Positions 1 to 64,000 of a stretch of DNA of 64,000 bases are shown in pieces. The notes below the pieces were generated by a model, which had not been told where the DNA came from, did no database searches, and saw nothing but the letters and a program-made list of their open reading frames with translations. The position numbers were made by a program, and so were the translations under genes. The stretch is taken from contig NC_003552.1 of assembly GCF_000007345.1 (NCBI RefSeq), positions 1,736,001-1,800,000 on the forward strand, given 5' to 3'. The DNA is from Methanosarcina acetivorans C2A (GTDB lineage Archaea > Halobacteriota > Methanosarcinia > Methanosarcinales > Methanosarcinaceae). Position 1 is the stretch's first letter; every line of letters starts with the position of its first letter.

Positions 1-373
1 TTCTGTGTTTATGGAGTGCCATCTCGATATTGCTGTGCAGGTCTTCTTCTTTGAAAGGCTTGGAAATATATCCTGCCGGCTCTGTCATTTTAGCCCTTTC
101 AAGGGTCTCATCGTCAGTGTAAGCTGTCAGATACAGGACAGGAATTTTAAGGCGGGCTTTTATTTCACGGGCAGCTTCAATTCCATCCATGTCTCCCTTC
201 AACATGATATCCATCAAAACAAGATCTGCATTAGTCAGCTCTGCTTTTCTTATTGCTTCCTCTCCTGTGGACGCAGTACCGGGTACAGTATAACCCAGAT
301 TTTTGAGTTTGTTTCTGATGTTCAGAGCGACAATGTTCTGGTCTTCAACAACCAGAATTTTTGCTTTTTTCAT
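1..373 (-). CDS. Response regulator receiver protein (3' end outside window)
   Basis: The 124 visible codons form a stand-alone receiver domain. The reading starts MKKAKILVVEDQNIV, with the acidic pocket at E10/D11, the phospho-acceptor Asp at about residue 55 in the context LVLMDIML, the conserved Thr in YLTAYTD and the Lys in ISKPF. Its ATG overlaps the stop of the upstream histidine kinase (ATGA), so the two are translationally coupled and the kinase is the likely phosphodonor. The C-terminus lies beyond base 1, so I cannot tell whether an output domain follows. Receiver-only regulators paired with multi-PAS kinases are common in Methanosarcina. The downstream target is unknown. Confidence 0.92.
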   Translation of the reverse strand, partial: MKKAKILVVEDQNIVALNIRNKLKNLGYTVPGTASTGEEAIRKAELTNADLVLMDIMLKGDMDGIEAAREIKARLKIPVLYLTAYTDDETLERAKMTEPAGYISKPFKEEDLHSNIEMALHKHR

Positions 374-3300
374 TGTATCTCCCCTTTGGCACTGGTTACT
401 CTTTCAGATGACTGGCAGGGCTCCTTAAACCAGATCTTGAACTTAGTCCCCGAATCGTTTTCAAGTTCAATCGCGCCCTCCAGTTGTTCAACAAGTATAT
501 TTACCAGCTGGAGACCCAGAGAGCTCGTGTTCGTGAAATCGACATTTTCCGGAAAACCCAACCCATTGTCCGAAATTACCAGCATGTACTGGATATTTTT
601 ATCAACTGGACTCTTAGCATCCATATTATTAATGATATTACTTATACTTTTATTTTCATTATTTTCGTCTGTTCTGCAGAGACTAATGTAAATTTCACCT
701 TTCCTACCCGATGGAAACGCGTGTTTCAGAGAATTGGATACAAGCTCATTGATGATTATCCCGAGAGGAACTGCAGTATCCATTCCAAGGAAAATCTCTT
801 CGATGTTGAGCTGCATACCGACATCTCCTTTCCGGACAAGGTATGAGTGGAACAGGTCTGCAGTCAGTTTCTGAAGGTAAGCTGAAAAGTCCAGAGTCTC
901 GTTATTTCGGGACCTGTACAGTTCCTCATGAATTATTGCCATCGTAGCAACCCGGTTCTGGCTCTCCCTGAAGGCTTCGAGAACCTCGAGATTGTCAAAT
1001 TTCTCTGCCTGAAGTTCGAGGAGGCTTGAGATTACCTGCAGGTTGTTTTTTATCCTGTGGTGTATTTCCTTTTTACGGATTTCTTCCACTTTTGCAAGAG
1101 ATTCTTCAGCTTCTTTTTGCTTGCTAATATCATAGATTATCCCCTGGAGGATTCTCTTTCTTCCCGATGGATCGAAAACGTTCTGGATTATCTCACGAAC
1201 CCACCTTATTTTTCCATCCCTGTGCCTTATTCTGTACTCGTGCTCTATTAAGAGCCAGGGGTCGTTTACCAATCTGTTTCTATTCTCAAAAAGCCTGCCT
1301 ACATCGGCAGGATGAACAAGCTGGTACCAGTTGGTTTTTCCGGAGAGGAAATCTTCTCTTCGGTAACCCGTAGTTTCTTCCGTATTGCCGTCTATGAGGA
1401 TCAGGGTGAAGTCAAGTCCCAGCTGGAAGGCAATTCCTCGGAAGTTTTTCATGAAGGACCGGTAGCGAGCTTCGCTTTCTTTCAGTTTTTCAGAAGCCAG
1501 TTTTATGCCTGTAATATCTTTCATTACACCTAAAGACCTGCGAATGCTTCCGTCTTCGTTTCTCTGGTAAACCCCACTGTCTTCCACATGAATGTAGATC
1601 CCATCTTTCTTCCTGAACCTGTATTCAATGCGGAACTTATTATCTGTTTGCTGGAATTTCCTGAGTTCACAAAGGGCTCTTTCGCGATCTTCGGGATGGA
1701 TATGGTCTTCCCATGAAACGTAGTCGAATTTGCTAAACTCGTCCACTGTATATCCCGTGACGTCTAGGATAGCTCCTGCCCACTTGATAATATTCTCCTC
1801 GTGGTCATGTTCAAACACTATCTGCCCGGTCTGTTCTGCAGCTATCCGGAACCTCTCTTCACTTTCCCGAAGTTTTTCCTGGGCAGATCTCCTCTCAGTT
1901 ATGTCTTTAATTACCCCAAGAACTCTGCATATCCCTCCGTTCCCAGCTTTCAGGTAAATGCCACCATCTTCAACGCAGATGTAGCTCCCGTCTTTTCTTC
2001 GGAGTCTATATTCTTCGAAATATTTTCCCCCGTTTTTAATGCACCTTTCATGGGCTTTTAATGCCTTTTCCCGGTCTTCGGGATGGACATGCTGAGCCCA
2101 TACTTCCGGGGTAAAATCCTGAAACTCTTCAAAGCTATATCCTGTAAGTTCTTCTATTGCCCCAGCCCAGGAACTGTGGTTCTTTTCCACATTATAATCA
2201 TAAACAAGCTGCCCGGTCTGTTCTGTGGTAACGCGGAATCTCTCTTCACTTCTTTCGAGGGTTTCTCTAGCAAGTTTTCTTTCCGTAATATTTTTTATTA
2301 CTCCTACAATCCGATAAACCCGGGATAGGTTATCCTGAAGATACACGCCGCTATCTTCTACATGGAAGTAGCTTCCGTCTTTTCTTCTGAACCTGTATTC
2401 TTCAAGGTATCTCCCCCCGTTTTCCATACACTTTTCATGTGATTTCCAGGCCCTTTCGCGATCTTCGGGATGGACGTGTGCTATCCATCCTTCCAGATCT
2501 ACGTGACTGAATTCTTCGGGGCTGTAGCCTGTAAGTTCTTCTATTGCCCCAGCCCAGTCAATTTTATTCGATTCGGCCTCGGAATCATAAACGAGCTGTC
2601 CTGTTTGCTCGGCAACAATCCTGTATCTCTCCTCGCTATTCCTGAAAGTTTTTTCAGCTTCTTTGCGCTGAGTGATATCCAGCATTACGCCCACAATTCC
2701 GGCAATCTCTCCAGAACTATCCTCATAAGTGGCCTTATGGAACAGGAAGTCTCTGCTTGCGCTGTCAGCGCAGAAAACCTTGGTCTCATAGTAATGGCTC
2801 CCACCCCTATCAAAAAGTTCCCTGTCATGTTTATAGTAGATATCAACGAGCTCTTTTGGAACTCTCTTCTGAAACTCAGAGAACGACTCTCCTATGACCA
2901 GTTCCTTTGGAAGCCCCATGATTTGCCTTGCAAAACTCTCGTTGCAGTTTACATAAACCTCATTCCGATCCCTCTGGAAGACAGGGCTCGGGATGTTGTC
3001 AAGAAGTGTCTCAAGAAACTGAAGATTGTTCCGCAGGGTTTTTTCAATATTTTTTCTTTCGGTTACTTCCTGTGCAAGTTTATCGTTTGCTTCTATATAC
3101 TCAAGGGTCCTCAGCTCAACAAGATTTTCCAGCCTTTCATGCTGGGACCTGAGTTTATCTTCAGCCCGGACCCTGAAGCTTATATCAAACCCGTAAATGT
3201 CTATGAACTCATCTTCCGGACGGGGATAAAGCATCAGAGCATACGTAGCTTCCCCTATGCTGATTTCAAAGTTTTCAGGCTTTTTCTGGGAAAGGACTCT

Positions 3301-3570
3301 TCTTATACCTTGCCTAAGTGTTTGAGAAAGTTCGGTTCCGTCCTTTATGCCCCAGTGCTCAAGAAGAAAGCAGGCTGCCCTATTGGCATAAAGCACCTTT
3401 CCATCCTTTTCTACCCTGAGGACAGGGTTAGGGTTCTCCGAAGGTAAGGGATCTATTATTTTTTCTTGCAACTCTATTGAGGTTTCCTGTTCTAATTCCC
3501 CAGCCTCTTCTTTTTGAGCCTCTCCTTTTTTCCTGGGCAAGCCGTTACTTTTAATCTTCCAGTCCCCCAT
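370..3570 (-). CDS. Cytosolic multi-PAS sensor histidine kinase (HisKA_2 type)
   Basis: This 1066-residue protein has no membrane segment or signal peptide. A first PAS domain (about 45-135) is followed by a coiled coil (about 135-185), then five further PAS/PAC modules of about 127 residues each (about 190-822). Three of these, with the motifs EQTGQLVY or EQTGQIVF, AGAI and VHPEDRE or IHPEDRE, are close copies of each other. The transmitter is of the HisKA_2/HWE-like class: KEIHHRIKNNLQ places the phospho-accepting His near 837-838, the N box NELVSNSLKHAF lies at about 941-952, and DNGLGFP and SLGLQL at about 1001-1023 form the ATP lid. It presumably senses a small ligand or redox state and phosphorylates the overlapping response regulator. 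The signal cannot be read from the sequence. Confidence 0.93.
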   Translation of the reverse strand: MGDWKIKSNGLPRKKGEAQKEEAGELEQETSIELQEKIIDPLPSENPNPVLRVEKDGKVLYANRAACFLLEHWGIKDGTELSQTLRQGIRRVLSQKKPENFEISIGEATYALMLYPRPEDEFIDIYGFDISFRVRAEDKLRSQHERLENLVELRTLEYIEANDKLAQEVTERKNIEKTLRNNLQFLETLLDNIPSPVFQRDRNEVYVNCNESFARQIMGLPKELVIGESFSEFQKRVPKELVDIYYKHDRELFDRGGSHYYETKVFCADSASRDFLFHKATYEDSSGEIAGIVGVMLDITQRKEAEKTFRNSEERYRIVAEQTGQLVYDSEAESNKIDWAGAIEELTGYSPEEFSHVDLEGWIAHVHPEDRERAWKSHEKCMENGGRYLEEYRFRRKDGSYFHVEDSGVYLQDNLSRVYRIVGVIKNITERKLARETLERSEERFRVTTEQTGQLVYDYNVEKNHSSWAGAIEELTGYSFEEFQDFTPEVWAQHVHPEDREKALKAHERCIKNGGKYFEEYRLRRKDGSYICVEDGGIYLKAGNGGICRVLGVIKDITERRSAQEKLRESEERFRIAAEQTGQIVFEHDHEENIIKWAGAILDVTGYTVDEFSKFDYVSWEDHIHPEDRERALCELRKFQQTDNKFRIEYRFRKKDGIYIHVEDSGVYQRNEDGSIRRSLGVMKDITGIKLASEKLKESEARYRSFMKNFRGIAFQLGLDFTLILIDGNTEETTGYRREDFLSGKTNWYQLVHPADVGRLFENRNRLVNDPWLLIEHEYRIRHRDGKIRWVREIIQNVFDPSGRKRILQGIIYDISKQKEAEESLAKVEEIRKKEIHHRIKNNLQVISSLLELQAEKFDNLEVLEAFRESQNRVATMAIIHEELYRSRNNETLDFSAYLQKLTADLFHSYLVRKGDVGMQLNIEEIFLGMDTAVPLGIIINELVSNSLKHAFPSGRKGEIYISLCRTDENNENKSISNIINNMDAKSPVDKNIQYMLVISDNGLGFPENVDFTNTSSLGLQLVNILVEQLEGAIELENDSGTKFKIWFKEPCQSSERVTSAKGEIQ

Positions 3571-3859
3571 TTTTCACTTTTGCCTTAGTCTCGTGGATTA
3601 CAGAGCGAGAACCATATTTTAGCTTAAAAACAGAGTAAAAATAGCCTTGCGGATCTTCCCTTTTTCCGCTATTTACTCCCTTCAATCCGACATATCGGGG
3701 TTTTATTGTAAAAAAAATATACGTTGCTCTGTTATGTATCCATTATTTAAAAAGTATATGATGTAGCACGGGATTTTGTAAAGTTTGAATGTGGATCGCG
3801 AAAAAAACCACAGAAACAGAAAAATTCAACTGAGAACCCCCTCTTAAAAAATATAACAT

Positions 3860-3897
3860 AGATGGCCAGGGGGAGCTTCAACTTTCCCTGGCCATCT
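3860..3897. repeat. Perfect 12-bp inverted repeat (hairpin)
   Basis: The arms AGATGGCCAGGG (3860-3871) and CCCTGGCCATCT (3886-3897) are perfectly complementary and enclose a 14-nt loop. It lies about 290 bp upstream of the kinase gene. There is no T-run directly after it on either strand, so it is not an obvious terminator. It could be part of a small RNA, an mRNA leader or a protein-binding palindrome. Confidence 0.7.
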
Positions 3898-4222
3898 GAG
3901 GGGGTATTCTAGCGTGGGATAACCACACTAATATTTAAAAAGAGTTATTTGTATTTAATTGTTTTCATTTTTTTGACAGTTAAAAAAGAGGGATTCACCC
4001 TAAAAGGTATCAAAAGAACTTAAAACATCTGAATATATTAAACATTTGTGTAAAAATATGATAACATAAAACAGGAAAAATAAATTACAACATTTCCAAA
4101 TTTAAGCTTCAGTTTGGAGTGTTCCCAGAAGCTTTTAGGCTCCTTTTTCTCCTCTGTCTTTTTTCCGTCATTCGATAGAGCTCACTCTCCTGTATCTCTT
4201 TATTTTACAGTTGTTCTTAATT

Positions 4223-4326
4223 TAGTCCGCTTGAGCGAGGCTCATCTCTTCCCATAAATAGTCTGCTTGAGCGAAACTACCTATAAAAACCCGTCAAGTA
4301 GTCCGCTTGAGCGAAGCGAAACGGAC
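4223..4326 (+). repeat. Three copies of TAGTCYGCTTGAGCGA plus a 37-bp element
   Basis: The 16-mer TAGTCYGCTTGAGCGA occurs at 4223-4238, 4259-4274 and 4299-4314, spaced 36 and 40 bp apart. The third copy is embedded in a 37-bp element (4290-4326) that recurs in inverted orientation, with one visible mismatch, at 8304-8340. No open frame covers it. It looks like a dispersed intergenic repeat. Confidence 0.75.
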
Positions 4327-4454
4327 CTCGTGCTCCCGAAGCGGAACTCGGGAAGTGAAACTCGGGTGCCGAAGCTTTCGAAAAAGAAAGCGACCTCCTG
4401 AATCACAATTTGGATAAATAAAAAAAAATCTGTCTAATTAGCTGATCCAATAAA

Positions 4455-4526
4455 TGGACTCGGCGGGATTTGAACCCGCGGCCTTTACGTTGCGAACGTA
4501 ACGATCTTCCCCTGATCTACGAGCCC
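4455..4526 (-). tRNA. tRNA-Ala (CGC anticodon)
   Basis: The minus strand folds as a 72-nt cloverleaf. It has an acceptor GGGCUCG paired with CGAGUCC, D stem GAUC/GAUC, anticodon stem UUACG/CGUAA with loop UUCGCAA (anticodon CGC, reading GCG), and T arm GCGGG-UUCAAAU-CCCGC with discriminator A. The acceptor has a G3:U70 wobble pair, the main alanine identity element. The 3' CCA is not encoded. It begins 63 bp downstream of the aEF1-beta stop on the same strand, so co-transcription is possible. Confidence 0.97.
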
Positions 4527-4589
4527 TTTTTTTAAAAAGAGAATGATGAAAAAGTCTTCCGGATACATTGTCCGGTTCTTTTTCCCTTC

Positions 4590-4859
4590 TCAGATGCGGT
4601 AGGCTTCCAGAACCTGAACGTTCTCGACACCGGAAACTTTTGCAAAAGCTTCTTCTGCAGGTTCGGTTCCACCTTCTTCGTCATTAACGATTAGTGTTAC
4701 AATCAGAGCCTTCAAGCCAAAAGCGATAGGTTCCTCAACAATATCTCCGTGAAGGTCGGCCTTTGCAGGAATTACGGCTTTTATTTTCTCTTTCAATTCC
4801 GCAAGGTCGGTTTCAATGCTTTCTGGCATAATTTTAATTTTTGCTGCAACATCACCCAT
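4590..4859 (-). CDS. ef1b: Translation elongation factor aEF1-beta
   Basis: This 89-residue protein matches the size of archaeal EF-1 beta, the guanine-nucleotide exchange factor that recharges aEF1-alpha with GTP. The start MGDVAAKIKIMPESIETDL, the central IAFGLKALIVTLIVNDEEGG and the ending VENVQVLEAYRI fit the ferredoxin-like alpha-beta fold of the family's C-terminal exchange domain. The ATG is preceded by an A/G-rich stretch on the minus strand. It lies next to the small zinc-ribbon gene upstream, a pairing widely conserved in euryarchaea. Confidence 0.95.
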   Translation of the reverse strand: MGDVAAKIKIMPESIETDLAELKEKIKAVIPAKADLHGDIVEEPIAFGLKALIVTLIVNDEEGGTEPAEEAFAKVSGVENVQVLEAYRI

Positions 4860-4951
4860 TTCAATCCCTCTTGTAATATATTATGATTCTATGAACAAAT
4901 TCAAGCTGCTTTTACAATGCGCCTCTTGAGCCTATAGCGTTCTGGCCAAAA

Positions 4952-5137
<186 letters not shown>

Positions 5138-5310
5138 TTATTTTTTATAGTGAACTGCAATGAATTAACCGGTGAATCAGGCACCTTCTCAAGCTCCAGA
5201 TCCTGCTTTTTTTGGCACCTGTGTTAACATCAATAAGTCTGATTAACTGAATATAATGATGCTTTTTGGACACGGTTTGCTTCTCTCCCTAGTCATATAC
5301 GATATACGAT

Positions 5311-6003
5311 TTAAATATTCCCCTTTACCGTCGTACAGGGTACAGTTTTTCCGTACACCGCCTGAATTACCCTCTCAGGAAATTTTCCGTTAATAATTCT
5401 GCATTCCATTCTGTTTTTCAGGAGAAATCCGGGCAGGAAAGGGTCAATACAGCTTTCAAAATTTTCTGGAAAATCTGAGGCTAAAATCTCCCTGACCAGT
5501 TTTCCTTCCCTGAAAATTCCGTCAACATCCGTAACCTTAATGAAGAGGGATCCGGTCTGCTTCGCGACCCAGGCAGCAATTGTGTCCGAAGTTACGTCCC
5601 AGGAGTGAGGAAGAGGGTCTTCGGTCTTCAGAAGCCTGTAAGGAAAAAGAATCGAAACTCCGGAAAGCGGTTCTGTAATCGAATCCGTAACCTGAGCTGG
5701 GCTTTTGTCCTGCAGGTAGCAGGCGTACTGCTCCATGCCAAGTACAGCCATCCAGTGAGCTGCATCATCTCCAAGCCCGAACCTTTCGTCAGCGCTCCGT
5801 ACCGCGTCTGCAAACACCCCGCCACCGGGCACGATAAGGATGGAAAAAAGAGGGCTTTCGGAAACCTGCTCATCAGAAACCTTCTCCTCCGCAGTAGCTT
5901 CAGAAGGGCCGGAGCCAAATTCTTTTACGAGCCTGTCAAGGAGCGCAGGGGCTTCGCTTATCAGGCTTCCTCCCACTTTAATAACTACCCGAATGGTTTT
6001 CAT
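5311..6003 (-). CDS. mfnE: Methanofuran biosynthesis kinase MfnE (amino acid kinase fold)
   Basis: This 230-residue protein has an amino acid kinase fold. The N-terminal VVIKVGGSL is the ATP-binding Gly loop, LIVPGGGVFADAVR binds substrate and phosphate, and VTDVDGIF is the nucleotide loop. MfnE phosphorylates 5-(aminomethyl)-3-furanmethanol phosphate to the diphosphate, the activated furan used in methanofuran assembly. The neighbours mfnF and mfnD on the same strand complete the late pathway, which makes a generic amino acid kinase unlikely. An insert rich in Glu and Ser (about residues 33-50) separates the first two motifs. Confidence 0.88.
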   Translation of the reverse strand: MKTIRVVIKVGGSLISEAPALLDRLVKEFGSGPSEATAEEKVSDEQVSESPLFSILIVPGGGVFADAVRSADERFGLGDDAAHWMAVLGMEQYACYLQDKSPAQVTDSITEPLSGVSILFPYRLLKTEDPLPHSWDVTSDTIAAWVAKQTGSLFIKVTDVDGIFREGKLVREILASDFPENFESCIDPFLPGFLLKNRMECRIINGKFPERVIQAVYGKTVPCTTVKGNI

Positions 6004-6134
6004 GAAGATTTCTCGTTCTTTAAGGTTTTTCTCAATAAATGGCTTTCAGTTAAGGTTCAAGTATCAAGGGAACCAGATTCGATTTTTTGGTGGAATATAT
6101 TTAAGTTAATAAGGGAGACAGATTTTCTGGAGCT

Positions 6135-7124
6135 TCAGTTTCCTGATTTTTCGGCTGCCAGCAAGCGGGCAGCAGCGTATGCCGGAAAAACCTTTGAGAT
6201 TTCTTCTCCCCAGCGCCCGGAAACCGAAATGCATTCGAATCCTAGCCTTTTTGCAGCTTCCTGAATAAGAAACTCTCCCAGGCCCGCAGATACAATCCTG
6301 TTAAGCCCGTTTCTTTCCGCAACTTCGAAGATCGCTTCAGCCAGGGTAGAGACCTGTTTTTCTTTTATCTGCTCTGCAATCTCGTAGATTTCCCTTTCCC
6401 CTACCTCCGAAAGGTCTGCACAGACCAGCCGTGCAATCCTGCGCATGGCTTCTATTCTGCTCCTGCCAGCCCCGTCAGCCGTCTCACAGGTATATTTAGC
6501 TTCCTCGATTTTCCCGAGGATGAGGTAAGCATCTGCTGTCGTTGCAAAGAGTTCCGAAGAGGTCCGACATGCGCCTTTCTCAAGCTTGACCTTTTCGAGA
6601 AGGGCGGCGAGGTTTGTCCTGAGGGTGCCTGCGTATACGAGTTCACTCTTGAGCAGGCGTTCGAAGTCCGTAAGCCCTGCCCTGTGCTCCCCTGATATGA
6701 TAGGGATGATATCACTTGTGGTACTCCCGACATCAACAAAAATACAATCTCCGACCTCTTCTCCAATCAACCGGGCGGAAGCTGCCCAGTTTGCAGCCGC
6801 AAGTTCCCTCAGGGAATCAGCTTCACTCTGGAACCTTCCCTGACTGTTTATATATGATACTTTTTCAGAACCGAAAGCAGAATCAACCGTTTCTTTTATG
6901 AAACGAATACCCTGCTCCTTGTCTTCAAAACAGTCTGCAAGCTCCCCGGTCATCACAACAGCTACCTCTTCAGGCTTCAGCCTTTTTGCAATCTCCTTTA
7001 AGACCTCCGGCAGCCTTGTGTTTTTCCAGAGAGGCAGGTAGTGAAGTTCTACGATCCTTCCGTCCGAGGAGGCAAGTTTGGTATTCGCTCCTCCAATATC
7101 AAGCCCTATGATTTTTGAATTCAT
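6135..7124 (-). CDS. mfnF: Methanofuran biosynthesis protein MfnF (ASKHA-type)
   Basis: This 329-residue protein has the nucleotide-binding signatures of the hydantoinase/ASKHA fold: IGLDIGGANTKLA at the N-terminus and CIFVDVGSTTSDIIPI near residue 125. It belongs to the family formerly called H4MPT-linked C1 transfer pathway protein. MfnF condenses the furan diphosphate made by MfnE with gamma-glutamyltyramine made by MfnD, forming the core ether-linked product of methanofuran. It lies between its two pathway partners, all on the minus strand, with gaps of about 120-130 bp. The biochemical role rests on family knowledge. Confidence 0.88.
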   Translation of the reverse strand: MNSKIIGLDIGGANTKLASSDGRIVELHYLPLWKNTRLPEVLKEIAKRLKPEEVAVVMTGELADCFEDKEQGIRFIKETVDSAFGSEKVSYINSQGRFQSEADSLRELAAANWAASARLIGEEVGDCIFVDVGSTTSDIIPIISGEHRAGLTDFERLLKSELVYAGTLRTNLAALLEKVKLEKGACRTSSELFATTADAYLILGKIEEAKYTCETADGAGRSRIEAMRRIARLVCADLSEVGEREIYEIAEQIKEKQVSTLAEAIFEVAERNGLNRIVSAGLGEFLIQEAAKRLGFECISVSGRWGEEISKVFPAYAAARLLAAEKSGN

Positions 7125-7242
7125 TTTGATTCCTTCTCGTCATTTCCAGGTCAGTAAATCTTAAACTTATAATTCTCCGCAAATTTATCTGTTCCAATTT
7201 TTCACATTTTCCCCTTTCCGATTATCCAAACTTTTCCCCGAA

Positions 7243-8220
7243 TCAATTCCTTCCGAAAAGCTCGCCAAGCATATCTTTCGAAAAGTGATATTCCCCTTCG
7301 ATCCGCACGGAATCTGGGAGTTTGCCGAACCTATTCCTGAGAAGAAGTTCGCCGATTTCTTCCTTCATGACCCTGCTGATCCCGAACAAAGAAGCTGTGG
7401 GCCTTGGGTTTACATCAACGACATACGGAATGTCCGAAAGTACGATATCCACACCCACATACCCAAAGCAACCCAGACATTTTACTGAAGAAATTGCAGT
7501 CTCATAGAGCTCCTCTTTTCGCGGAGTAGGGTATGGGGTCAGGCTTCCGTTGTATTTTATGCCAGAGATTCCGGTTTTCTCAGAATTTTCTCCTGCCCCG
7601 TCCTTTTTCTCTCCAAACTCGATGAACTGGCGGTTTACCGTAAGTGGGAGCGGCTTTTCCCCGGCAATAAGGCTTACGCTCAGGTGTTTTCCTTCAATAT
7701 ATTCGCTTGCGATGCAATCATTTGCAATGAAAGCTTCTGTCTTCTCGAAATCCATAACAAGAGATGTTGCCTCTGCTCCACATCCGAACCTTGGCTTTAT
7801 GACATACTTTTTGCCCTTTTCAGCCCATTCCGCAATCTCGGGAGCCTTAACTCCAGCCTTTTTCAGGACTTTTGTGCACAGGACTTTGTCCGCACAACAG
7901 GCTGCCGATTCCGGTGAACACCCCAGGTTTACGGAATTTTCTTCAAGGATCCGGTTCAGCTCGGGAAGCATTCCGTCAGGAGCGATAAGAAGTCCGGCAT
8001 CACATTTCTTTGCCTCCTTTTCAACTACCTGCCTGAAGTTTTCAGCCGTGGATTTAAAGGAAGTGCCTGCACCTATTTCCGTACCTGCAGACGGATAGTA
8101 CACTTCATGCCCTGCCCGGACAAAGCTTTCTGCAAGTGTTTTCAACATAGCTGCCCCTTCCGGGATAAGGGACTTTTCGATATCCGTACCGACAGCGAAT
8201 TCTGCAATCAGAATTTTCAT
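7243..8220 (-). CDS. mfnD: Tyramine-glutamate ligase MfnD (ATP-grasp)
   Basis: This 325-residue ATP-grasp ligase carries the ATP-binding strand KYVIKPRFGCGAEAT (about residues 138-152) and the C-terminal metal-binding signature VVDVNPRPTASLFG. MfnD joins tyramine to glutamate with ATP to give gamma-glutamyltyramine in methanofuran biosynthesis. It is the first gene of the mfnD-mfnF-mfnE series in transcription order. The ATG start gives MKILIAEFAVGTD, a normal family N-terminus. Other ATP-grasp specificities are conceivable from sequence alone, but the neighbours argue strongly for MfnD. Confidence 0.88.
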   Translation of the reverse strand: MKILIAEFAVGTDIEKSLIPEGAAMLKTLAESFVRAGHEVYYPSAGTEIGAGTSFKSTAENFRQVVEKEAKKCDAGLLIAPDGMLPELNRILEENSVNLGCSPESAACCADKVLCTKVLKKAGVKAPEIAEWAEKGKKYVIKPRFGCGAEATSLVMDFEKTEAFIANDCIASEYIEGKHLSVSLIAGEKPLPLTVNRQFIEFGEKKDGAGENSEKTGISGIKYNGSLTPYPTPRKEELYETAISSVKCLGCFGYVGVDIVLSDIPYVVDVNPRPTASLFGISRVMKEEIGELLLRNRFGKLPDSVRIEGEYHFSKDMLGELFGRN

Positions 8221-8303
8221 CGGAGAAGAAAAACCAGGTCATTTTATATTATTTTTTGTCTAAGCAGAGTTGCGCCAGCAGAGTTGCGGCTCTGCAGTGC
8301 GCT

Positions 8304-8340
8304 GTCCGTTTCGCTTCGCTCAAGCGGACTACTTGATGGG
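8304..8340 (-). repeat. Inverted copy of the 37-bp element at 4290-4326
   Basis: The reverse complement matches 4290-4326 in 36 of 37 positions, including the core TAGTCCGCTTGAGCGA. It lies in the 326-bp gap between mfnD and the plus-strand membrane protein gene. The two copies bracket tRNA-Ala, ef1b, the zinc-ribbon gene and the mfn genes. Nothing else in the gap is recognisable except a short repeat, GCAGAGTTGCG, just upstream. Confidence 0.8.
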
Positions 8341-8546
8341 TTGACACAGGAGAGTGAACTTTCCCGCAAAAAGAAGAGAAGAAAGAAGACGAAAATGAAT
8401 TCTTTGAATCTACGGGAAAATTATCCGAATAGATTGATAGGGGGATATGAAAGAAAAATGGGAGAGAGGTAACTAATACTGTTACATAAGTAAAGGTTTA
8501 TATAATTTATATAGTTTATAGCATAAAAGGTATACAAATAATCTTG

Positions 8547-8993
8547 ATGGTGGCTGGTAAAATCAACAGCAGAAACCCAAATTCTCAGTCTTTGTTTGAA
8601 AATCCTTTTGTCAAAACCCTCGCTGTTGCGGTTCTTATGGGTATATTCCTTGTTGACATGGGGTTAGGGCTATTTGATATATTTTCTACCAGATCAAGCC
8701 CCCTGCCGTTGGCATTTGTACTCATGATCTTTGCTGTTATGTTTATAGGAGGGATGGTCTTCTATGAGAGACAGGGGTTAGATACCCTGAGTTCCCTTAT
8801 GGGAGGAACACTTGCAGGTTTTGGACTTTCGTTCGTTTTTGTCTCCCTTGTTGGAGGCGTGCAGTTTGCATTGGGAGGAGGAATTTCAACTATTGGATGG
8901 GAACAGGTAATTTCAGCAGTTGCAGGCTGCATGATTGCAGGCGTCGTAATGCTTAAAGTACTATCTCATAAACTTCAGAACCACTTTTACTGA
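8547..8993 (+). CDS. Small integral membrane protein of unknown function
   Basis: This 148-residue protein is not recognised. It has four clear hydrophobic segments: about 25-45 (TLAVAVLMGIFLVDMGLGLF), 53-74, 86-108 and 120-140. The loops are short and the N-terminus is polar and positively charged (VAGKINSRNPNSQS). A TTG directly precedes the chosen ATG, so translation could begin one codon earlier. The AT-rich upstream sequence includes a TATA-like TTTATATAATTTATATAG around 8496. It stands alone between the minus-strand mfn genes and the plus-strand heat-shock operon. Confidence 0.75.
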   Translation: MVAGKINSRNPNSQSLFENPFVKTLAVAVLMGIFLVDMGLGLFDIFSTRSSPLPLAFVLMIFAVMFIGGMVFYERQGLDTLSSLMGGTLAGFGLSFVFVSLVGGVQFALGGGISTIGWEQVISAVAGCMIAGVVMLKVLSHKLQNHFY

Positions 8994-9117
8994 TTTTTCT
9001 TTTTTTGCTTCCTCTGGGATATCTGCTATCAGATTATCCAAAAACTATTTATAGAATTACAAACAATCACAGATCAAGGCGAGCGAACCGTTAGAAGAAT
9101 TTCATGGGGATCGATAA

Positions 9118-9747
9118 ATGAAGAAGTCCACTAAAAAGGAAAGTACACATTCTAAAGAAGAGAGCCAGACCCAGGCTGGAAATTCCGAAGCCCGGAAATC
9201 TGGACCTTCTACCAAAAAAGCCGGTGAAAAAACGGCAGAGCCTGAAAAAGCGACTGCAGGTTCCGGCACTGAAAAGAGTCCGGAAGCTGCCTGCAGAGAG
9301 GAAAACGAACTCCTAAAGGATCAACTTTTCCGGCTTGCAGCGGATTTTGATAACTTCAAAAAACGGACCGCCCGTCAGATGGAAGAAAACCGAAAAGCTG
9401 TGCTTGAACAGGTGCTTCTTGACTTTGTCGAAGTGACGGATAACTTCGAACGTGCCCTGAAATCTGCACAGACTGCAGAAGATATGGGTTCGATTGTAAG
9501 CGGAATCGAGCAGCTTTCAAAGCAGTTTTTCTCTATCCTGCAAAAGTACGGGCTTGAGAGAATCAAATGCGAAAAGGCAGGCGAATTTGACCCTCATAGA
9601 CATGAGGCTGTCCAGCACATAGAAACTTCCGAAGTTCCGGATAATACTATAGTTGATGTTTACAAACCGGGTTATTCCCTGAACGAAAAGGTTATCAGAC
9701 CCGCTCTGGTTTCAGTGGCAAGAAACCCCGACGAGACCGAAAAATAA
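9118..9747 (+). CDS. grpE: Nucleotide exchange factor GrpE
   Basis: This 209-residue protein catalyses ADP/ATP exchange on DnaK. The first 60 or so residues are a charged Lys/Glu/Ser-rich extension. A long helix (about 62-110) follows with the GrpE signature LAADFDNFKKRTARQ, then the beta-wing domain with HEAVQHIE and the ending VIRPALVSVARNP. It precedes dnaK and dnaJ in the bacterial order grpE-dnaK-dnaJ. The Hsp70 system of mesophilic archaea is generally held to have been acquired from bacteria. A GGGGAT element 7 nt before the ATG supports the start. Confidence 0.97.
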   Translation: MKKSTKKESTHSKEESQTQAGNSEARKSGPSTKKAGEKTAEPEKATAGSGTEKSPEAACREENELLKDQLFRLAADFDNFKKRTARQMEENRKAVLEQVLLDFVEVTDNFERALKSAQTAEDMGSIVSGIEQLSKQFFSILQKYGLERIKCEKAGEFDPHRHEAVQHIETSEVPDNTIVDVYKPGYSLNEKVIRPALVSVARNPDETEK

Positions 9748-10018
9748 AACTGATTAATTCAAAATCAGATGTAAACCGAACTTACATTTACACAGGTTAA
9801 ACTGAACTTACATTCAAATTCTACATTCAAATCGACACTAAATTCAATAACTTCTCCGGGCAGGCATCTAACAAATAGGTCCTGCCGATCAAGCAAAATA
9901 AGTTTATTAAGTATTTTCCGGGTTCCTTGACGGAAGTTTAACTGATTAATCTGAAAAACGACCTGACAAGGTAACCTAACTAAATAATTTGATTGATAAT
10001 TTACTATGAGGATATAAC

Positions 10019-11872
10019 ATGGCAAAGATACTGGGTATAGATCTTGGTACTACTAATTCGTGTATGGCAGTGATGGAAGGCGGGGACGCTGTCGTGCTCC
10101 CGAATGCCGAAGGAAGCAGAACGACTCCTTCAGTTGTTGGATTCTCCAAGAAAGGGGAGAAACTTGTGGGCCAGGTCGCAAAGCGGCAGGCAATTTCAAA
10201 CCCTGAGAACACTGTTTATTCCATTAAAAGGCACATGGGAGAAGCCAATTACAAAGTCACTCTTAACGGAAAAACATACACCCCGCAGGAAATTTCTGCG
10301 ATGATCCTCCAAAAGCTCAAAACGGAAGCAGAGGCTTATCTCGGAGAGACAATAAAACAAGCTGTTATTACAGTTCCTGCTTATTTCAACGATGCGCAGA
10401 GGCAGGCTACAAAGGATGCAGGTTCGATTGCAGGACTTGAAGTCCTGAGAATCATAAATGAACCCACAGCCGCATCCCTGGCTTACGGGCTTGACAAAGG
10501 AGATGTGGACCAGAAGATCCTTGTCTACGATCTCGGTGGCGGGACCTTTGACGTATCCATCCTTGAGCTCGGGGGCGGGGTCTTTGAGGTAAAGTCTACA
10601 AGTGGAGACACTCACCTTGGCGGAGATGACTTCGACCAGCGCGTTATCGATCACCTGCTCGCAGAATTTAAGAAAACCGAAGGAATTGACCTTTCCAAAG
10701 ATAAAGCTATCCTCCAGCGCCTGAAAGACGCTGCTGAAAAAGCAAAGATCGAGCTTTCTGGGGTCACCGTAACTAACATCAATCTCCCCTTCCTTACAGT
10801 CGGACCTGACGGGGAACCAAAACACATGGACATAGACCTGACCAGAGCCCAGTTCCAGAAGATGACTGAGGATCTCCTGGAAAAGACCCTCGTATCCATG
10901 CGCCGCGCCCTCAGCGATTCAAAGCTTACGCCAAATGACCTTGACAAAGTGATCCTTGTAGGAGGCGCGACAAGGATGCCTGCCGTGGTCGAACTTGTGG
11001 AGAACTTTACAGGCAAGAAGCCCTACAAGAACATCAACCCTGATGAGGCAGTTGCAATCGGTGCAGCCATTCAGGCAGGAGTGCTGGGCGGAGAAGTAAA
11101 AGATGTCCTTCTGCTCGACGTTACCCCCCTTACCCTGGGTATCGAAACCCTTGGAGGCATTGCAACCCCGCTTATCCAGAGGAACACCACCATTCCGACC
11201 AAAAAGAGCCAGATCTTCTCAACCGCTGCTGACAACCAGCCCTCGGTCGAGATCCATGTCCTGCAGGGAGAGCGCGGAATTGCTTCTGAAAACAAAACTC
11301 TTGGCAGGTTCACCCTTGACGGTATACCCCCGGCTCCGAGAGGCATTCCTCAGATCGAGGTTGCCTTTGACATTGATGCAAACGGGATTCTGCACGTGAA
11401 TGCAAAGGACCTGGGCACAGGAAAGGAACAGTCCATTTCCATCCAGAAACCAGGCGGACTTTCCGATGCAGAAATCGAGCGCATGGTTAAGGACGCGGAA
11501 CTCCACGCCGAAGAAGACAAGAAGCGCAAGGAAGAAGTCGAAACCAGAAACAACGCCGAAGCCCTGATCAATGCCGCAGAAAAGACTATCAAGGAAGCCG
11601 GCGATGTAGCTACCGAAGACCAGAAGTCAAAAGTCAATGCTGCAATCGAAGACCTGAAGAAAGCCCTTGAAGGCAAGGACACCGAAGAAGTCAAGGCAAA
11701 GACAGAAGCTCTTCAGGAAGCCGTATACCCGATTTCGACGGCCATGTACCAGAAAGCCCAGCAGGAGGCTCAACAGGCTTCAGGTGAAGCGGGCAGCGCT
11801 GATGCAAGGGGTCCTGATGAGACCGTCGTTGACGCCGACTACGAAGTAGTTGACGACGAAAAGCGTAAGTAA
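10019..11872 (+). CDS. dnaK: Chaperone DnaK (Hsp70)
   Basis: This 617-residue Hsp70 begins [19 protein letters not shown] (phosphate-1 motif). It has [15 protein letters not shown] (phosphate-2) and [15 protein letters not shown] (adenosine motif) in the ATPase domain. The substrate-binding domain starts near residue 365 ([16 protein letters not shown]), and a helical lid ends in an acidic tail, [13 protein letters not shown]. It refolds proteins through ATP cycles driven by DnaJ and GrpE, both encoded here. A GAGGAT ribosome-binding site precedes the ATG, and 271 bp separate it from grpE, so it may also have its own promoter. Length and motifs are complete. Confidence 0.98.
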
Positions 11873-11901
11873 ATAAAGAAGAATTAACAGTAACAGAAGA
11901 T

Positions 11902-11963
11902 GCCTGGGAATTCCCAGGCCTGACCGGAAACCTGGGAACAGGTTCCGTCTCCTTTATTTTTTT
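11902..11963 (+). terminator. Double hairpin followed by T-tract between dnaK and dnaJ
   Basis: A perfect 18-bp palindrome GCCTGGGAATTCCCAGGC (11902-11919) is followed by a second hairpin (11926-11946; stem of 8 pairs with one bulged A, loop GGAA). A T-rich tract at 11954-11961 comes next, just before dnaJ. This arrangement could attenuate transcription into dnaJ or be an RNA-processing site that sets the DnaK:DnaJ ratio. Confidence 0.6.
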
Positions 11964-11982
11964 AAAACTACAGGGAATCCTG

Positions 11983-13131
11983 ATGGCTACCAAACGTGAT
12001 TATTACGAAATTCTCGGACTACCTAAAGATGCCTCAGTCGAAGATATAAAGAAAACCTACCGGAAACTTGCACTGCAGTACCATCCTGACAGAAACAAGG
12101 ATCCCGGAGCTGAGGACAAATTCAAGGAAATATCCGAGGCTTACGCCGTTCTTTCAGACACGGAAAAACGGGCTCAGTACGACCGCTTCGGGCATGCCGG
12201 AATAGATAATCAATACAGTGCAGAGGACATCTTCAGAGGCGCGGACTTTGGCGGGTTCGGAGACATTTTTGAAATGTTTTTCGGAGGCGGCAGAAGAGGT
12301 GGGCCCATGGGTCCGAGGAGAGGTTCGGACCTCCAGTATGACCTCTATATAACCTTCGAGGAAGCTGCTTTCGGTGTCCGTAAGGATATAGATATCCCAA
12401 GGACAGAAAGGTGTTCCACCTGTTCAGGCACAGGAGCAAAACCGGGAACAAGCCCGAAGCGCTGCCCGACCTGCGGCGGTACAGGACAGGTCCGCACCAC
12501 CCGTTCAACTTTGGGGATGCAGTTCATAAGCACCACCACCTGTAGTACCTGTCACGGCAGAGGCCAGATAATTGAGTCCCCATGTCCTGTTTGCGGCGGG
12601 GCGGGCAGAGTCCGGAATAAGAGAACAATAACAGTTAACGTACCTGCAGGAGCTGACTCAGGCATGAGCCTCAGGCTCAGCGGAGAAGGTGATTCAGGAG
12701 AGCCGGGGGCACCCTCAGGAGACCTTTATATTATCATCCACGTGATGGAACACAGGCATTTCAAGCGGGTCGATTACGATGTAATCTCCGAACTGTCAAT
12801 AACCTTCACCCAGGCCGCACTCGGAGCCGATGTTATGGTTGATACCCTTTACGGCAAGGTCAAAATGAACATCCCGGCAGGGACTCAGACCCATTCCGTT
12901 TTCAGGCTCAGGGACAAAGGCATACAGCGCCTCCATGGACACGGCAAAGGGGACCAGCTCGTAAGAGTGATAATTAAGACTCCTACAAAGCTCAATCAGG
13001 AACAGAAAGAGCTGCTCCGCCAGTTTGAGAATCTGAGCAAAGGAAAGAAGCCCCAAGAGGAGGAAAAAAGTAAAGCCGAAAAGCATAAAAAAGGGATTTT
13101 TGAAAAAGTAAAAGATGCCTTTGAAAGTTGA
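11983..13131 (+). CDS. dnaJ: Chaperone DnaJ (type I Hsp40)
   Basis: This 382-residue type I J-protein has all domains. The J domain carries the HPD motif at residues 34-36, followed by a Gly/Phe-rich segment (about 68-110). A zinc-binding domain has four CxxCxGxG-type repeats ([32 protein letters not shown]), and C-terminal substrate-binding domains end in a Lys-rich tail. It stimulates the DnaK ATPase and delivers unfolded clients. It lies 110 bp after dnaK, past two hairpins. T-rich sequence after the stop (13160-13215) is a plausible archaeal transcription end. Confidence 0.98.
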
Positions 13132-13659
13132 AAAAACTTCGGCTTAAATTCTAATTTTTCAGATCTTTTTTAATTTTCTATTTTTTCCCTTTTACACACT
13201 TTTTTCTTTTCTCTTTTGTTCTCTATTTCATGAAGAATTCTCTGTGTAGAATTCCTTTTTTCTTTATAGAATTTCTTTATATCAAGACTATTTTCTATAC
13301 TGGAAGCTTGAAAAACATTTATATATACCTGTTTAATTCTATGCTAAGAATCATACTTACTTCGCAAAAGCATAGGTTCGAAAAATTCTGGTTTGCAAAA
13401 CGTTAATTTCCAGAGATGATAAACACGCTGATTAATTTTACTACAACGGATCACGTATCAGGCGGCATTTTACGCTTAAGGATTGAACCTGACATATTCT
13501 ATATGTTTATTTTAGCTTTATTTACTTTGACTGCTTTCACTTCGGTTATTTTTATTCGAATCTTTTCGTTCTTTTTAATCTGTCCTATGCTCATTGCTTC
13601 TGGTTCGGTAATTTTTACAGTGGTAGATTCATTAAAAACAGTTTTTTTGAAGGTGTTCT
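13132..13659 (+). promoter_or_regulatory. Intergenic region with a TATA box and long leader of trkA1
   Basis: The first 130 bp after dnaJ are T-rich and probably end the heat-shock transcript. An archaeal-type TATA box, TTTATATATA (13318-13327), preceded by an A-rich element, would start transcription about 25 nt downstream. That leaves a leader of about 310 nt before trkA1. The leader contains an open frame (13416-13724) with hydrophobic stretches that runs into trkA1 in another frame and has no ribosome-binding site, so I do not call it a gene. Confidence 0.45.
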
Positions 13660-15006
13660 ATGAAGGCTGTAATTATTGGTGCAGGGGAAGTAGGCTATCA
13701 TATTGCAAAAGCCCTCTCCTCTAAAAATGATGTGGTAATTATAGAAAAAGACGAGGAAGCAGCAAAAAGAGCAGATGAACTTGACGTGCTCGTGGTAGAA
13801 GGAAACGGCGCGAACGCAGACATTCTTTCAAAATTTCTGCATAATGCCGATCTGCTTGTAGCTGTTACGGGGGTTGATGAGGTCAACATTGTTACCTGCA
13901 TGACCACCAAACTCATTACAAGAAACAAACTCAGCTGGAAGGATACAAAGACCATAGCGAGGGTTAGCAATCCTGACTATATAGATTCCCCTCTTACGTC
14001 AAGAGCTCAGGTTGGCGTCGACCTTATGATCTGCCCTGAACTTGCACTCGCATCGGAAGTTGCTGACGTGCTCTCCAGTCCCTCTGCCATAGATGCGGAA
14101 ATGTTTGCCGAGGGAAAAGTAAAGATGACCGAGTTTGCAATAAACCCGGGAAGCAGACTCGTAGGAAAGCAGATGCAGGACCTTCGGCTTGCAGACTGTT
14201 GCATTGTCAGTGCGGTTTTCCGTGAAGACCAGATCATAATTCCCCACGGAGACGATTTAATCAAGGCAAACGACCACATGGTAGTTGTGGGCAAGCCCGA
14301 AGCTATAGAAAACCTTGAGAACGTTTTCGGGAATGAAGTGCCCCACCGAAACAGAATTCTCCTTATTGGCTGCGGAACTGTGGGCTTCTATCTGGCAAAA
14401 CTGATTGACAGGGAAGAAAACGCTGATTTGAGGATTATTGAATACAGGAGGGGCCGCTGCATAGAAGTTGCCGAGATGCTGGAAAATGCCCTTGTGCTCA
14501 ACGGGGATGGCACTGATGTCAACCTTCTAAAGGAAGAAAATATTGAGGACATGGACGTTGTTGTTGCGGTTACGGACAGCGACGAAAAGAACCTGCTCTG
14601 CGCCCTGCTTGCAAAGCAGCTTGGAGCAAAAAAGGTAATTGCCAGGGCTGACCGCTCGGACTACCTGCCTCTTTTCGAAATGGTAGGAATCGACATGGCC
14701 GTAAGCCCCAGGGAAGCAACCGTAAACGAGGTCCTCAAACTTACCATGGGCAAAGGCATACAGACGCTCACAACTATCGAAGGCGAAAAAGCTGAAATCA
14801 TAGAATATACGGCTTCCGAGAGGTCAAAAATTGTCGGCAAACCCTTAAACAAGGTAAAGTTCCCCAAAGGAGCTCTTATCAATATGGTAGTACGCGGAAA
14901 AGAGACTATAATTCCAAGGGGGGGTTTCACTATCAACAACGGAGACCGTGTAGTTATTTTCTCGATGGCTTCTGCGGTTTCCGAAGTGGAAAAATTCTTC
15001 AAATAA
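13660..15006 (+). CDS. trkA: Trk potassium uptake regulator TrkA (copy 1)
   Basis: This 448-residue cytosolic gating subunit is a double RCK protein. The first Rossmann site is GAGEVG at residues 7-12, the second IGCGTVG at 236-242, and each is followed by a TrkA-C (RCK-C) domain (about 140-220 and 365-448). TrkA binds NAD(H) or ATP and opens the TrkH channel subunit encoded 24 bp downstream, so the two genes form an operon. A close paralogue lies at 17036. The middle and second half of the two proteins are almost identical, for example around GRCIEVAEMLENAL. Confidence 0.96.
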   Translation: MKAVIIGAGEVGYHIAKALSSKNDVVIIEKDEEAAKRADELDVLVVEGNGANADILSKFLHNADLLVAVTGVDEVNIVTCMTTKLITRNKLSWKDTKTIARVSNPDYIDSPLTSRAQVGVDLMICPELALASEVADVLSSPSAIDAEMFAEGKVKMTEFAINPGSRLVGKQMQDLRLADCCIVSAVFREDQIIIPHGDDLIKANDHMVVVGKPEAIENLENVFGNEVPHRNRILLIGCGTVGFYLAKLIDREENADLRIIEYRRGRCIEVAEMLENALVLNGDGTDVNLLKEENIEDMDVVVAVTDSDEKNLLCALLAKQLGAKKVIARADRSDYLPLFEMVGIDMAVSPREATVNEVLKLTMGKGIQTLTTIEGEKAEIIEYTASERSKIVGKPLNKVKFPKGALINMVVRGKETIIPRGGFTINNGDRVVIFSMASAVSEVEKFFK

Positions 15007-15030
15007 GTTTTCTGAAGAAGGAGTTTTTCC

Positions 15031-16461
15031 ATGAATGATAAAGCTATTTTTAACGCCCTGGGGAAAATTCTGGTGCTTCTGGCTTTTACCATGCTTGTTC
15101 CCCTTTTTGTGGCTCTTTACTACAGGGAACCCCTGGAGCCATTTCTGGTCTCTACTTTAGTAACATTTCTTGCAGGCCTGATCCTGGCGCGTATAAATGA
15201 GAATGCCGACTGGCAGCAGAAGGAAGCGCTTGCCATTGTGGCTCTGAGCTGGCTTGCAGCAGCAATTTTCGGGGCGATCCCCTTCCTTTTCGAGGGGATT
15301 TCCTTTCTTGATGCGGTCTTTGAAACGATGTCGGGTTTTACTTCCACAGGGTCAACAATTCTTGTCAATATCGAGAGTTATTCAAGGAGTCTTCTTTTCT
15401 GGCGGTCTTTTACGCAGTGGCTCGGAGGCATGGGAATTATCGTACTCTTCATTGCTATCCTGCCAAAACTGGGAGTTGCCGGACGCCAGCTTTTCCGGGC
15501 TGAAGCCCCGGGCCCTACTGAAGATAAGCTAAAACCGAGAATAAAAGATACGGCAAAGATCCTGTGGGCCCTTTATGTCCTTATATCTGCTCTTGAAGTT
15601 CTGGCCCTGATGCTGGCAGGGATTTCCCTTTACGATTCCCTCACCCATACCTTTGCCTGTATGGCCTGCGGCGGATTTTCCTCTTACGGAGCAGGGATCG
15701 AAGCTTTTGGAAGCCCCCTAATCGAGTTTATCCTTACCTTTTTCATGTTTGCAGCCGGGGCGAACTTTGCCCTCTATTACCGGGCAGTCCGCATTGATAA
15801 GAACCTCCTGTTCAGGGATGAGGAATTCAGAGCCTATGCATCCTTTCTTCTGGGTTTTACAGGCTTGCTTACCCTTGTCCTGTACAAAGACATGGGACTT
15901 TCCCTTTTCAATTCCATCCGCTACGCCTCGTTCCAGATAACATCGGTTATGACAGCCACGGGCTTTGCCTCGGTCGACTTTAATCGGTGGAAAGACTCCG
16001 CAAAGGTCCTGGTTCTTGCAGTCATGTTCATAGGAGGCTGTGCGGGTTCCACGGGAGGAGGAATGAAGGTTGTGCGTTTTCTGCTGATGTTGAAATACGC
16101 AAGAAGAGAACTCTTTAAATTTATTCATCCAAAAGTTGTGAGACCTATCCGCTTCAACGGAAGAGCAGTTTCTGATGACGTTTTGCAGTCGATACTTTCT
16201 TTTGTTGTGATCTACATCTCCGTCTTTGTTTTCAGCTCAATGCTTCTGACCCTGCTCGGGGTCGAGCTCATCAGCTCGATTACAGCTTCGATAACAACCC
16301 TCGGAAACATCGGGCCGGGTTTTAATCTTTTTGGCCCTATGGAAAACTTTGAGTCTCTTCTTCCGCTGGGTAAAATTATTCTTATCACTAATATGTGGAT
16401 TGGCAGGCTGGAATTATACACCGTACTGGTACTCTTCACAAGTGACTTCTGGCACTCCTGA
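15031..16461 (+). CDS. trkH: Trk potassium uptake channel subunit TrkH (copy 1)
   Basis: This 476-residue membrane protein of the TrkH/KtrB superfamily has four M1-P-M2 repeats. The selectivity-filter glycines can be seen in four P-loops: SGFTSTGSTI, CGGFSSYG, TATGFASVD and TLGNIGPG. Two N-terminal helices precede the first repeat. It forms the potassium-conducting pore across the cytoplasmic membrane with TrkA on the inside. It starts 24 bp after trkA1, with GAAGGAG as the ribosome-binding site. A second trkA-trkH module follows after repeat arrays. Confidence 0.96.
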   Translation: MNDKAIFNALGKILVLLAFTMLVPLFVALYYREPLEPFLVSTLVTFLAGLILARINENADWQQKEALAIVALSWLAAAIFGAIPFLFEGISFLDAVFETMSGFTSTGSTILVNIESYSRSLLFWRSFTQWLGGMGIIVLFIAILPKLGVAGRQLFRAEAPGPTEDKLKPRIKDTAKILWALYVLISALEVLALMLAGISLYDSLTHTFACMACGGFSSYGAGIEAFGSPLIEFILTFFMFAAGANFALYYRAVRIDKNLLFRDEEFRAYASFLLGFTGLLTLVLYKDMGLSLFNSIRYASFQITSVMTATGFASVDFNRWKDSAKVLVLAVMFIGGCAGSTGGGMKVVRFLLMLKYARRELFKFIHPKVVRPIRFNGRAVSDDVLQSILSFVVIYISVFVFSSMLLTLLGVELISSITASITTLGNIGPGFNLFGPMENFESLLPLGKIILITNMWIGRLELYTVLVLFTSDFWHS

Positions 16462-16520
16462 ACCGGAGATATCTACTGGCTCAAAAAAGGCTGGTTTTGA
16501 ACCTCTTCAGGCCCCTTTTT

Positions 16521-16631
16521 CAGTTTTTCTGTATCTCTGTTTCTCAGTTTTTCTGTATCTCTGTTTCTCAGTTTTTCTGTATCTCTGTTTCTCAGTTTTT
16601 CTATATTTCTGTTTCTCAGTTTTTCTGTTTT
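16521..16631 (+). repeat. Tandem repeat, 24-bp unit, about 4.6 copies
   Basis: A T-rich 24-bp unit built on CAGTTTTTCTGTATCTCTG starts at 16521, 16545, 16569 and 16593 (the last a variant with CTATATTTCT), with a partial fifth copy to 16631. It begins 60 bp after the trkH1 stop. Reading frames through it are only repetitive translations. Its pyrimidine-rich strand could act in transcription termination after trkH1. Confidence 0.9.
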
Positions 16632-16707
16632 TTCCGGGTATCCAGAAATTTAATTTCCACTTCTGACCACAGATATGCCTGAACTCTCATCAGTTCTGTG
16701 GTTTTAG

Positions 16708-16938
16708 ATGATTGTTTATACGGTACAATATACGGAATGATTATTTATACGGTACAATATACGGAATGATTATTTATACGGTACAATATACGGAATGATT
16801 ATTTATACGGTACAATATACGGAATGATTGTTTATACGGTACAATATACGGAATGATTATTTATACGGTACAATATACAGGATGATTGTTTATACGGTAC
16901 AATATACAGGATGATTATTTATACGGTACAACATACTA
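16708..16938 (+). repeat. Tandem repeat, 29-bp unit, eight copies
   Basis: A 29-bp unit containing TTTATACGGTACAATATAC begins at 16708 and recurs every 29 bp (16737, 16766, 16795, 16824, 16853, 16882, 16911); the last copy is degenerate at its end. Differences are limited to a few positions (G/A in GATTGTTT or GATTATTT, and ACGGA or ACAGG). It lies about 100 bp upstream of trkA2. It is not a CRISPR: there are no unique spacers. Confidence 0.93.
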
Positions 16939-17035
16939 ATTCTTAGAAATATACCCATTTACGGTTTCTTTTTTCCAAAGAATACTTAAGCAAGCAGGTA
17001 ATATCTGAGAACATTCTTTTCTTCGAGGGAATCTT

Positions 17036-18382
17036 ATGAAAGCAGTGGTTATCGGCGCAGGTGAAGTGGGATATCATATCGCAAAATTTCTTTCCCTCAC
17101 GCATGATGTTATTGTTATCGAAAACAATGAGGACGCCCTGAGGCGGGCGGATGAACTGGATGTTCAGGTCGTGGAAGGGAACGGAGCAAATGCTGATATT
17201 CTTGCCAGCGTCCTTCCGGATGTGGATATTCTCGTTGCGGTCACCGGCGTTGATGAAGTTAATATTGTTGCCTGCATGACCGCAAAGCTGATCATACGAT
17301 CCCATCCCGGCTGGAAGGAAACGAAGACTATTGCCAGAGTTAGCAACCCTGACTATATCGATGTGCCTGTCACTTCCAGAGCTCAGGTGGGTGTGGACAT
17401 CATGATCTGCCCCGAACTTGCGCTTGCCTCGGAGGTCGCCGAGGTGCTTTCAAACCCTTCTGCAATAGATGCGGAAATGTTTGCAGGGGGCAAAGTTCAG
17501 ATGATGGAATTTGCCATCCGCCCTGACAACAGGTACGTAGGAAAACATATGCAGGACCTCAGACTTGACGACTGCTGCATTGTCAGTGCTATTTTCAGGG
17601 AAAAAGAAATAATCATTCCCCGTGGAGACGATTTAATCAAGGCAAATGACCGCATGGTAGTTGTGGGCAAGCCCAGGGCCATGGAAAACCTTGAGAGCGT
17701 CTTCGGGGACAAAGAGTCTCACAGAAACAGAATTCTTCTTATCGGCTGCGGAATTGTGGGCTTCTACCTTGCAAAAATTATCGATAAGGATGAAAACGCG
17801 GATCTCAAGGTCATTGAGTACCGTAAAAGTCGCTGCATAGAAGTTGCCGAGATGCTGGAAAACGCCCTTATCCTCAACGGGGATGGGACTGATGTCAGCC
17901 TTTTAAAGGAAGAAAATATTGAGGATATGGACGTTGTCGTTGCGGTTACGGACAGTGACGAAAAAAACCTGCTCTGTTCCCTGCTTGCAAAGCAAATGGG
18001 CGCCAAAAAAGTGATTGCAAGAGCTGACCGCTCGGATTATGTGCCTCTTTTCGAAATGGTTGGAATCGACATTGCAGTAAGCCCGAGAGCAGCAACCGTA
18101 AATGAGGTCCTCAAGCTCACTATGGGTAAAGGTATAGAAACCCTTGCAACGCTTGAGGGCGAAAAAGCCGAAATTATTGAGTATACCGCATCCAGGCAGT
18201 CAAAAATCGTGGGAAAAACACTCAGCAAGGTCAAGTTTCCCAAAGGGGCAATTATCACCATGGTGGTTCATAAGGATGAAGTCGTTATTCCCAGAGGTGA
18301 TTCCATAATATGGGAAGGGGACAGAGTGATCGTTTTTGCCCTTTCTTCCGCAGTTCCTTATGTTGAGAAGCTGTTTAAGTAA
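17036..18382 (+). CDS. trkA: Trk potassium uptake regulator TrkA (copy 2)
   Basis: This 448-residue paralogue of the protein at 13660 has the same length and the same two RCK modules: GAGEVG at 7-12 and IGCGIVG near 236-242. It gates the adjacent TrkH2 in response to nucleotide. Divergence from copy 1 is spread evenly and the reading frame is intact, so both copies appear functional. A 55-bp spacer separates it from trkH2. The 29-bp repeat array upstream makes a different expression pattern from copy 1 plausible. Confidence 0.96.
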   Translation: MKAVVIGAGEVGYHIAKFLSLTHDVIVIENNEDALRRADELDVQVVEGNGANADILASVLPDVDILVAVTGVDEVNIVACMTAKLIIRSHPGWKETKTIARVSNPDYIDVPVTSRAQVGVDIMICPELALASEVAEVLSNPSAIDAEMFAGGKVQMMEFAIRPDNRYVGKHMQDLRLDDCCIVSAIFREKEIIIPRGDDLIKANDRMVVVGKPRAMENLESVFGDKESHRNRILLIGCGIVGFYLAKIIDKDENADLKVIEYRKSRCIEVAEMLENALILNGDGTDVSLLKEENIEDMDVVVAVTDSDEKNLLCSLLAKQMGAKKVIARADRSDYVPLFEMVGIDIAVSPRAATVNEVLKLTMGKGIETLATLEGEKAEIIEYTASRQSKIVGKTLSKVKFPKGAIITMVVHKDEVVIPRGDSIIWEGDRVIVFALSSAVPYVEKLFK

Positions 18383-18437
18383 GGAATAAATATGAATACA
18401 TTGAAAGGGTCATAGCTGCAAAAAACAGAGGATCGGC

Positions 18438-19868
18438 ATGAATATTAAGATTGTTTTTTATGTGCTTGGCGGTTTACTCAGGCTTCTCGGGCTGCTTATG
18501 ATTGTTCCTCTCGGAGTCGCTTATTATTACGGGGAAAGTCTGACGCCATTTCTTGTTTCTATTGTCATAACCGTCCTTACCGGCTTAATCCTGCTTTCCT
18601 ATAAAACTGATGAAGACTGGATGCGCAAAGAAGGCTTTGCAATCGTTGCTCTGGGCTGGCTTGCAGTTGCAGTCTTCGGGGCAATTCCTTTCATGCTGGA
18701 CGGGATTTCTCCCCTCAATTCTCTTTTCGAAGCAATGTCGGCTTTTACAACCACGGGCTCTACGATTCTAACTGATATAGAAAGTCATCCAAAAGGCATC
18801 CTCTTCTGGCGATCCATGATGCAGTGGCTGGGCGGAATGGGTATTATTGTGCTTTTCATTGCCGTTCTGCCAAAATTCGGAGTCGCCGGACGCCAGCTTT
18901 TCCGGGCTGAAGCCCCGGGGCCTACCGAAGATAAGCTAAAACCAAGAATAAGGGAAACTGCAAAGATCCTGTGGATGGTCTACTTTGTAATCTCATTCGC
19001 GGAGGTTGTTGCTCTCCTGCTTGCAGGACTTTCTTTATACGATGCAATTACCCATACTTTTACCACAATGGCATGCGGAGGCTTTTCACCTTATGGGACG
19101 AGCATTGAAGCTTTTAGAAGCCCACTGGTAGAATATATAATAACTTTTTTCATGTTCGTTTCAGGTGCAAACTTTGCCCTCCATTACAGGGCAATTTATG
19201 TTGACAAGGACTTTCTTCTAAAAGATGATGAATTCCGCTTCTACACAGCCCTCACTCTTGCAGCAACCGGACTTTTAACCCTCCTGCTCTATCGCGATAT
19301 TAATACGGGGTTTTTCGACTCTTTCAGACTTGCGATCTTTCAGGTAGTTTCCATCATGACCACGACCGGGTTTGCAACAGCGGACTTTAACTTCTGGTCC
19401 GACTCGGCAAAAATGGTGCTTCTCCTTATTATGTTTGTAGGCGGATGTGCAGGCTCTACGGGTGGAGGCATTAAGGTCGTGCGCATCCTCATGCTCCTCA
19501 GGCACGGGAGAGTGGAACTTTTTAAGTCCCTCCATCCGAGAGCCATAAGAGGTGTAAAATTCAACAACAAGAACGTTCCAGACGAGGTTATAAACTCTAT
19601 CTTTTCTTTTGTGGTGATCTATCTCTTTATTTTTATGTCAAGTGCTCTTATCCTCGCGGTACTAGGCATGGATATCATAACTTCAACTACTGCCTCCATA
19701 GCTACCCTCGGGAACATAGGTCCCGGCCTTAATGTGGTAGGTCCGATGGGAACTTTTGACCCGATCCCCCCTCTCGGAAAATTAATCCTGATTGCGAACA
19801 TGTGGATAGGAAGGCTTGAAGTCTACACTGTAATAGTGCTCTTTACGCCGGAGTTCTGGAACAAGTGA
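18438..19868 (+). CDS. trkH: Trk potassium uptake channel subunit TrkH (copy 2)
   Basis: This 476-residue paralogue of TrkH1 has four P-loops: [27 protein letters not shown] and TLGNIGPG. The segment [20 protein letters not shown] is shared exactly with copy 1. It is predicted to be the membrane pore of a second potassium uptake system with TrkA2. The downstream gene is convergent (minus strand), with a hairpin between them. Small substitutions near the filter may give different affinity, but that is inference. Confidence 0.96.
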
Positions 19869-19970
19869 TTTTTGAAAAGCAGCTGAAGTTTCGGAATAAC
19901 CCGGTAAAAAGCAATAAAAACCCCGATAAAGAGCAAATAACTTCCAAAAAAGAAGAATAAAAAGAGTAGA

Positions 19971-19991
19971 AATGCCTGGTTTTCAGGCATT
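19971..19991. terminator. Hairpin between convergent trkH2 and GGR genes
   Basis: AATGCCTG (19971-19978) pairs perfectly with CAGGCATT (19984-19991) around a 5-nt loop. The right arm overlaps the geranylgeranyl reductase stop codon. The sequence before it is A-rich on the plus strand, which gives a U-tract to the minus-strand transcript, so it fits a terminator for the GGR message. Confidence 0.55.
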
Positions 19992-21213
19992 ATGTCCTGT
20001 TCTTCATCACTTCTTTTGCTGCGTCCTTGAAAAGTACGCGAAGGTCCCAGAGCAGTTTTTTGTTGGCTTTGAAGAGCGCCTGCAGGAGGTCAAAAAGTCT
20101 CATACTCTCGAACTTTACTTCCTTGAGGGAATCGGCAAGGGAATCCAGATCCTCGTCCTTGAGGTTGATAAAACAGTTCTTCACGATGAGGCTCATGTCT
20201 ATGTCATGCCCGGTAGTTTCCCTCCAGCGTTTTTCATAAACTTCTTCAAGCTTTTCAAGAGAAACGTCCCCTGAGGAGATGGCTTCGTAAGCGGCTTCCC
20301 CTGCAATCTTTCCTGCGTCCATTGCGTTGAGGATCCCACCGCCTGTGATCGGGTCGGACTGGCGGGCCGCATCTCCGACAAGCATTAAGCCGTTTACGGA
20401 AGTTTTTTCAATGCTTCCCGAAACCGGGACTCCTCCGAAGACCATTTCTACGATCTTGGCGTTGGGGAATTTTTTCTCTACGAAATTATTGAGGTAATCG
20501 ACAGGTCTGGGTTTGAACTTACCTGTCCTGTTCCCGAGAATACCTACTCCCACATTGGCTTTACCCTCCCCCTTCGGAAAGATCCAGACGTAGCCGCCAG
20601 GGGCGATCTCGTTTCCGATATAAAATTCGCAGTATTCCGGATCTATGTCCGCGCCTGCTATAAGGTACTGGGCGCAGGTTTCTATGTCGATTGGTTTCAG
20701 GGAGGTATCTATTCCTGCCCACCTGCCTACTTTGGACTCAACCCCGTCTGCACCTATAACTATCTTTGCCCTCACCTCATATTCTTTTCCCAGGTTCATG
20801 AGCCTTGCGCCCTTCACGAAGTCGTCTTCAATGATCAGGCCCGTTGCCCTTGTCTTTACCCGGACCTCTGCTCCGGCTTTTGCAGCATGCTCAGCAAGGG
20901 CGCGGTCAAATATTTTTCTTTCAAGGACATAACCCACCTCTCCACCGGAAATTTCTTCTGCCATTTCGACCTTTGTGCCGTTAGGAGAATAAATACGGGA
21001 ACCCTTAAGGTCAGCGCAGATCCAGCTGTTGTCAATTTCAACGTGTTTCTTGAGATATTCTTTGTTTACTCCTTCGGCACAGCGTACAGGGTCGCCTATT
21101 TCCTGGCGCTTTTCGATTAAAAGCACATCAAGCCCTTTTTCAGCTGCCGTTTTTGCAGCAATGGAACCTGCAGGCCCGGCTCCTATTACGAGAACATCAT
21201 AGATATCCTTCAT
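19990..21213 (-). CDS. Geranylgeranyl reductase (archaeal lipid saturation)
   Basis: This 407-residue FAD enzyme has the dinucleotide motif [15 protein letters not shown] at the N-terminus, the family Cys segment [10 protein letters not shown] near residue 45, and the FAD-binding [16 protein letters not shown] near 285. It reduces the double bonds of geranylgeranyl chains in archaeal ether lipids such as digeranylgeranylglycerophospholipid. The preceding ferredoxin gene overlaps its start (ATGA). Published work on M. acetivorans showed that this reductase needs its adjacent ferredoxin for full saturation; that link is knowledge, not seen here. Confidence 0.95.
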
Positions 21214-21431
21214 TTCATTACCTCAATTGCTCCCACAGGGCAGATACGATCACATATCCCGCATTTTATGCACGTACTTTCATCTACTTCAATCCAGGTC
21301 TCCACAAGTTCGAGTGCTCCCTTTGGGCAAACTCCCACACAAGCCCCACAGTATCCACATTTATATCTGTTTATGTTGACGCTCACCAGCTCACCTGTCA
21401 ATTTTAAAAGTAAGTCATGATCTTTAACCAT
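21210..21431 (-). CDS. 2[4Fe-4S] ferredoxin, partner of geranylgeranyl reductase
   Basis: This 73-residue protein has two clusters of the form CxxCxxCxxxC, with Cys at 25, 28, 31 and 35 and at 54, 57, 60 and 64. The open frame extends further upstream, but [16 protein letters not shown] is the sensible start because the longer version would translate the 19-bp promoter-region repeat. It overlaps the GGR gene by four bases and is the presumed electron donor for lipid saturation. It faces the Tes-like gene across a 560-bp gap. Confidence 0.93.
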
Positions 21432-21481
21432 GAAATATTGTCTTTCTCGCAAACAATGAGGCATAGATCGAAAGGCACGAC

Positions 21482-21519
21482 AGTATAATGCCACATCATT
21501 AGTATAATGCCACACCATT
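21482..21519 (-). repeat. Two tandem copies of a 19-bp unit upstream of the ferredoxin
   Basis: AGTATAATGCCACATCATT (21482-21500) is followed directly by AGTATAATGCCACACCATT (21501-21519), one difference. They lie 50-90 bp upstream of the ferredoxin start and contain TATA-like TATACT on the minus strand. They may be a duplicated promoter element or tandem regulator sites. Confidence 0.75.
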
Positions 21520-21991
21520 TAAACTGATGACTGTAATATAGTTTCTGAAGATCTCTTTTTATTAACTATCTTTTTCGAAACTGATATTCTGATAATGAAT
21601 CTTTTTCCGGCTTTTCAGGGCTGTTTTTTTATTATACAGATTTTCAAGAAAGTTCAGATCCGAATTCAGATTCATCTGTTTGATACAGTTACTCTGTCGA
21701 ATAGTTTTCACAATTAATGTATTTATCTAGCTTAAAGTTATTGGCTCTCTTAGAAGAGCGACACACTCAATACAAAATCTTCTTCCAGTTACTTTTCTCG
21801 CTATTATATAAATTATTTATATTATACCTCTACAAATTATATTTTTGCCTTTTAAGAAAAATTTCCATGCTTTTATTCTTAAATGGAGGCAGGATAGAAT
21901 TTGATAAAATTTGCCTGCAGCCATTCAAGATAATGATAGAAATATTTAAATTTCTGGTAATAAAAAGCAGGAATAATCAAACTACTTTTCT
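21520..21991. other. AT-rich intergenic region between ferredoxin and Tes-like gene
   Basis: No supported gene. A short frame around 21717-21995 is made of low-complexity Leu/Phe/Tyr residues with no ribosome-binding site and I do not accept it. The region must contain the promoter of the ferredoxin-GGR operon and the 3' end of the Tes-like transcript. Confidence 0.5.
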
Positions 21992-23494
21992 TTAATGGAC
22001 TTCAAAAGATTCCTCCTCAAACTTCATAACTTTTCTATACGGTTTTGAATACCTTGCTTCGACCCCTTCTCTGTGAAAATTGTTATAAGTGCAGAAGGGA
22101 ATGACTTTTCCATCAGGGGTAGCATAGTGGATTCCGCAGTGTTTGATCCTTTCCAGGTCCAGGTTGTAGGGATCCTGAAAGTGCATAGCTCCGAGAAAAA
22201 GTGTTTTTTGGTGAAACTGAGCAAGCTGTTCTCTTGCACCTGTTTTAAGAAAGCTGCTTATCAGGAAGATTACATTAAGATTTTTTGGGCTTCTTGTTTC
22301 ATCGATATAGCGCGGGAGTTTACAGAGAACTTTTGCAACTTTCATAGAATTAGAGCCTGATCCCTTAAATTCGGGAGTAACGCTCTCAAGGAACTCAAGA
22401 ACCCCTTCAACATCTACAAACTCACTTATCGGAATTAGTCTGCCTTCCTCTTCAAAGACATAAGTGGCAGCTCCGCAGAGTGGATGTACAGTAAACTCGG
22501 GAAGCGGAATCTTTTTCACCGCAGTCAGGAATCGGCTTATGGGCACTGCAGCAGATGCGGGATACCAGGCATCACGAGGAATTTCCCCTTCTGTTTGTTC
22601 TTCCAAAAGGGCTGCAAGATCGGGAATTGTTATTCTCCGTTCTTTGCGCAGGACTTGGTCAATACGTCCAGTAAACGCTACCGGTTGGAAGTTAACTCCT
22701 TTTACCACGTCCACATTCCTGGCTGCAAAACGGACAATGTCCCCAACCTGGTGCGCATTAACGTCCTTTGCCAAGGTAGGCACGAGTACGACACTTTGCA
22801 GACCGGTCTGCCTGCAGTTCTCAAGGACTTTTTGTTTTACAGGAAAGGCATTAAATCCCCGCATCACCCTGTATGGTTCCTCGGAGACCCCGTCAAAGGA
22901 TAAGTATACTGTATGTAGACCTGCGGTCTTCAAAGCTTTGCAGTAATCCTGGCTTTTTGCGAGCCGGACACCATTAGTTGCGATCTGAACCTGTGCAAAT
23001 CCGAGTTCTCGGGCTGTTTCGATAATCTCAGGCAGGTCCTCCCGGACTGTGGGTTCTCCTCCCGCAAACTGGACTGCATAGCATGGAACCGGTTTTTCGT
23101 TTCGGAGAGTCAACATCATTTTCCGGATCTGTTCAAAGTCCGGCTCATATACAAAACCGCTGGCTTTAGCATTGGCAAAGCATATTGGACAATTGAGGTT
23201 GCAACGATTGGTGACGTCAATATTTGCGAGTAGGGTCCCGGTTTTGTGTTCAGAGCAAATTCCACAGTCCCAAGGACAGCCATGATAAGAAGAAATTTCC
23301 TCATTGGAGACTCCATTACCGACATAATAATAGCGGTTGAACCGATCGTAAAGTTCGTCATCCGACCAGTAAAGATCTGAGAAGGTCCCATGTTCAGGGC
23401 AGGTCTTTTCCAGCATTATTTTTCCGTTTTCTTGGAACAGATTAGCATCAAGCACCTTTTTACATTCCGGACAAACAGACTTTATCTGTTTCAT
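21992..23494 (-). CDS. tes: Tetraether lipid synthase-like radical SAM enzyme (Tes family)
   Basis: This is a 500-residue radical SAM protein. The start at 23494 (MKQIKSVCPEC) is chosen because GGAG lies 9 nt before it; the frame extends nine codons further without such a site. Counting from there, an N-terminal CxxC plus CPEH looks like a rubredoxin-type metal site (Cys 8, 11, 32). CPWDCGIC follows at 73-80, then the radical SAM triad CNLNCPIC at 98-105 and FAGGEPT. Further Cys-containing motifs in the C-terminal half (HPLCGAA, HCGIHYATPDGKVIPFC) fit auxiliary clusters. Tes joins the phytanyl tails of two archaeols to form membrane-spanning tetraethers. Clustering with the lipid-saturating GGR supports this call; I recall a M. 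acetivorans homologue in this position being implicated. Confidence 0.82.
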   Translation of the reverse strand: MKQIKSVCPECKKVLDANLFQENGKIMLEKTCPEHGTFSDLYWSDDELYDRFNRYYYVGNGVSNEEISSYHGCPWDCGICSEHKTGTLLANIDVTNRCNLNCPICFANAKASGFVYEPDFEQIRKMMLTLRNEKPVPCYAVQFAGGEPTVREDLPEIIETARELGFAQVQIATNGVRLAKSQDYCKALKTAGLHTVYLSFDGVSEEPYRVMRGFNAFPVKQKVLENCRQTGLQSVVLVPTLAKDVNAHQVGDIVRFAARNVDVVKGVNFQPVAFTGRIDQVLRKERRITIPDLAALLEEQTEGEIPRDAWYPASAAVPISRFLTAVKKIPLPEFTVHPLCGAATYVFEEEGRLIPISEFVDVEGVLEFLESVTPEFKGSGSNSMKVAKVLCKLPRYIDETRSPKNLNVIFLISSFLKTGAREQLAQFHQKTLFLGAMHFQDPYNLDLERIKHCGIHYATPDGKVIPFCTYNNFHREGVEARYSKPYRKVMKFEEESFEVH

Positions 23495-23595
23495 TAATAC
23501 ACTCTCCAAAAAATCATACAATTTGTCTTTATTTTCCTGGAACTATTTACTTTTTTAGAAATTCTTTTTTTTCAAACTCCTGTCTGATGATATAA

Positions 23596-24261
23596 TTACG
23601 CATTATCTTTTTTTATAATGTATTCTGCCAGCATGTCAATAAAGGTATCCATAATTTCAGAAAAGTCATCGCCCTCAATTTCGTTCCTGAAGTAGATGAA
23701 ATAAAGGACTGCATTTGTGGTTTCGGCAAGAATCCTAGCAGGTTTATCGATCAGGAGCCCTGAAGCTGCCCATTCCTCAAAAAAAGGTAGAATTATTGCC
23801 AGATTGTCTCCATGAATATTCTTAATTTCTTCATCAGAAGACTGGAAAATCGTCAATCTAAGGTGCCCTTTCTCAATGAAAAATTTTCTCCAGATCGGAT
23901 GGTTATCTACGATATACAACACATACCGGAGATAAGCCCTGATAGCTTTATCGGGTTCCGTTCTATATTTTAGGAAGGAATTTGCGAGTACACTGTCCTT
24001 TAAAGCCTCTTTTTCCTCCTTAAAGATCTGCAGAAAAAGATCTTCCTTGCTGTTAAAAAAGGAATAAAAAGAACTCTTTGCAATCCCCAGGCCCTCAGTA
24101 AGGTCTTCAATGCCTGTTTTCTTAATCCCGTACCTGGCAAAGCAGTCCTTTCCCCGGTCTATGATTTTTCTTTTTATGATCTCTCTTTCTTCATCCGTAA
24201 AAGATCGCACAGGCCCACCTCTTAAGGAAGAAACCCTTCCAGAGTTTTGCCGAGTTTCCAA
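23596..24261 (-). CDS. TetR/AcrR family transcriptional regulator
   Basis: This 221-residue regulator has an N-terminal TetR helix-turn-helix at about residues 25-70 (CFARYGIKKTGIEDLTEGLG, then KSSFYSFFNSKEDLF). A helical ligand-binding domain of about 150 residues follows, with an FFIEKGHLRL segment and a hydrophobic C-terminus. It is transcribed in the same direction as the Tes-like gene and ends about 100 bp before it, so it may control membrane-lipid genes, which would suit a hydrophobic effector. The start is uncertain: an internal Met is not available before the helix-turn-helix, so I keep the first Met. Confidence 0.85.
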   Translation of the reverse strand: METRQNSGRVSSLRGGPVRSFTDEEREIIKRKIIDRGKDCFARYGIKKTGIEDLTEGLGIAKSSFYSFFNSKEDLFLQIFKEEKEALKDSVLANSFLKYRTEPDKAIRAYLRYVLYIVDNHPIWRKFFIEKGHLRLTIFQSSDEEIKNIHGDNLAIILPFFEEWAASGLLIDKPARILAETTNAVLYFIYFRNEIEGDDFSEIMDTFIDMLAEYIIKKDNA

Positions 24262-24478
24262 ACCCGGAGTTCATCCACCTTAAAAATAAAAACTATGAAT
24301 ATAAATGAATCATTTGATTTTTTATTCACAGATTAATTACCACATTGTTTATTTAAAATTATTGGATCAAAAATTTTCCACATAAAAAAGATTTTCCATA
24401 TAATAAAAGAAGAAAAAAAGTCGATAGAATTAGAAAATCAAGAAAAGAATGCTGTTCAGAACCTTTACTATTAAGGAG

Positions 24479-24497
24479 CCGCCAGTAGAGCTGGCGG
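24479..24497 (-). terminator. Hairpin downstream of cofC
   Basis: CCGCCAG (24479-24485) and CTGGCGG (24491-24497) form a 7-bp GC-rich stem with a 5-nt loop, 22 bp beyond the cofC stop. It is a plausible end for the cof transcript before the separately promoted TetR gene. Confidence 0.5.
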
Positions 24498-24519
24498 GAG
24501 TATTTTCAGACTACCTGGC

Positions 24520-25146
24520 TTAAAGCAGAACCAGCCCGACTCTTCCCCGGCTGACTTCCAGGCGGAATTTTCGGCTGATATACTCTTTTGCAGGGCCTTT
24601 TCCGTGGATGAGAAGTTCTACGAGGTCTTCGGGCTCGTCTATATCCGTGCCTGCGAGGAAGGAGTCATATATTTCAAAATTCTGGCCGGTGTCCGTTGCA
24701 ATGGAACAGTGGGTCAAAAAACTTGAGCCGTAATACTTTACCCTGTATCTGGAAGGGTTCTTGATAAACAGGGCGTTCGTACCCCCGCCTTTTCCCGGGA
24801 CGATGCATACATCCTTTTCAGTTGAACTTATCCCTTTTATATGGGCAGGGGCGAGTAAAGGCAGGTCGGCCATTACGATCAGGACAGGCTCTTCCGAGCC
24901 TGCGAGGTACCTGTTGAGGGCTTCGTTCAGGTCATCTTCGTCCAGCAGAACTCTCGCTTTTGTCATATCCTCGAGTCCATAGACAGAAGGGCTGAGGATA
25001 TCGATTTTTTCAATTCCGGCACCTCTTAGAGAATCGATTACCTGATTAAGCATGAGTTCTACAAACTCTTCCCTCTCTTCCAGGCTAAGGACAGGCGACA
25101 GCCTGGATTTTGCGCCGGCTTTCTTGTAGGGGATTACGGCTCTCAT
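24520..25146 (-). CDS. cofC: 2-phospho-L-lactate guanylyltransferase CofC
   Basis: This 208-residue nucleotidyltransferase begins MRAVIPYKKAGAKSRLSPVLSLEEREEFV, the signature of CofC. It also has VLIVMADLPLLAP (metal-binding Asp) and PGKGGGTNALFIK. It activates 2-phospho-L-lactate (or a related phospho-acid) with GTP to give the guanylylated precursor that is attached to Fo by CofD in F420 synthesis. It is on the same strand as the cofG and cofH genes, 123 bp after cofH1, so the window holds much of the F420 pathway; cofD and cofE are not here. Confidence 0.94.
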   Translation of the reverse strand: MRAVIPYKKAGAKSRLSPVLSLEEREEFVELMLNQVIDSLRGAGIEKIDILSPSVYGLEDMTKARVLLDEDDLNEALNRYLAGSEEPVLIVMADLPLLAPAHIKGISSTEKDVCIVPGKGGGTNALFIKNPSRYRVKYYGSSFLTHCSIATDTGQNFEIYDSFLAGTDIDEPEDLVELLIHGKGPAKEYISRKFRLEVSRGRVGLVLL

Positions 25147-25269
25147 CTGGACTCCTGTATGTTTACGTTTTATAGCTCCGGGAAATTCTGTAATTAATCT
25201 CCTGTTCGGCTTTTATTTCTCTACCCAGTAATTCGGTTTTTATTCCTTGATACCCGCTAATTCGGTTCT

Positions 25270-26424
25270 TTATTCTTTACTGCCCATCTTTGGCTTTACA
25301 TAACCCGGAAGCAAGCCTTCACTAGCAGGTAACCTCGGTTCTACCTTCCGATAGAGGGTATCTCTCTGTATGGGGACTCTTCCTGCCCCTTTTATCATCC
25401 ATTCAAATTCGGCAGGAGATACGTATTCTCCATAGCTGCCCCCGGAAGCTGTTGAGATCTGGTCTTCCATAAGGGTGCCTCCAAGGTCGTTGGCTCCGCA
25501 CTGCAGAGCAAACTGGGCAAGCTTTTTCCCTAATTTTACCCAGGTGGCCTGAATATTGTTTACATGGGTATGTAGAATTATGCGAGAAATGGCTATAAGC
25601 TGGAGATCTTCAAGCCCTGTGCTGGTGAATTTTCCTGAGGCCATCATTTTTTCCCCTATGGGGTTGTTGTAAGGCAAAAAAGACATGGGGATGAGCTCCG
25701 AAATGCCGCCGGTCTCTTTCTGGATTTCGCGGATGGTGAAGACGTGGTCAAGGCGTTCTTCCAGGGTTTCTACGTGCCCGTACATGATAGTGGAATTGGT
25801 GGAAATCCCTGCCCTGTGTGCCGCAGTTACGGTATCGACCCACTGCTGGGTAGTGATTTTTCCGGGACAGATAATTTTTCTCACCCTGTCGGAAAGGATC
25901 TCGGCGGATGTTCCGGTGAGGGAATCAAGCCCGCATTTTTTCAGTTTACGCAGGGCATCTTCCACGGACATACCGGAAAGCCCTGCTGCATAGTTTACTT
26001 CCATCGGGGACAGGGCATGGATACAGATATCAGGGAAACCGGACTTAATGGCCTCTATAATCTCAAGATAGAATTCCATATCAGCTTCAGGGGTGTACCC
26101 TCCCTGAACGCAGACCTCGACAGCTCCGGCTTCTCTTGCCTCTTCCGTTTGTTTCAGAATTTCTTCAATACTCAGGATATACCCTTCATCTGTCCTGTAG
26201 GCACAGAACCCGCAGGTCCCGACGCATTTGTTTGTGATATAGATATTCCTGTTAACCACATAACTGACCACGTCGCCTACCGTGCTTGCTCGCAGTTTGT
26301 TGGCAAGCTCAAAAAGCTCAAAAGGATTTCCTTCGAGCAGGAGAAGAGCGTCTTCTTTAGTGCATTTTCCCTGCTGCACCCTTTCAATGACATCATCCGG
26401 AATTGCCGGTTTTTTCATGTACAT
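25270..26424 (-). CDS. cofH: Fo synthase subunit 2, CofH (paralogue 1)
   Basis: This radical SAM enzyme has the motif CVGTCGFC (Cys 67, 71 and 74 counted from the start used here). The start at 26424 follows an AAAGGA element with 9-nt spacing. The frame extends 22 codons further but would overlap the upstream gene. Length is then 384 residues. CofH transfers a tyrosine-derived 4-hydroxybenzyl radical to 5-amino-6-ribitylaminouracil; CofG then closes the deazaflavin ring to give Fo. A second CofH paralogue lies immediately upstream, with strong similarity throughout (for example GGTLMEDQIS versus GGTLMEESIS). Confidence 0.94.
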   Translation of the reverse strand: MYMKKPAIPDDVIERVQQGKCTKEDALLLLEGNPFELFELANKLRASTVGDVVSYVVNRNIYITNKCVGTCGFCAYRTDEGYILSIEEILKQTEEAREAGAVEVCVQGGYTPEADMEFYLEIIEAIKSGFPDICIHALSPMEVNYAAGLSGMSVEDALRKLKKCGLDSLTGTSAEILSDRVRKIICPGKITTQQWVDTVTAAHRAGISTNSTIMYGHVETLEERLDHVFTIREIQKETGGISELIPMSFLPYNNPIGEKMMASGKFTSTGLEDLQLIAISRIILHTHVNNIQATWVKLGKKLAQFALQCGANDLGGTLMEDQISTASGGSYGEYVSPAEFEWMIKGAGRVPIQRDTLYRKVEPRLPASEGLLPGYVKPKMGSKE

Positions 26425-26471
26425 GCCGTTCATTCCTTTCCAGATTCGATATGTTTTCCATTTTACCGGGT

Positions 26472-27599
26472 TTATTCGTAAGCTCCACACCCGGAAATTT
26501 TTCGCAGATTTCCGGAAGCAAGCTCAACTCTCCTGTACAGAGTAGTTCTCTCTTTAGGGATCCTGCCGGCTCCGTGGATCATCCATTCCAGTTCGTCTAC
26601 GGTGATCATTTCCCCGTGGCAGGCCCCTGCGGACCTGGAGATGCTTTCTTCCATAAGGGTTCCGCCCAGGTCATTGGTTCCGCAGTGGAGAGAAAACTGG
26701 GCAAGTTTCTTCCCGAGTTTCACCCAGCTTGCCTGGATATTGTCCACGTGCCCATGGAAGAGGATTCGGGATACTGCATAGATTTTCAGGTCTTCAAGAC
26801 CCGGAGTGGCATAGCGGCCTTCCCGAATCATTTTTTCTCCTACGGGATTGTTGTAGGGCATAAAAGGCAGGGGCACAAACTCAGTAATTCCTCCGGTCTC
26901 TTTCTGGATATCCCTGATGATCAGCATGTGATCGATTCTCTCTTCCCGGGTTTCAACATGTCCGTACATCATGGTCGCAGTGGTCGGAATGCCTGCTGCA
27001 TGCGCCTGCCGGACAACCTCTACCCATTCTGCGGTCTTGAGTTTTGAAGGGCAGATTATTTTCCGCACACGGTCCGAGAGAATTTCGGCTGCTGTCCCGG
27101 GCATGGTATCAAGCCCGCTTCTTTTGAGCCTCCTGAGGGCTTCTTTTACCGGGATTTCACTGATGCGGGAAGCGTGGTAAACCTCCATCGGCGAAAAAGA
27201 GTGGATATGCATTTCCGGGAATTCGGCTTTAATGGCTTCGGCAATCCCCTGGTAAAAGTCCAGGCCCACTTCCGGGAGCAGCCCTCCCTGGATACAGACC
27301 TCGGTTGCATTTGCCTTCTCGGCGTCTCTGACCTTTTCCATAATTTCTTCGATGCTGAGGACTTTACCGTTATTTGTCCTGAATGCACAGAACCCGCATG
27401 TTCCTACACAGCGGCTTGTGAAATTTATGTTCCTGTTCACAACGTAAGTCACTGTGTCCCCTACTGCCAGGTCGCGGAGCTCATCTGCAAACCTGAAAAG
27501 TTCGAAAGGAGGTACTTCCAGGAGCTGCAGCGCGTCTTCTTTTGTGCACTTCCCCTGGTATGCGCGTTCCATGAGGTCTTCGGGAATTTTGCTGTTCAT
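26472..27599 (-). CDS. cofH: Fo synthase subunit 2, CofH (paralogue 2)
   Basis: This 375-residue paralogue of the neighbouring CofH has the radical SAM triad CVGTCGFC at 64-71, with catalytic context IQGGLLPEVGLDFY and the C-terminal GGTLMEESISRSAGA. Its ATG overlaps the cofG stop (ATGA), which shows translational coupling with the enzyme of the next step. Two CofH copies in tandem are known in several methanogens. Whether both make Fo or one has another acceptor cannot be told from sequence. Confidence 0.94.
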   Translation of the reverse strand: MNSKIPEDLMERAYQGKCTKEDALQLLEVPPFELFRFADELRDLAVGDTVTYVVNRNINFTSRCVGTCGFCAFRTNNGKVLSIEEIMEKVRDAEKANATEVCIQGGLLPEVGLDFYQGIAEAIKAEFPEMHIHSFSPMEVYHASRISEIPVKEALRRLKRSGLDTMPGTAAEILSDRVRKIICPSKLKTAEWVEVVRQAHAAGIPTTATMMYGHVETREERIDHMLIIRDIQKETGGITEFVPLPFMPYNNPVGEKMIREGRYATPGLEDLKIYAVSRILFHGHVDNIQASWVKLGKKLAQFSLHCGTNDLGGTLMEESISRSAGACHGEMITVDELEWMIHGAGRIPKERTTLYRRVELASGNLRKISGCGAYE

Positions 27600-28627
27600 T
27601 TTTCTAAATCCTCCGCGTTCTCTATTGCGGGCTGTTTCCTGTAGCCTTCATTATCCGAGAGCCGCTCGATGAGGCTGCCAATCCTTTCCGAATACCACCC
27701 TCTTTTCACGTACTGAGGGTAAACTGGCAGGCGTTCTCTGAGCGGAATGTCCCCGAGTTTTTTCTGCAGGTCTCTTACGTCGGGCCATTCGGCTTCAGGA
27801 TTGATCCAATCAATGGTAAGAGGAGAAATCCCCCCAAGATCCGTTACCCCCTTTCCAATAAGGGCTTTCGGGTCTATGAGATTCGGGGCGACCTGTACTG
27901 AGACGTCAGACGGCAGGACATGTCTGGCAAGAACTACCGCATCCATCATTTCTTCCACTGTGGGTTCCGGGAAAGATTCCATGGGCGTCCCGGGCTTCGG
28001 GGCGAAGTTCTGAATGATTACTTCCTGAATATGCCCGTACTCCCTGTGCAGGGATGTGATTGCTTCGAGAGACTCGATTCTGTCCTCCCTGCTCTCCCCT
28101 ATCCCTATGAGAAGACCGCTTGTGTATGGAATCTGAAGTTTTCCGGCTTCCCGGATTGTCTCAAGCCTGCGTTCCGGAATTTTTCCGGGGCAGTCTTTAT
28201 GGGCTTCCAGGCTTGCCGTGCTCTCAAGCATCAGCCCCATACTCGCATTCAGGGGTTTTAAGGCTTCAAGTTCGGAACGGGTCATAACTCCCGCATTCGT
28301 ATGAGGAAGAATCCCTGTCTCGATTGCAGTTTCGCAAAGGAATAGGAGATAATCAAGTGTTGAGGAATAACCGATTTCATCAAGCATCAGATTGTATCCG
28401 GGCATTTCCTCGGCATATTCCCCGAAAGTAAAGAGGACTTCGGTACACCCTGCCCTTACTCCGTTTTTAAGAATGGAGATTACCTCTGCCGGTTTCATAA
28501 GCCGGGCCCCGGGCTGGCCGGGCTCCCGCCGAAAACCGCAGTATCCACAGCGGTTCCTGCAAATGTTGGTTACGGGAATGAACACGTTTTTTGAGAATGT
28601 TACGAAAGAAGCTTTTTCCAGGGTAAT
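27596..28627 (-). CDS. cofG: Fo synthase subunit 1, CofG
   Basis: This radical SAM enzyme has CRNRCGYC and cyclises the CofH product to Fo, the deazaflavin chromophore of F420. A GTG at 28585 would give MFIPVTNICRNRC, with the first cluster Cys only nine residues in. Upstream coding continues in frame with the family-like ITLEKASFVTFSKN. AGGTG (28635-28639) lies 7 nt before an in-frame ATT at 28627, and no ATG, GTG or TTG is available in that stretch. I therefore take ATT as the likely start (343 residues) and the GTG as the conservative alternative. The gene overlaps cofH2 by four bases. Confidence 0.9.
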   Translation of the reverse strand: MTLEKASFVTFSKNVFIPVTNICRNRCGYCGFRREPGQPGARLMKPAEVISILKNGVRAGCTEVLFTFGEYAEEMPGYNLMLDEIGYSSTLDYLLFLCETAIETGILPHTNAGVMTRSELEALKPLNASMGLMLESTASLEAHKDCPGKIPERRLETIREAGKLQIPYTSGLLIGIGESREDRIESLEAITSLHREYGHIQEVIIQNFAPKPGTPMESFPEPTVEEMMDAVVLARHVLPSDVSVQVAPNLIDPKALIGKGVTDLGGISPLTIDWINPEAEWPDVRDLQKKLGDIPLRERLPVYPQYVKRGWYSERIGSLIERLSDNEGYRKQPAIENAEDLEK

Positions 28628-28669
28628 GATAAAACACCTGCTAATTCTGGTTTATTGTTTTTTGACTTT

Positions 28670-29947
28670 TCAGCCCAGGATTTTCTTCACAGTCGAAGAG
28701 ACGCCAAGGGCTACCCCTTCAACTTCTATTCCTCCCTTTCCTTTGGCCCCGTCTCCTACGACATAGAGCCCGATAAAAGGAGTTTCGTTTCCGGGGTCCG
28801 TACCCGAAGCTGCCCTGTTTACGGGCCATCCGTCGTGGTAGGACTGGATAAGCAGGACTTCATACTTCTTGCCGGGGAAAACTTCTTTGAGGTCGTCAAG
28901 CCCCATCTGAATTTCGGCTTCGAGGTTCTTTATGTTCTCAGGGGCTACATACTGGTGGCACATGGTAAGGTGTTTTCCCGGAGGGGCAAGTTTCGGGTCA
29001 GCCTGAGTAACCTCATTGATTCCGTTTATCCGCCTGGTATAGGGAGTTAACAGGACTCCGGAGTGCCCGATCAGAGGCTCGTCTGCGGCAAGGCAAATCT
29101 TTATTCCGGCAGACGGCTTAAGGGTCTGAAGCATTTTAAGGTAATCAGAATGCATTTTTTCGGAGAGGACTTCCCTACAGAGCAGAGCGGTTGCTGTGTG
29201 CCCAAGGTTGCTGATAACGATATCAGCATTATGTTCTTTGTTTTCAGCAACAACCCCGGCAACTTTTCCGTTTTCAACCAGGATTTTCGAGACTTCCTGT
29301 CCGGTATGGATTTTTCCCCCGCTTGCCTGAATTACGGCTTCAAGGGCATCAATAATCCCCTTGCACCCCCCGATTGGAATTCCGGGACCTCCGAACCTAT
29401 ACATGTTTTCTATTATCTCAAAAATCTCTTCTACCGGGACTTCATCGCTTTTCAGGCTGAGCGCCCAGCCGCAGAAAGAATCGGCAAATTTGACCAGCCA
29501 CTCATCATTGACCTGAGCCTTTATCCAGGCTTGAAGCGTAGTTCCTGCCGGACGGTTCTTTCTTGTGCTCACAATTAAAAGAGCAATTTTCATGCGATCT
29601 TTATAGGAAAGAAGCGAGGGAAAATCATTAAAAGAGATATCTTTAAAGCCTTTTGCATAATCTGTTTTTCCTTTCTTGAGCGGCACGCGTATGGTGGTCA
29701 TTTCCGACCGAACGATATGCACATCAGCTCCGATTTCTTCGATGAGCCGGGCAAGCGGACCTCCGGGCCCGTTGGGGAGCATATGGAAAGCTCCGCTTGA
29801 GAGCTGGAACCCTTTATAATCGAGATTGGTAAACCTGCCTCCTGTGAGAGGAAGCCTTTCAAAAACTTCAACTTCATGCCCTGCCTTTGCGAGCCTGGCC
29901 GCGCTTAACAGCCCTCCGAGGCCTGCCCCGATTACAATCGATTTCAT
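28670..29947 (-). CDS. CrtI-like FAD-dependent oxidoreductase, possible isoprenoid reductase or desaturase
   Basis: This 425-residue flavoprotein begins MKSIVIGAGLGGLLSAARLAKAG, a dinucleotide-binding motif, followed by EVFERLPLTGGRF and the C-terminal FAD motif GLYVVGDGAKGKGGIEVEG. This is the amine oxidase/phytoene desaturase superfamily; no closer function is recognisable. Its start overlaps the stop of a 53-residue ferredoxin (ATGA), copying the ferredoxin-GGR arrangement 8 kb away, and cofG follows after 42 bp. A ferredoxin-linked reduction of a prenyl chain, for instance in methanophenazine, is an inference. Carotenoid-type desaturation is an alternative. Confidence 0.88.
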   Translation of the reverse strand: MKSIVIGAGLGGLLSAARLAKAGHEVEVFERLPLTGGRFTNLDYKGFQLSSGAFHMLPNGPGGPLARLIEEIGADVHIVRSEMTTIRVPLKKGKTDYAKGFKDISFNDFPSLLSYKDRMKIALLIVSTRKNRPAGTTLQAWIKAQVNDEWLVKFADSFCGWALSLKSDEVPVEEIFEIIENMYRFGGPGIPIGGCKGIIDALEAVIQASGGKIHTGQEVSKILVENGKVAGVVAENKEHNADIVISNLGHTATALLCREVLSEKMHSDYLKMLQTLKPSAGIKICLAADEPLIGHSGVLLTPYTRRINGINEVTQADPKLAPPGKHLTMCHQYVAPENIKNLEAEIQMGLDDLKEVFPGKKYEVLLIQSYHDGWPVNRAASGTDPGNETPFIGLYVVGDGAKGKGGIEVEGVALGVSSTVKKILG

Positions 29948-30105
29948 ACCAGTACCTCGATGGCTTTTACAGGGCAGTAGGGGACACACAGCCCGCATTC
30001 CACGCAGGCATCGGTAGCCCGTGCTCTCCCTCGTACCTCAATTGCTCCTTTTTTGCAGAAAGAAGCGCACTGGCCGCACCCTACACAGTTATCGTTTATT
30101 TTCAT
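29944..30105 (-). CDS. Small 2[4Fe-4S] ferredoxin coupled to the CrtI-like enzyme
   Basis: This 53-residue protein was read directly from the minus strand. It starts MKINDNCVGCGQCASFC and ends CPVKAIEVLV. Two CxxCxxCxxxC sites (Cys 7, 10, 13, 17 and 34, 37, 40, 44) predict two [4Fe-4S] clusters. Its stop overlaps the start of the FAD oxidoreductase by four bases, so the two are co-translated and it is the probable electron carrier of that enzyme. It is the first gene of the presumed fd-crtI-like-cofG-cofH-cofH unit. Confidence 0.92.
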   Translation of the reverse strand: MKINDNCVGCGQCASFCKKGAIEVRGRARATDACVECGLCVPYCPVKAIEVLV

Positions 30106-31341
30106 GCGATCCACCAGCTTTTCTATCGTGAAAAGACTTATTATAATGTATTGGTTAGTGTGTCGCCCATGTTATTTTCTCAGGCAGATGGAAAGCAGAA
30201 CTTCCCTTTGAATAAAGCCCCATTTGTAATATCTAATCAGTAGTATACTATGAATTTATCTCTTTTTGGAATATAATATCACTTAAGAGCAAGCGCCCAA
30301 AATCCCGGAAAGCCCTGCTTTCGTTGAAACATTCCGATTGCCGGGAAAAGGCATTTTCAGGCAGCTACCTGTACATAATAATACTTAAGGGCTCGTACCG
30401 AAGCCTCCCAAATGGTCAGATAGATTCAGCCAGCATAATCATTTAGCCCATAGCCATCCAACCGCCATAGTCATTTAGCCAATACAATTCAGCCAGCATA
30501 GCCATTCATTATAACCATTATCCGTATGATGCCCCTGAATGTATATTTGGATGAGATAAGATGCCGCTTCTCCCCCGGTTACGCAGGAAATTTTCAGCCC
30601 TTTCAGTTCCTTAATATTTTCATTTCAAAGGTTGCCTTGGAAGCGCCGTGTCCCAGGAATTCATCATCATTATTCATGCTGTATTCACAGGGTATATTCT
30701 GGAAATAAAAATAATTAACGGTTATATATAATTCCTTTCCATATCAGAGGAAAACTCCAGACCTGCAGATGAATAATTATCAGGATTTTTCGGCTGTCCA
30801 AAAATAATAACATATTTATGGTGTATATATAATTTCGCGATCGGGTCAGGGCTTTTCCTCTAATTTATATTAACATACGCATATTTTAAAAAGAGACTTT
30901 TAATTATTTAGACTTAATATTTATATAATATTAATTATCTAGCAAATAGCTATAAATAACCCCTGATTCATTTGCAGAACTAGCATAGCTACTTCGAATC
31001 ATAACTATTAATTATACTACTTTCACGGCAATTGAATCCATGTTGCCGGAAGAAAGGGTCTCCCCTGACATTCGGCAATTTATTACAAAACCCCGGGCAA
31101 CGAAAAAGGGAATTTATCGGAGCTCGGCACAAAGTGTCCGTATTCGGAAAAGCCTTTCTGTCGGAAGAAAGGAGACCCGGGTCCGGGCATTCCCTGCAGG
31201 ACCTGTATTCGGACCACAGTGGTTTTTCGAAACAACCGGAAGTCGGATACGGTTTTTTTTGTCCTTTTATCTTTAAAAACAAAAAAATCAAGATCATGAG
31301 AAGCTGCAGTTTCAGATTGCTGCACTTTGATAGGTGATACG
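30106..31341. promoter_or_regulatory. Divergent promoter region and long leader of the fpo operon
   Basis: No supported gene in 1.2 kb. Visible elements are a direct repeat ATTCAGCCAGCATA at 30424-30437 and 30487-30500 with two ATTTAGCC motifs between, and TATA-like boxes on the plus strand near 30722 (GTTATATATAATTC), 30822 (GTGTATATATAATTTC) and 30915. A GC-richer block at 31030-31260 holds a degenerate direct repeat around GGAAGAAAGG (31050 and 31160). If one of these boxes drives fpo, the leader is about 400-600 nt. Confidence 0.5.
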
Positions 31342-31716
31342 ATGTCTGGAATAATTGATAGCTATATACCGGTTGCGATATTTCTTGCCGTGGGGCTGAT
31401 CATGCCGCCCATGACAATGTTCATGGTAAAGCAACTGAGTCCGAGGAGCAAGGCAGCCAGCAAATACACGACATACGAATCAGGTTCCATTCCTACGGGA
31501 ACTGCCAGAATCCAGTTCAATGTTGAGTATTATCTCTATGCGATTGCTTTTGTTCTCTTTGATATTGAGGTGCTTTTCCTTTACCCGTGGGCTACCGTCT
31601 ATAAGGGGCATGGGATTACCTCAATTGCAGTAGTTGAGATGTTTGTATTTATCTTCATACTGCTCTTCGGATACGTGTATCTCTGGAAGAAGGAGGCCCT
31701 TACATGGGTGAAGTGA
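31342..31716 (+). CDS. fpoA: F420H2 dehydrogenase subunit FpoA (NuoA-like)
   Basis: This 124-residue membrane protein is homologous to NuoA, with three transmembrane helices (about 7-28, 62-84 and 92-115). The family's conserved loop lies between helices 1 and 2 (YESGSIPTGTARIQFNVEYY), and FDIEVLFLYPWA follows. FpoA sits at the junction of the hydrophilic arm and membrane arm. The ATG at 31342 follows AGGTG at 5-nt spacing; an in-frame upstream ATG is less likely. First gene of the operon, it overlaps fpoB by 13 bases. Confidence 0.96.
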   Translation: MSGIIDSYIPVAIFLAVGLIMPPMTMFMVKQLSPRSKAASKYTTYESGSIPTGTARIQFNVEYYLYAIAFVLFDIEVLFLYPWATVYKGHGITSIAVVEMFVFIFILLFGYVYLWKKEALTWVK

Positions 31717-32258
31717 AGGAGACAAAAACGAACAACACAACAGGAACTCCGGAAGAAGAAATTCCCGGCGTAATCACAACAACTACCAATGCGATCAGCG
31801 ACTTTCTCAAGAAAACCAAGGCTCAGGACCTGATCAACTGGGGGCGAAAAAACTCGCTCTGGTTCATGACCCAGCCAATGGGTTGCTGCGGTGTGGAAAT
31901 GATCGCTACGGGCTGTGCCCATTATGATACTGACCGCTTCGGGATTATCCCCAGGAACTCCCCGAGGCATGCGGATGTCATGATCATCAGTGGTTATGTG
32001 ACAAAAAAATACCTGCCTGCCTTAAAAAGGCTCTGGGAACAGATGCCGGCTCCCAAATGGGTTATCGCCATGGGGGACTGTTCGATCAGCGGCGGTCCCT
32101 TCTATGAGTCTTACAGCACGGTGCAGAATATCGATGAACTCTTTCCTATCGATGTCTTCATTCCCGGATGCCCGCCCAGACCCGAAGCCCTGATCCAGGG
32201 GTTTGTGGAACTGCAGGAAAAGATTAAAGCCAAAAAAGACCGGGGCACGGAATACTGA
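31704..32258 (+). CDS. fpoB: F420H2 dehydrogenase subunit FpoB (NuoB-like, N2 cluster)
   Basis: This 184-residue hydrophilic subunit carries the terminal [4Fe-4S] cluster N2. The ligands are C61 and C62 in PMGCCGVEM, C126 in GDCSISGG and C156 in PGCPPRPE, the spacing found in NuoB. It passes electrons to methanophenazine at the membrane interface with FpoD. The N-terminus (about 35 residues, Thr/Glu-rich) is longer than in many bacterial homologues. The start lies inside the fpoA end (13-bp overlap). Confidence 0.96.
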   Translation: MGEVKETKTNNTTGTPEEEIPGVITTTTNAISDFLKKTKAQDLINWGRKNSLWFMTQPMGCCGVEMIATGCAHYDTDRFGIIPRNSPRHADVMIISGYVTKKYLPALKRLWEQMPAPKWVIAMGDCSISGGPFYESYSTVQNIDELFPIDVFIPGCPPRPEALIQGFVELQEKIKAKKDRGTEY

Positions 32259-32288
32259 GGAATTTCAGGTTTATTTGAGGGAAAAATA

Positions 32289-32765
32289 ATGGATGCCATG
32301 ACAATTATCGAATCATTAACCGGGAAATTTCCGGAGGCAATTTCCGAAGCCGAGGTCGAATCCCCTATCCGTATCAGGGCATATGCGGATAAGGAGAAAG
32401 CAAAAGAGGTCTGCCAGTACCTCAAGGACTCACTTCAGTTCGACCACCTCTGTTCCGTTTGCGGAGTGGACTATCCTCAGAGGAACGAGCAGGAAGTAGT
32501 GTATCATATAGCTTCGTATGACCATCCCGTTGTCCTGATGCTCAAAGCAAGGCTGCCCAGGGATTCTCCTGAAATCGAGTCTATCGTACCGGTATACTGG
32601 AATGCGAACTGGTATGAGAGAGAAACCTACGAACTCTTCGGGATCTTCTTTAAAAACCACCCGAACCTGAAGGCTCTTGTGCTCCCCGAAGATATGCTGG
32701 GAGAGTGGCCTCTCCGGAAAGACTACGAAGGTTTCCCGAACAGGACAGCAAGAAACCTTGTGTGA
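32289..32765 (+). CDS. fpoC: F420H2 dehydrogenase subunit FpoC (NuoC-like)
   Basis: This 158-residue soluble subunit of the connecting module corresponds to NuoC. Family motifs can be seen in HLCSVCGVDYP, YWNANWYERETYELFGIFFKNHP and the ending WPLRKDYEGFP. It packs against FpoD and FpoI and has no cofactor of its own. In Fpo it is a separate protein, not fused to the D subunit as in E. coli NuoCD. It lies 30 bp after fpoB and 10 bp before fpoD. Confidence 0.96.
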   Translation: MDAMTIIESLTGKFPEAISEAEVESPIRIRAYADKEKAKEVCQYLKDSLQFDHLCSVCGVDYPQRNEQEVVYHIASYDHPVVLMLKARLPRDSPEIESIVPVYWNANWYERETYELFGIFFKNHPNLKALVLPEDMLGEWPLRKDYEGFPNRTARNLV

Positions 32766-32775
32766 GGGGTGAAAA

Positions 32776-33900
32776 ATGGAAGAAATGCTTGAACCAAATG
32801 AAATGATCGTACACCTGGGCCCCCAGCATCCCATGCAGCCCGGACCTTTCAGGTTAAACCTGAGGTTGAAAGGGGAAACCGTAATGGATGCTGAAGTGGA
32901 ACTGGGTTTCATTCACAAGGGAATTGAAAAAATCCTGGAGAACAAGACCTACCTCCAGGGAATAACGATAGTGGACAGGATCTGCTACCTTGTAGCCCTT
33001 ACAAACGAAGAATGCTTTGTGGGCTGCACTGAAAAGCTGCTGGGTATCGAACCTCCGGAGAGAGCACAGTATATAAGAGTCATTTTAGAAGAACTCTCAA
33101 GGCTCCAGAGTCACCTGCTCGGCATGGGAGAGTTCGGGGAGTTCATCGGCTTTGTCTCCATGTTCATGTACACCATCAAGGAAAGGGAAGATATACTAAC
33201 CCTTATTGACATGGTCACAGGAGCAAGGGTCACCCACAGCTACCTGAAGTTCGGAGGGGTTCGCGACGACCTGCCCGAAGGCTTCAAGGAAAAAGCCCTC
33301 CCTGTCCTGAACAACCTCAAAAAAGTCATTTCCGACTACGAAGAAATGTTCAATTCGGACAGGATTTACAGGGAAAGAACCGTAGGAGTCGGCGTCCTGA
33401 CCGCAGACGTTGCAAAGAACCTCGGGGTTTCGGGCCCTCCGCTGCGGGCAACGGGAGTCCCCTTCGATATCCGGAAGAACGAACCTTATCTTGTGTATAA
33501 GGACCTCGACTTCAAGGTCTGCACGGAAACTGCAGGCGACTGTTTTGCAAGGGTGCAGGTCAGGCTCAACGAGATGCGGGAAAGCATCTACATCCTTGAG
33601 CAGTGCCTTGACCAGATCCCGAACGGCCCCCTCTTCCCTGAAGGCACCCCTTACGGCAGAAGGACTCCTGTAATGAGAGTGCCTGCCGGAGAAGTCTTCC
33701 ACAGGGTCGAAGACCCGAGAGGCGAAATGGGCATGTACATGATCTCCGACGGTAGCGACAAGCCTTACAGAGTAAAAGTCCGAGGCCCTTACTACCCGAC
33801 CCTGCAGGCTCTGCCTCCATTGATCAAAGGCACAACAGTTGCGGACGTTGCGGCGATTTCAGGCAGCATGGACGGCTGTACCAGTGAAGCAGACAGGTGA
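32776..33900 (+). CDS. fpoD: F420H2 dehydrogenase subunit FpoD (NuoD-like)
   Basis: This 374-residue subunit is homologous to the 49-kDa/NuoD subunit and the large subunit of NiFe hydrogenases. The N-terminus carries IVHLGPQHPMQPGPFRL, whose conserved His lies near the quinone (here methanophenazine) site. GFIHKGIEK, DRICYL and the C-terminal PPLIKGTTVADVAAISGSMDGC follow. The nickel-binding cysteines of hydrogenases are absent, as expected. The protein ends in a short tail, TSEADR. It ends 5 bp before the fpoH ATG. Confidence 0.96.
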   Translation: MEEMLEPNEMIVHLGPQHPMQPGPFRLNLRLKGETVMDAEVELGFIHKGIEKILENKTYLQGITIVDRICYLVALTNEECFVGCTEKLLGIEPPERAQYIRVILEELSRLQSHLLGMGEFGEFIGFVSMFMYTIKEREDILTLIDMVTGARVTHSYLKFGGVRDDLPEGFKEKALPVLNNLKKVISDYEEMFNSDRIYRERTVGVGVLTADVAKNLGVSGPPLRATGVPFDIRKNEPYLVYKDLDFKVCTETAGDCFARVQVRLNEMRESIYILEQCLDQIPNGPLFPEGTPYGRRTPVMRVPAGEVFHRVEDPRGEMGMYMISDGSDKPYRVKVRGPYYPTLQALPPLIKGTTVADVAAISGSMDGCTSEADR

Positions 33901-33905
33901 ATATC

Positions 33906-34943
33906 ATGATAGAAATTCCTGAATTCATAATTCCCTTAATCCCCTGGATCCGCGGGGTCGTGGGCCTGGTTCTTGTGGGAGCCATCTTCCTTGGAGCAAT
34001 GGGGGCTGTCTGGCTTGAGCGGAAACTTTCAGCTGATATCCAGTTCAGGTACGGGCCTTCAAGGGTAGGCAAGTTCGGGCTCCTGCAGCTGGTAGCCGAT
34101 GCAATCAAGCTCTTTACCAAAGAGGACATGAGACCGAGAAATGCTGACCGTCTTCTCTTTGATAATGCTCCTATTTTCATGATGAGCTCGGTTTTCCTGA
34201 TGCTTGTTGCAATCCCGGTGGGCGCGGTCTTCATCAATGGGGTTGAATACCCCCTGGCTGTAACAGAGATGGATATCAGCGTCCTTTATATTGAGGCAAT
34301 GTCTGCAATTACCATTTTCGGTATCTTCATGATTGCCTACGGTTCTAACAACAAATATTCCCTGCTCGGAGCCTTCAGGAACTTCGCCCGGATGGTCGGG
34401 TATGAAGTGCCCCTCGGAATTACTGTTGTCAGTGTTGCTATAATGACAGGTTCCCTGAACATTGTGGAAATTGCCAGCGCTCAGGGGCTGCTCTGGAATA
34501 TCTTCCTGCAGCCGATCGGATTCATTGTTTTCTTTATTGCCCTTATGGCTGATATGGGGAGGCTTCCCTTCGACCAGAACGAGTCTGAAGAAGAACTGGT
34601 CGCAGGCTGGATTACCGAATACACCGGAATGCGTTTCGGGCTCGGGTTCTTTGCCGAGTATATCCACATGATCCTTGGTTCCTTCCTTGTTGCACTCCTT
34701 TTCCTCGGAGGCTGGAACGTGCCGGCTTTTGTTGCAAACAACCCGGTGCTCGGTCTGATTGCCCCCACAGGTTTCTTCCTTCTTAAAACCGTACTTGTGC
34801 TGATGACTATCATCGGAATGAGGTGGGCTGTCCCGAGGTTCAGGATCGACCAGGTTGTGGACCTGAGCTGGAAGAGACTCCTGCCCTTATCCTTATTGAA
34901 CCTTGTCTGGGCCGTGGGCCTTGGACTTTATCTGGGGGCTTAA
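33906..34943 (+). CDS. fpoH: F420H2 dehydrogenase membrane subunit FpoH (NuoH-like)
   Basis: This 345-residue polytopic protein (about eight helices) anchors the hydrophilic arm. Typical NuoH motifs are VWLERKLSADIQFRYGPSRVG and LPFDQNESEEELVAGWITEYTG, the conserved acidic loop that links the methanophenazine site with proton translocation. The ATG at 33906 has AGGTGA 5 nt upstream, overlapping the fpoD stop. An in-frame GTG three codons earlier is less likely. Confidence 0.96.
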   Translation: MIEIPEFIIPLIPWIRGVVGLVLVGAIFLGAMGAVWLERKLSADIQFRYGPSRVGKFGLLQLVADAIKLFTKEDMRPRNADRLLFDNAPIFMMSSVFLMLVAIPVGAVFINGVEYPLAVTEMDISVLYIEAMSAITIFGIFMIAYGSNNKYSLLGAFRNFARMVGYEVPLGITVVSVAIMTGSLNIVEIASAQGLLWNIFLQPIGFIVFFIALMADMGRLPFDQNESEEELVAGWITEYTGMRFGLGFFAEYIHMILGSFLVALLFLGGWNVPAFVANNPVLGLIAPTGFFLLKTVLVLMTIIGMRWAVPRFRIDQVVDLSWKRLLPLSLLNLVWAVGLGLYLGA

Positions 34944-34947
34944 GAGT

Positions 34948-35358
34948 ATGGTTCTTAAAAATATCAAGTATGCAGTAAAAAACATTCCTAAAAAACGCGT
35001 AACCAGGCTGTGTCCGGAAGTGGAAAGCCCGCTCTCCGACAGGTTCAGAGGGCTTCAGATCCTCGACAAAAGCAAATGCATAGGCTGTGGGATCTGTGCA
35101 AATACCTGCCCTAACAACGCGATCAAGATCGTAAAAGCCCCGATTGCGCCGGGCAGCAGCAAGCAGCGCTGGTTCCCAGAAATCGACATAGGTCACTGCC
35201 TCTTCTGCGGGCTCTGTATTGACCAGTGCCCCAAAGGTGCTCTTTCCAGCGGGAAAGAATATACCAAGGGTATGGTTAAATGGGCTCACAAAGATCTGCT
35301 CATGACCCCTGAAAAACTCGCAAGGGAAGTGGATATCAAGGAAGGTGATGAGAAATGA
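34948..35358 (+). CDS. fpoI: F420H2 dehydrogenase subunit FpoI (NuoI-like, 2[4Fe-4S])
   Basis: This 136-residue iron-sulfur subunit is homologous to NuoI. Two cluster motifs (CIGCGICANTCP at C44-C54 and CLFCGLCIDQCP at C84-C94) relay electrons from the F420H2-oxidising FpoF to FpoB. FpoF itself is not in this window; in Methanosarcina it is encoded elsewhere. I start at the ATG at 34948, four bases after the fpoH stop. The gene overlaps fpoJ1 by four bases. Confidence 0.96.
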   Translation: MVLKNIKYAVKNIPKKRVTRLCPEVESPLSDRFRGLQILDKSKCIGCGICANTCPNNAIKIVKAPIAPGSSKQRWFPEIDIGHCLFCGLCIDQCPKGALSSGKEYTKGMVKWAHKDLLMTPEKLAREVDIKEGDEK

Positions 35359-35645
35359 TCGGACTTGAAACGGTCGGAGCAGCTCTGGAAATGGCTGTCT
35401 TCGGACTCCTTGCGTTTGTCACGGTTTTCTTTGCAATCTTTGTGGTTATTGCAAAAGATGTCGTTAGAGCCGGGCTTGCCCTGATTATGTGCATGTTCGG
35501 TGTTGCAGCACTTTATATCCTCTTAAACGCTCAGTTCCTTGGAATAATTCAGGTGCTGGTCTATATAGGAGCAATAGGAGTGCTAATCCTCTTTGCGGTT
35601 ATGCTTACAAAGCGCCATCTGGGAGGTGGGTCCCGTGCGGATTAA
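35355..35645 (+). CDS. fpoJ: F420H2 dehydrogenase subunit FpoJ, N-terminal part (J1)
   Basis: This 96-residue membrane protein equals the first half of NuoJ. It has three transmembrane helices, the third being the Gly-rich pi-bulge helix LGIIQVLVYIGAIGVLILF, which is important for coupling in complex I. The reading frame ends soon after this helix, in GGGSRAD. The C-terminal helices are in the next gene, which starts within its last codons. The family is normally one polypeptide, so FpoJ is split here. The split is known from M. acetivorans-type operons. Confidence 0.93.
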   Translation: MIGLETVGAALEMAVFGLLAFVTVFFAIFVVIAKDVVRAGLALIMCMFGVAALYILLNAQFLGIIQVLVYIGAIGVLILFAVMLTKRHLGGGSRAD

Positions 35646-35886
35646 CCGTCCTCTGGCTCTTCTTGTATCTCTGCTCTTTGTCGCGGTTATAGTGACAGGA
35701 GTTTTCGGGACTTCCTGGCATACGGTTTCGGAACTCCCTGAGAACCCGGCTGACCCGAGCAATATCCAAGGTATAGGCATGTTGATCTTCACCCAGTACG
35801 TGGTACCTTTCGAGGTCCTGTCAATTGTCCTGCTCGCATCCCTTATAGGGGCAATCTATATGGCAAAAGGAGAGGGCAACAGATGA
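35635..35886 (+). CDS. fpoJ: F420H2 dehydrogenase subunit FpoJ, C-terminal part (J2)
   Basis: This 83-residue membrane protein equals the second half of NuoJ, with two helices (about 6-26 and 54-76). The start is a GTG at 35635 preceded by GGGAGGTG at 6-nt spacing, a very strong ribosome-binding site inside fpoJ1. Earlier ATG codons in the frame would only read through the fpoJ1 sequence. It overlaps fpoJ1 by 11 bases and fpoK by four (ATGA), so both are tightly coupled. Confidence 0.92.
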
Positions 35887-36191
35887 CTGCTATTCCGTTA
35901 ACATTTTATCTGGGGCTTGCAGCCCTGCTCTTTTCAATCGGACTTTATGGCGTGATGACCCATAAAAGCGGTATCAGGATGATCATGTGTATCGAACTCA
36001 TGCTGAACTCCGCAAACCTGAACCTTGTAGCTTTTTCAAGCTATACGGACACCCTGAACGGGCAGGTATTTGCCATATTTTCAATTGCCCTTGCAGCCGC
36101 TGAAGCAGCAGTAGGGTTTGCGATTTTCATGGCAATCTACAGAATGCATGATAAAATTAATCTTGATGAGCTTAACATTCTGAGGTGGTAA
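35883..36191 (+). CDS. fpoK: F420H2 dehydrogenase subunit FpoK (NuoK-like)
   Basis: This 102-residue protein has three transmembrane helices. It carries the conserved buried Glu in [19 protein letters not shown] (helix 2) and in [19 protein letters not shown] (helix 3), both of which belong to the proton path in NuoK. Length and motifs are complete. Its last codons contain the GAGGTG that probably serves fpoL. Confidence 0.96.
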
Positions 36192-38203
36192 AAACGGCAC
36201 TGGAAGAATTTGCATTTTTGATCCCCTTGCTTCCGGCACTGGCTTTTGCGATCACCTTCTTCTTTGGCAAGAAAATGCCATCCGGAGGGGCAATCGTTCC
36301 CATCCTTGCCATCGCCGCCTCCTTTGTAATCTCTTTTGCGATTACCCTTGGGCTGCTGGCAAACCCCGGAGAGGTCGTAAGCCAGTCCTATTCCTGGTTT
36401 GCAGTGCTTGACATAGGAATCTTAATTGACCCTCTGGCTGCAGTTATGCTGTCAATGGTCTCCTTTGTGAGCCTGTTAATCCATATCTACGCAGTTAGCT
36501 ACATGTCCCATGATGCGGGAAAAGCCAGGTACTTTGCAGAAACCGCACTGTTTACCGCTGCAATGCTTTCCCTGGTCCTCTCGGACAATATCCTGCAGCT
36601 CTTTGTTTCCTGGGAACTTGTCGGGCTCTGTTCCTATCTCCTGATAGGGTTCTGGTTCGAAAAACCTTCGGCTGCGGCTGCTGCCAAGAAAGCTTTTCTG
36701 ACAACCAGGGTCGGAGACGTAATGTTCCTTACAGGAATAATCGTGCTTACTTCCGACCTCCTGAAACTTGCAGGCGGCTTCCAGGAAGGAGTATATCTGC
36801 TTCGCTTTGACGAAATTTTCAGCTATATCCCTCAGCTTTCAGCCCTGCAGGCAAACATTTTCGGCTTTGAAGTAAGCCACCTTACTATTATCACCCTGCT
36901 CTTCTTCGGTGGGGCCGTAGGAAAATCCGGGCAGTTCCCCTTACATGTGTGGCTGCCCGATGCAATGGAAGGTCCGACAACCGTCTCAGCCCTCATCCAT
37001 GCAGCAACAATGGTCACTGCCGGGGTTTACCTGGTCGCAAGGACTTTCCCGATGTTTATCGCAGCCCCCGGTACCCTCATGGTCATTGCGTACCTGGGAG
37101 GCTTTACTGCGCTCTTTGCAGGCACAATGGGCATTGTAATGAACGACCTGAAGCGTGTACTCGCTTATTCGACCATCAGCCAGCTCGGGTACATGATGCT
37201 TGCCCTGGGCCTTGGGGCTACAGTAGGACTTGAAGCAGTCGGAGTTTCCCTTTTCCACCTGATCAACCACGCTTTCTTCAAAGCCCTTCTCTTCCTCTGT
37301 GCAGGCAGTGTAATCCATGCAGTCGGCACCCAGGACATGAGAGAGCTGGGAGGCGTCGGAAAGGTAATGCCGATCACTGCCGGAACCATGGCCATCGCAG
37401 CCCTTTCCCTTGCGGGCTTCGGGATTCCCGGAACCTCGATAGGGACAAGCGGCTTTATGTCAAAGGATCCGATCATTGAAAATGCATACCTTTTCGCAGA
37501 ACACAGCGGGAACTGGATCCCCTATATCTTCGCAATTGCTGCAGCCCTCCTGACCTCTATTTACATCTTCAGGCTGATCTTCATGACCTTTGCAGGAAAG
37601 CCAAGAAGCGATTATCATGGGCATGAATCCCCCTCCATTATGACCGTTCCCCTCTCCATACTGGCCCTTTTTGCCCTTGTTTTCGGTTCGCTGACAAGGA
37701 CCGGCTTTATGAATTTCCTTGAAGAAACCTTTACCAACAGTTTTGTGGACCTGAATATAGGAAACCTTGCAGGCATAGGCGGATACGAGCTTGTAGAGGC
37801 AGCCGGGCATGAACCTGTCTTAATCCTGTGGCTCCCGTTAATCATGGCCGTTGCAGGCCTTGCAATCGCTTTCGTGATCTATTACCTCAGAGTATTCAGC
37901 CTCGGGCCTATAGCTTCTATGAAGAACCCGATTTACAGGCTGCTCTACAAGCGCTACTACCAGCACGAAATCTATACCGAGTTTTTCTCGATAGGTATAG
38001 TGTACGGAGTTATCGCTTTCCTTACGCAGGTAGTTGATGTGATCGTCGACAGTATCGTTGAAGGAATCGGAATTCTCACGGTTGGAGTCGGTGAAGAACT
38101 CCGGAAGGTTCAGACCGGGGTTGTCCAGACCTATGCAACCGTCATAATCGCGGGTGTGAGCCTGCTGATAATACTAATTAAATTGATAACGGAGGTACTC
38201 TGA
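36185..38203 (+). CDS. fpoL: F420H2 dehydrogenase antiporter-like subunit FpoL (NuoL-like)
   Basis: This 672-residue subunit is the most distal proton-pumping antiporter-like protein, with about 16 transmembrane segments. The conserved Glu is in [20 protein letters not shown], with Lys/His residues in [20 protein letters not shown] and [12 protein letters not shown], and a C-terminal lateral helix follows. The start is not certain: a GTG at 36185 overlaps the fpoK end and has no good upstream site, and there is no early ATG. It ends in a TGATG overlap with fpoM. Confidence 0.95.
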
Positions 38204-39690
38204 TGCTGCCGGTCGCATCGTTGTTGATTCTGGTGCCGCTGATTTTCGCAGCTGTGACCTTTTTCACAAAAACAAAAGACCAGGCTGCAGGGCTGGGCCT
38301 TATCGGGTCCCTTGTGACTCTGGGCCTTACCCTTTACGCCTATCTGAACTTTGACAGCAGCACTGCTGCAATGCAGTTCTATGAATCCGTTCCGTGGGTT
38401 CCCTTCCTCGGGATCAACTATTCGGTTGGAATTGACGGCATTTCCATGCCCCTTATCCTCCTGAATGCAATCGTTATCCCCCTCCTGATCCTATTCAGCT
38501 GGAAAGAGGACAGGGAAGCTCCGAACAGGTTCTACGGGCTGATCCTCACCATGCAGGCCGCAGTCATAGGGGTCTTTGTGGCCCTTGACTTCGTAGTCTT
38601 CTATATCTTCTGGGAGCTGACCCTTGTCCCCCTCTTCTTCATCGTAAACATCTGGGGAGGAGAAAAGCGGGCTCATGCGTCCTACAAGTTCTTTATCTAC
38701 ACACACGTTGCATCTCTGGTGATGCTTCTCGGGATCTTCGGGCTCTTCTACACAGCCCTGCACCAGACCGGAATTCCGACCTTTGACATCCGAGAGCTGA
38801 TCGCACAGTTCCAGTTCTTCGAATCCGGCCTGATGAGAGACGCAATATTCCTGGCAATCCTCTTCGGGTTCCTGGCAAAGCTGCCGACCTTTCCCTTCCA
38901 TTCCTGGCTTCCGGATGCATATACCGAAGCTCCGACCGCGGGCAGTGTACTCTTTATCCTGCTCAAGATCGGAGGTTACGGGCTTTTCAGGATCTCCCTT
39001 CCTATGCTCCCTAACACCGGGAACCCTAACCTGATGATCATGATGCTGGGCTTGCTTGGTTCCTTCAGCATAGTCTACGGGGCTCTGCTCGCTCTGCGGC
39101 AGAAAGACCTCAAGCGCATGATTGCTTACTCCAGTTTGAGCCATATGGGCTTTGTTACCCTGGGTTCGGCCGGTCTTGTTGCTCTTTCGGTTTCAGGCGC
39201 CATGTTCCAGCAGTTTTCCCACGGGCTTATCATGAGCATTATGTTCATGTCCGCCGGAGCAATCCAGACAACTACAGGCACAAGGATCATTAACGACCTC
39301 GGCGGGCTTGCAAGGAAGATGCCGATGCTCGCCGTGCTTATGATGGTAGGCTTTATGGCATCGCTCGGGCTTCCGGGCCTGACAGGCTTTATTGCCGAGT
39401 TCCTGGTCCTGACTTTCAGCTTTGTGAACCTGCCCGGTTTTGTCTTACTTGCCCTGCTGGCAATAGTGATTACTGCGGGTTACCACCTCTGGGCAATGCA
39501 GAGAGCAATGTTCGGAGTGTACAATGAGAAACTCGGGAGTATCAGGGACATCAATTCCATGCAGGTCTTTTCAATGGGAGTCATCGCCCTACTCGTGCTT
39601 TATTTCGGCCTGAACCCGAGTCCGGTGCTTAATATGATGATTAAGAATTCGGAAGCAATAGTCAGCCTGGCGGCTGTCATGGGGGTGTAA
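38203..39690 (+). CDS. fpoM: F420H2 dehydrogenase antiporter-like subunit FpoM (NuoM-like)
   Basis: This 495-residue protein has about 14 transmembrane segments. The antiporter signatures are FYIFWELTLVPLFFIVNIWGG (key Glu), KLPTFPFHSWLPDAYTEAPT and the Lys in LRQKDLKRMIAYSSLSHMG. It pumps one of the protons or ions of the complex. The ATG shares a base with the fpoL stop (TGATG), so translation is coupled; fpoN follows after 3 bp. Confidence 0.96.
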   Translation: MLPVASLLILVPLIFAAVTFFTKTKDQAAGLGLIGSLVTLGLTLYAYLNFDSSTAAMQFYESVPWVPFLGINYSVGIDGISMPLILLNAIVIPLLILFSWKEDREAPNRFYGLILTMQAAVIGVFVALDFVVFYIFWELTLVPLFFIVNIWGGEKRAHASYKFFIYTHVASLVMLLGIFGLFYTALHQTGIPTFDIRELIAQFQFFESGLMRDAIFLAILFGFLAKLPTFPFHSWLPDAYTEAPTAGSVLFILLKIGGYGLFRISLPMLPNTGNPNLMIMMLGLLGSFSIVYGALLALRQKDLKRMIAYSSLSHMGFVTLGSAGLVALSVSGAMFQQFSHGLIMSIMFMSAGAIQTTTGTRIINDLGGLARKMPMLAVLMMVGFMASLGLPGLTGFIAEFLVLTFSFVNLPGFVLLALLAIVITAGYHLWAMQRAMFGVYNEKLGSIRDINSMQVFSMGVIALLVLYFGLNPSPVLNMMIKNSEAIVSLAAVMGV

Positions 39691-39693
39691 AAA

Positions 39694-41163
39694 ATGGACG
39701 AATTAATGTATCTTGCACCTGAAATCGTGGTGGTTGCAACCGGCCTGGTCGTACTTCTGGCCGGAGTCTTCCTGTCCCCCCGGGCCAAGAACATACTTGG
39801 TTACCTGGCAACCCTGGGAATCCTTGCAGCCCTCTTCCTGACGGTTAAAAGCTTCGGGCTCCTGACGATGCAGGGCTTCCAGGTCGGATATTCAATCTTC
39901 TCAGAAGCTCTGAATATCGATGCCCTCTCCCAGTTCTTCAAACTGGTCTTCCTGGTAGTTGCCCTGATTGTTTCAATTGCTGCAATCAAGTACAATGAGA
40001 ACAGTGACCACACAGAAGAGTTCTACACCCTGATGCTCTTTGCAACCTTCGGGATGATGATCGTAGCTTCTGCAAACGACCTGGTCGTACTCTTCGTTGC
40101 CTTTGAACTGGCAAGTCTTGCAACATACGCCCTTGCAGGCTACGAAAAGCAGAACCCGAGGTCTCTTGAAGGAGCCATGAAGTATTTCGTGATCGGTTCG
40201 GTCTCGGCAGCCCTCATGCTCTTCGGGCTTTCCTTTGTTTACGGGGCAACCGGCACTACCAGCATCCCCCTGATTGCTGCAAACCCCGGGCTCCTTATAG
40301 AAAACCCGATCGGGCTTGTAGCGGTCGTGCTGCTGATTGCAGGTTTCGGCTTCAAGATGGCCCTTGTGCCCTTCCACATGTGGGCTCCGGATACCTACCA
40401 GGGTTCTCCCTCGGTCGTTTCCGCCCTGCTTGCAGCCGGGTCCAAGAAGATGGGCTTTGTGGCAGCCTTCAGAATCTTCATTGTGGCTCTTGTGGCCCTA
40501 CAGCCTGACTGGCAGTTTATCTTTACTATCCTGGCAGTTGCAACAATGACCTTCGGAAACATAGTCGCAGTTGCCCAGACCAGCGTAAAACGCATGCTCG
40601 CCTACTCTTCCGTAGCCCAGGCCGGATACATTGCAATGGCTTTTGCCGTTATGACCCCTGTGGCCCTCGGAGGAGGCATCATGTACGCTCTTGCCCACGC
40701 CTTTATGAAAGCAGGAGCCTTTATTGCAGCCGGAGTCGTGGTCTGGATGGTGAGCCAGGAAAAGACGGGCAACCTCGATGTCCCCGACCACCTGGACAGC
40801 TTTAAGGGCCTCGGAAAAAGAATGCCTCTTGCAGCCCTTTCCATGACGGTCTTCGTCTTTGCCCTCGCAGGTATTCCCCCGACTGCAGGTTTCATGGCCA
40901 AGTTCGTGCTCTTCTCTTCAACCATCCAGGCGGGCATGGCCTGGCTTGCAGTAATAGCGATCCTGAACAGTGCCCTTTCCCTGTTCTACTACGCACGGCT
41001 TGTGAGATACATGTACTTCCTGCCCCCCGAGGGTAAATCCGTCAGCGTTCCTTTCCCATATGCAGCCGCCCTTCTGGTTGCAGTGGCAGGCGTGCTGGTA
41101 ATGGGTATCTGGCCCGAACCCTTCGTGGAACTGGCTATGAAAGCAGCAATGGTACTGGTATAA
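39694..41163 (+). CDS. fpoN: F420H2 dehydrogenase antiporter-like subunit FpoN (NuoN-like)
   Basis: This 489-residue membrane protein is homologous to NuoN. The conserved Glu or Lys sites can be seen in VVLFVAFELASLATYALAGYE, KMALVPFHMWAPDTYQGSP and VAQTSVKRMLAYSSVAQAG. About 14 transmembrane helices are predicted by eye. It is the third antiporter-like subunit, closest to the FpoJ/FpoK part of the membrane arm. It starts just 3 bp after fpoM, and fpoO follows after 13 bp. Confidence 0.96.
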   Translation: MDELMYLAPEIVVVATGLVVLLAGVFLSPRAKNILGYLATLGILAALFLTVKSFGLLTMQGFQVGYSIFSEALNIDALSQFFKLVFLVVALIVSIAAIKYNENSDHTEEFYTLMLFATFGMMIVASANDLVVLFVAFELASLATYALAGYEKQNPRSLEGAMKYFVIGSVSAALMLFGLSFVYGATGTTSIPLIAANPGLLIENPIGLVAVVLLIAGFGFKMALVPFHMWAPDTYQGSPSVVSALLAAGSKKMGFVAAFRIFIVALVALQPDWQFIFTILAVATMTFGNIVAVAQTSVKRMLAYSSVAQAGYIAMAFAVMTPVALGGGIMYALAHAFMKAGAFIAAGVVVWMVSQEKTGNLDVPDHLDSFKGLGKRMPLAALSMTVFVFALAGIPPTAGFMAKFVLFSSTIQAGMAWLAVIAILNSALSLFYYARLVRYMYFLPPEGKSVSVPFPYAAALLVAVAGVLVMGIWPEPFVELAMKAAMVLV

Positions 41164-41176
41164 GGAGGTATGAGAA

Positions 41177-41539
41177 ATGACAGATTGCGACCTATGCGGA
41201 AAAGCAATCCCGACCGTCATCCCGGTCCGGGTTATCCGTCCCCTCCTCAAATTTGCCTACCCCAACGGGGTCTGGAAAGGTCTCTGTGAGACCTGCCTCG
41301 ATTCCGCCCAGAAAACTTACCTGGAAGTAAACAAAAACCAGCCCTCATGCAGAAAAGGCAAATGCGCCCTCTGCGGAGACAAAACAGGAGTTTTCCCGGT
41401 GGAACTGCAGGTCCCGGATTTCTCAAAAGGGATAGTCAAGAAAGATGTGGATCTCTGCTACAGGTGCCTGAAAGGAGTCGATGAGGCATATATCAGGCAT
41501 AAGAAGGAACAAATTGAGATGGAACATGGATATCATTAA
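41177..41539 (+). CDS. fpoO: F420H2 dehydrogenase accessory subunit FpoO
   Basis: This 120-residue soluble protein is specific to Methanosarcinales fpo operons and has no complex I counterpart. It has Cys pairs CDLCGK, LCETCLD, CRKGKCALCGD and DLCYRCLKG, enough for metal or iron-sulfur binding; an electron-transfer role has been suggested for the family. AAGGAGGTATGA directly precedes the ATG, one of the strongest ribosome-binding sites in the operon. A 203-bp internal piece of this gene is duplicated at 44882-45084. Confidence 0.95.
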   Translation: MTDCDLCGKAIPTVIPVRVIRPLLKFAYPNGVWKGLCETCLDSAQKTYLEVNKNQPSCRKGKCALCGDKTGVFPVELQVPDFSKGIVKKDVDLCYRCLKGVDEAYIRHKKEQIEMEHGYH

Positions 41540-41547
41540 GTGAAATC

Positions 41548-41580
41548 AAAGCTGCTTATTAAAAGCGGCTTTATTTCTTT
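41548..41580 (+). terminator. Terminator of the fpo operon
   Basis: AAAGCTGC (41548-41555) pairs with GCGGCTTT (41565-41572) with one G-T pair. The following 40 bases are T-rich (TTTCTTTTCTTATTTTTTC), in the right place 9 bp after the fpoO stop. Confidence 0.7.
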
Positions 41581-42296
41581 TCTTATTTTTTCTCTTTTTC
41601 TCTTTTTTGAATGTCCTTATTTTGCTCATCCATTTTCAGACTTATAGATATGTTTTTTTACAAGACTGTATATCCCACTTTCTTCAGATGTCTGAGAAAT
41701 TCCACTATCTTTCTCGATGTCGTTTTTTCCATATCTATTTTGATTATTTTAACTTGTATTTCTCCGTTCACTCATTCATTAAACCTTATATATTCAGTAA
41801 GGTTTCCCTTTTTGTTTTTTGGTAGCAACAATTGAGATCTAAGATAATCTCAACCCGAAATTTATGAAAATTGCTCTAAAAACAATATCAGAAAAAGCAT
41901 TCATGTTTAGGTAACGTCTGCGGAAAGACAGGTGCATTAATCTATTATTTCTGGTTGCTTGATTAATTATCTCAATTGTTTATTATTTAGTATGAACATT
42001 CATTAAAAAACAGTATCATACTAAATAGTTTGATGATTTGGCCATAAATACTTTATAATAAAAAATCATACCGTTTTGTGAAAAAAGCAAATTTTTCATA
42101 CTATATGAGAGCCCTGGGAAATTGAAAGCTTCTTGTAGGATTCCCATACTGATGTATAAAATCAAGTACAATAGACTTTGTGATCAAAATAGTTTTTTAG
42201 ACAGCTTGGGGCTTAGGGTCCATTGTTTCATCAGTTCAACCGCGGAAGTCCTAATATTAATATGCCAATAATGAATCACCCGAGAAGGTGACATAA
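41581..42296. other. AT-rich intergenic region with a 12-bp inverted repeat
   Basis: No gene is supported; short frames near 41607-41835 are low-complexity. An inverted repeat TATTTAGTATGA (41984-41995) / TCATACTAAATA (42016-42027) with a 20-nt spacer stands out. Related TCATAC motifs occur near 42067 and 42098. These lie 200-310 bp upstream of the beta-helix gene and could be regulator sites. A strong AGGTGA ribosome-binding site ends the region. Confidence 0.55.
41984..42027. repeat. Inverted repeat with 12-bp perfect arms
   Basis: TATTTAGTATGA and TCATACTAAATA are exact reverse complements separated by 20 bp. No T-run or gene end is nearby, so an operator-like or cruciform site is more likely than a terminator. 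Confidence 0.65.
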
Positions 42297-44630
42297 CTGA
42301 AAACTAAAACCTATTTTATGATCGCGTTTTCTTTTCTGATAATATATGCAAGCACCGTTGCAGCGAATATGATTACTGTTGATAGCGGTGGAGAAGGAGA
42401 TTATACCTCTATACAGCAAGCCGTGATCAATTCTAATAACGGAGATATAATACTCGTTAATACAGGAACATACATCGAAAACGTAGACGTAGATAAGAAG
42501 TTAACAATAACCTCAAAGTCGGGAAATCCGGAAGATACAATCGTTCAAGCTCTTAGTCCAGGTGATCACATCTTTCATGTAACTGCGAACAATGTGACCA
42601 TCAAAGGTTTTAGTTTGATAAATTCCAGCTCAGGAAGTGGAATTTATCTGGACAGTGTGCAGTATAACACTATTGCAAACAACCATTTACAGGCTAATGA
42701 GATAGGAATCCATCTCTGGAATGCTAACAACAATATGCTGATCAATAACACAGCATCAGACAATAACTGGGCAGGAATCCGATTATCTCCAAACGACAGC
42801 GAGCTTGCCAGCAACAATACGCTCATTAATAACACGATGGTTAATAACACATATAATTTTGCGATTGATACTATGTATCTAAATGCGAGTATGCAAAACA
42901 ATATCGATACTACCAATACTGTAAATGGGAAACCTATCTATTATCTTGTAAACGTTTCGAATGTTACTTTAAATTCGGCCTCAAATGCCGGGGCTATTTA
43001 TTGTATCAACTGCCAGAACATATCAATAAAAGATCAGGTTCTCAAAAATAACATCCAGAGTATTTTTTTACATAATACAAGCGATTCAAGGTATGACAGC
43101 AATATCCTATCAAATAACTATTTTGGAATCGTTCTGGTTAACTCAGATAATAACACCGGGTTGAACAATATTGCAGTTAATAATATTGTTGGCATTGCAA
43201 TAGTTGCATCCACTGATAATTATTTAAATAACAATGTGGCAAATTTTAATGGTCAGGGATTTGAGATTCAAGATTCGGATAACACTGAACTGAACAACAA
43301 CACTGCAAATAATAATAAAGATAATGGTATAGCTTTAAGTTCTTCTATAAAAAATGAAGTAACTGGAAATATTGCAAATCACAATAGTGATGGAATTAAG
43401 TTATTCAATTGCAGTAACAGTTTGCTAAACAATAATATTGCAAATTCAAACAGGTATGCAGGAATTGATCTGGGGGGCTCAAGAGATAACATTCTGACTG
43501 ATAACATTGCAAATTCAAACAGGAAACACGGCTTTGAACTTGCCGGCTCAGATAACAACACTTTGAGAGGTAATATTGGGAATTCAGATATGGATCATTT
43601 ACCAGATGATTCTCCCAATCGTACTTCTAAGAATGAGACTAAAAATCAGGATATAGAAAATAAATCTTTCATTGATTCTACAATTTCTGTAATTACATCC
43701 TGGATACATCCCAATAATTTTTCGGATAATGTTGACAATAATCCAATAAATAACCTTTCTGACAATTTCAGCAATAATTCAAGAAGCAATTTTCTCGATA
43801 ATATTAGCGATGATTCAATAAATGTCTACATACATCCCGGAGATTCAATCCAGCAGGCAATAGACAATTCAAGTTCCGGCGATATTATTGCTGTTTATCC
43901 GGGATTATATAAGGAAAATTTGATTGTGAACAAATCTCTCATCATAATTTCAAAGCCTGGAGAATCAACTGAGACTAAAATTCAGGCTGCGGATCCGGAA
44001 GATGATATATTCTATGTAGCTGCTGACAATGTAACAATTTGCGGGTTTAATGTGACGGGAACAGACAAGGCAGGCATATTTTATATCGGATCTGGTGGCA
44101 TTATCGTTGGCAATAAACTGGTTTCTGACAAATACGGAATTTACCTGAAAAAAGCCGAAAACATTACAATTGAAAATAACAATGCATCTCAAAATGGGCG
44201 TGGAATTTACTTGAGAGACTCCAGTAGAAATATCGTGAAAAATAATGAGGTGAGTCATAATTGGTTCTATGGGAAGGAGTATAGAAACGGGATCCTTCTT
44301 AGAAATTCAAATAACAACAAGCTAACAGGTAATAATGTATCGAGAAATTGGGATGGTATACGCCTCGAAAATTCTTCAAACAACGAACTGAGCAAAAATG
44401 CAGTTATAGATGACTATTTCTGCATTGGTCTTGAAGATTCAAATAATAACAAACTTCTTGACAATACCGTCAAATCAATTGGATACTCATTTGATATTAC
44501 ACTGGGGAATTCTCATAATAATACATTACAAGGTAACAGTGCAGGCTTTATGACTGAAGTTAGAGTATCATCTGGGCCTGAGAGCACAAATAATACGCTT
44601 GAGGGCAGGCAACATATTAGAAGAGATTAA
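42297..44630 (+). CDS. Secreted parallel beta-helix (NosD-like) surface protein
   Basis: This protein of about 777 residues is built from right-handed beta-helix (PbH1) repeats, visible as recurring N-N-x-x-x-N-N and G-I-x-L ladders. It has two homologous halves: one begins ITVDSGGEGDYTSIQQAV, the other INVYIHPGDSIQQAIDN near residue 505, joined by an Asn/Ser-rich linker. The N-terminus is a signal peptide (FLIIYASTVAA). The first ATG is at 42318, but AGGTG at 42286-42290 lies 6 nt before an in-frame CTG at 42297, which would add the basic segment KTKTYF that a signal peptide needs. Many Asn-x-Ser/Thr sites suggest glycosylation. No C-terminal anchor is visible; ligand unknown. Confidence 0.85.
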   Translation: MKTKTYFMIAFSFLIIYASTVAANMITVDSGGEGDYTSIQQAVINSNNGDIILVNTGTYIENVDVDKKLTITSKSGNPEDTIVQALSPGDHIFHVTANNVTIKGFSLINSSSGSGIYLDSVQYNTIANNHLQANEIGIHLWNANNNMLINNTASDNNWAGIRLSPNDSELASNNTLINNTMVNNTYNFAIDTMYLNASMQNNIDTTNTVNGKPIYYLVNVSNVTLNSASNAGAIYCINCQNISIKDQVLKNNIQSIFLHNTSDSRYDSNILSNNYFGIVLVNSDNNTGLNNIAVNNIVGIAIVASTDNYLNNNVANFNGQGFEIQDSDNTELNNNTANNNKDNGIALSSSIKNEVTGNIANHNSDGIKLFNCSNSLLNNNIANSNRYAGIDLGGSRDNILTDNIANSNRKHGFELAGSDNNTLRGNIGNSDMDHLPDDSPNRTSKNETKNQDIENKSFIDSTISVITSWIHPNNFSDNVDNNPINNLSDNFSNNSRSNFLDNISDDSINVYIHPGDSIQQAIDNSSSGDIIAVYPGLYKENLIVNKSLIIISKPGESTETKIQAADPEDDIFYVAADNVTICGFNVTGTDKAGIFYIGSGGIIVGNKLVSDKYGIYLKKAENITIENNNASQNGRGIYLRDSSRNIVKNNEVSHNWFYGKEYRNGILLRNSNNNKLTGNNVSRNWDGIRLENSSNNELSKNAVIDDYFCIGLEDSNNNKLLDNTVKSIGYSFDITLGNSHNNTLQGNSAGFMTEVRVSSGPESTNNTLEGRQHIRRD

Positions 44631-44881
44631 AGTAGCCAGTTTTTTATCAAAGGTTGAACCCGGGGTCCCGGTAATTTAAGTTTAGATCACTTATAGACTC
44701 TGAAACCTTTTATGTTGATCCAATATCCCAAAATATGTTACAGGGTTAATTGTCATGACGCCAATATTTGCAGATATCTCTTAATCAAAATAATGTATCA
44801 TAAAATTTTTTATATATTTTTAATATATTTTGTCTATTTTGATTATTTGAATTGTCACTTTTGAATCCAAAACCAGACTGT

Positions 44882-45084
44882 ATCCTTGTCAGAGTCGTCC
44901 GCCCCCTCCTCAAATTCGCCTACCCCAACGGAGTCTGGAAAGATCTCTGTGAGACCTGCCTCGATTCCGCCCAGAAAACTTACCTGGAAGCAAACAAAAA
45001 CCAGCCCTCGTGCAGAAAAGGCAAATGCGCCCTCTGCGGAGACAAAACAGGAGTTTTCTCGGTGGAACTGCAGGTCCCGGATTT
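44882..45084 (+). pseudogene. fpoO: Internal fragment of fpoO (duplicated)
   Basis: The 203 bp at 44882-45084 align without gaps to 41219-41421 inside fpoO. In between lie the fpo terminator and the beta-helix gene. Long stretches are identical, such as the region encoding CETCLDSAQKTYLE. The fragment lacks the fpoO start (MTDCDLCGK) and its C-terminal DLCYRCLKG part, and then runs into a stop. A frame remains open through it but has no ribosome-binding site, so I treat it as a non-functional remnant. Confidence 0.9.
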
Positions 45085-45537
45085 TGTTCTTTTTTAGTGT
45101 TTTTGAGTGGTTATCTATATCTCTGTAAATTATTTTTTTCATAAATACTCTTTTGTAGTTATATACGCACATACAAGAATCCATTTTTTTCTTATTTAAT
45201 TTACATATTTCATCTTGTATATCATATTTTATCATATATTTGTAAAAAAAGGAAATGTTTATCTATATATACAGCTCCCAAACATTAAATAGTATTTTAC
45301 ATATTATATACATATTTTTTATATGTCTACTGTTGGTACAATTCTTGAAAGTAATAAAGTGTGAAGGCGAGGCTGAAAGGGAAATTTGCTTTCATAATTT
45401 GAGGACTTGAATTTGAATGATAAAAATTGGAATGGTTAGTCTAATTTTTTTCGCAAAAAAATCTGGTAGGGTTTCTGATAAAATACTGAATGTGTTCTGT
45501 ATACTTGATCTGTTGAAAATAAGGGGTGTATAGTTTG
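45085..45537. other. AT-rich intergenic region upstream of the large protease gene
   Basis: No gene seen. TATA-like stretches (for example TTATATACATATTTTTTATATG around 45303) make it a likely promoter. AAGGGGTG at 45521-45528 is the ribosome-binding site of the following gene. Confidence 0.5.
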
Positions 45538-48500
45538 ATGAGAATAAATCGAGGAATAATTTGTTTACCTTTACTTGCTGTTTTTTTGGTGATGATTACA
45601 GGGACGTCAATAGCTGACGATGTAAATGTGGAGTTTGTCAGTCACCTTGGTAGAGATGTTTCTAATGTTGCAGTCTCCGGGGATTATGCATATATAGGAC
45701 AGGGAAATGAGCTTGTTATACTGGACATTAGTGACGCATCCAATCTATCAAATCTATCAGAAATGGGAAGAGTGACTACTCCATCAGTGATAAATGATAT
45801 TACTGTAAAAGAAAATTATGTATACGTAGCCGATGATAGCAGTGGTCTTGTTATTGTTGACATAAGTGCCCCAACATCACCAACACTTGAAGGAAATTAT
45901 GATACTGGTTATGCATATGGTGTTTCAGTTTCCGGCAATTGTGCCTACGTAGCCGATCTTCACGATGGTCTTGTTATTGTTGACGTAAGTACCTCAACAT
46001 CACCAACCCTCGCAGGCATGGGCAGTTATAATAGTGGTGATGCATGGGATGTTGCTGTATCAGGCAAATATGCTTATGTTGCTTTTGGAGCTGGTCTTGT
46101 TATTGTTGACATAAGTGCCCCAACATCACCAACCCTCGTAGGCAGTTATGATACTGGTTATGCATATAGTGTTTCAGTCTCCGACAATTATGCCTACATA
46201 ACCGATTATACTACTGGCCTTTTTATTGTTGATGTCAGCACTCCGACATCACCAACCCGCGTAGGCAGTTACGATACTGAAGATATTGATGGAAATACAA
46301 GGGGCGTCGCAGTCTCCGGCAATTACGCTTACGTAGTCGATGGTGATAAAGGTCTTGTTATCGTTGATATCAGCAATCCAACATCACCAACCCTTGCAAG
46401 TAGTTATGATACTGATGGAAATGCAAAGGGCATTGCAGTCAGTGGCAATTATATATACGTAGCCGATGGTGATAATGGTCTTGTGATTTTGAGAACTGAT
46501 ATCCAAGATCAAGGACTAATAGATGGATCTTTAGTCCAGGTAGAAGGCAGCTCAGATGTATATCTTATTAAAAACGGCATGAAACATCTTTTTACTTCTC
46601 CTGAAGCTCTCTTATGGAATGAACACAGTTTTGACAATATAATATCCGTTACAAGCGAAATCCTCCAGAATTACCCTGATGGAGAAGACATCAGCATTAG
46701 TCAACCTATAATTGACAAATATCACGCGCTTGGCGGTGAACCTATTTTTGGAGCACCATCAGGAGAGGGGGAAAAGGTTGGGGATCAAGACAGTGCCGGA
46801 ACATACTGTTCCTATGTTAATTTTGAAAATGGTGCCATTGAGTGTTTCAAGAATGGAGACCACACTGGAGAAGCCTATGCGATATTTAATCCCCTTTACA
46901 CGAAATGGGCTTCACTGGGATATGGCAAGAGTGTTCTTGGCTACCCTATAGATAATATGTCTGAAGTTCAGAATTCGAAATTTGAGACGCCGTTTAGATA
47001 TCAGAATTTTGCAAATGGAACTGAGAACGGGTCTCTTGAATATAATATCACTTCAGGGAATGTATTTGAGATTCATGGAGCTATTTTTGCAAAATGGGGT
47101 TCCATTGGTTATGCTGATAGTGTATTGGGGCTTGTAACAACTGATGAATATGAGGCGGCACCATCACCATTTGGGACTGTTGGAAGATACAGCAAATTCG
47201 AAAATGGAACAATTCATTGGATCAGTGATAAGGAAGGCGAAAATGAGGAACATCCCTATAGAGGGGAAGCATTTGTCACATCAGGGTATTTAAATGAGGT
47301 TCATACTAACCTGGGAGGGACTTCAAGTGATCTGGGTTTCCCGATAACTGACCAGAGAGAAAAAGATGGTCACGACTACTGCGTGTTTGAAGGCGGGATT
47401 ATTGATTGGAACGATTCTACGGGAACTTACGATGTAAAATTGGGTTATGAAGGTTTACTTTTCAGAGCAAAAGACGGCATAGATGTTTACCTCATCGAAA
47501 ATGGAGAGAAACGCTATTTCACATCCCCCGAAGCCCTTGAGTGGAACGGACGAAGTTTCGATGAAGTAATTAATGTTTCAAGTAAGACATTAGATTCTAT
47601 TCCATCAGGACCCAACATCAGCATTTCCCAGGAAATAATTGACAAATATTATGCACTTAAAGGCTCCACAACATTCGGACAGCCAGATGGTAAAGGAGAA
47701 TTGAATGGTGAACAGGATCAAGATGGAAATTACTGTTCCTACGTCAATTTCGAAAATGGCTCAATAGAATGTTTCAAGAATGGTCCACATGTGGGAGAGG
47801 CATATGCAGTTCTTAATCCGTTGTTTACAAAATGGAGGGAACTGGGGTATGGAGCAGGTATTCTTGGTTATCCGATAGGCGATATGTCTGAGATTAGGAC
47901 TTCAAGTAAGAATACAGATTACCGTTATCAACTCTTTGCAAATGGAACTGAGAACGGGTCTCTTGAATATAATATCACTTCAGGGAATGTATTTGAGATT
48001 CATGGCGCTATTTTTGCAAAATGGGGTTCCATTGGTTATGCTGATAGTGTATTGGGGCTTGTAACAAGCGATGAAAGGGATGCTGTACCTTCCTTCAAAG
48101 GCACAACCGGTAGAGTAAGCGATTTTGAAAATGGTCACCTCCACTGGCATGGTAGTGGAGATCATTATATGAACACTAATATGACCTATGGCGAACTGGA
48201 TCAGCTCTATACGGAAATAGGAGGAACTGCGAGCGAGTTAGGATTCCCGATAACGGATCAAAAGGAAATCGACGAAAATGGACATTGCTATTGCGAATTT
48301 GAAAACGGAAACATCGGATGGAATGAAGCAGAAGGAAAGTACAAAGCTTATCTGACAAGTGAAATTTACATAGAACTTTACTTTGACAGAACTTATTTTG
48401 ATACAGTAAACCATATGGAGCAGACTCAAAGCCATGCATCAGAATTTGAGGCTGGAGACACATTAAAAGGATATGTAAATACTAATATGATTATAGATGA

Positions 48501-51500
48501 CCACACCGTCAACACCTATGTAAAAATGATAATGCCAGATGGAACTGAAAAATATGCATACCGTGTTGACCCATTCCTACCCGACAACCCCCTATATTTC
48601 TCTGACGAAAAGCAACCTCTCACAGAAGATCCCTGGTACGCAGAAACGAATACCTGGAACTGGGATATCTATAAAATGACGGGTACAGAGCCCGAAGGGA
48701 CATACACGTGGGAATTCTGGTATGAAGATGTAAATACTGGAGAAGTTCTGGGAAAAAGTACGGCGAGTTATAACTTTTCAAAGATGACTGATCTGGGAGA
48801 GTTTGATGAAAGGTGCAAATACTATGTAAGGGTCTCAAATATCGATGACCTAGGAGAAATCTGGGTAAATGGTCATTATATCAAAAATGCCACGTACTAT
48901 GGAGATAGTGGATGGGTTGATATTCACGAACCAAGAGGAGATAATTTCATCGAGTTTAAAGTTACCAATGCAGGGGGAGATTGGACTTACAAATTTGAAT
49001 TAATGCAAAATGATTCAATAAGTGAAACAATTTTATGGAGTGATTCTTGCGGTGTGGTTGGAGAAACGGGCAATGGATGTAATAAGAATACAGATACAGG
49101 AGAGGTATATGATAAAGTTATAAGGTTTAAAAATACAGCGCCTGTTAATGTAAATGTGATGTATGCCTATAATGAGAGCGAAGGCGATATAGAAAAATTT
49201 GATGGATACTTTGAAGGTATCACCGATTACTACAACGAGAATTCATATGGTACTATATCCCTTAATTTCCAAGTAGCAGATAATGGCAACTGGTTTCAAG
49301 TTCCTCATGATATTCAATGGTACAATGACAACCATGTAAGGCATGAGATCTCTGATGGTTTACATAATTTCTCATATAATAATTCAGCCTATGAATTTGC
49401 AAAGGATGTCATAGACGGCCTAGATGAAAATGTTGACTATTCTGATTTTGATATTAATCTGATTATTTATGCACCAAGTTACACATGGAAATGGATTGAT
49501 TCACCGGATTCTCCATTGGGGATAGAATATAAACATGTACCAGTTTATTTAGGTTCAGCCCAAGCAATTCCGATTGATTCTGTGACATCAAATAATGATG
49601 GAAGTTTTGATTGCGCAGAAAATTGGATCGTTTTTCCAATCAGTTCTGACTATGATGAAGAGGTTCTTGCCCATGAGATAGGGCATCAAATGGGTTCATT
49701 ACATCATTTAATCAATCAGGATCTATACCCTAGTTCTGGGGGAGGCTCAAATGTTAGTAATTGGGATGTAATGCACGATAACTATGCTTGTATGAGTTCA
49801 TTTAGTAAAGTTAATTCTGGTTGGTTAAATTTTAAAGAAGAAACTGAATTCAAAGATTATGAGATATATCCACTTGATAGTTTACATTTTGGAGATGAGG
49901 TAATCAAGTTTAAACCAAATGAATATTCTGACGACTTTTACATTTTTGAGTATAGAAGGGCAATTGGGCATGATAGTATTTTAAATAACGATCAAAATCG
50001 AGTTAATGAAGATAATCCAAATGGGGTTATTGTGATATATACAGCTACTAATGGCAGTACCTTGCACACAACTACTAACTCGTTGACAGGTAAAAATGAA
50101 ACTGACACTTATACAGTTCATGTCTTAAATAGCAATCTTGAAAACAATTGGAATGAACCTACATTTTACAACGAAGTCAGCTCAATAGAGGATTTGTTTT
50201 ATTCTTATGATAAAGAAGAAATAGACATAGTCTTAAAATTTATCAATTTTAGTGTCGTTGACGTTCCTGATGGAAACAGTGCCAAAATAAACGTGCAATT
50301 AGAGAACGAAATAGGGTTAAAAGGTGTAATTTTACAAATGACAAACACGATATTTTATAATTTGCTCTTCCCGTATCCATTAAATTATACCGTCAACCCA
50401 ACTTTGTCATTGCATGCCTATACAGACGATGGAAATCATGTAGGAATGAATTATGAAACTGGAGAATATGAAGTTCAGATTCCTGGAGCTAGAACTTCTG
50501 GACTTCAACCAAATGAGCGTGAATGGATAATTGTTCCTGAAGATGTTAATGTTAAATATGTGGTAGACAGCTATGCAAATGCTAAATATATGTATCAAAA
50601 TCCAGATCTTACGGGGGACTTTATCGATTCCTATGACCTCATTGGATTTTATTTTGATGAAAATGGGAATGATTACTCAGGAAAAGTAACTGAGCATATT
50701 GCTCCAGGGACACAAAATGAACATTCAGTCGTATATAGCCAAAATCTCGATGGAACATACAGTATTGAAGTCTCTAAACAATACGATGTTTCTTTACTAC
50801 CTCCACTTACAAACGCAGATACTTTAAGTTTCATAAAAGGGGATATCTTACCCATCAAATTTACAGCTAGAAACCCCGATACCGGCGATTTAGTTTTTGA
50901 TGACCAAGTTAATGTGTTAATCAAAAATTCTACGGGAACAGTTATTGAGAGTTTCAACACCACTAGTGGTGTCCAAGTAAATTCGGATGAAGGGTACTAT
51001 ACTGTTGATTTCTACACAGCGGATCATCCTGAATTAATTATTGGCGAAAAATATTCTGTTCTAGTCACCTTTGGAGACATTAATGGTGGGACGGGATCTG
51101 GAATTGCTTACTTTATTCTTACTGGCAGCAATTCACCTTCCAGCATCACCAATCTCCAATCCACCAATGGCACAACTTGGATCAATTGGACCTGGACCAA
51201 TCCCACAGACCCCGATTTCAACCGCACTGAAATCTACCTAAACAACATCTTCCAGACCAACACCTCCACCGAATTCTTCAACGCCACCTGCCTAGAACCC
51301 GAAACAGAATACACGATCGGTACGCACACGGTGGATACCTACGGAAATGTGAATGAGACATGGGTCAACCTGACTGCAACAACCAAAAATGCACCTATAA
51401 TTGTTGAAGCCGGCCCTGGTCAGACTGTTAAGAAAGGAACAACCGTGAACTTTGAAGGAAACTTTACGGCTTCCGGTTTACATACCTACTCGTTCCACTG

Positions 51501-51873
51501 GGACTTTGGTGATGGAACCAATACTACCGGTTCTTTGACTCCTTCTCATGTTTATGAGGATGCTGGAGCCTATGAAGTTACTTTAACAGTCACTGGTGAG
51601 AATGGTGATACAGGGAATGATACTCTTAATATCACCGTTACTAATGCTTCAGTATCTGTTTTCCCTGGTTACACCAATCCACCGACAGACCCAGATAAGG
51701 ATGGTCTCTACGAGGATATCAATGGAAACGGGAGACTGGGTTTCAATGATCTGGTGGCATACTTCGCTAACCTGGACTGGATAGAAGAAAATGTGCCGCT
51801 TGAGTTCTTTGATTATAACAAAAACGGGTTGATTGATTTTGATGATGTTGTAACTCTGTTTGATATGCTTTAA
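45538..51873 (+). CDS. Giant secreted mosaic protein: LVIVD propeller, LGFP repeats, metzincin-like protease, FN3, PKD, dockerin-like
   Basis: This protein has about 2111 residues. The ATG at 45538 follows GGGGTG; GTG or TTG codons just upstream are in frame. Numbering below is approximate. The signal peptide (1-27, ending GTSIA) precedes LVIVD repeats (about 28-320, e.g. GLVIVDISAPTSPTLVGSYD), which form a beta-propeller. Two tandem units of about 310 residues follow with FTSPEA..W and LGFP-type motifs (WGSIGYADSVLG). A zinc protease site, HEIGHQMGSLH (His near 1379, 1383, 1389), with downstream DVMHDNYACMSS as a possible Met-turn, matches the metzincin pattern. Then come an Ig-like region, FN3 (about 1870-1960), PKD (FHWDFGDGTNTT) and a C-terminal domain with two Ca-binding loops (DPDKDGLYEDINGNG, DYNKNGLIDFDD). 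Substrate unknown; cell-surface location inferred. Confidence 0.9.
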   Translation: MRINRGIICLPLLAVFLVMITGTSIADDVNVEFVSHLGRDVSNVAVSGDYAYIGQGNELVILDISDASNLSNLSEMGRVTTPSVINDITVKENYVYVADDSSGLVIVDISAPTSPTLEGNYDTGYAYGVSVSGNCAYVADLHDGLVIVDVSTSTSPTLAGMGSYNSGDAWDVAVSGKYAYVAFGAGLVIVDISAPTSPTLVGSYDTGYAYSVSVSDNYAYITDYTTGLFIVDVSTPTSPTRVGSYDTEDIDGNTRGVAVSGNYAYVVDGDKGLVIVDISNPTSPTLASSYDTDGNAKGIAVSGNYIYVADGDNGLVILRTDIQDQGLIDGSLVQVEGSSDVYLIKNGMKHLFTSPEALLWNEHSFDNIISVTSEILQNYPDGEDISISQPIIDKYHALGGEPIFGAPSGEGEKVGDQDSAGTYCSYVNFENGAIECFKNGDHTGEAYAIFNPLYTKWASLGYGKSVLGYPIDNMSEVQNSKFETPFRYQNFANGTENGSLEYNITSGNVFEIHGAIFAKWGSIGYADSVLGLVTTDEYEAAPSPFGTVGRYSKFENGTIHWISDKEGENEEHPYRGEAFVTSGYLNEVHTNLGGTSSDLGFPITDQREKDGHDYCVFEGGIIDWNDSTGTYDVKLGYEGLLFRAKDGIDVYLIENGEKRYFTSPEALEWNGRSFDEVINVSSKTLDSIPSGPNISISQEIIDKYYALKGSTTFGQPDGKGELNGEQDQDGNYCSYVNFENGSIECFKNGPHVGEAYAVLNPLFTKWRELGYGAGILGYPIGDMSEIRTSSKNTDYRYQLFANGTENGSLEYNITSGNVFEIHGAIFAKWGSIGYADSVLGLVTSDERDAVPSFKGTTGRVSDFENGHLHWHGSGDHYMNTNMTYGELDQLYTEIGGTASELGFPITDQKEIDENGHCYCEFENGNIGWNEAEGKYKAYLTSEIYIELYFDRTYFDTVNHMEQTQSHASEFEAGDTLKGYVNTNMIIDDHTVNTYVKMIMPDGTEKYAYRVDPFLPDNPLYFSDEKQPLTEDPWYAETNTWNWDIYKMTGTEPEGTYTWEFWYEDVNTGEVLGKSTASYNFSKMTDLGEFDERCKYYVRVSNIDDLGEIWVNGHYIKNATYYGDSGWVDIHEPRGDNFIEFKVTNAGGDWTYKFELMQNDSISETILWSDSCGVVGETGNGCNKNTDTGEVYDKVIRFKNTAPVNVNVMYAYNESEGDIEKFDGYFEGITDYYNENSYGTISLNFQVADNGNWFQVPHDIQWYNDNHVRHEISDGLHNFSYNNSAYEFAKDVIDGLDENVDYSDFDINLIIYAPSYTWKWIDSPDSPLGIEYKHVPVYLGSAQAIPIDSVTSNNDGSFDCAENWIVFPISSDYDEEVLAHEIGHQMGSLHHLINQDLYPSSGGGSNVSNWDVMHDNYACMSSFSKVNSGWLNFKEETEFKDYEIYPLDSLHFGDEVIKFKPNEYSDDFYIFEYRRAIGHDSILNNDQNRVNEDNPNGVIVIYTATNGSTLHTTTNSLTGKNETDTYTVHVLNSNLENNWNEPTFYNEVSSIEDLFYSYDKEEIDIVLKFINFSVVDVPDGNSAKINVQLENEIGLKGVILQMTNTIFYNLLFPYPLNYTVNPTLSLHAYTDDGNHVGMNYETGEYEVQIPGARTSGLQPNEREWIIVPEDVNVKYVVDSYANAKYMYQNPDLTGDFIDSYDLIGFYFDENGNDYSGKVTEHIAPGTQNEHSVVYSQNLDGTYSIEVSKQYDVSLLPPLTNADTLSFIKGDILPIKFTARNPDTGDLVFDDQVNVLIKNSTGTVIESFNTTSGVQVNSDEGYYTVDFYTADHPELIIGEKYSVLVTFGDINGGTGSGIAYFILTGSNSPSSITNLQSTNGTTWINWTWTNPTDPDFNRTEIYLNNIFQTNTSTEFFNATCLEPETEYTIGTHTVDTYGNVNETWVNLTATTKNAPIIVEAGPGQTVKKGTTVNFEGNFTASGLHTYSFHWDFGDGTNTTGSLTPSHVYEDAGAYEVTLTVTGENGDTGNDTLNITVTNASVSVFPGYTNPPTDPDKDGLYEDINGNGRLGFNDLVAYFANLDWIEENVPLEFFDYNKNGLIDFDDVVTLFDML

Positions 51874-51895
51874 GGGATAAAAAATATGAATAAGT

Positions 51896-52012
51896 TAGGA
51901 CTTACGCAGTTGAGCTGAAAACCACAAGCGGAAAAGACTTAATTGTATAAATCAGAAAAATGTTGACGACTCCGCATTTGTTTGATATTACATTTCAAGT
52001 GCGTAAGTCCTA
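51896..52012. mobile_element. 117-bp MITE with terminal inverted repeats and 5-bp target duplication
   Basis: The ends TAGGACTTACGCAGTTGA (51896-51913) and, reversed, TAGGACTTACGCACTTGA (51995-52012) match in 17 of 18 positions. Direct TAAGT repeats flank it (51891-51895 and 52013-52017), a typical target-site duplication. The interior has no coding capacity. It must have been moved by a transposase encoded elsewhere. It lies 22 bp after the large protease gene, at the start of a decayed gene. Confidence 0.85.
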
Positions 52013-52514
52013 TAAGTTTTATCGAGTTTGGATCGTCCAGTGGTCGTTCCTTCTTCAGTAGGCTACTATTCCCTGTCGGTTAATACAAACGATGCCTGGA
52101 AATGTTGTAGAAACAGTACCCTACCATGTAAACAGCAAGAATATCGATGAAACGCTTAAGGTTCAGATCAGCGTAAGTGAAATTCCTGAAGGAGAAGATG
52201 ATGCCGCCGGAATCAATGCATCCGGTGCGCTCCTGAATGGCACTGTTTTGGCATTTACGGACCTGAAGTACAAATTCGTTACCAATGAAAGCGAATACCT
52301 TCAGGACTTTGATGGAGACCAGATCCTTGCGAGAATGCTCAAGTTTGACAGGGAAAAAGTTGAAGCCGTCCTTGAAGTAGGAGAAGTTACAGTTACTCTA
52401 ACGAGTAAAGTGGAGTATAATAATGGAATTTTTTCAGACATGGCAAGTTTAGAAGGGAGCGATGTAATAGCGGTGATTGAAAAGGACAGTAAAAAAGATA
52501 AAACGAGCAAGTAA
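52013..52514 (+). pseudogene. 3' remnant of a surface protein gene (frameshifted)
   Basis: Two reading frames join to one protein-like sequence. The first, about 52021-52100, reads LDRPVVVPSSVGYYSLSVN then TNDAW. The second, 52092-52514, reads GNVVETVPYHVNSKNIDETL and ends KKDKTSK. The join suggests loss of two bases (W-GN) near 52100. The remaining 140-residue frame has acidic, beta-rich sequence typical of C-terminal parts of Methanosarcina cell-surface proteins, but no signal peptide. The MITE sits at its truncated 5' side. A functional short protein from the ATG at 52092 is possible but unlikely. Confidence 0.6.
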
Positions 52515-52558
52515 GCATTTTAAGGTATTTTTTAGATGCATAGTGTATTTGGCATGAA

Positions 52559-52597
52559 ATGCGGGTTTGGGTTACCCGCATAAAATTTCTTTTATCA
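52559..52597 (+). terminator. Hairpin and T-rich tract after the surface-protein remnant
   Basis: ATGCGGGT (52559-52566) and ACCCGCAT (52574-52581) form an 8-bp stem with a 7-nt loop, followed by AAAATTTCTTTTATC and more T-rich sequence. It fits as terminator of the degraded gene. Confidence 0.6.
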
Positions 52598-52749
52598 TCA
52601 ATTTTTTAAGTAGTATCAAAAACATAAGCTTGCAGTCAAATTCATAATTATCCTACCAGTCTGTTTAATAGACGAAAAAAGGTTATACCTGAAAGGAAGA
52701 TAAATGGATATAAAGTAGATCCAAGGGAATTTCTGAAAAAGGTGATTAT

Positions 52750-52923
52750 GTGACCGTTGCGCATGAACAATACGTGGTTAATGAAAATGGGGAAAGAGTG
52801 GCTATTATTCTTCCTATAGAGGAATATGAAAAAATGAAAGAGGATCTCCACGATCTGGCTATCGTTGCAGAAAGACGTAACGAGAAAACTATTAGTTTTG
52901 AAGAGATGAAAAGAATATTATAA
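52750..52923 (+). CDS. Short Phd/RelB-type antitoxin, no toxin next to it
   Basis: This 57-residue protein reads MTVAHEQYVVNENGERVAII at its start and has the typical antitoxin stretch LPIEEYEKMKEDLHDLAIVAER. It starts with GTG, with AGGTG 5 nt before it. Antitoxins of this family normally precede a RelE/ParE toxin gene, but the stop here is followed only by a convergent gene. The frame just upstream also looks protein-like (GYKVDPREFLKKV) and may be the end of a decayed gene. It could be an orphan antitoxin acting against a toxin made elsewhere. Confidence 0.7.
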   Translation: MTVAHEQYVVNENGERVAIILPIEEYEKMKEDLHDLAIVAERRNEKTISFEEMKRIL

Positions 52924-52950
52924 AATAGTTTTCACTCTGTCTTTTTCTTC

Positions 52951-53391
52951 TCAATATCTCTCTCTGATTCTTTTCAGCAACTTCCTGTTCAAAAAATCTT
53001 CATGATATTTCCGGTCCAAGTATCTGGACATTACTTGCTGTTCCACATCCAGTTTCAGGTCTTCGTTTCTAACAAATAACGGCACATTGGGTCTTATGAC
53101 TTCAAAATTAATAACAGGTGAAGCATCATTCATCACAAGAAGGTCTACATGATCGGTCTGAAGGAAAGATGAAAGTTCTCCCATGAGTTCCAGGCGCTTT
53201 TCTATCCGTTCTCCTTTTGTAAGTTTACCGGAAAGGTACACAGCTATATCAATATCACTCAACGGCCCTTCTGTGCCTTCGGCTGTCGAACCGAAGAGGT
53301 ATGCAAGTTCTACATATTCCCGTGACTTAAAAAATTCCGGAAGCAGCTTACACAGAAACTCTTTCTTTACCTTTTTCGTTTGAAGACCCAT
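52951..53391 (-). CDS. MNT-type minimal nucleotidyltransferase
   Basis: This 146-residue protein has the nucleotidyltransferase motif GSTAEGTEGPLSDIDIAV (Gly34-Ser35, Asp46, Asp48) and a third carboxylate in HVDLLVM. It is the MNT (MNT-domain) partner type of HEPN toxin systems, which AMPylates and silences its HEPN partner. I start at the ATG at 53391 (MGLQTKKVKKEF); the frame extends 24 codons further without support. No HEPN gene is adjacent on either side, so it appears to be solitary. An isolated DNA polymerase-beta-like nucleotidyltransferase is the alternative name for the same family. Confidence 0.82.
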   Translation of the reverse strand: MGLQTKKVKKEFLCKLLPEFFKSREYVELAYLFGSTAEGTEGPLSDIDIAVYLSGKLTKGERIEKRLELMGELSSFLQTDHVDLLVMNDASPVINFEVIRPNVPLFVRNEDLKLDVEQQVMSRYLDRKYHEDFLNRKLLKRIRERY

Positions 53392-53941
53392 TGTATTTTC
53401 TCTATGTCCTGTTCTTTCAAATATGCTATGTTGTAAAAAGGAGCAGATTGAGATGAAATACACTCACAGTAACATTGGGTAAAGCTGCATTTTGCGGCTT
53501 TATTTTTTTTCCTTAGTTTAGGTGGATTCTGCTTACTGATTTTATTTATTGATTTGTTTTCGAGCCTTTCTGTCTTCTGCTTTATGTGGTTGAAGTTTTC
53601 CAACTAACTGCCCAATGCAACTACTTCTTAGTTTTCACTCCTCAAACAGATCTATTCTCAGCCCGCTCAAGCGTGGGACAAAAGATTGAGAAACGGATTA
53701 AGATTATTCGTGTGAGAATATCTCGTAAATTTAACTTTCTTTCTAAAGAGATTACATAACCATTCAATTTAGTCAAGATATTTCTTCAACATCTTAACAA
53801 AAATAAAACTGTTATATCCAAGTTTCGCTTTTTAACTATTGGAATAATTTATGACAGTAGTTCAGATATTTTTCTATATGTATTGAACAGGCAAATTGAG
53901 ATATGGAAAGGCTATCGAAGAAAACAGAACAGGAGATAGGC
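53392..53941. other. Intergenic region between MNT gene and papain-like protease gene
   Basis: I see no gene. It contains the divergent promoters of the MNT gene (minus) and the protease gene (plus). Frames on the minus strand near 53400-53600 have no ribosome-binding site and atypical composition. Confidence 0.45.
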
Positions 53942-55657
53942 ATGAAGAATAAAATCAACACAAAAAACAGAGTAAACATGAAGAAGAAAACATTTGTTTT
54001 CAGTGGACTCTTGCTTCTATTTATGATAATGGGTTCATCGATATCAATGGCAGTCGCGGGATCTTCAGGGAAGACCAGGGCAACAGAGCCCGTACTTTCA
54101 CCGGAAAACCCGGACTTTACCGAATACCATGCAGACAAAGTTTACACCCAATCTTTAGCTTCTTCGAACAGGCATAAAAAAGGCTTTGTACCCGCACCGG
54201 TGGATCTTAGTGATCTCAGCAAAATTTCCACACTCGAGATTTCCGCACCAGCTTACTATGACCTGCGTACCCTGAACAGAGTTACATCTGTAAAATACCA
54301 GGGGGAATCAGGGGCTTGCTGGACATTTGCAACCAGTGGGTCTCTGGAATCATATTTAATGCCTGAAGAAAACCGGGACTTTTCTGAAAATAATATGAAA
54401 AACCTTCTTTCTTCCGCATACCCGGAGGGTTTCGACCGTGATCCAAATGATGGAGGAAATTCACTCATGTCAACTGCCTATCTGGCCCACTGGAGCGGAC
54501 CCGTGGAAGAAACAGCTGATCCTTACTCCATCTATAGCAGGGTATCCCCTGAGAACTTACCTGTACAGAAACATGTACAGGATGTACTTTTTATTCCCAA
54601 CAGAGAGAGTTCTCTGGATAATACCATGATAAAATCTGCTATCCTGCAGTACGGAGCCCTATCTACCTCAATGTACTTTGATGATTCCAGTTATTATTCT
54701 TCCAGATACGGCTATTACTATAATGGGTCTTCAATCTCTAACCACGCTGTATCCATTGTGGGCTGGGATGACAATTATGATAAAAACAACTTTTCCGGCG
54801 TTCCGCCCGGAAATGGGGCATTTATCGTAAAAAATAGCTGGGGTACATACTGGGGTGATAATGGATATTTCTATGTTTCCTATTATGACTCAAACATAGG
54901 AAATGATAATGCAGTCTTTACGGCTGAAAACACTGATAACTATGAAAATATTTATCAGTACGACCCCCTCGGATGGGTCCTGAACGTGGGCTACAACAAC
55001 CCTACTGCCTGGTGTGCAAACATCTTTGCTGCAAAATCTGATGAAACCCTCGAATCCGTCAGTTTCTATACAACGGACTCAAACTGTGCTTATGAAATCT
55101 ATATTTATACTAGTCCTGAATCCGGTCCTCTAAGCCGGGAAGGCCCGGTTCTTTCAAAGAGCGGGACAATTCCAGTTGCAGGCTATCACACAGTCCCTCT
55201 GGATTCCGAAATTCAGCTTGAAGCCGATCAAAAATTCTCCGTAGTCTTGAAGCTTACGACACCTGACTCCAGATATCCGATTGCCATAGAAATGCCTTAC
55301 GCAGACTGGAGTAGTAAAGCAACAGCAAATCCAGGAGAGAGTTTTATCAGTGGTGACGGAAGTACCTGGAAAGATATAACTGCATATTACTTGAATACAA
55401 ATGTATGCATTAAGGCCTTTACAGATTCAGGAACTTTAAGTGTGTTCCCTGGCTACATAAATCCACCAACAGATCTGGATCAGGACGGCCTCTATGAGGA
55501 TGTCAATGGAAACGGAATACTGGATTTCGATGATGTGGTGGCATACTATGATAACATGGGATGGATAGAAGAAAATGCTCTTGTTGCTTTCTTTGATTTT
55601 AGCAACAACGGGTTAATCGACTTTGATGATGTTGTAAAGCTTTATGATAGGCTTTAA
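53942..55657 (+). CDS. Secreted papain-family cysteine protease with dockerin-like tail
   Basis: This 571-residue protein starts at the ATG at 53942, which follows GGAGAT; the frame opens 13 codons earlier. The signal segment is FVFSGLLLLFMIMGSSISMAVAG. The C1A protease domain has Gln120 and Cys126 in QGESGACWTFA, His268 in NHAVSIVGW and Asn298 in KNSWGTYWG, so the catalytic set is complete. A domain of about 135 residues (about 315-450) resembles the lectin-like domain found after archaeal C1 proteases. The last 65 residues, SVFPGYINPPTD to the end, carry two Ca-binding loops and match the tail of the giant protease 5 kb upstream. Extracellular peptide degradation or surface-protein processing is inferred. 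Confidence 0.92.
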   Translation: MKNKINTKNRVNMKKKTFVFSGLLLLFMIMGSSISMAVAGSSGKTRATEPVLSPENPDFTEYHADKVYTQSLASSNRHKKGFVPAPVDLSDLSKISTLEISAPAYYDLRTLNRVTSVKYQGESGACWTFATSGSLESYLMPEENRDFSENNMKNLLSSAYPEGFDRDPNDGGNSLMSTAYLAHWSGPVEETADPYSIYSRVSPENLPVQKHVQDVLFIPNRESSLDNTMIKSAILQYGALSTSMYFDDSSYYSSRYGYYYNGSSISNHAVSIVGWDDNYDKNNFSGVPPGNGAFIVKNSWGTYWGDNGYFYVSYYDSNIGNDNAVFTAENTDNYENIYQYDPLGWVLNVGYNNPTAWCANIFAAKSDETLESVSFYTTDSNCAYEIYIYTSPESGPLSREGPVLSKSGTIPVAGYHTVPLDSEIQLEADQKFSVVLKLTTPDSRYPIAIEMPYADWSSKATANPGESFISGDGSTWKDITAYYLNTNVCIKAFTDSGTLSVFPGYINPPTDLDQDGLYEDVNGNGILDFDDVVAYYDNMGWIEENALVAFFDFSNNGLIDFDDVVKLYDRL

Positions 55658-55918
55658 GGGGATAGAAAACAGGAACAAGCTGCTTAGAGTTTTAATCCTT
55701 CTTTGGTCCTTTCATGAGCAGGGATACCATAGAGTTGATTTTATGATCTGGAGATCTCAAAAGGGATCGTAAAAGGATTGTAAAAAATGTATATATTTGC
55801 ACAAGGAGTCTGAGAGCAAAGCGGACTTATATCCCGACATATAGTGTTTTATCCAGATTTTTACTGGTTGAAGGGAGACTGAAAATTCTTAAATACGCAT
55901 ACATACACAGATAATACT

Positions 55919-56152
55919 ATGCCAACAAGAACAATCAGCATAAGCGAAGAGGCCTACGAGAAGCTCAAAAGCCTCAAAAGCTCGGAAAAAGACAGCTTCT
56001 CTGATGTGATTCTCAGGTACTACCCCAAAAAAAGAAAGCTCTCTGAAGTGCTCGCAGAAATAGGTCCGAATCCCGAACTTGCTGATGCAATCGAAAAAGT
56101 GTCAGGAGAAATGAGAGCGGAAAAAATGAGGGAGATTGATCCGGAGAGTTGA
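55919..56152 (+). CDS. vapB: VapB-type antitoxin (DUF217 family)
   Basis: This 77-residue protein begins [20 protein letters not shown] and has a ribbon-helix-helix-like N-terminus, then [21 protein letters not shown] and an acidic C-terminus. It is the usual partner of archaeal PIN-domain toxins and binds both the toxin and its own promoter. Its stop overlaps the possible TTG start of the toxin gene, so the two are translationally coupled. A TATA-like region and AT-rich sequence precede it. Confidence 0.88.
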
Positions 56153-56157
56153 TCGAA

Positions 56158-56550
56158 ATGCCGGTGCTTGACACCTCTTTTATTGTGGCCCTCTTAAGGG
56201 GAGAGCCGGAAGCCCATCAAAAACTGGCTGAAATGGAAGCTGAAGAAGTTCCCTTAAGCACGACCGAAATTAATGTCCTTGAACTGTACCGGGGAGCTTA
56301 TCTGTTCAGAAAAAAGTATCAAAATCTGGAAGAAATCAAGAAGCTTCTGGAATGTTTTCAGGTTCTGGAGCTTGAAGAACCGGTCTATGAAATCTTTGCT
56401 TCCCTTTCGGCTCGGTTACTTTCGGAAGGCAAGCCGATTGGGGCTTTTGATGAACTGATAGCAGCAATTACGCTGCTTCAGGAAGAGCAGATAGTTACGA
56501 GAGATGAGCATTTCAAAAGAGTTCCAGGGCTTGAAGTAATCACCTATTGA
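56158..56550 (+). CDS. vapC: VapC-type PIN-domain ribonuclease toxin
   Basis: This 130-residue PIN domain begins MPVLDTSFIVALLRGEPEA; the first Asp in LDTS and later acidic residues (Glu in EINVLELYRG, Asp in GAFDELIAA, Asp in TRDEHF) form the metal site. It is expected to cut specific tRNA or rRNA unless bound by VapB. I start at the ATG at 56158; a TTG at 56149 overlapping the vapB stop is also possible. The operon order, antitoxin first, is standard. All four catalytic carboxylates appear present, so the toxin should be active. Confidence 0.9.
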   Translation: MPVLDTSFIVALLRGEPEAHQKLAEMEAEEVPLSTTEINVLELYRGAYLFRKKYQNLEEIKKLLECFQVLELEEPVYEIFASLSARLLSEGKPIGAFDELIAAITLLQEEQIVTRDEHFKRVPGLEVITY

Positions 56551-56578
56551 AAACTGCCTCAGTTGAAAATGTGGAATT

Positions 56579-56686
56579 TCATTTGAAGTCTTTTTCTTTC
56601 AGTGTCGTTTCAATCTCTTTTTTCAGTTCAGGAAGCAACTCATTAAATAAAACTTTGACAACTTTCAATGGTATCAAGAATATCAC
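56579..56686 (-). pseudogene. Possible truncated gene next to the 11-bp repeats
   Basis: On the minus strand a 35-codon frame from a GTG at 56686 encodes an amphipathic, protein-like segment (LFNELLPELKKEIETTLKEKD) ending in TGA. It begins exactly where the 11-bp repeat array ends. I do not recognise it. It may be the C-terminal remnant of a gene cut by the repeat expansion, or a small protein of unknown role. Confidence 0.25.
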
Positions 56687-56829
56687 AAATCAATCATAAA
56701 TCAATCATAAATCAATCATAAATCAATCATAAATCAATCATAAATCAATCATAAATCAATCATAAATCAATCATAAATCAATCATAAATCAATCATAAAT
56801 CAATCATAAATCAATCATAGATCAATCAT
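56687..56829 (+). repeat. Tandem repeat AAATCAATCAT, 13 copies of 11 bp
   Basis: Thirteen uninterrupted copies of AAATCAATCAT fill 143 bp; only the last differs (AGATCAATCAT). The array overlaps the last codons and stop of the minus-strand MFS gene (stop at 56822-56824). Such a perfect array points to recent expansion by slippage. Confidence 0.97.
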
Positions 56830-58234
56830 TTTTGAAAGTCAGAGCGGAATCCTTTCCTTTTGAATGCTCTTCCACATGCGCATATTCGTGTTCTGCCTTT
56901 AATCTGCCCTTCAGGAGCCAGCACATCCCGGCGACCACAAAGCCGAATCCTGCCCCTGAAAGAAAAACAGGCTTAAGTCCGAAACGGACCAGCATAAAAC
57001 CGAAAAAGACAGGAGAAAGTGTCTGACCCGCATACTTCATGGAATTATACAGGGAAACAGTGCTCCCCATTGAAGCTATCGGGGCGACCTGGAGTATCAG
57101 GGTATCCCCCATGATCTGGATAAGCCCGCCTCCGACTCCGAAAAGCATTAAAAGGAGGATCAGTAAAACTTTAGAATGTACAAGCCCGATCATTCCACAG
57201 GTCAGGGCCGTCAGGAAAAAACCTGCACCTGTAAGAGAGAACAGGGAATATTTGAGGGAAAGCCCTTTTGCACGGCTTGAAACAAAAATAACGGTTATCC
57301 CGATTATCCCCTGGGCAAACCCTGCTTCTTTTGACGTGTACCCGAAATCGGTCTTGAGTTTGAAAGGCAGATATATGACTATGACAAAGAGGAGAAAGAA
57401 AATCGCAAACCCCAGAAATATTGCATAAAGGACTTTGAAATCCCTGAGTGTGGAAAAAAGTTCGGATAAACTTTTTTTCCGGTTCTTTTCATTCCCGTTA
57501 TTTACTTTCCTGTTTATCCCGGTTCCTTTTAACTTAGTTCCGCTTAACCTGGTTCCTTTTAGTTTTGTTCCATTTATCTTTGTTCCATTTATCTTTGTTC
57601 CATTTATCTTTGTTCCGCTTAATCGGGTTCCTTTTTCATCTATTTTCTTTCCATATCTTTTTTCAGAGGGGACTTCAAGTCCTTTTCCACCCGGCAGAAA
57701 TATCGAAGCAAAAACGGCCAGAGGCAGGACAAGTCCGTAGAAAAGGAAAGGGAAGTTCCAGCTCTTCAGAGCCATCAAGCCCCCCAGCACCGGGAAGCTT
57801 ACGAGCCCGATAGCGGAAGTCATACCCACCCTGCTTGTAGCATGAACCCTTTCATGCCCGGGATAAAGATCTCCGATAAGGAGCAGGGCAAGAAGCAGCA
57901 TCCCCGCAGCTCCGATCCCCTGCACGAACCTGAAGATAAGGAGAGTTTCAAAATCCTGAGCAAAATAACATGCAAGCCCCGAAAACCCGTTGAGCACAAG
58001 GCAAGGGATTAGAAGGGTTTTTCGACTCAAACGGTCCGCGAACATCCCGAAGACCGGGGTAAAAAGCGCCGTTGCAAGAGTAAATACCGCAACTACCATC
58101 CCGATATCCTGCTCCGCAGTCTTCAGAGGGGCCAGCATTTCGGGAAGCACAGGCCCCAGCAGAGTCCCGTTTGCCAGCGCAAAAAACATTATTGAGCAGA
58201 TGATAGGAAGCCAGGTATTTTCATGTTTTTTCAT
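56822..58234 (-). CDS. Major facilitator superfamily transporter with repetitive central loop
   Basis: This 470-residue protein has 12 transmembrane segments. The MFS loop motif occurs as GMFADRLSRKTLL after helix 2. A cytoplasmic loop between helices 6 and 7 (about residues 185-260) contains tandem pentapeptides of the type GTKIN/GTKLK/GTRLS, encoded by 15-bp repeats. The substrate is unknown; resemblance is to drug or sugar exporters of the DHA type. The C-terminus is hydrophilic, and its stop codon lies in the first unit, on the coding strand, of an 11-bp repeat array. Confidence 0.9.
   Translation of the reverse strand: MKKHENTWLPIICSIMFFALANGTLLGPVLPEMLAPLKTAEQDIGMVVAVFTLATALFTPVFGMFADRLSRKTLLIPCLVLNGFSGLACYFAQDFETLLIFRFVQGIGAAGMLLLALLLIGDLYPGHERVHATSRVGMTSAIGLVSFPVLGGLMALKSWNFPFLFYGLVLPLAVFASIFLPGGKGLEVPSEKRYGKKIDEKGTRLSGTKINGTKINGTKINGTKLKGTRLSGTKLKGTGINRKVNNGNEKNRKKSLSELFSTLRDFKVLYAIFLGFAIFFLLFVIVIYLPFKLKTDFGYTSKEAGFAQGIIGITVIFVSSRAKGLSLKYSLFSLTGAGFFLTALTCGMIGLVHSKVLLILLLMLFGVGGGLIQIMGDTLILQVAPIASMGSTVSLYNSMKYAGQTLSPVFFGFMLVRFGLKPVFLSGAGFGFVVAGMCWLLKGRLKAEHEYAHVEEHSKGKDSALTFKND
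57521..57631 (-). repeat. 15-bp tandem repeats inside the MFS gene
   Basis: Seven 15-bp units plus a partial unit, three of them identical (TGTTCCATTTATCTT on the plus strand), encode GTKIN-type pentapeptides. The reading frame is kept because the unit is a multiple of three. Copy-number variation between strains is likely. Confidence 0.9.
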
Positions 58235-58444
58235 ACCCCTGCCCCCTATTCACGAAATCTTTGAACCCTGATGCCGACAACTTTCATGATCCTTAATCCA
58301 TTTTTAAAAGACAGTTGATATATATAGTAATGAATTTGATAGTATTATAAATAAATAATAGTCATTATGCACAGGAACTGTCGGTTCAAAATTTATCCAA
58401 TCCAGAACCTTCGGGGCTGTGCAAAGTACGGGGAGGGGATAGTT

Positions 58445-60151
58445 CTGAAGATCATACTTATCGGAAATTGCTTTACCAGGCTAATGAGTGCAACGCTAGC
58501 TATTGCTTTGCTTCTTGTTTCCGCAGGTGCAGGGAATGCGGAAGTTATTTATGTGGAACCCGGAGCTTCAATTCAGGCAGCCGTAAATAACTCAACAAAC
58601 GGAGACCTTGTTATTGTGAAAGCCGGGGACTATGAGGAAAATATCATTGTCAATGTTTCAGGGATAACAGTCAGTTCGGAACCTGAAAGCCCTGACGGCG
58701 TACTTATCAGGTCGAAGGATGCAAATTCCAGCGTGTTTCAGGTTAAAGCAGATAATGTAACTATCAGCGGTTTCAACATAACCGGGTCAGGTGAGGTTTT
58801 CAGTTCCTTTGAGGCTGCAAGGGTCACAAATTCTTTTATCACGAGAAGCTCGGAAAGACTTAACGGGACTTCAGGGGCGGAAGCCATACAGGCTTACGGT
58901 TCCTCCGAATCAGGAGAGATCTTTGTCTCCAGATGGGACGGGGCTGGTTGTCCTTCGGCAGGGGTCTGCCTTGATCAGGTTAAAAACTGTACGGTCGAAA
59001 GAAACAATATTTTCGAAAACCGTTATGGAGTGTACCTCCAGAGCTCCGAAAACATTACGATCTCGGAGAATAACTTTTCCCGAGACGGTATCTGGTTTGA
59101 TGAAGGGTGCAACAAGAATATGGTGATTAACAATTCCATTGACAGGGGGAACATCATCATTGGCGCGCACGGCTGGGACAATATAATGTTCCAGAACAGG
59201 CTTTCAAACGGCGGAGGGATAAGCATTGCCTGCTGCGGAGGAGGCAATCTTGTTTCAAAGAATGAGGTCATAAATTGCAGTAACGGAATTGATGTGTATG
59301 ACACTCAGGCAAGGACCGTCCTTCGTGACAACCGGATTACGAACTGCGAGAACGGGATCTACCTGATTTTAGTCTTTGATGCCAGAGTGTATAATAACAC
59401 AATTTCAAACAGTAGCAAAGGTATCTATTTGAGAGAAGATTGCCACGATAACGAACTGTTCGGCAACAGGATAAGTTCCAGTAACGAATCAGGGATCCTG
59501 CTGGACTATAGTACCGGCAACCATATCTACAACAACTACTTTAACAACACTGTAAATGTAAAGGCTGAAAACAGTGAAGGAAACACCTGGAACACTACGA
59601 AAACCTCGGGAGAAAATATTGTGGGCGGCTCCTATCTGGGGGGAAATTTCTGGGCTGACCTTAACGGAACCGGGTTTTCACAGACCACTGAAGATTCTGA
59701 CTCGGATGGGATCTGCGACCTGGCTTATAATGTCAACGGAAGCGACTTCGACTATCTCCCGCTTGCCGAACCTCCTTCAACACCCTCAGTTGACCTTGCA
59801 GTAACAATAGGAACACCTGAAGCAAACAAAACATCCGATGTTTCGATAGAGCTTGGCCTGAGCAGCCTGAATTTCGGGACCATGCTCCCCGGACAGGCCA
59901 GCAGCCCTCAGGTTTTGAACATAAGAAACACAGGAAAAAGTGATGTGAGAGTTACTGCCCATGTTGGAGATTCTTCTGACCCGGTTTTTTCCGAAGGGCT
60001 TTATCTCTCCTCTCTTTTCTGGTCTGATTTCTCAGAAGTAATTGCAAACAATACTGTCAAGAACGTTGAAGTCGTGCTCAAAGTTCCGGCAAACTATTCC
60101 GAAAACGGGACGAAAAAAGGGTCTATCGTTTTCCGGGCTGAGAAGATTTGA
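58445..60151 (+). CDS. Secreted parallel beta-helix (NosD-like) protein with C-terminal beta-sandwich
   Basis: This protein of about 568 residues has a signal peptide (TLAIALLLVSAGAGNA) followed by VIYVEPGASIQAAVNNSTNGD, the same opening as the beta-helix protein at 42297. PbH1 repeats follow with Asn ladders to about residue 440 (GNFWADLNGTGFS marks the end), then a beta-sandwich of about 110 residues (LNFGTMLPGQASSPQVLNIRNTGKSDV). Start choice is difficult: the frame opens with ATG at 58367, GGGAGG at 58431-58436 lies 8 nt before an in-frame CTG at 58445, and an ATG at 58484 lacks a basic n-region. I use the CTG. Function unknown; surface location inferred. Confidence 0.82.
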   Translation: MKIILIGNCFTRLMSATLAIALLLVSAGAGNAEVIYVEPGASIQAAVNNSTNGDLVIVKAGDYEENIIVNVSGITVSSEPESPDGVLIRSKDANSSVFQVKADNVTISGFNITGSGEVFSSFEAARVTNSFITRSSERLNGTSGAEAIQAYGSSESGEIFVSRWDGAGCPSAGVCLDQVKNCTVERNNIFENRYGVYLQSSENITISENNFSRDGIWFDEGCNKNMVINNSIDRGNIIIGAHGWDNIMFQNRLSNGGGISIACCGGGNLVSKNEVINCSNGIDVYDTQARTVLRDNRITNCENGIYLILVFDARVYNNTISNSSKGIYLREDCHDNELFGNRISSSNESGILLDYSTGNHIYNNYFNNTVNVKAENSEGNTWNTTKTSGENIVGGSYLGGNFWADLNGTGFSQTTEDSDSDGICDLAYNVNGSDFDYLPLAEPPSTPSVDLAVTIGTPEANKTSDVSIELGLSSLNFGTMLPGQASSPQVLNIRNTGKSDVRVTAHVGDSSDPVFSEGLYLSSLFWSDFSEVIANNTVKNVEVVLKVPANYSENGTKKGSIVFRAEKI

Positions 60152-60458
60152 GAGGTCACCTCCTTTTCTTCTCCATTTCTTATTTAAAACTCAACTTCAC
60201 TTACATTCTTTTGCTCGAAGCAGTCCGCATTCCATGAATGCAACTTCATGCCATGAATGCAGCTCACACCTACATGGGCAGGGAGATATATTTACATTGA
60301 CCAGTAAGAATGATATTGGTAGTAACAGCAAAAAAGACCGGGTATGTTACAGTAAAAAAAATAATACCCTCAGAAAAACAATGAATTGTAAAGACTAAAA
60401 GGAGCGGGTAAATGATCAAATCTTGACTGAAAAACCATTAACCGAACAACCTTTTAGT
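60152..60458. other. Intergenic region after the beta-helix gene
   Basis: No gene supported. A short direct repeat (CATGAATGCAACTTCATGCC then CATGAATGCAGCTCA, near 60234-60265) is visible. The sequence turns into the 21-bp tandem repeat at 60459. Confidence 0.45.
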
Positions 60459-60605
60459 CCTGTTTATGTAATCTTAATTCCTGTTTATGTAATCTTAATT
60501 CCTGTTTATGTAATCTTAATTCCTGTTTATGTAATCTTAATTCCTGTTTATGTAATCTTAATTCCTGTTTATGTAATCTTAATTCCTGTTTATGTAATCT
60601 TAATT
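60459..60605 (+). repeat. Tandem repeat, 21-bp unit, seven perfect copies
   Basis: A 21-bp unit starting CCTGTTTATGTAATCTTAAT is repeated seven times without a visible change from 60459 to 60605. One frame reads a repeated VYVILIP heptapeptide, but there is no ribosome-binding site and no sensible protein outside the repeat, so I do not call it a gene. It lies beyond the 3' end of the MetS gene. Confidence 0.95.
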
Positions 60606-60655
60606 TTAGTCCTGTTTGGATAGTTGACTTTAATTCTATTTATCCACCTTTCTTT

Positions 60656-60763
60656 TCATGGCATCCTTTTTCTCAGGGCTATGCTCAGGCAGAGTCCCAG
60701 CCCTCCGTAAAGGATTATGAACCCGAAAACAGCCATCAGAAAGCTGCCTGTTGAGAGCAACAT
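60656..60763 (-). CDS. metS: MetS-type small subunit of NSS transporter
   Basis: This 35-residue protein was read from the minus strand. It begins MLLSTGSFLMAVFGFIILYG and ends in the basic tail RKRMP. One hydrophobic helix spans most of it. It starts one base after the NSS transporter stop, with GGAGGTGA overlapping the transporter's last codons. The corynebacterial MetP transporter needs a similar single-helix subunit, MetS, and such small genes follow archaeal NSS genes too. Function is by analogy. Confidence 0.82.
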   Translation of the reverse strand: MLLSTGSFLMAVFGFIILYGGLGLCLSIALRKRMP

Positions 60764-60764
60764 T

Positions 60765-62234
60765 TTACTTCACCTCCCTGTTGATAAAAGGCGTAAGGAT
60801 AGAGATGAGAATTCCAAGGACAATTACTCCGGCTCCGATCATTATAGCTGCAGGATCGTAACCCTCATAGGGTGCAGCCAGGTTTGACCGGGTATCTACA
60901 AAAACGATGTACAGCAGGACAACCGGAATTACCAGTTTTATACAGGCATCCCACCAGATCCCTGCCATGATATCCGAATAATTATTGGCCCATTCCCTTA
61001 TCTTATCTGCACCGTAGATCCAGCCGATTGCAACGGTTTCGAGGATTCCCACTATGATCAGTCCATAGGTATTGATAAAGTGGTCTATGATATCAAGCCA
61101 GTAAATCCCTCCCCTGGTTGCATAGATAAGGCTGAAGAGCAGCCCAAAGCCGATTGTGAGGTCAACTGCCTTGCCCCTTTTCACCTCAAACTTGTCCATT
61201 ATTGAGGAGGCAAAAGCTTCCACGAGGGATATGAGGGAAGAAAGAGCTGCTATAGCGATGCAAAGGAAAAAAGCAACTGCGGTGAGGGCTTTTAATCCCG
61301 GGAGCATGTTAAGGGCTTCTGGCAGCACCACAAAGGCAAGGCCTATGCTCTGGGCCACCACTTCTTCAATTCCGAGCCCTTTGGCATAAGCCATGTAGCC
61401 GAGAGTCCCGAAAATCGCAAAGCCCATTGTGAAACTGAAAGCTCCGTCTGCCAGGCTGACAATGAAAGCGTTGTTTACAATATCACTCTTTTTTGAAAGA
61501 TAGCTTGAGTAGGTAATCATTATTGCCATACCAAGACTCAGGCTGTAAAACGCCTGTCCGTAGGCTGCCTGCCAGACCTTTATGTCTGTTAATTTGCTGA
61601 AGTCCGGCTTCAGGTACCACTCTATTCCATTGATTGAGCCTTCAAGGGTTATTGCTCTGAAAACAAGCACGATTAAAAGAACCCAGAGAAGAGGAATAAA
61701 GATTTTACTTGACCTCTCGATTCCCGCCTGCACACCTCTTTTTTCGACAACCCAGATAATCAGCCAGGTAGCCAGTAGCCCTATAAGGACCGGATAGGAA
61801 AAGCTCCCCAAATTCCAGGGAGAATCGGAAACATGTAACAGTTCGTTATTGAAAAAAGCTCCCGTGTCCGTACCCCAGCCGAGAGTGAACGCTTTTAAAA
61901 GGTATACAAGGCTCCAGCCCACGATTACGGAGTAATAAGTCGTAATTATGAAGCTGGCAATTACACCCCACCAGCCTATCCACTCGAAACTTTTTTTCGC
62001 CCTTTTAAATGAAAGTGGAGCTGAGCCGAGAAACTTGCTTCCAAGTCCGAACTCAAGTATCATAAGCGGGATACCCGCAGTCAGAAGGGCGATGAAATAC
62101 GGGATCAGGAAAGCTCCTCCTCCGTTTTCATATGCCATGTAGCTGAACCTCCAGATATTTCCAAGGCCGACTGCAGAACCTATTGCTGCAAGAATAAATC
62201 CAACTCTGGTGTTCCAGACTTCTCTCGCCACCAA
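60765..62234 (-). CDS. Sodium-dependent neurotransmitter:sodium symporter family transporter
   Basis: This 489-residue protein of the NSS (SNF) family has 11-12 transmembrane helices. The N-terminal motif RVGFILAAIGSAVGLGNIW with the unwound helix 1 (sodium and substrate sites), the GGGAFLIPYF segment of helix 2, and the SLSLGMAIMITYSSY helix 6 region are typical. It imports an amino acid or related compound with sodium; methionine or alanine are possible substrates, which the sequence does not settle. It is coupled to the small metS gene directly downstream. Its promoter region contains a duplicated palindrome (62500-62578). Confidence 0.93.
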   Translation of the reverse strand: MVAREVWNTRVGFILAAIGSAVGLGNIWRFSYMAYENGGGAFLIPYFIALLTAGIPLMILEFGLGSKFLGSAPLSFKRAKKSFEWIGWWGVIASFIITTYYSVIVGWSLVYLLKAFTLGWGTDTGAFFNNELLHVSDSPWNLGSFSYPVLIGLLATWLIIWVVEKRGVQAGIERSSKIFIPLLWVLLIVLVFRAITLEGSINGIEWYLKPDFSKLTDIKVWQAAYGQAFYSLSLGMAIMITYSSYLSKKSDIVNNAFIVSLADGAFSFTMGFAIFGTLGYMAYAKGLGIEEVVAQSIGLAFVVLPEALNMLPGLKALTAVAFFLCIAIAALSSLISLVEAFASSIMDKFEVKRGKAVDLTIGFGLLFSLIYATRGGIYWLDIIDHFINTYGLIIVGILETVAIGWIYGADKIREWANNYSDIMAGIWWDACIKLVIPVVLLYIVFVDTRSNLAAPYEGYDPAAIMIGAGVIVLGILISILTPFINREVK

Positions 62235-62713
62235 AAATCACATCCTTAAGCTTTTTTTAATTCCACACACGGAACAGGAAAAGTTAAAAAAGTTAAAACA
62301 GATTACTCGACAAGATAACTGCAAATGAATAAGGAAGAAGCTTATTCATTCGGCAGACTTACAGCTACTGGCACGCTTACAGCTGATGCCAAAATATAAC
62401 CTTAAACTCTCTGCTCAAACCTTAAACTATCCCTTTTCCGAATAAAGGAAAAAGTAGTTCTTTTTTTCAGAATTTCCGAATTTTTTCTGCTAAATCAGGC
62501 AAACATTTACGTTTGAACTCTTAGTTTTAGCAACATGAGAATCAAACATTTGCGTTTGAACTCTTGAGTTTTAACAATACTGATAATATATCTATAATTT
62601 AATTATTACTGCTTCTTTCTTGTAAGCAGGAATAAATAAATTTTATTAATTTTTCCTGTCTGACTACTGTAACAAAAAATTCATGTGTAATAAAGTAATT
62701 CATTATAAATTAT
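62235..62713. promoter_or_regulatory. Divergent promoter region of NSS and propeller genes
   Basis: No gene in these 479 bp. It separates the minus-strand NSS transporter gene from the plus-strand propeller gene. It contains two copies of a palindromic element at 62500 and 62543, and AT-rich TATA-like sequence (GATAATATATCTATAATTTA) at about 62582-62601, about 115-130 bp before the propeller gene start. Confidence 0.6.
62500..62578. repeat. Direct repeat of a palindromic element (operator-like)
   Basis: CAAACATTTACGTTTG (62500-62515) and CAAACATTTGCGTTTG (62543-62558) are each palindromic at the ends (CAAAC/GTTTG). Both are followed by AACTCTT and a similar AGTTTTAGCAA or AGTTTTAACAA. The centre-to-centre distance is 43 bp, about four helical turns, as expected for two dimeric regulator sites on one face of the DNA. 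Confidence 0.8.
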
Positions 62714-64000
62714 ATGGAACATTCATCAGGAACAAAGTTACTTTTGACACTGAGTCTGTTTTTCTGCCTTATTTCAGGAGCAGAAGCAGCAGACTCTCAT
62801 GCTCTGGATAGTGGGGATGTGAACCTTTCGGAGCTCAAGGCTTTTGACCTGTTATGCAAATGTGAAACCTGGGGCATAGTAAATACCGTATCACTTTCTT
62901 CAACCGGAAACTATCTTGTAGCCGGGGGGTTTGACCGCAACGTTTCCTTATTTGATTCCAGAGGGACACAACTTTGGAATTATAAGACTGAAGATATAGT
63001 TTATACAGTATCTATTTCTTCAGATGGATCCCGGATTGTGGCAGGAAGTAACGACAAAAAAGTGTACTTTTTTAACCGGGAAGGCGATCTTCTCTGGTCC
63101 CACAAAACCGGAGGCAACATAAATAGCGTTGCAGTATCCTCCAATGGCCTGTATGTAGCCGCAGGAGGCGAGGACGGGAAAGTATATTTCATGAACAGTG
63201 CAGGCAAACTGCTGTGGAGTTTTGATTCCGAGGCAGCTGTCCGCAGCATTGCGATATCCAGAGACGGAACTTATGTGGCAGTCGGAAATGCTAACAATTA
63301 TGTCTATCTCTTTGATAGCGAAGGAAAAACGATATGGAACCGAAAAACCGGAAGCCTGATTAACTGCGTGAGTATGACTCCGTATGCTTACTATGTGGCT
63401 GCCGGGGGATCTAACTATAATGTTTATCTTTTTGACCGCAAAGGGGAATTTTCCTGGATGAACAACCCGGGTTACTGGGTCAGCAGCGTCTCTTTAACAA
63501 CCAACGGCGCATATCTTGCGGCAGGAAGTTTTGATGATATGATTTACCTGTTCAACCGCACCGGAGGAAAAATATGGGACTACAAGGCAAAAGATGACGT
63601 CTATGCCGTTGAGATCTCTGCCGACTCCTCCTTCATTGCAGCCGGAAGCTGGGACGATACCCTCTATGTCCTTAATATGGACGGAGAAGAACTCTGGAAC
63701 TACAACTGCGGAGGAAATATTAACAGCCTGGACGTTTCACGCGACAGCACAACTATAGCGGTCGGGAGTGATGCGGGAGCAGTATACCTTTTTGAGCGAA
63801 ACCCAACTGCTTTTGCCCTGCTGCTGGGAGACGAAAGCTTCCTGCCAGAAGAAACTACAAAGGAAACAGATACTTCTCTTGCCGAAAAAACAATCAAGCC
63901 AATAGAAGAAGAAACGGCAGTTACCGGAGGCGTTGAAAATAAAGTCGAAGACGCTCCAGCTACCTCAAGCAGCGTGAGCGGAAACCCAAAAACCGGGGAA
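62714..64000 (+). CDS. Secreted beta-propeller repeat protein (3' end outside window)
   Basis: The frame opens at an ATG at 62714 and stays open to the last base (429 codons). The signal peptide is about residues 1-24 (LLLTLSLFFCLISGAEA). Then follow eight or more blades of about 42 residues with the pattern V-x-S-V-x-x-S-x-[DNS]-G-x-Y-[VL]-A-A-G-G/S-x-D-x-x-V-Y-L-F-x-R-x-G-x-x-x-W, of the WD40/PQQ-like type. After about residue 370 the sequence becomes Glu/Thr-rich and disordered, probably a linker to a further domain or an anchor beyond the window. Ligand unknown. Confidence 0.88.
   Translation, partial: MEHSSGTKLLLTLSLFFCLISGAEAADSHALDSGDVNLSELKAFDLLCKCETWGIVNTVSLSSTGNYLVAGGFDRNVSLFDSRGTQLWNYKTEDIVYTVSISSDGSRIVAGSNDKKVYFFNREGDLLWSHKTGGNINSVAVSSNGLYVAAGGEDGKVYFMNSAGKLLWSFDSEAAVRSIAISRDGTYVAVGNANNYVYLFDSEGKTIWNRKTGSLINCVSMTPYAYYVAAGGSNYNVYLFDRKGEFSWMNNPGYWVSSVSLTTNGAYLAAGSFDDMIYLFNRTGGKIWDYKAKDDVYAVEISADSSFIAAGSWDDTLYVLNMDGEELWNYNCGGNINSLDVSRDSTTIAVGSDAGAVYLFERNPTAFALLLGDESFLPEETTKETDTSLAEKTIKPIEEETAVTGGVENKVEDAPATSSSVSGNPKTGE

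Follow-up and report, generated by a model that had tools for sequence, protein, structure and literature searches.

A 117-bp non-coding mini-transposon of Methanosarcina acetivorans shares its ends with ISAba11-like IS elements

A short intergenic repeat at positions 51896-52012 of the window, the 64,000-nucleotide stretch of Methanosarcina acetivorans C2A (contig NC_003552.1) analysed here, raises the question of whether it is a mobile element and, if so, which transposase moved it. Direct reading of the sequence confirmed the non-autonomous transposon proposed in an initial annotation. The element is 117 bp long, its terminal inverted repeats match at 17 of 18 positions with the sole mismatch at position 14, and copies of the target site TAAGT flank it at 51891-51895 and 52013-52017. 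The left end (51896-51913, + strand) reads TAGGACTTACGCAGTTGA; it is of the GTTGA type and resembles the right end of a 1139-bp IS described below. The right end (51995-52012, − strand) reads TAGGACTTACGCACTTGA in reverse complement and is of the CTTGA type. The family orientation of this MITE is on the − strand, with the IS-left-like end CACTTGAAATG at 52012, and the exact 13-mer TAGGACTTACGCA occurs at only two places in the window, both of them MITE ends. This copy taken alone fits equally well a 7-bp duplication, ATAAGTT (51890-51896 and 52012-52018), around a 115-bp element. The duplication length is set at 5 bp because the other copies of the family settle it: among 100 gathered copies, 50 have a duplication of exactly 5 bp, 5 have one of 6 bp and 1 has one of 7 bp. 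All reading frames within the element are short, in agreement with the earlier statement that it has no coding capacity.

The MITE lies between two genes and therefore interrupts nothing. Upstream, an uninterrupted 2115-codon ORF of surface type (45526-51873, + strand), with PKD-like and dockerin-like C-terminal repeats recognised by eye, stops 22 bp before the element. Downstream, a 140-codon ORF (52092-52514, + strand) starts 79 bp after it. This ORF gave no Pfam or NCBIfam match at E 0.01, and its relative in another genome (G009) is 581 aa or more in length, which identifies it as the C-terminal remainder of a larger surface-type gene. The annotation had placed the MITE at the 5′ edge of a decaying surface-protein gene; the decayed stump is there, but the position of the MITE is intergenic. 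Two other features of the neighbourhood were observed. A dockerin-like C-terminal segment is 81% identical between the 2115-codon ORF (51700-51895) and a 584-codon papain-like ORF (about 55484-55679), and the same segment is repeated many times in this genome and in the genus. Small ORFs near the MITE resemble, by eye, an antitoxin, a nucleotidyltransferase and a PIN protein (52740-52923, 52951-53463 on the − strand, and 56149-56550).

The annotation had held that a lack of further copies, together with a lack of any empty site in relatives, would favour a chance inverted repeat over a transposon. A BLASTN search of the M. acetivorans genome (5,751,492 bp) found 9 more matches to the MITE, of which 7 are near full length, at 92, 90, 82, 81, 72, 71 and 69% identity, and 2 are partial. 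The exact 13-mer occurs 19 times in this genome and 50 times when up to one mismatch is allowed, compared with 4 occurrences of a reversed control pattern. Relatives of the MITE are present in 28 of 30 Methanosarcina genomes. The 100 gathered copies (110-122 bp, ends within 3 mismatches) were taken among the best matches and in selected genomes and are thus a non-random set. The exact 5-bp duplication is found in half of them and is absent from the other half, whereas 1000 shufflings of the right flanks gave 1.2 on average and never more than 5; within M. acetivorans itself the count is 8 of 16. The annotation had also called the transposition recent. The intact duplication agrees with this description, but the nearest copy is 92% identical, and “recent” appears overstated.

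To look for empty sites, the joined flanks of 98 copies were compared with all fetched loci, which gave 13 junction-spanning matches, and five comparisons were aligned. One is a clean empty site: the genome G022 carries the insert between two copies of ATTTA, and the corresponding position in G007 is unoccupied and shows ATTTA once. Another comparison, between a copy in G011 and the M. acetivorans genome, agrees with an empty site but is more diverged, and the other three are not clear empty sites. Thus, the expectation of empty sites in relatives was borne out for other copies of the family but not for the copy in the window, for which none of the 30 genus genomes, among the matches listed, keeps both flanks side by side. 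Overall, the short length, the terminal repeats, the lack of coding capacity, the dispersed copies with duplications and the empty site of G007 relative to the G022 copy are those of a MITE, and the sequence comparisons indicate that it is a real, non-coding mini-transposon spread across the genus Methanosarcina.

One genome departs from this pattern. In G023 (MAG JASGVX; L091, L150-L168 and L201-L211), 31 MITE copies, most of them very similar, were examined, and 16 have no target duplication, compared with 5 of 36 in other genomes. Counting duplications that have no more than one mismatch or that extend further, the figures are 15 of 31 in G023 and 31 of 36 elsewhere (Fisher p 0.0014; the copies had been fetched for other purposes and are non-random). 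A recombination test for exchanged 5-mers among the G023 copies gave 2 cross matches, against a chance mean of 0.62 and a 95th percentile of 2. Ectopic recombination is a possible cause of the missing duplications, as are misassembly and strain mixing, since G023 is a MAG.

If the MITE is non-autonomous, a full-length element with the same ends should exist in the genome, as the annotation had proposed. Such an element is present: a 1139-bp IS with MITE-type ends lies at C1:3365003-3366141. However, its transposase gene is split over three reading frames, the pieces of which match NF049921 (IS701_2) in order, and no recognisable duplication flanks this copy. No intact transposase of the NF049921 type was found in the M. 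acetivorans genome, where the other NF049921-like or DNA matches are fragments. Because the IS survives here as one frame-broken copy and fragments, the MITE is probably stranded.

Intact copies of the IS were found in relatives. Ten copies were fetched from G002, which a plasmid record in common identifies as Methanosarcina barkeri MS, and copies with open frames came from G029, G027, G022 and G021; in G010 and G023 the open frame of the IS is shorter, and G019 contains a diverged relative. The 18 two-ended copies inspected in Methanosarcina are 1138-1339 bp long and have the same ends; 15 of them are flanked by an exact 5-bp duplication, 2 by a 6-bp duplication and 1 by none, and at a nineteenth locus (L185) the left end is unrecognisable. 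The similarity to the MITE extends slightly beyond the tips. In the copy in the window, the CTTGA-type end agrees with the left end of the 1139-bp IS for 22 bp from the tip, up to and including CTTGAAATG. The corresponding end of the MITE family consensus, with CTTGAAATG, is identical at 22 of 22 positions to the start of the IS in M. acetivorans, G021 and G022 and agrees at 20 of 22 positions with that of M. barkeri MS. At the other end, 16 of 17 bases are shared with the right end of the IS. The M. barkeri MS element (NZ_CP009527, L397) has the ends and the 5-bp duplication of the MITE, but it encodes an intact transposase and its interior is unrelated. Beyond about 22 bp, the interior of the MITE showed no match to the IS interiors, and hence an origin by simple internal deletion of a known IS is unsupported.

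To which family does the partner IS belong? ISAba11, an IS701-like element of Acinetobacter that was found by its transposase alone (L393, NZ_CP151698), has exactly the same 13-bp ends on both sides, a 5-bp duplication (CATAT) and a comparable length (1101 bp against 1139 bp). Its transposase scores 394 bits against NF049921, that of M. barkeri MS scores 398 bits, and both pass the cut-off of 250. The partner IS accordingly has the profile match, the ends and the duplication of the ISAba11-like branch. On the other hand, the transposases of ISAba11 and M. barkeri MS are only 34% identical, and in the alignment ISAba11 reads H-x2-H-x3-E-x6-K where the Methanosarcina transposase reads A-x2-S-x3-E-x6-K. 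We take this motif to be the HHEK signature, a name that comes from a paper title in a reference list, and its spacing is our own reading. Histidines occupy both positions in ISAba11, in a Moraxella element and in two Nostoc elements, whereas the Methanosarcina protein has A and S there; for this reason we call the IS “ISAba11-like” and not a strict ISAba11 member. The DD, D-x-W and E-x6-K columns, which contain the DDE residues, are kept in an alignment of 13 transposases, two of which start late and do not include the N-terminal residues. The classical IS701 duplication is 4 bp, in contrast to the 5 bp seen for both the MITE and the partner IS. A closer relative by transposase is ISMesi2 of Allomeiothermus silvanus (L398, annotated as IS701-like), whose protein is 58% identical to that of M. 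barkeri and whose in-register ends are TAGGAGTTACGCA and TAGGACTTACGCA; it differs in being bacterial and in its length of 1094 bp as called (1092 bp in register). MITEAba12 (PMC6382973) is a MITE described from Acinetobacter, the genus that also bears ISAba11.

Elements were also chosen without regard to their ends. Nineteen plasmid-borne elements were selected for the similarity of their transposase or IS: the M. barkeri IS and, hand-picked for spread, 10 from a list of 359 records and 8 from a list of 399. In 13 of the 19, a de novo search for inverted repeats gave two ends that each differ from the 13-mer at no more than 2 positions. For ISMesi2 the call was off by one base; in register, by eye, its mismatches number 1 and 0, which brings the total to 14 of 19. 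Five elements fall outside this limit: two from Piscirickettsia (4/3 and 5/5 mismatches), one from Isosphaeraceae (4/5), a Synechocystis fragment and one from Hymenobacter (10/9 as called, or about 3/3 by eye once in register). Pairwise identity among the 13 transposases with an annotated CDS ranges from 22 to 81%, with a median of 32%.

The same end also bounds many short elements outside Methanosarcina. When 84,980 species genomes were searched for pairs of exact 13-mers separated by 76-106 bases, at least 116 stretches were obtained. Among the matches listed, there are at least 118 elements (115 distinct) of 102-132 bp that are bounded by the 13-mer, have unrelated interiors and come from about ten phylum-level groups; an exact 5-bp duplication flanks 64 of these 118, compared with 0.9 in shuffles. 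The hosts among these matches belong to Pseudomonadota, Desulfobacteraceae, Poribacteria, Cyanobacteria, Chloroflexi, Bacteroidota, Pyrinomonadaceae, Myxococcota, Parcubacteria and Euryarchaeota (Methanosarcina, Methanothrix and Methanospirillum). Most are MAGs, and the isolates include Undibacterium, Nostoc, Anabaena, Psychrobacter and Hymenobacter. The interiors of the 115 distinct elements form 44 clusters at 65%, an approximate number of families, as shuffled interiors just reach this threshold (largest 0.652). Beyond position 13 the profile of the listed elements is nearly flat (0.37 bits at most). Since the set was chosen by its ends, it reflects the spread of the 13-mer and not its conservation. 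In 40 genomes chosen for such exact-end MITEs, an NF049921 match was found in 28 and exceeded the cut-off in 10. Nine of the 17 loci inspected in these genomes (L357-L365) are IS of 1055-1157 bp with the transposase match inside and ends at most one mismatch from the 13-mer; L385 is a further IS with ends TAGG/CAGG, and the other 7 (L366-L371 and L386) are incomplete or decayed, or lack ends of this kind.

From what can be read directly, namely the ends, the duplication, the copies, the empty site in a relative, the ends common to intact IS of relatives and the broken IS here, we infer that the MITE was mobilised in trans by an IS701_2-type transposase. The element is very probably a MITE of the ISAba11-like branch of the IS701 family, moved by the DDE transposase of the 1139-bp IS with 5-bp staggered joining. 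This transposase would bind the 13-bp tips, and a few further bases, of any DNA that bears them, would excise or copy that DNA and would join it to a new site through 5-bp staggered cuts, leaving the 5-bp duplication. A passenger of about 117 bp would have spread through Methanosarcina in this way. With the transposase genes found in M. acetivorans broken, the copies in this genome are probably immobile now, barring the re-entry of a functional relative.

The MITE might instead have been moved by a transposase of another family whose elements have these ends by coincidence. The unrelated interior, the fact that no intact NF049921 transposase was found in the M. acetivorans genome and the 12 of 40 bacterial genomes with such MITEs that gave no NF049921 match would all agree with this explanation, although the last may reflect incomplete MAGs. 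We consider it very unlikely, as all 18 NF049921 IS with two ends that were examined in Methanosarcina bear these ends, 15 with the 5-bp duplication, the match to the left end of the IS extends to 22 bp, and the ends of ISAba11 are identical. It is less credible still that the feature is a chance inverted repeat or a stand-alone hairpin, such as a terminator or an RNA gene. The strand of the MITE does fold strongly as RNA (z = −5.6), and two inner blocks, AAAATCAAG (0.91) and TTATACAGT (0.88), are conserved above the inner mean of 0.74. However, the dispersed copies, the 5-bp duplications and the empty site refute a hairpin as the main account. A structured RNA is likewise unsupported: RNAalifold gave no consensus pairs in 50 diverse copies, the best Rfam match reached 19.5 bits against a gathering score of 135, and 32 of 500 shuffles had at least as many double-change pairs as the 15 observed (shuffled mean 12.0). 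None of 500 shuffles equalled the covariation score (0.128 against 0.106), but related sequences can give such a score without structure.

The conserved inner blocks may serve as additional sites for binding or as a TATA-like promoter. In the latter case the MITE would double as a mobile promoter or insulator, with the conserved TTTATACA block as an outward-facing archaeal TATA box. The block TTATACAGT, one of the two best conserved in the 50 diverse copies, does resemble the archaeal TATA box consensus. This resemblance is one of motif alone, and in the window the promoter would drive transcription of the − strand, in antisense orientation to the upstream ORF, which makes such a role improbable. 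As a separate observation, columns 62-72 of the MITE alignment (A1) keep TTTATACAGTT across the 50 diverse copies, archaeal-TATA-like and facing outwards.

Returning to the MITE as a passenger of ISAba11-like transposases, the wider interest lies in a 13-bp tip that is near-identical while the transposases share about one third of their residues and the hosts span two domains. It is conceivable, if rather doubtful, that ISAba11-like transposases of Bacteria and Archaea alike recognise TAGGACTTACGCA as a near-universal key. Any such enzyme that arrived, even across domains, could then move MITEs with unrelated interiors, and orphaned MITEs like this one would be dormant passengers, revived when a distant transposase is acquired horizontally. 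Were end recognition interchangeable in this sense, non-autonomous elements would not depend on a transposase from their own lineage, and mobilisation across domains would be directly testable. As a kind, the MITE is ordinary; as a named family it is new as far as the searched literature goes. The available portions of the literature on Methanosarcina MITEs, IS701 and ISAba11 (including PMC7326120, PMC4549789, PMC2246112, PMC10359306, PMC4853749, PMC10969869 and PMC3542288) yielded no description of the MITE or of the shared end, and literature matches to the end string were unrelated by title. The shared end may well be on record already, with Rieck et al. 2012 as the likeliest source.

Some variants of the ends were also observed. 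A one-base variant, TAGAACTTACGCA, occurs at six places in the M. acetivorans genome (for example C1:1894623 and 5446906); one copy in this genome lies about 120 bp from an IS701_2 remnant, and an intact Moraxella IS has TAGAACTTACGCA at both ends. In M. acetivorans, at about C1:2150396-2150447 (L048), two MITE-type right ends are arranged in tandem, 39 bp apart, and the left end is unrecognisable. In G023 (C49, positions 315-1653; L186), the left 39 bp of a 1339-bp IS are tandemly repeated, giving two stacked left ends within a single TCTTC duplication.
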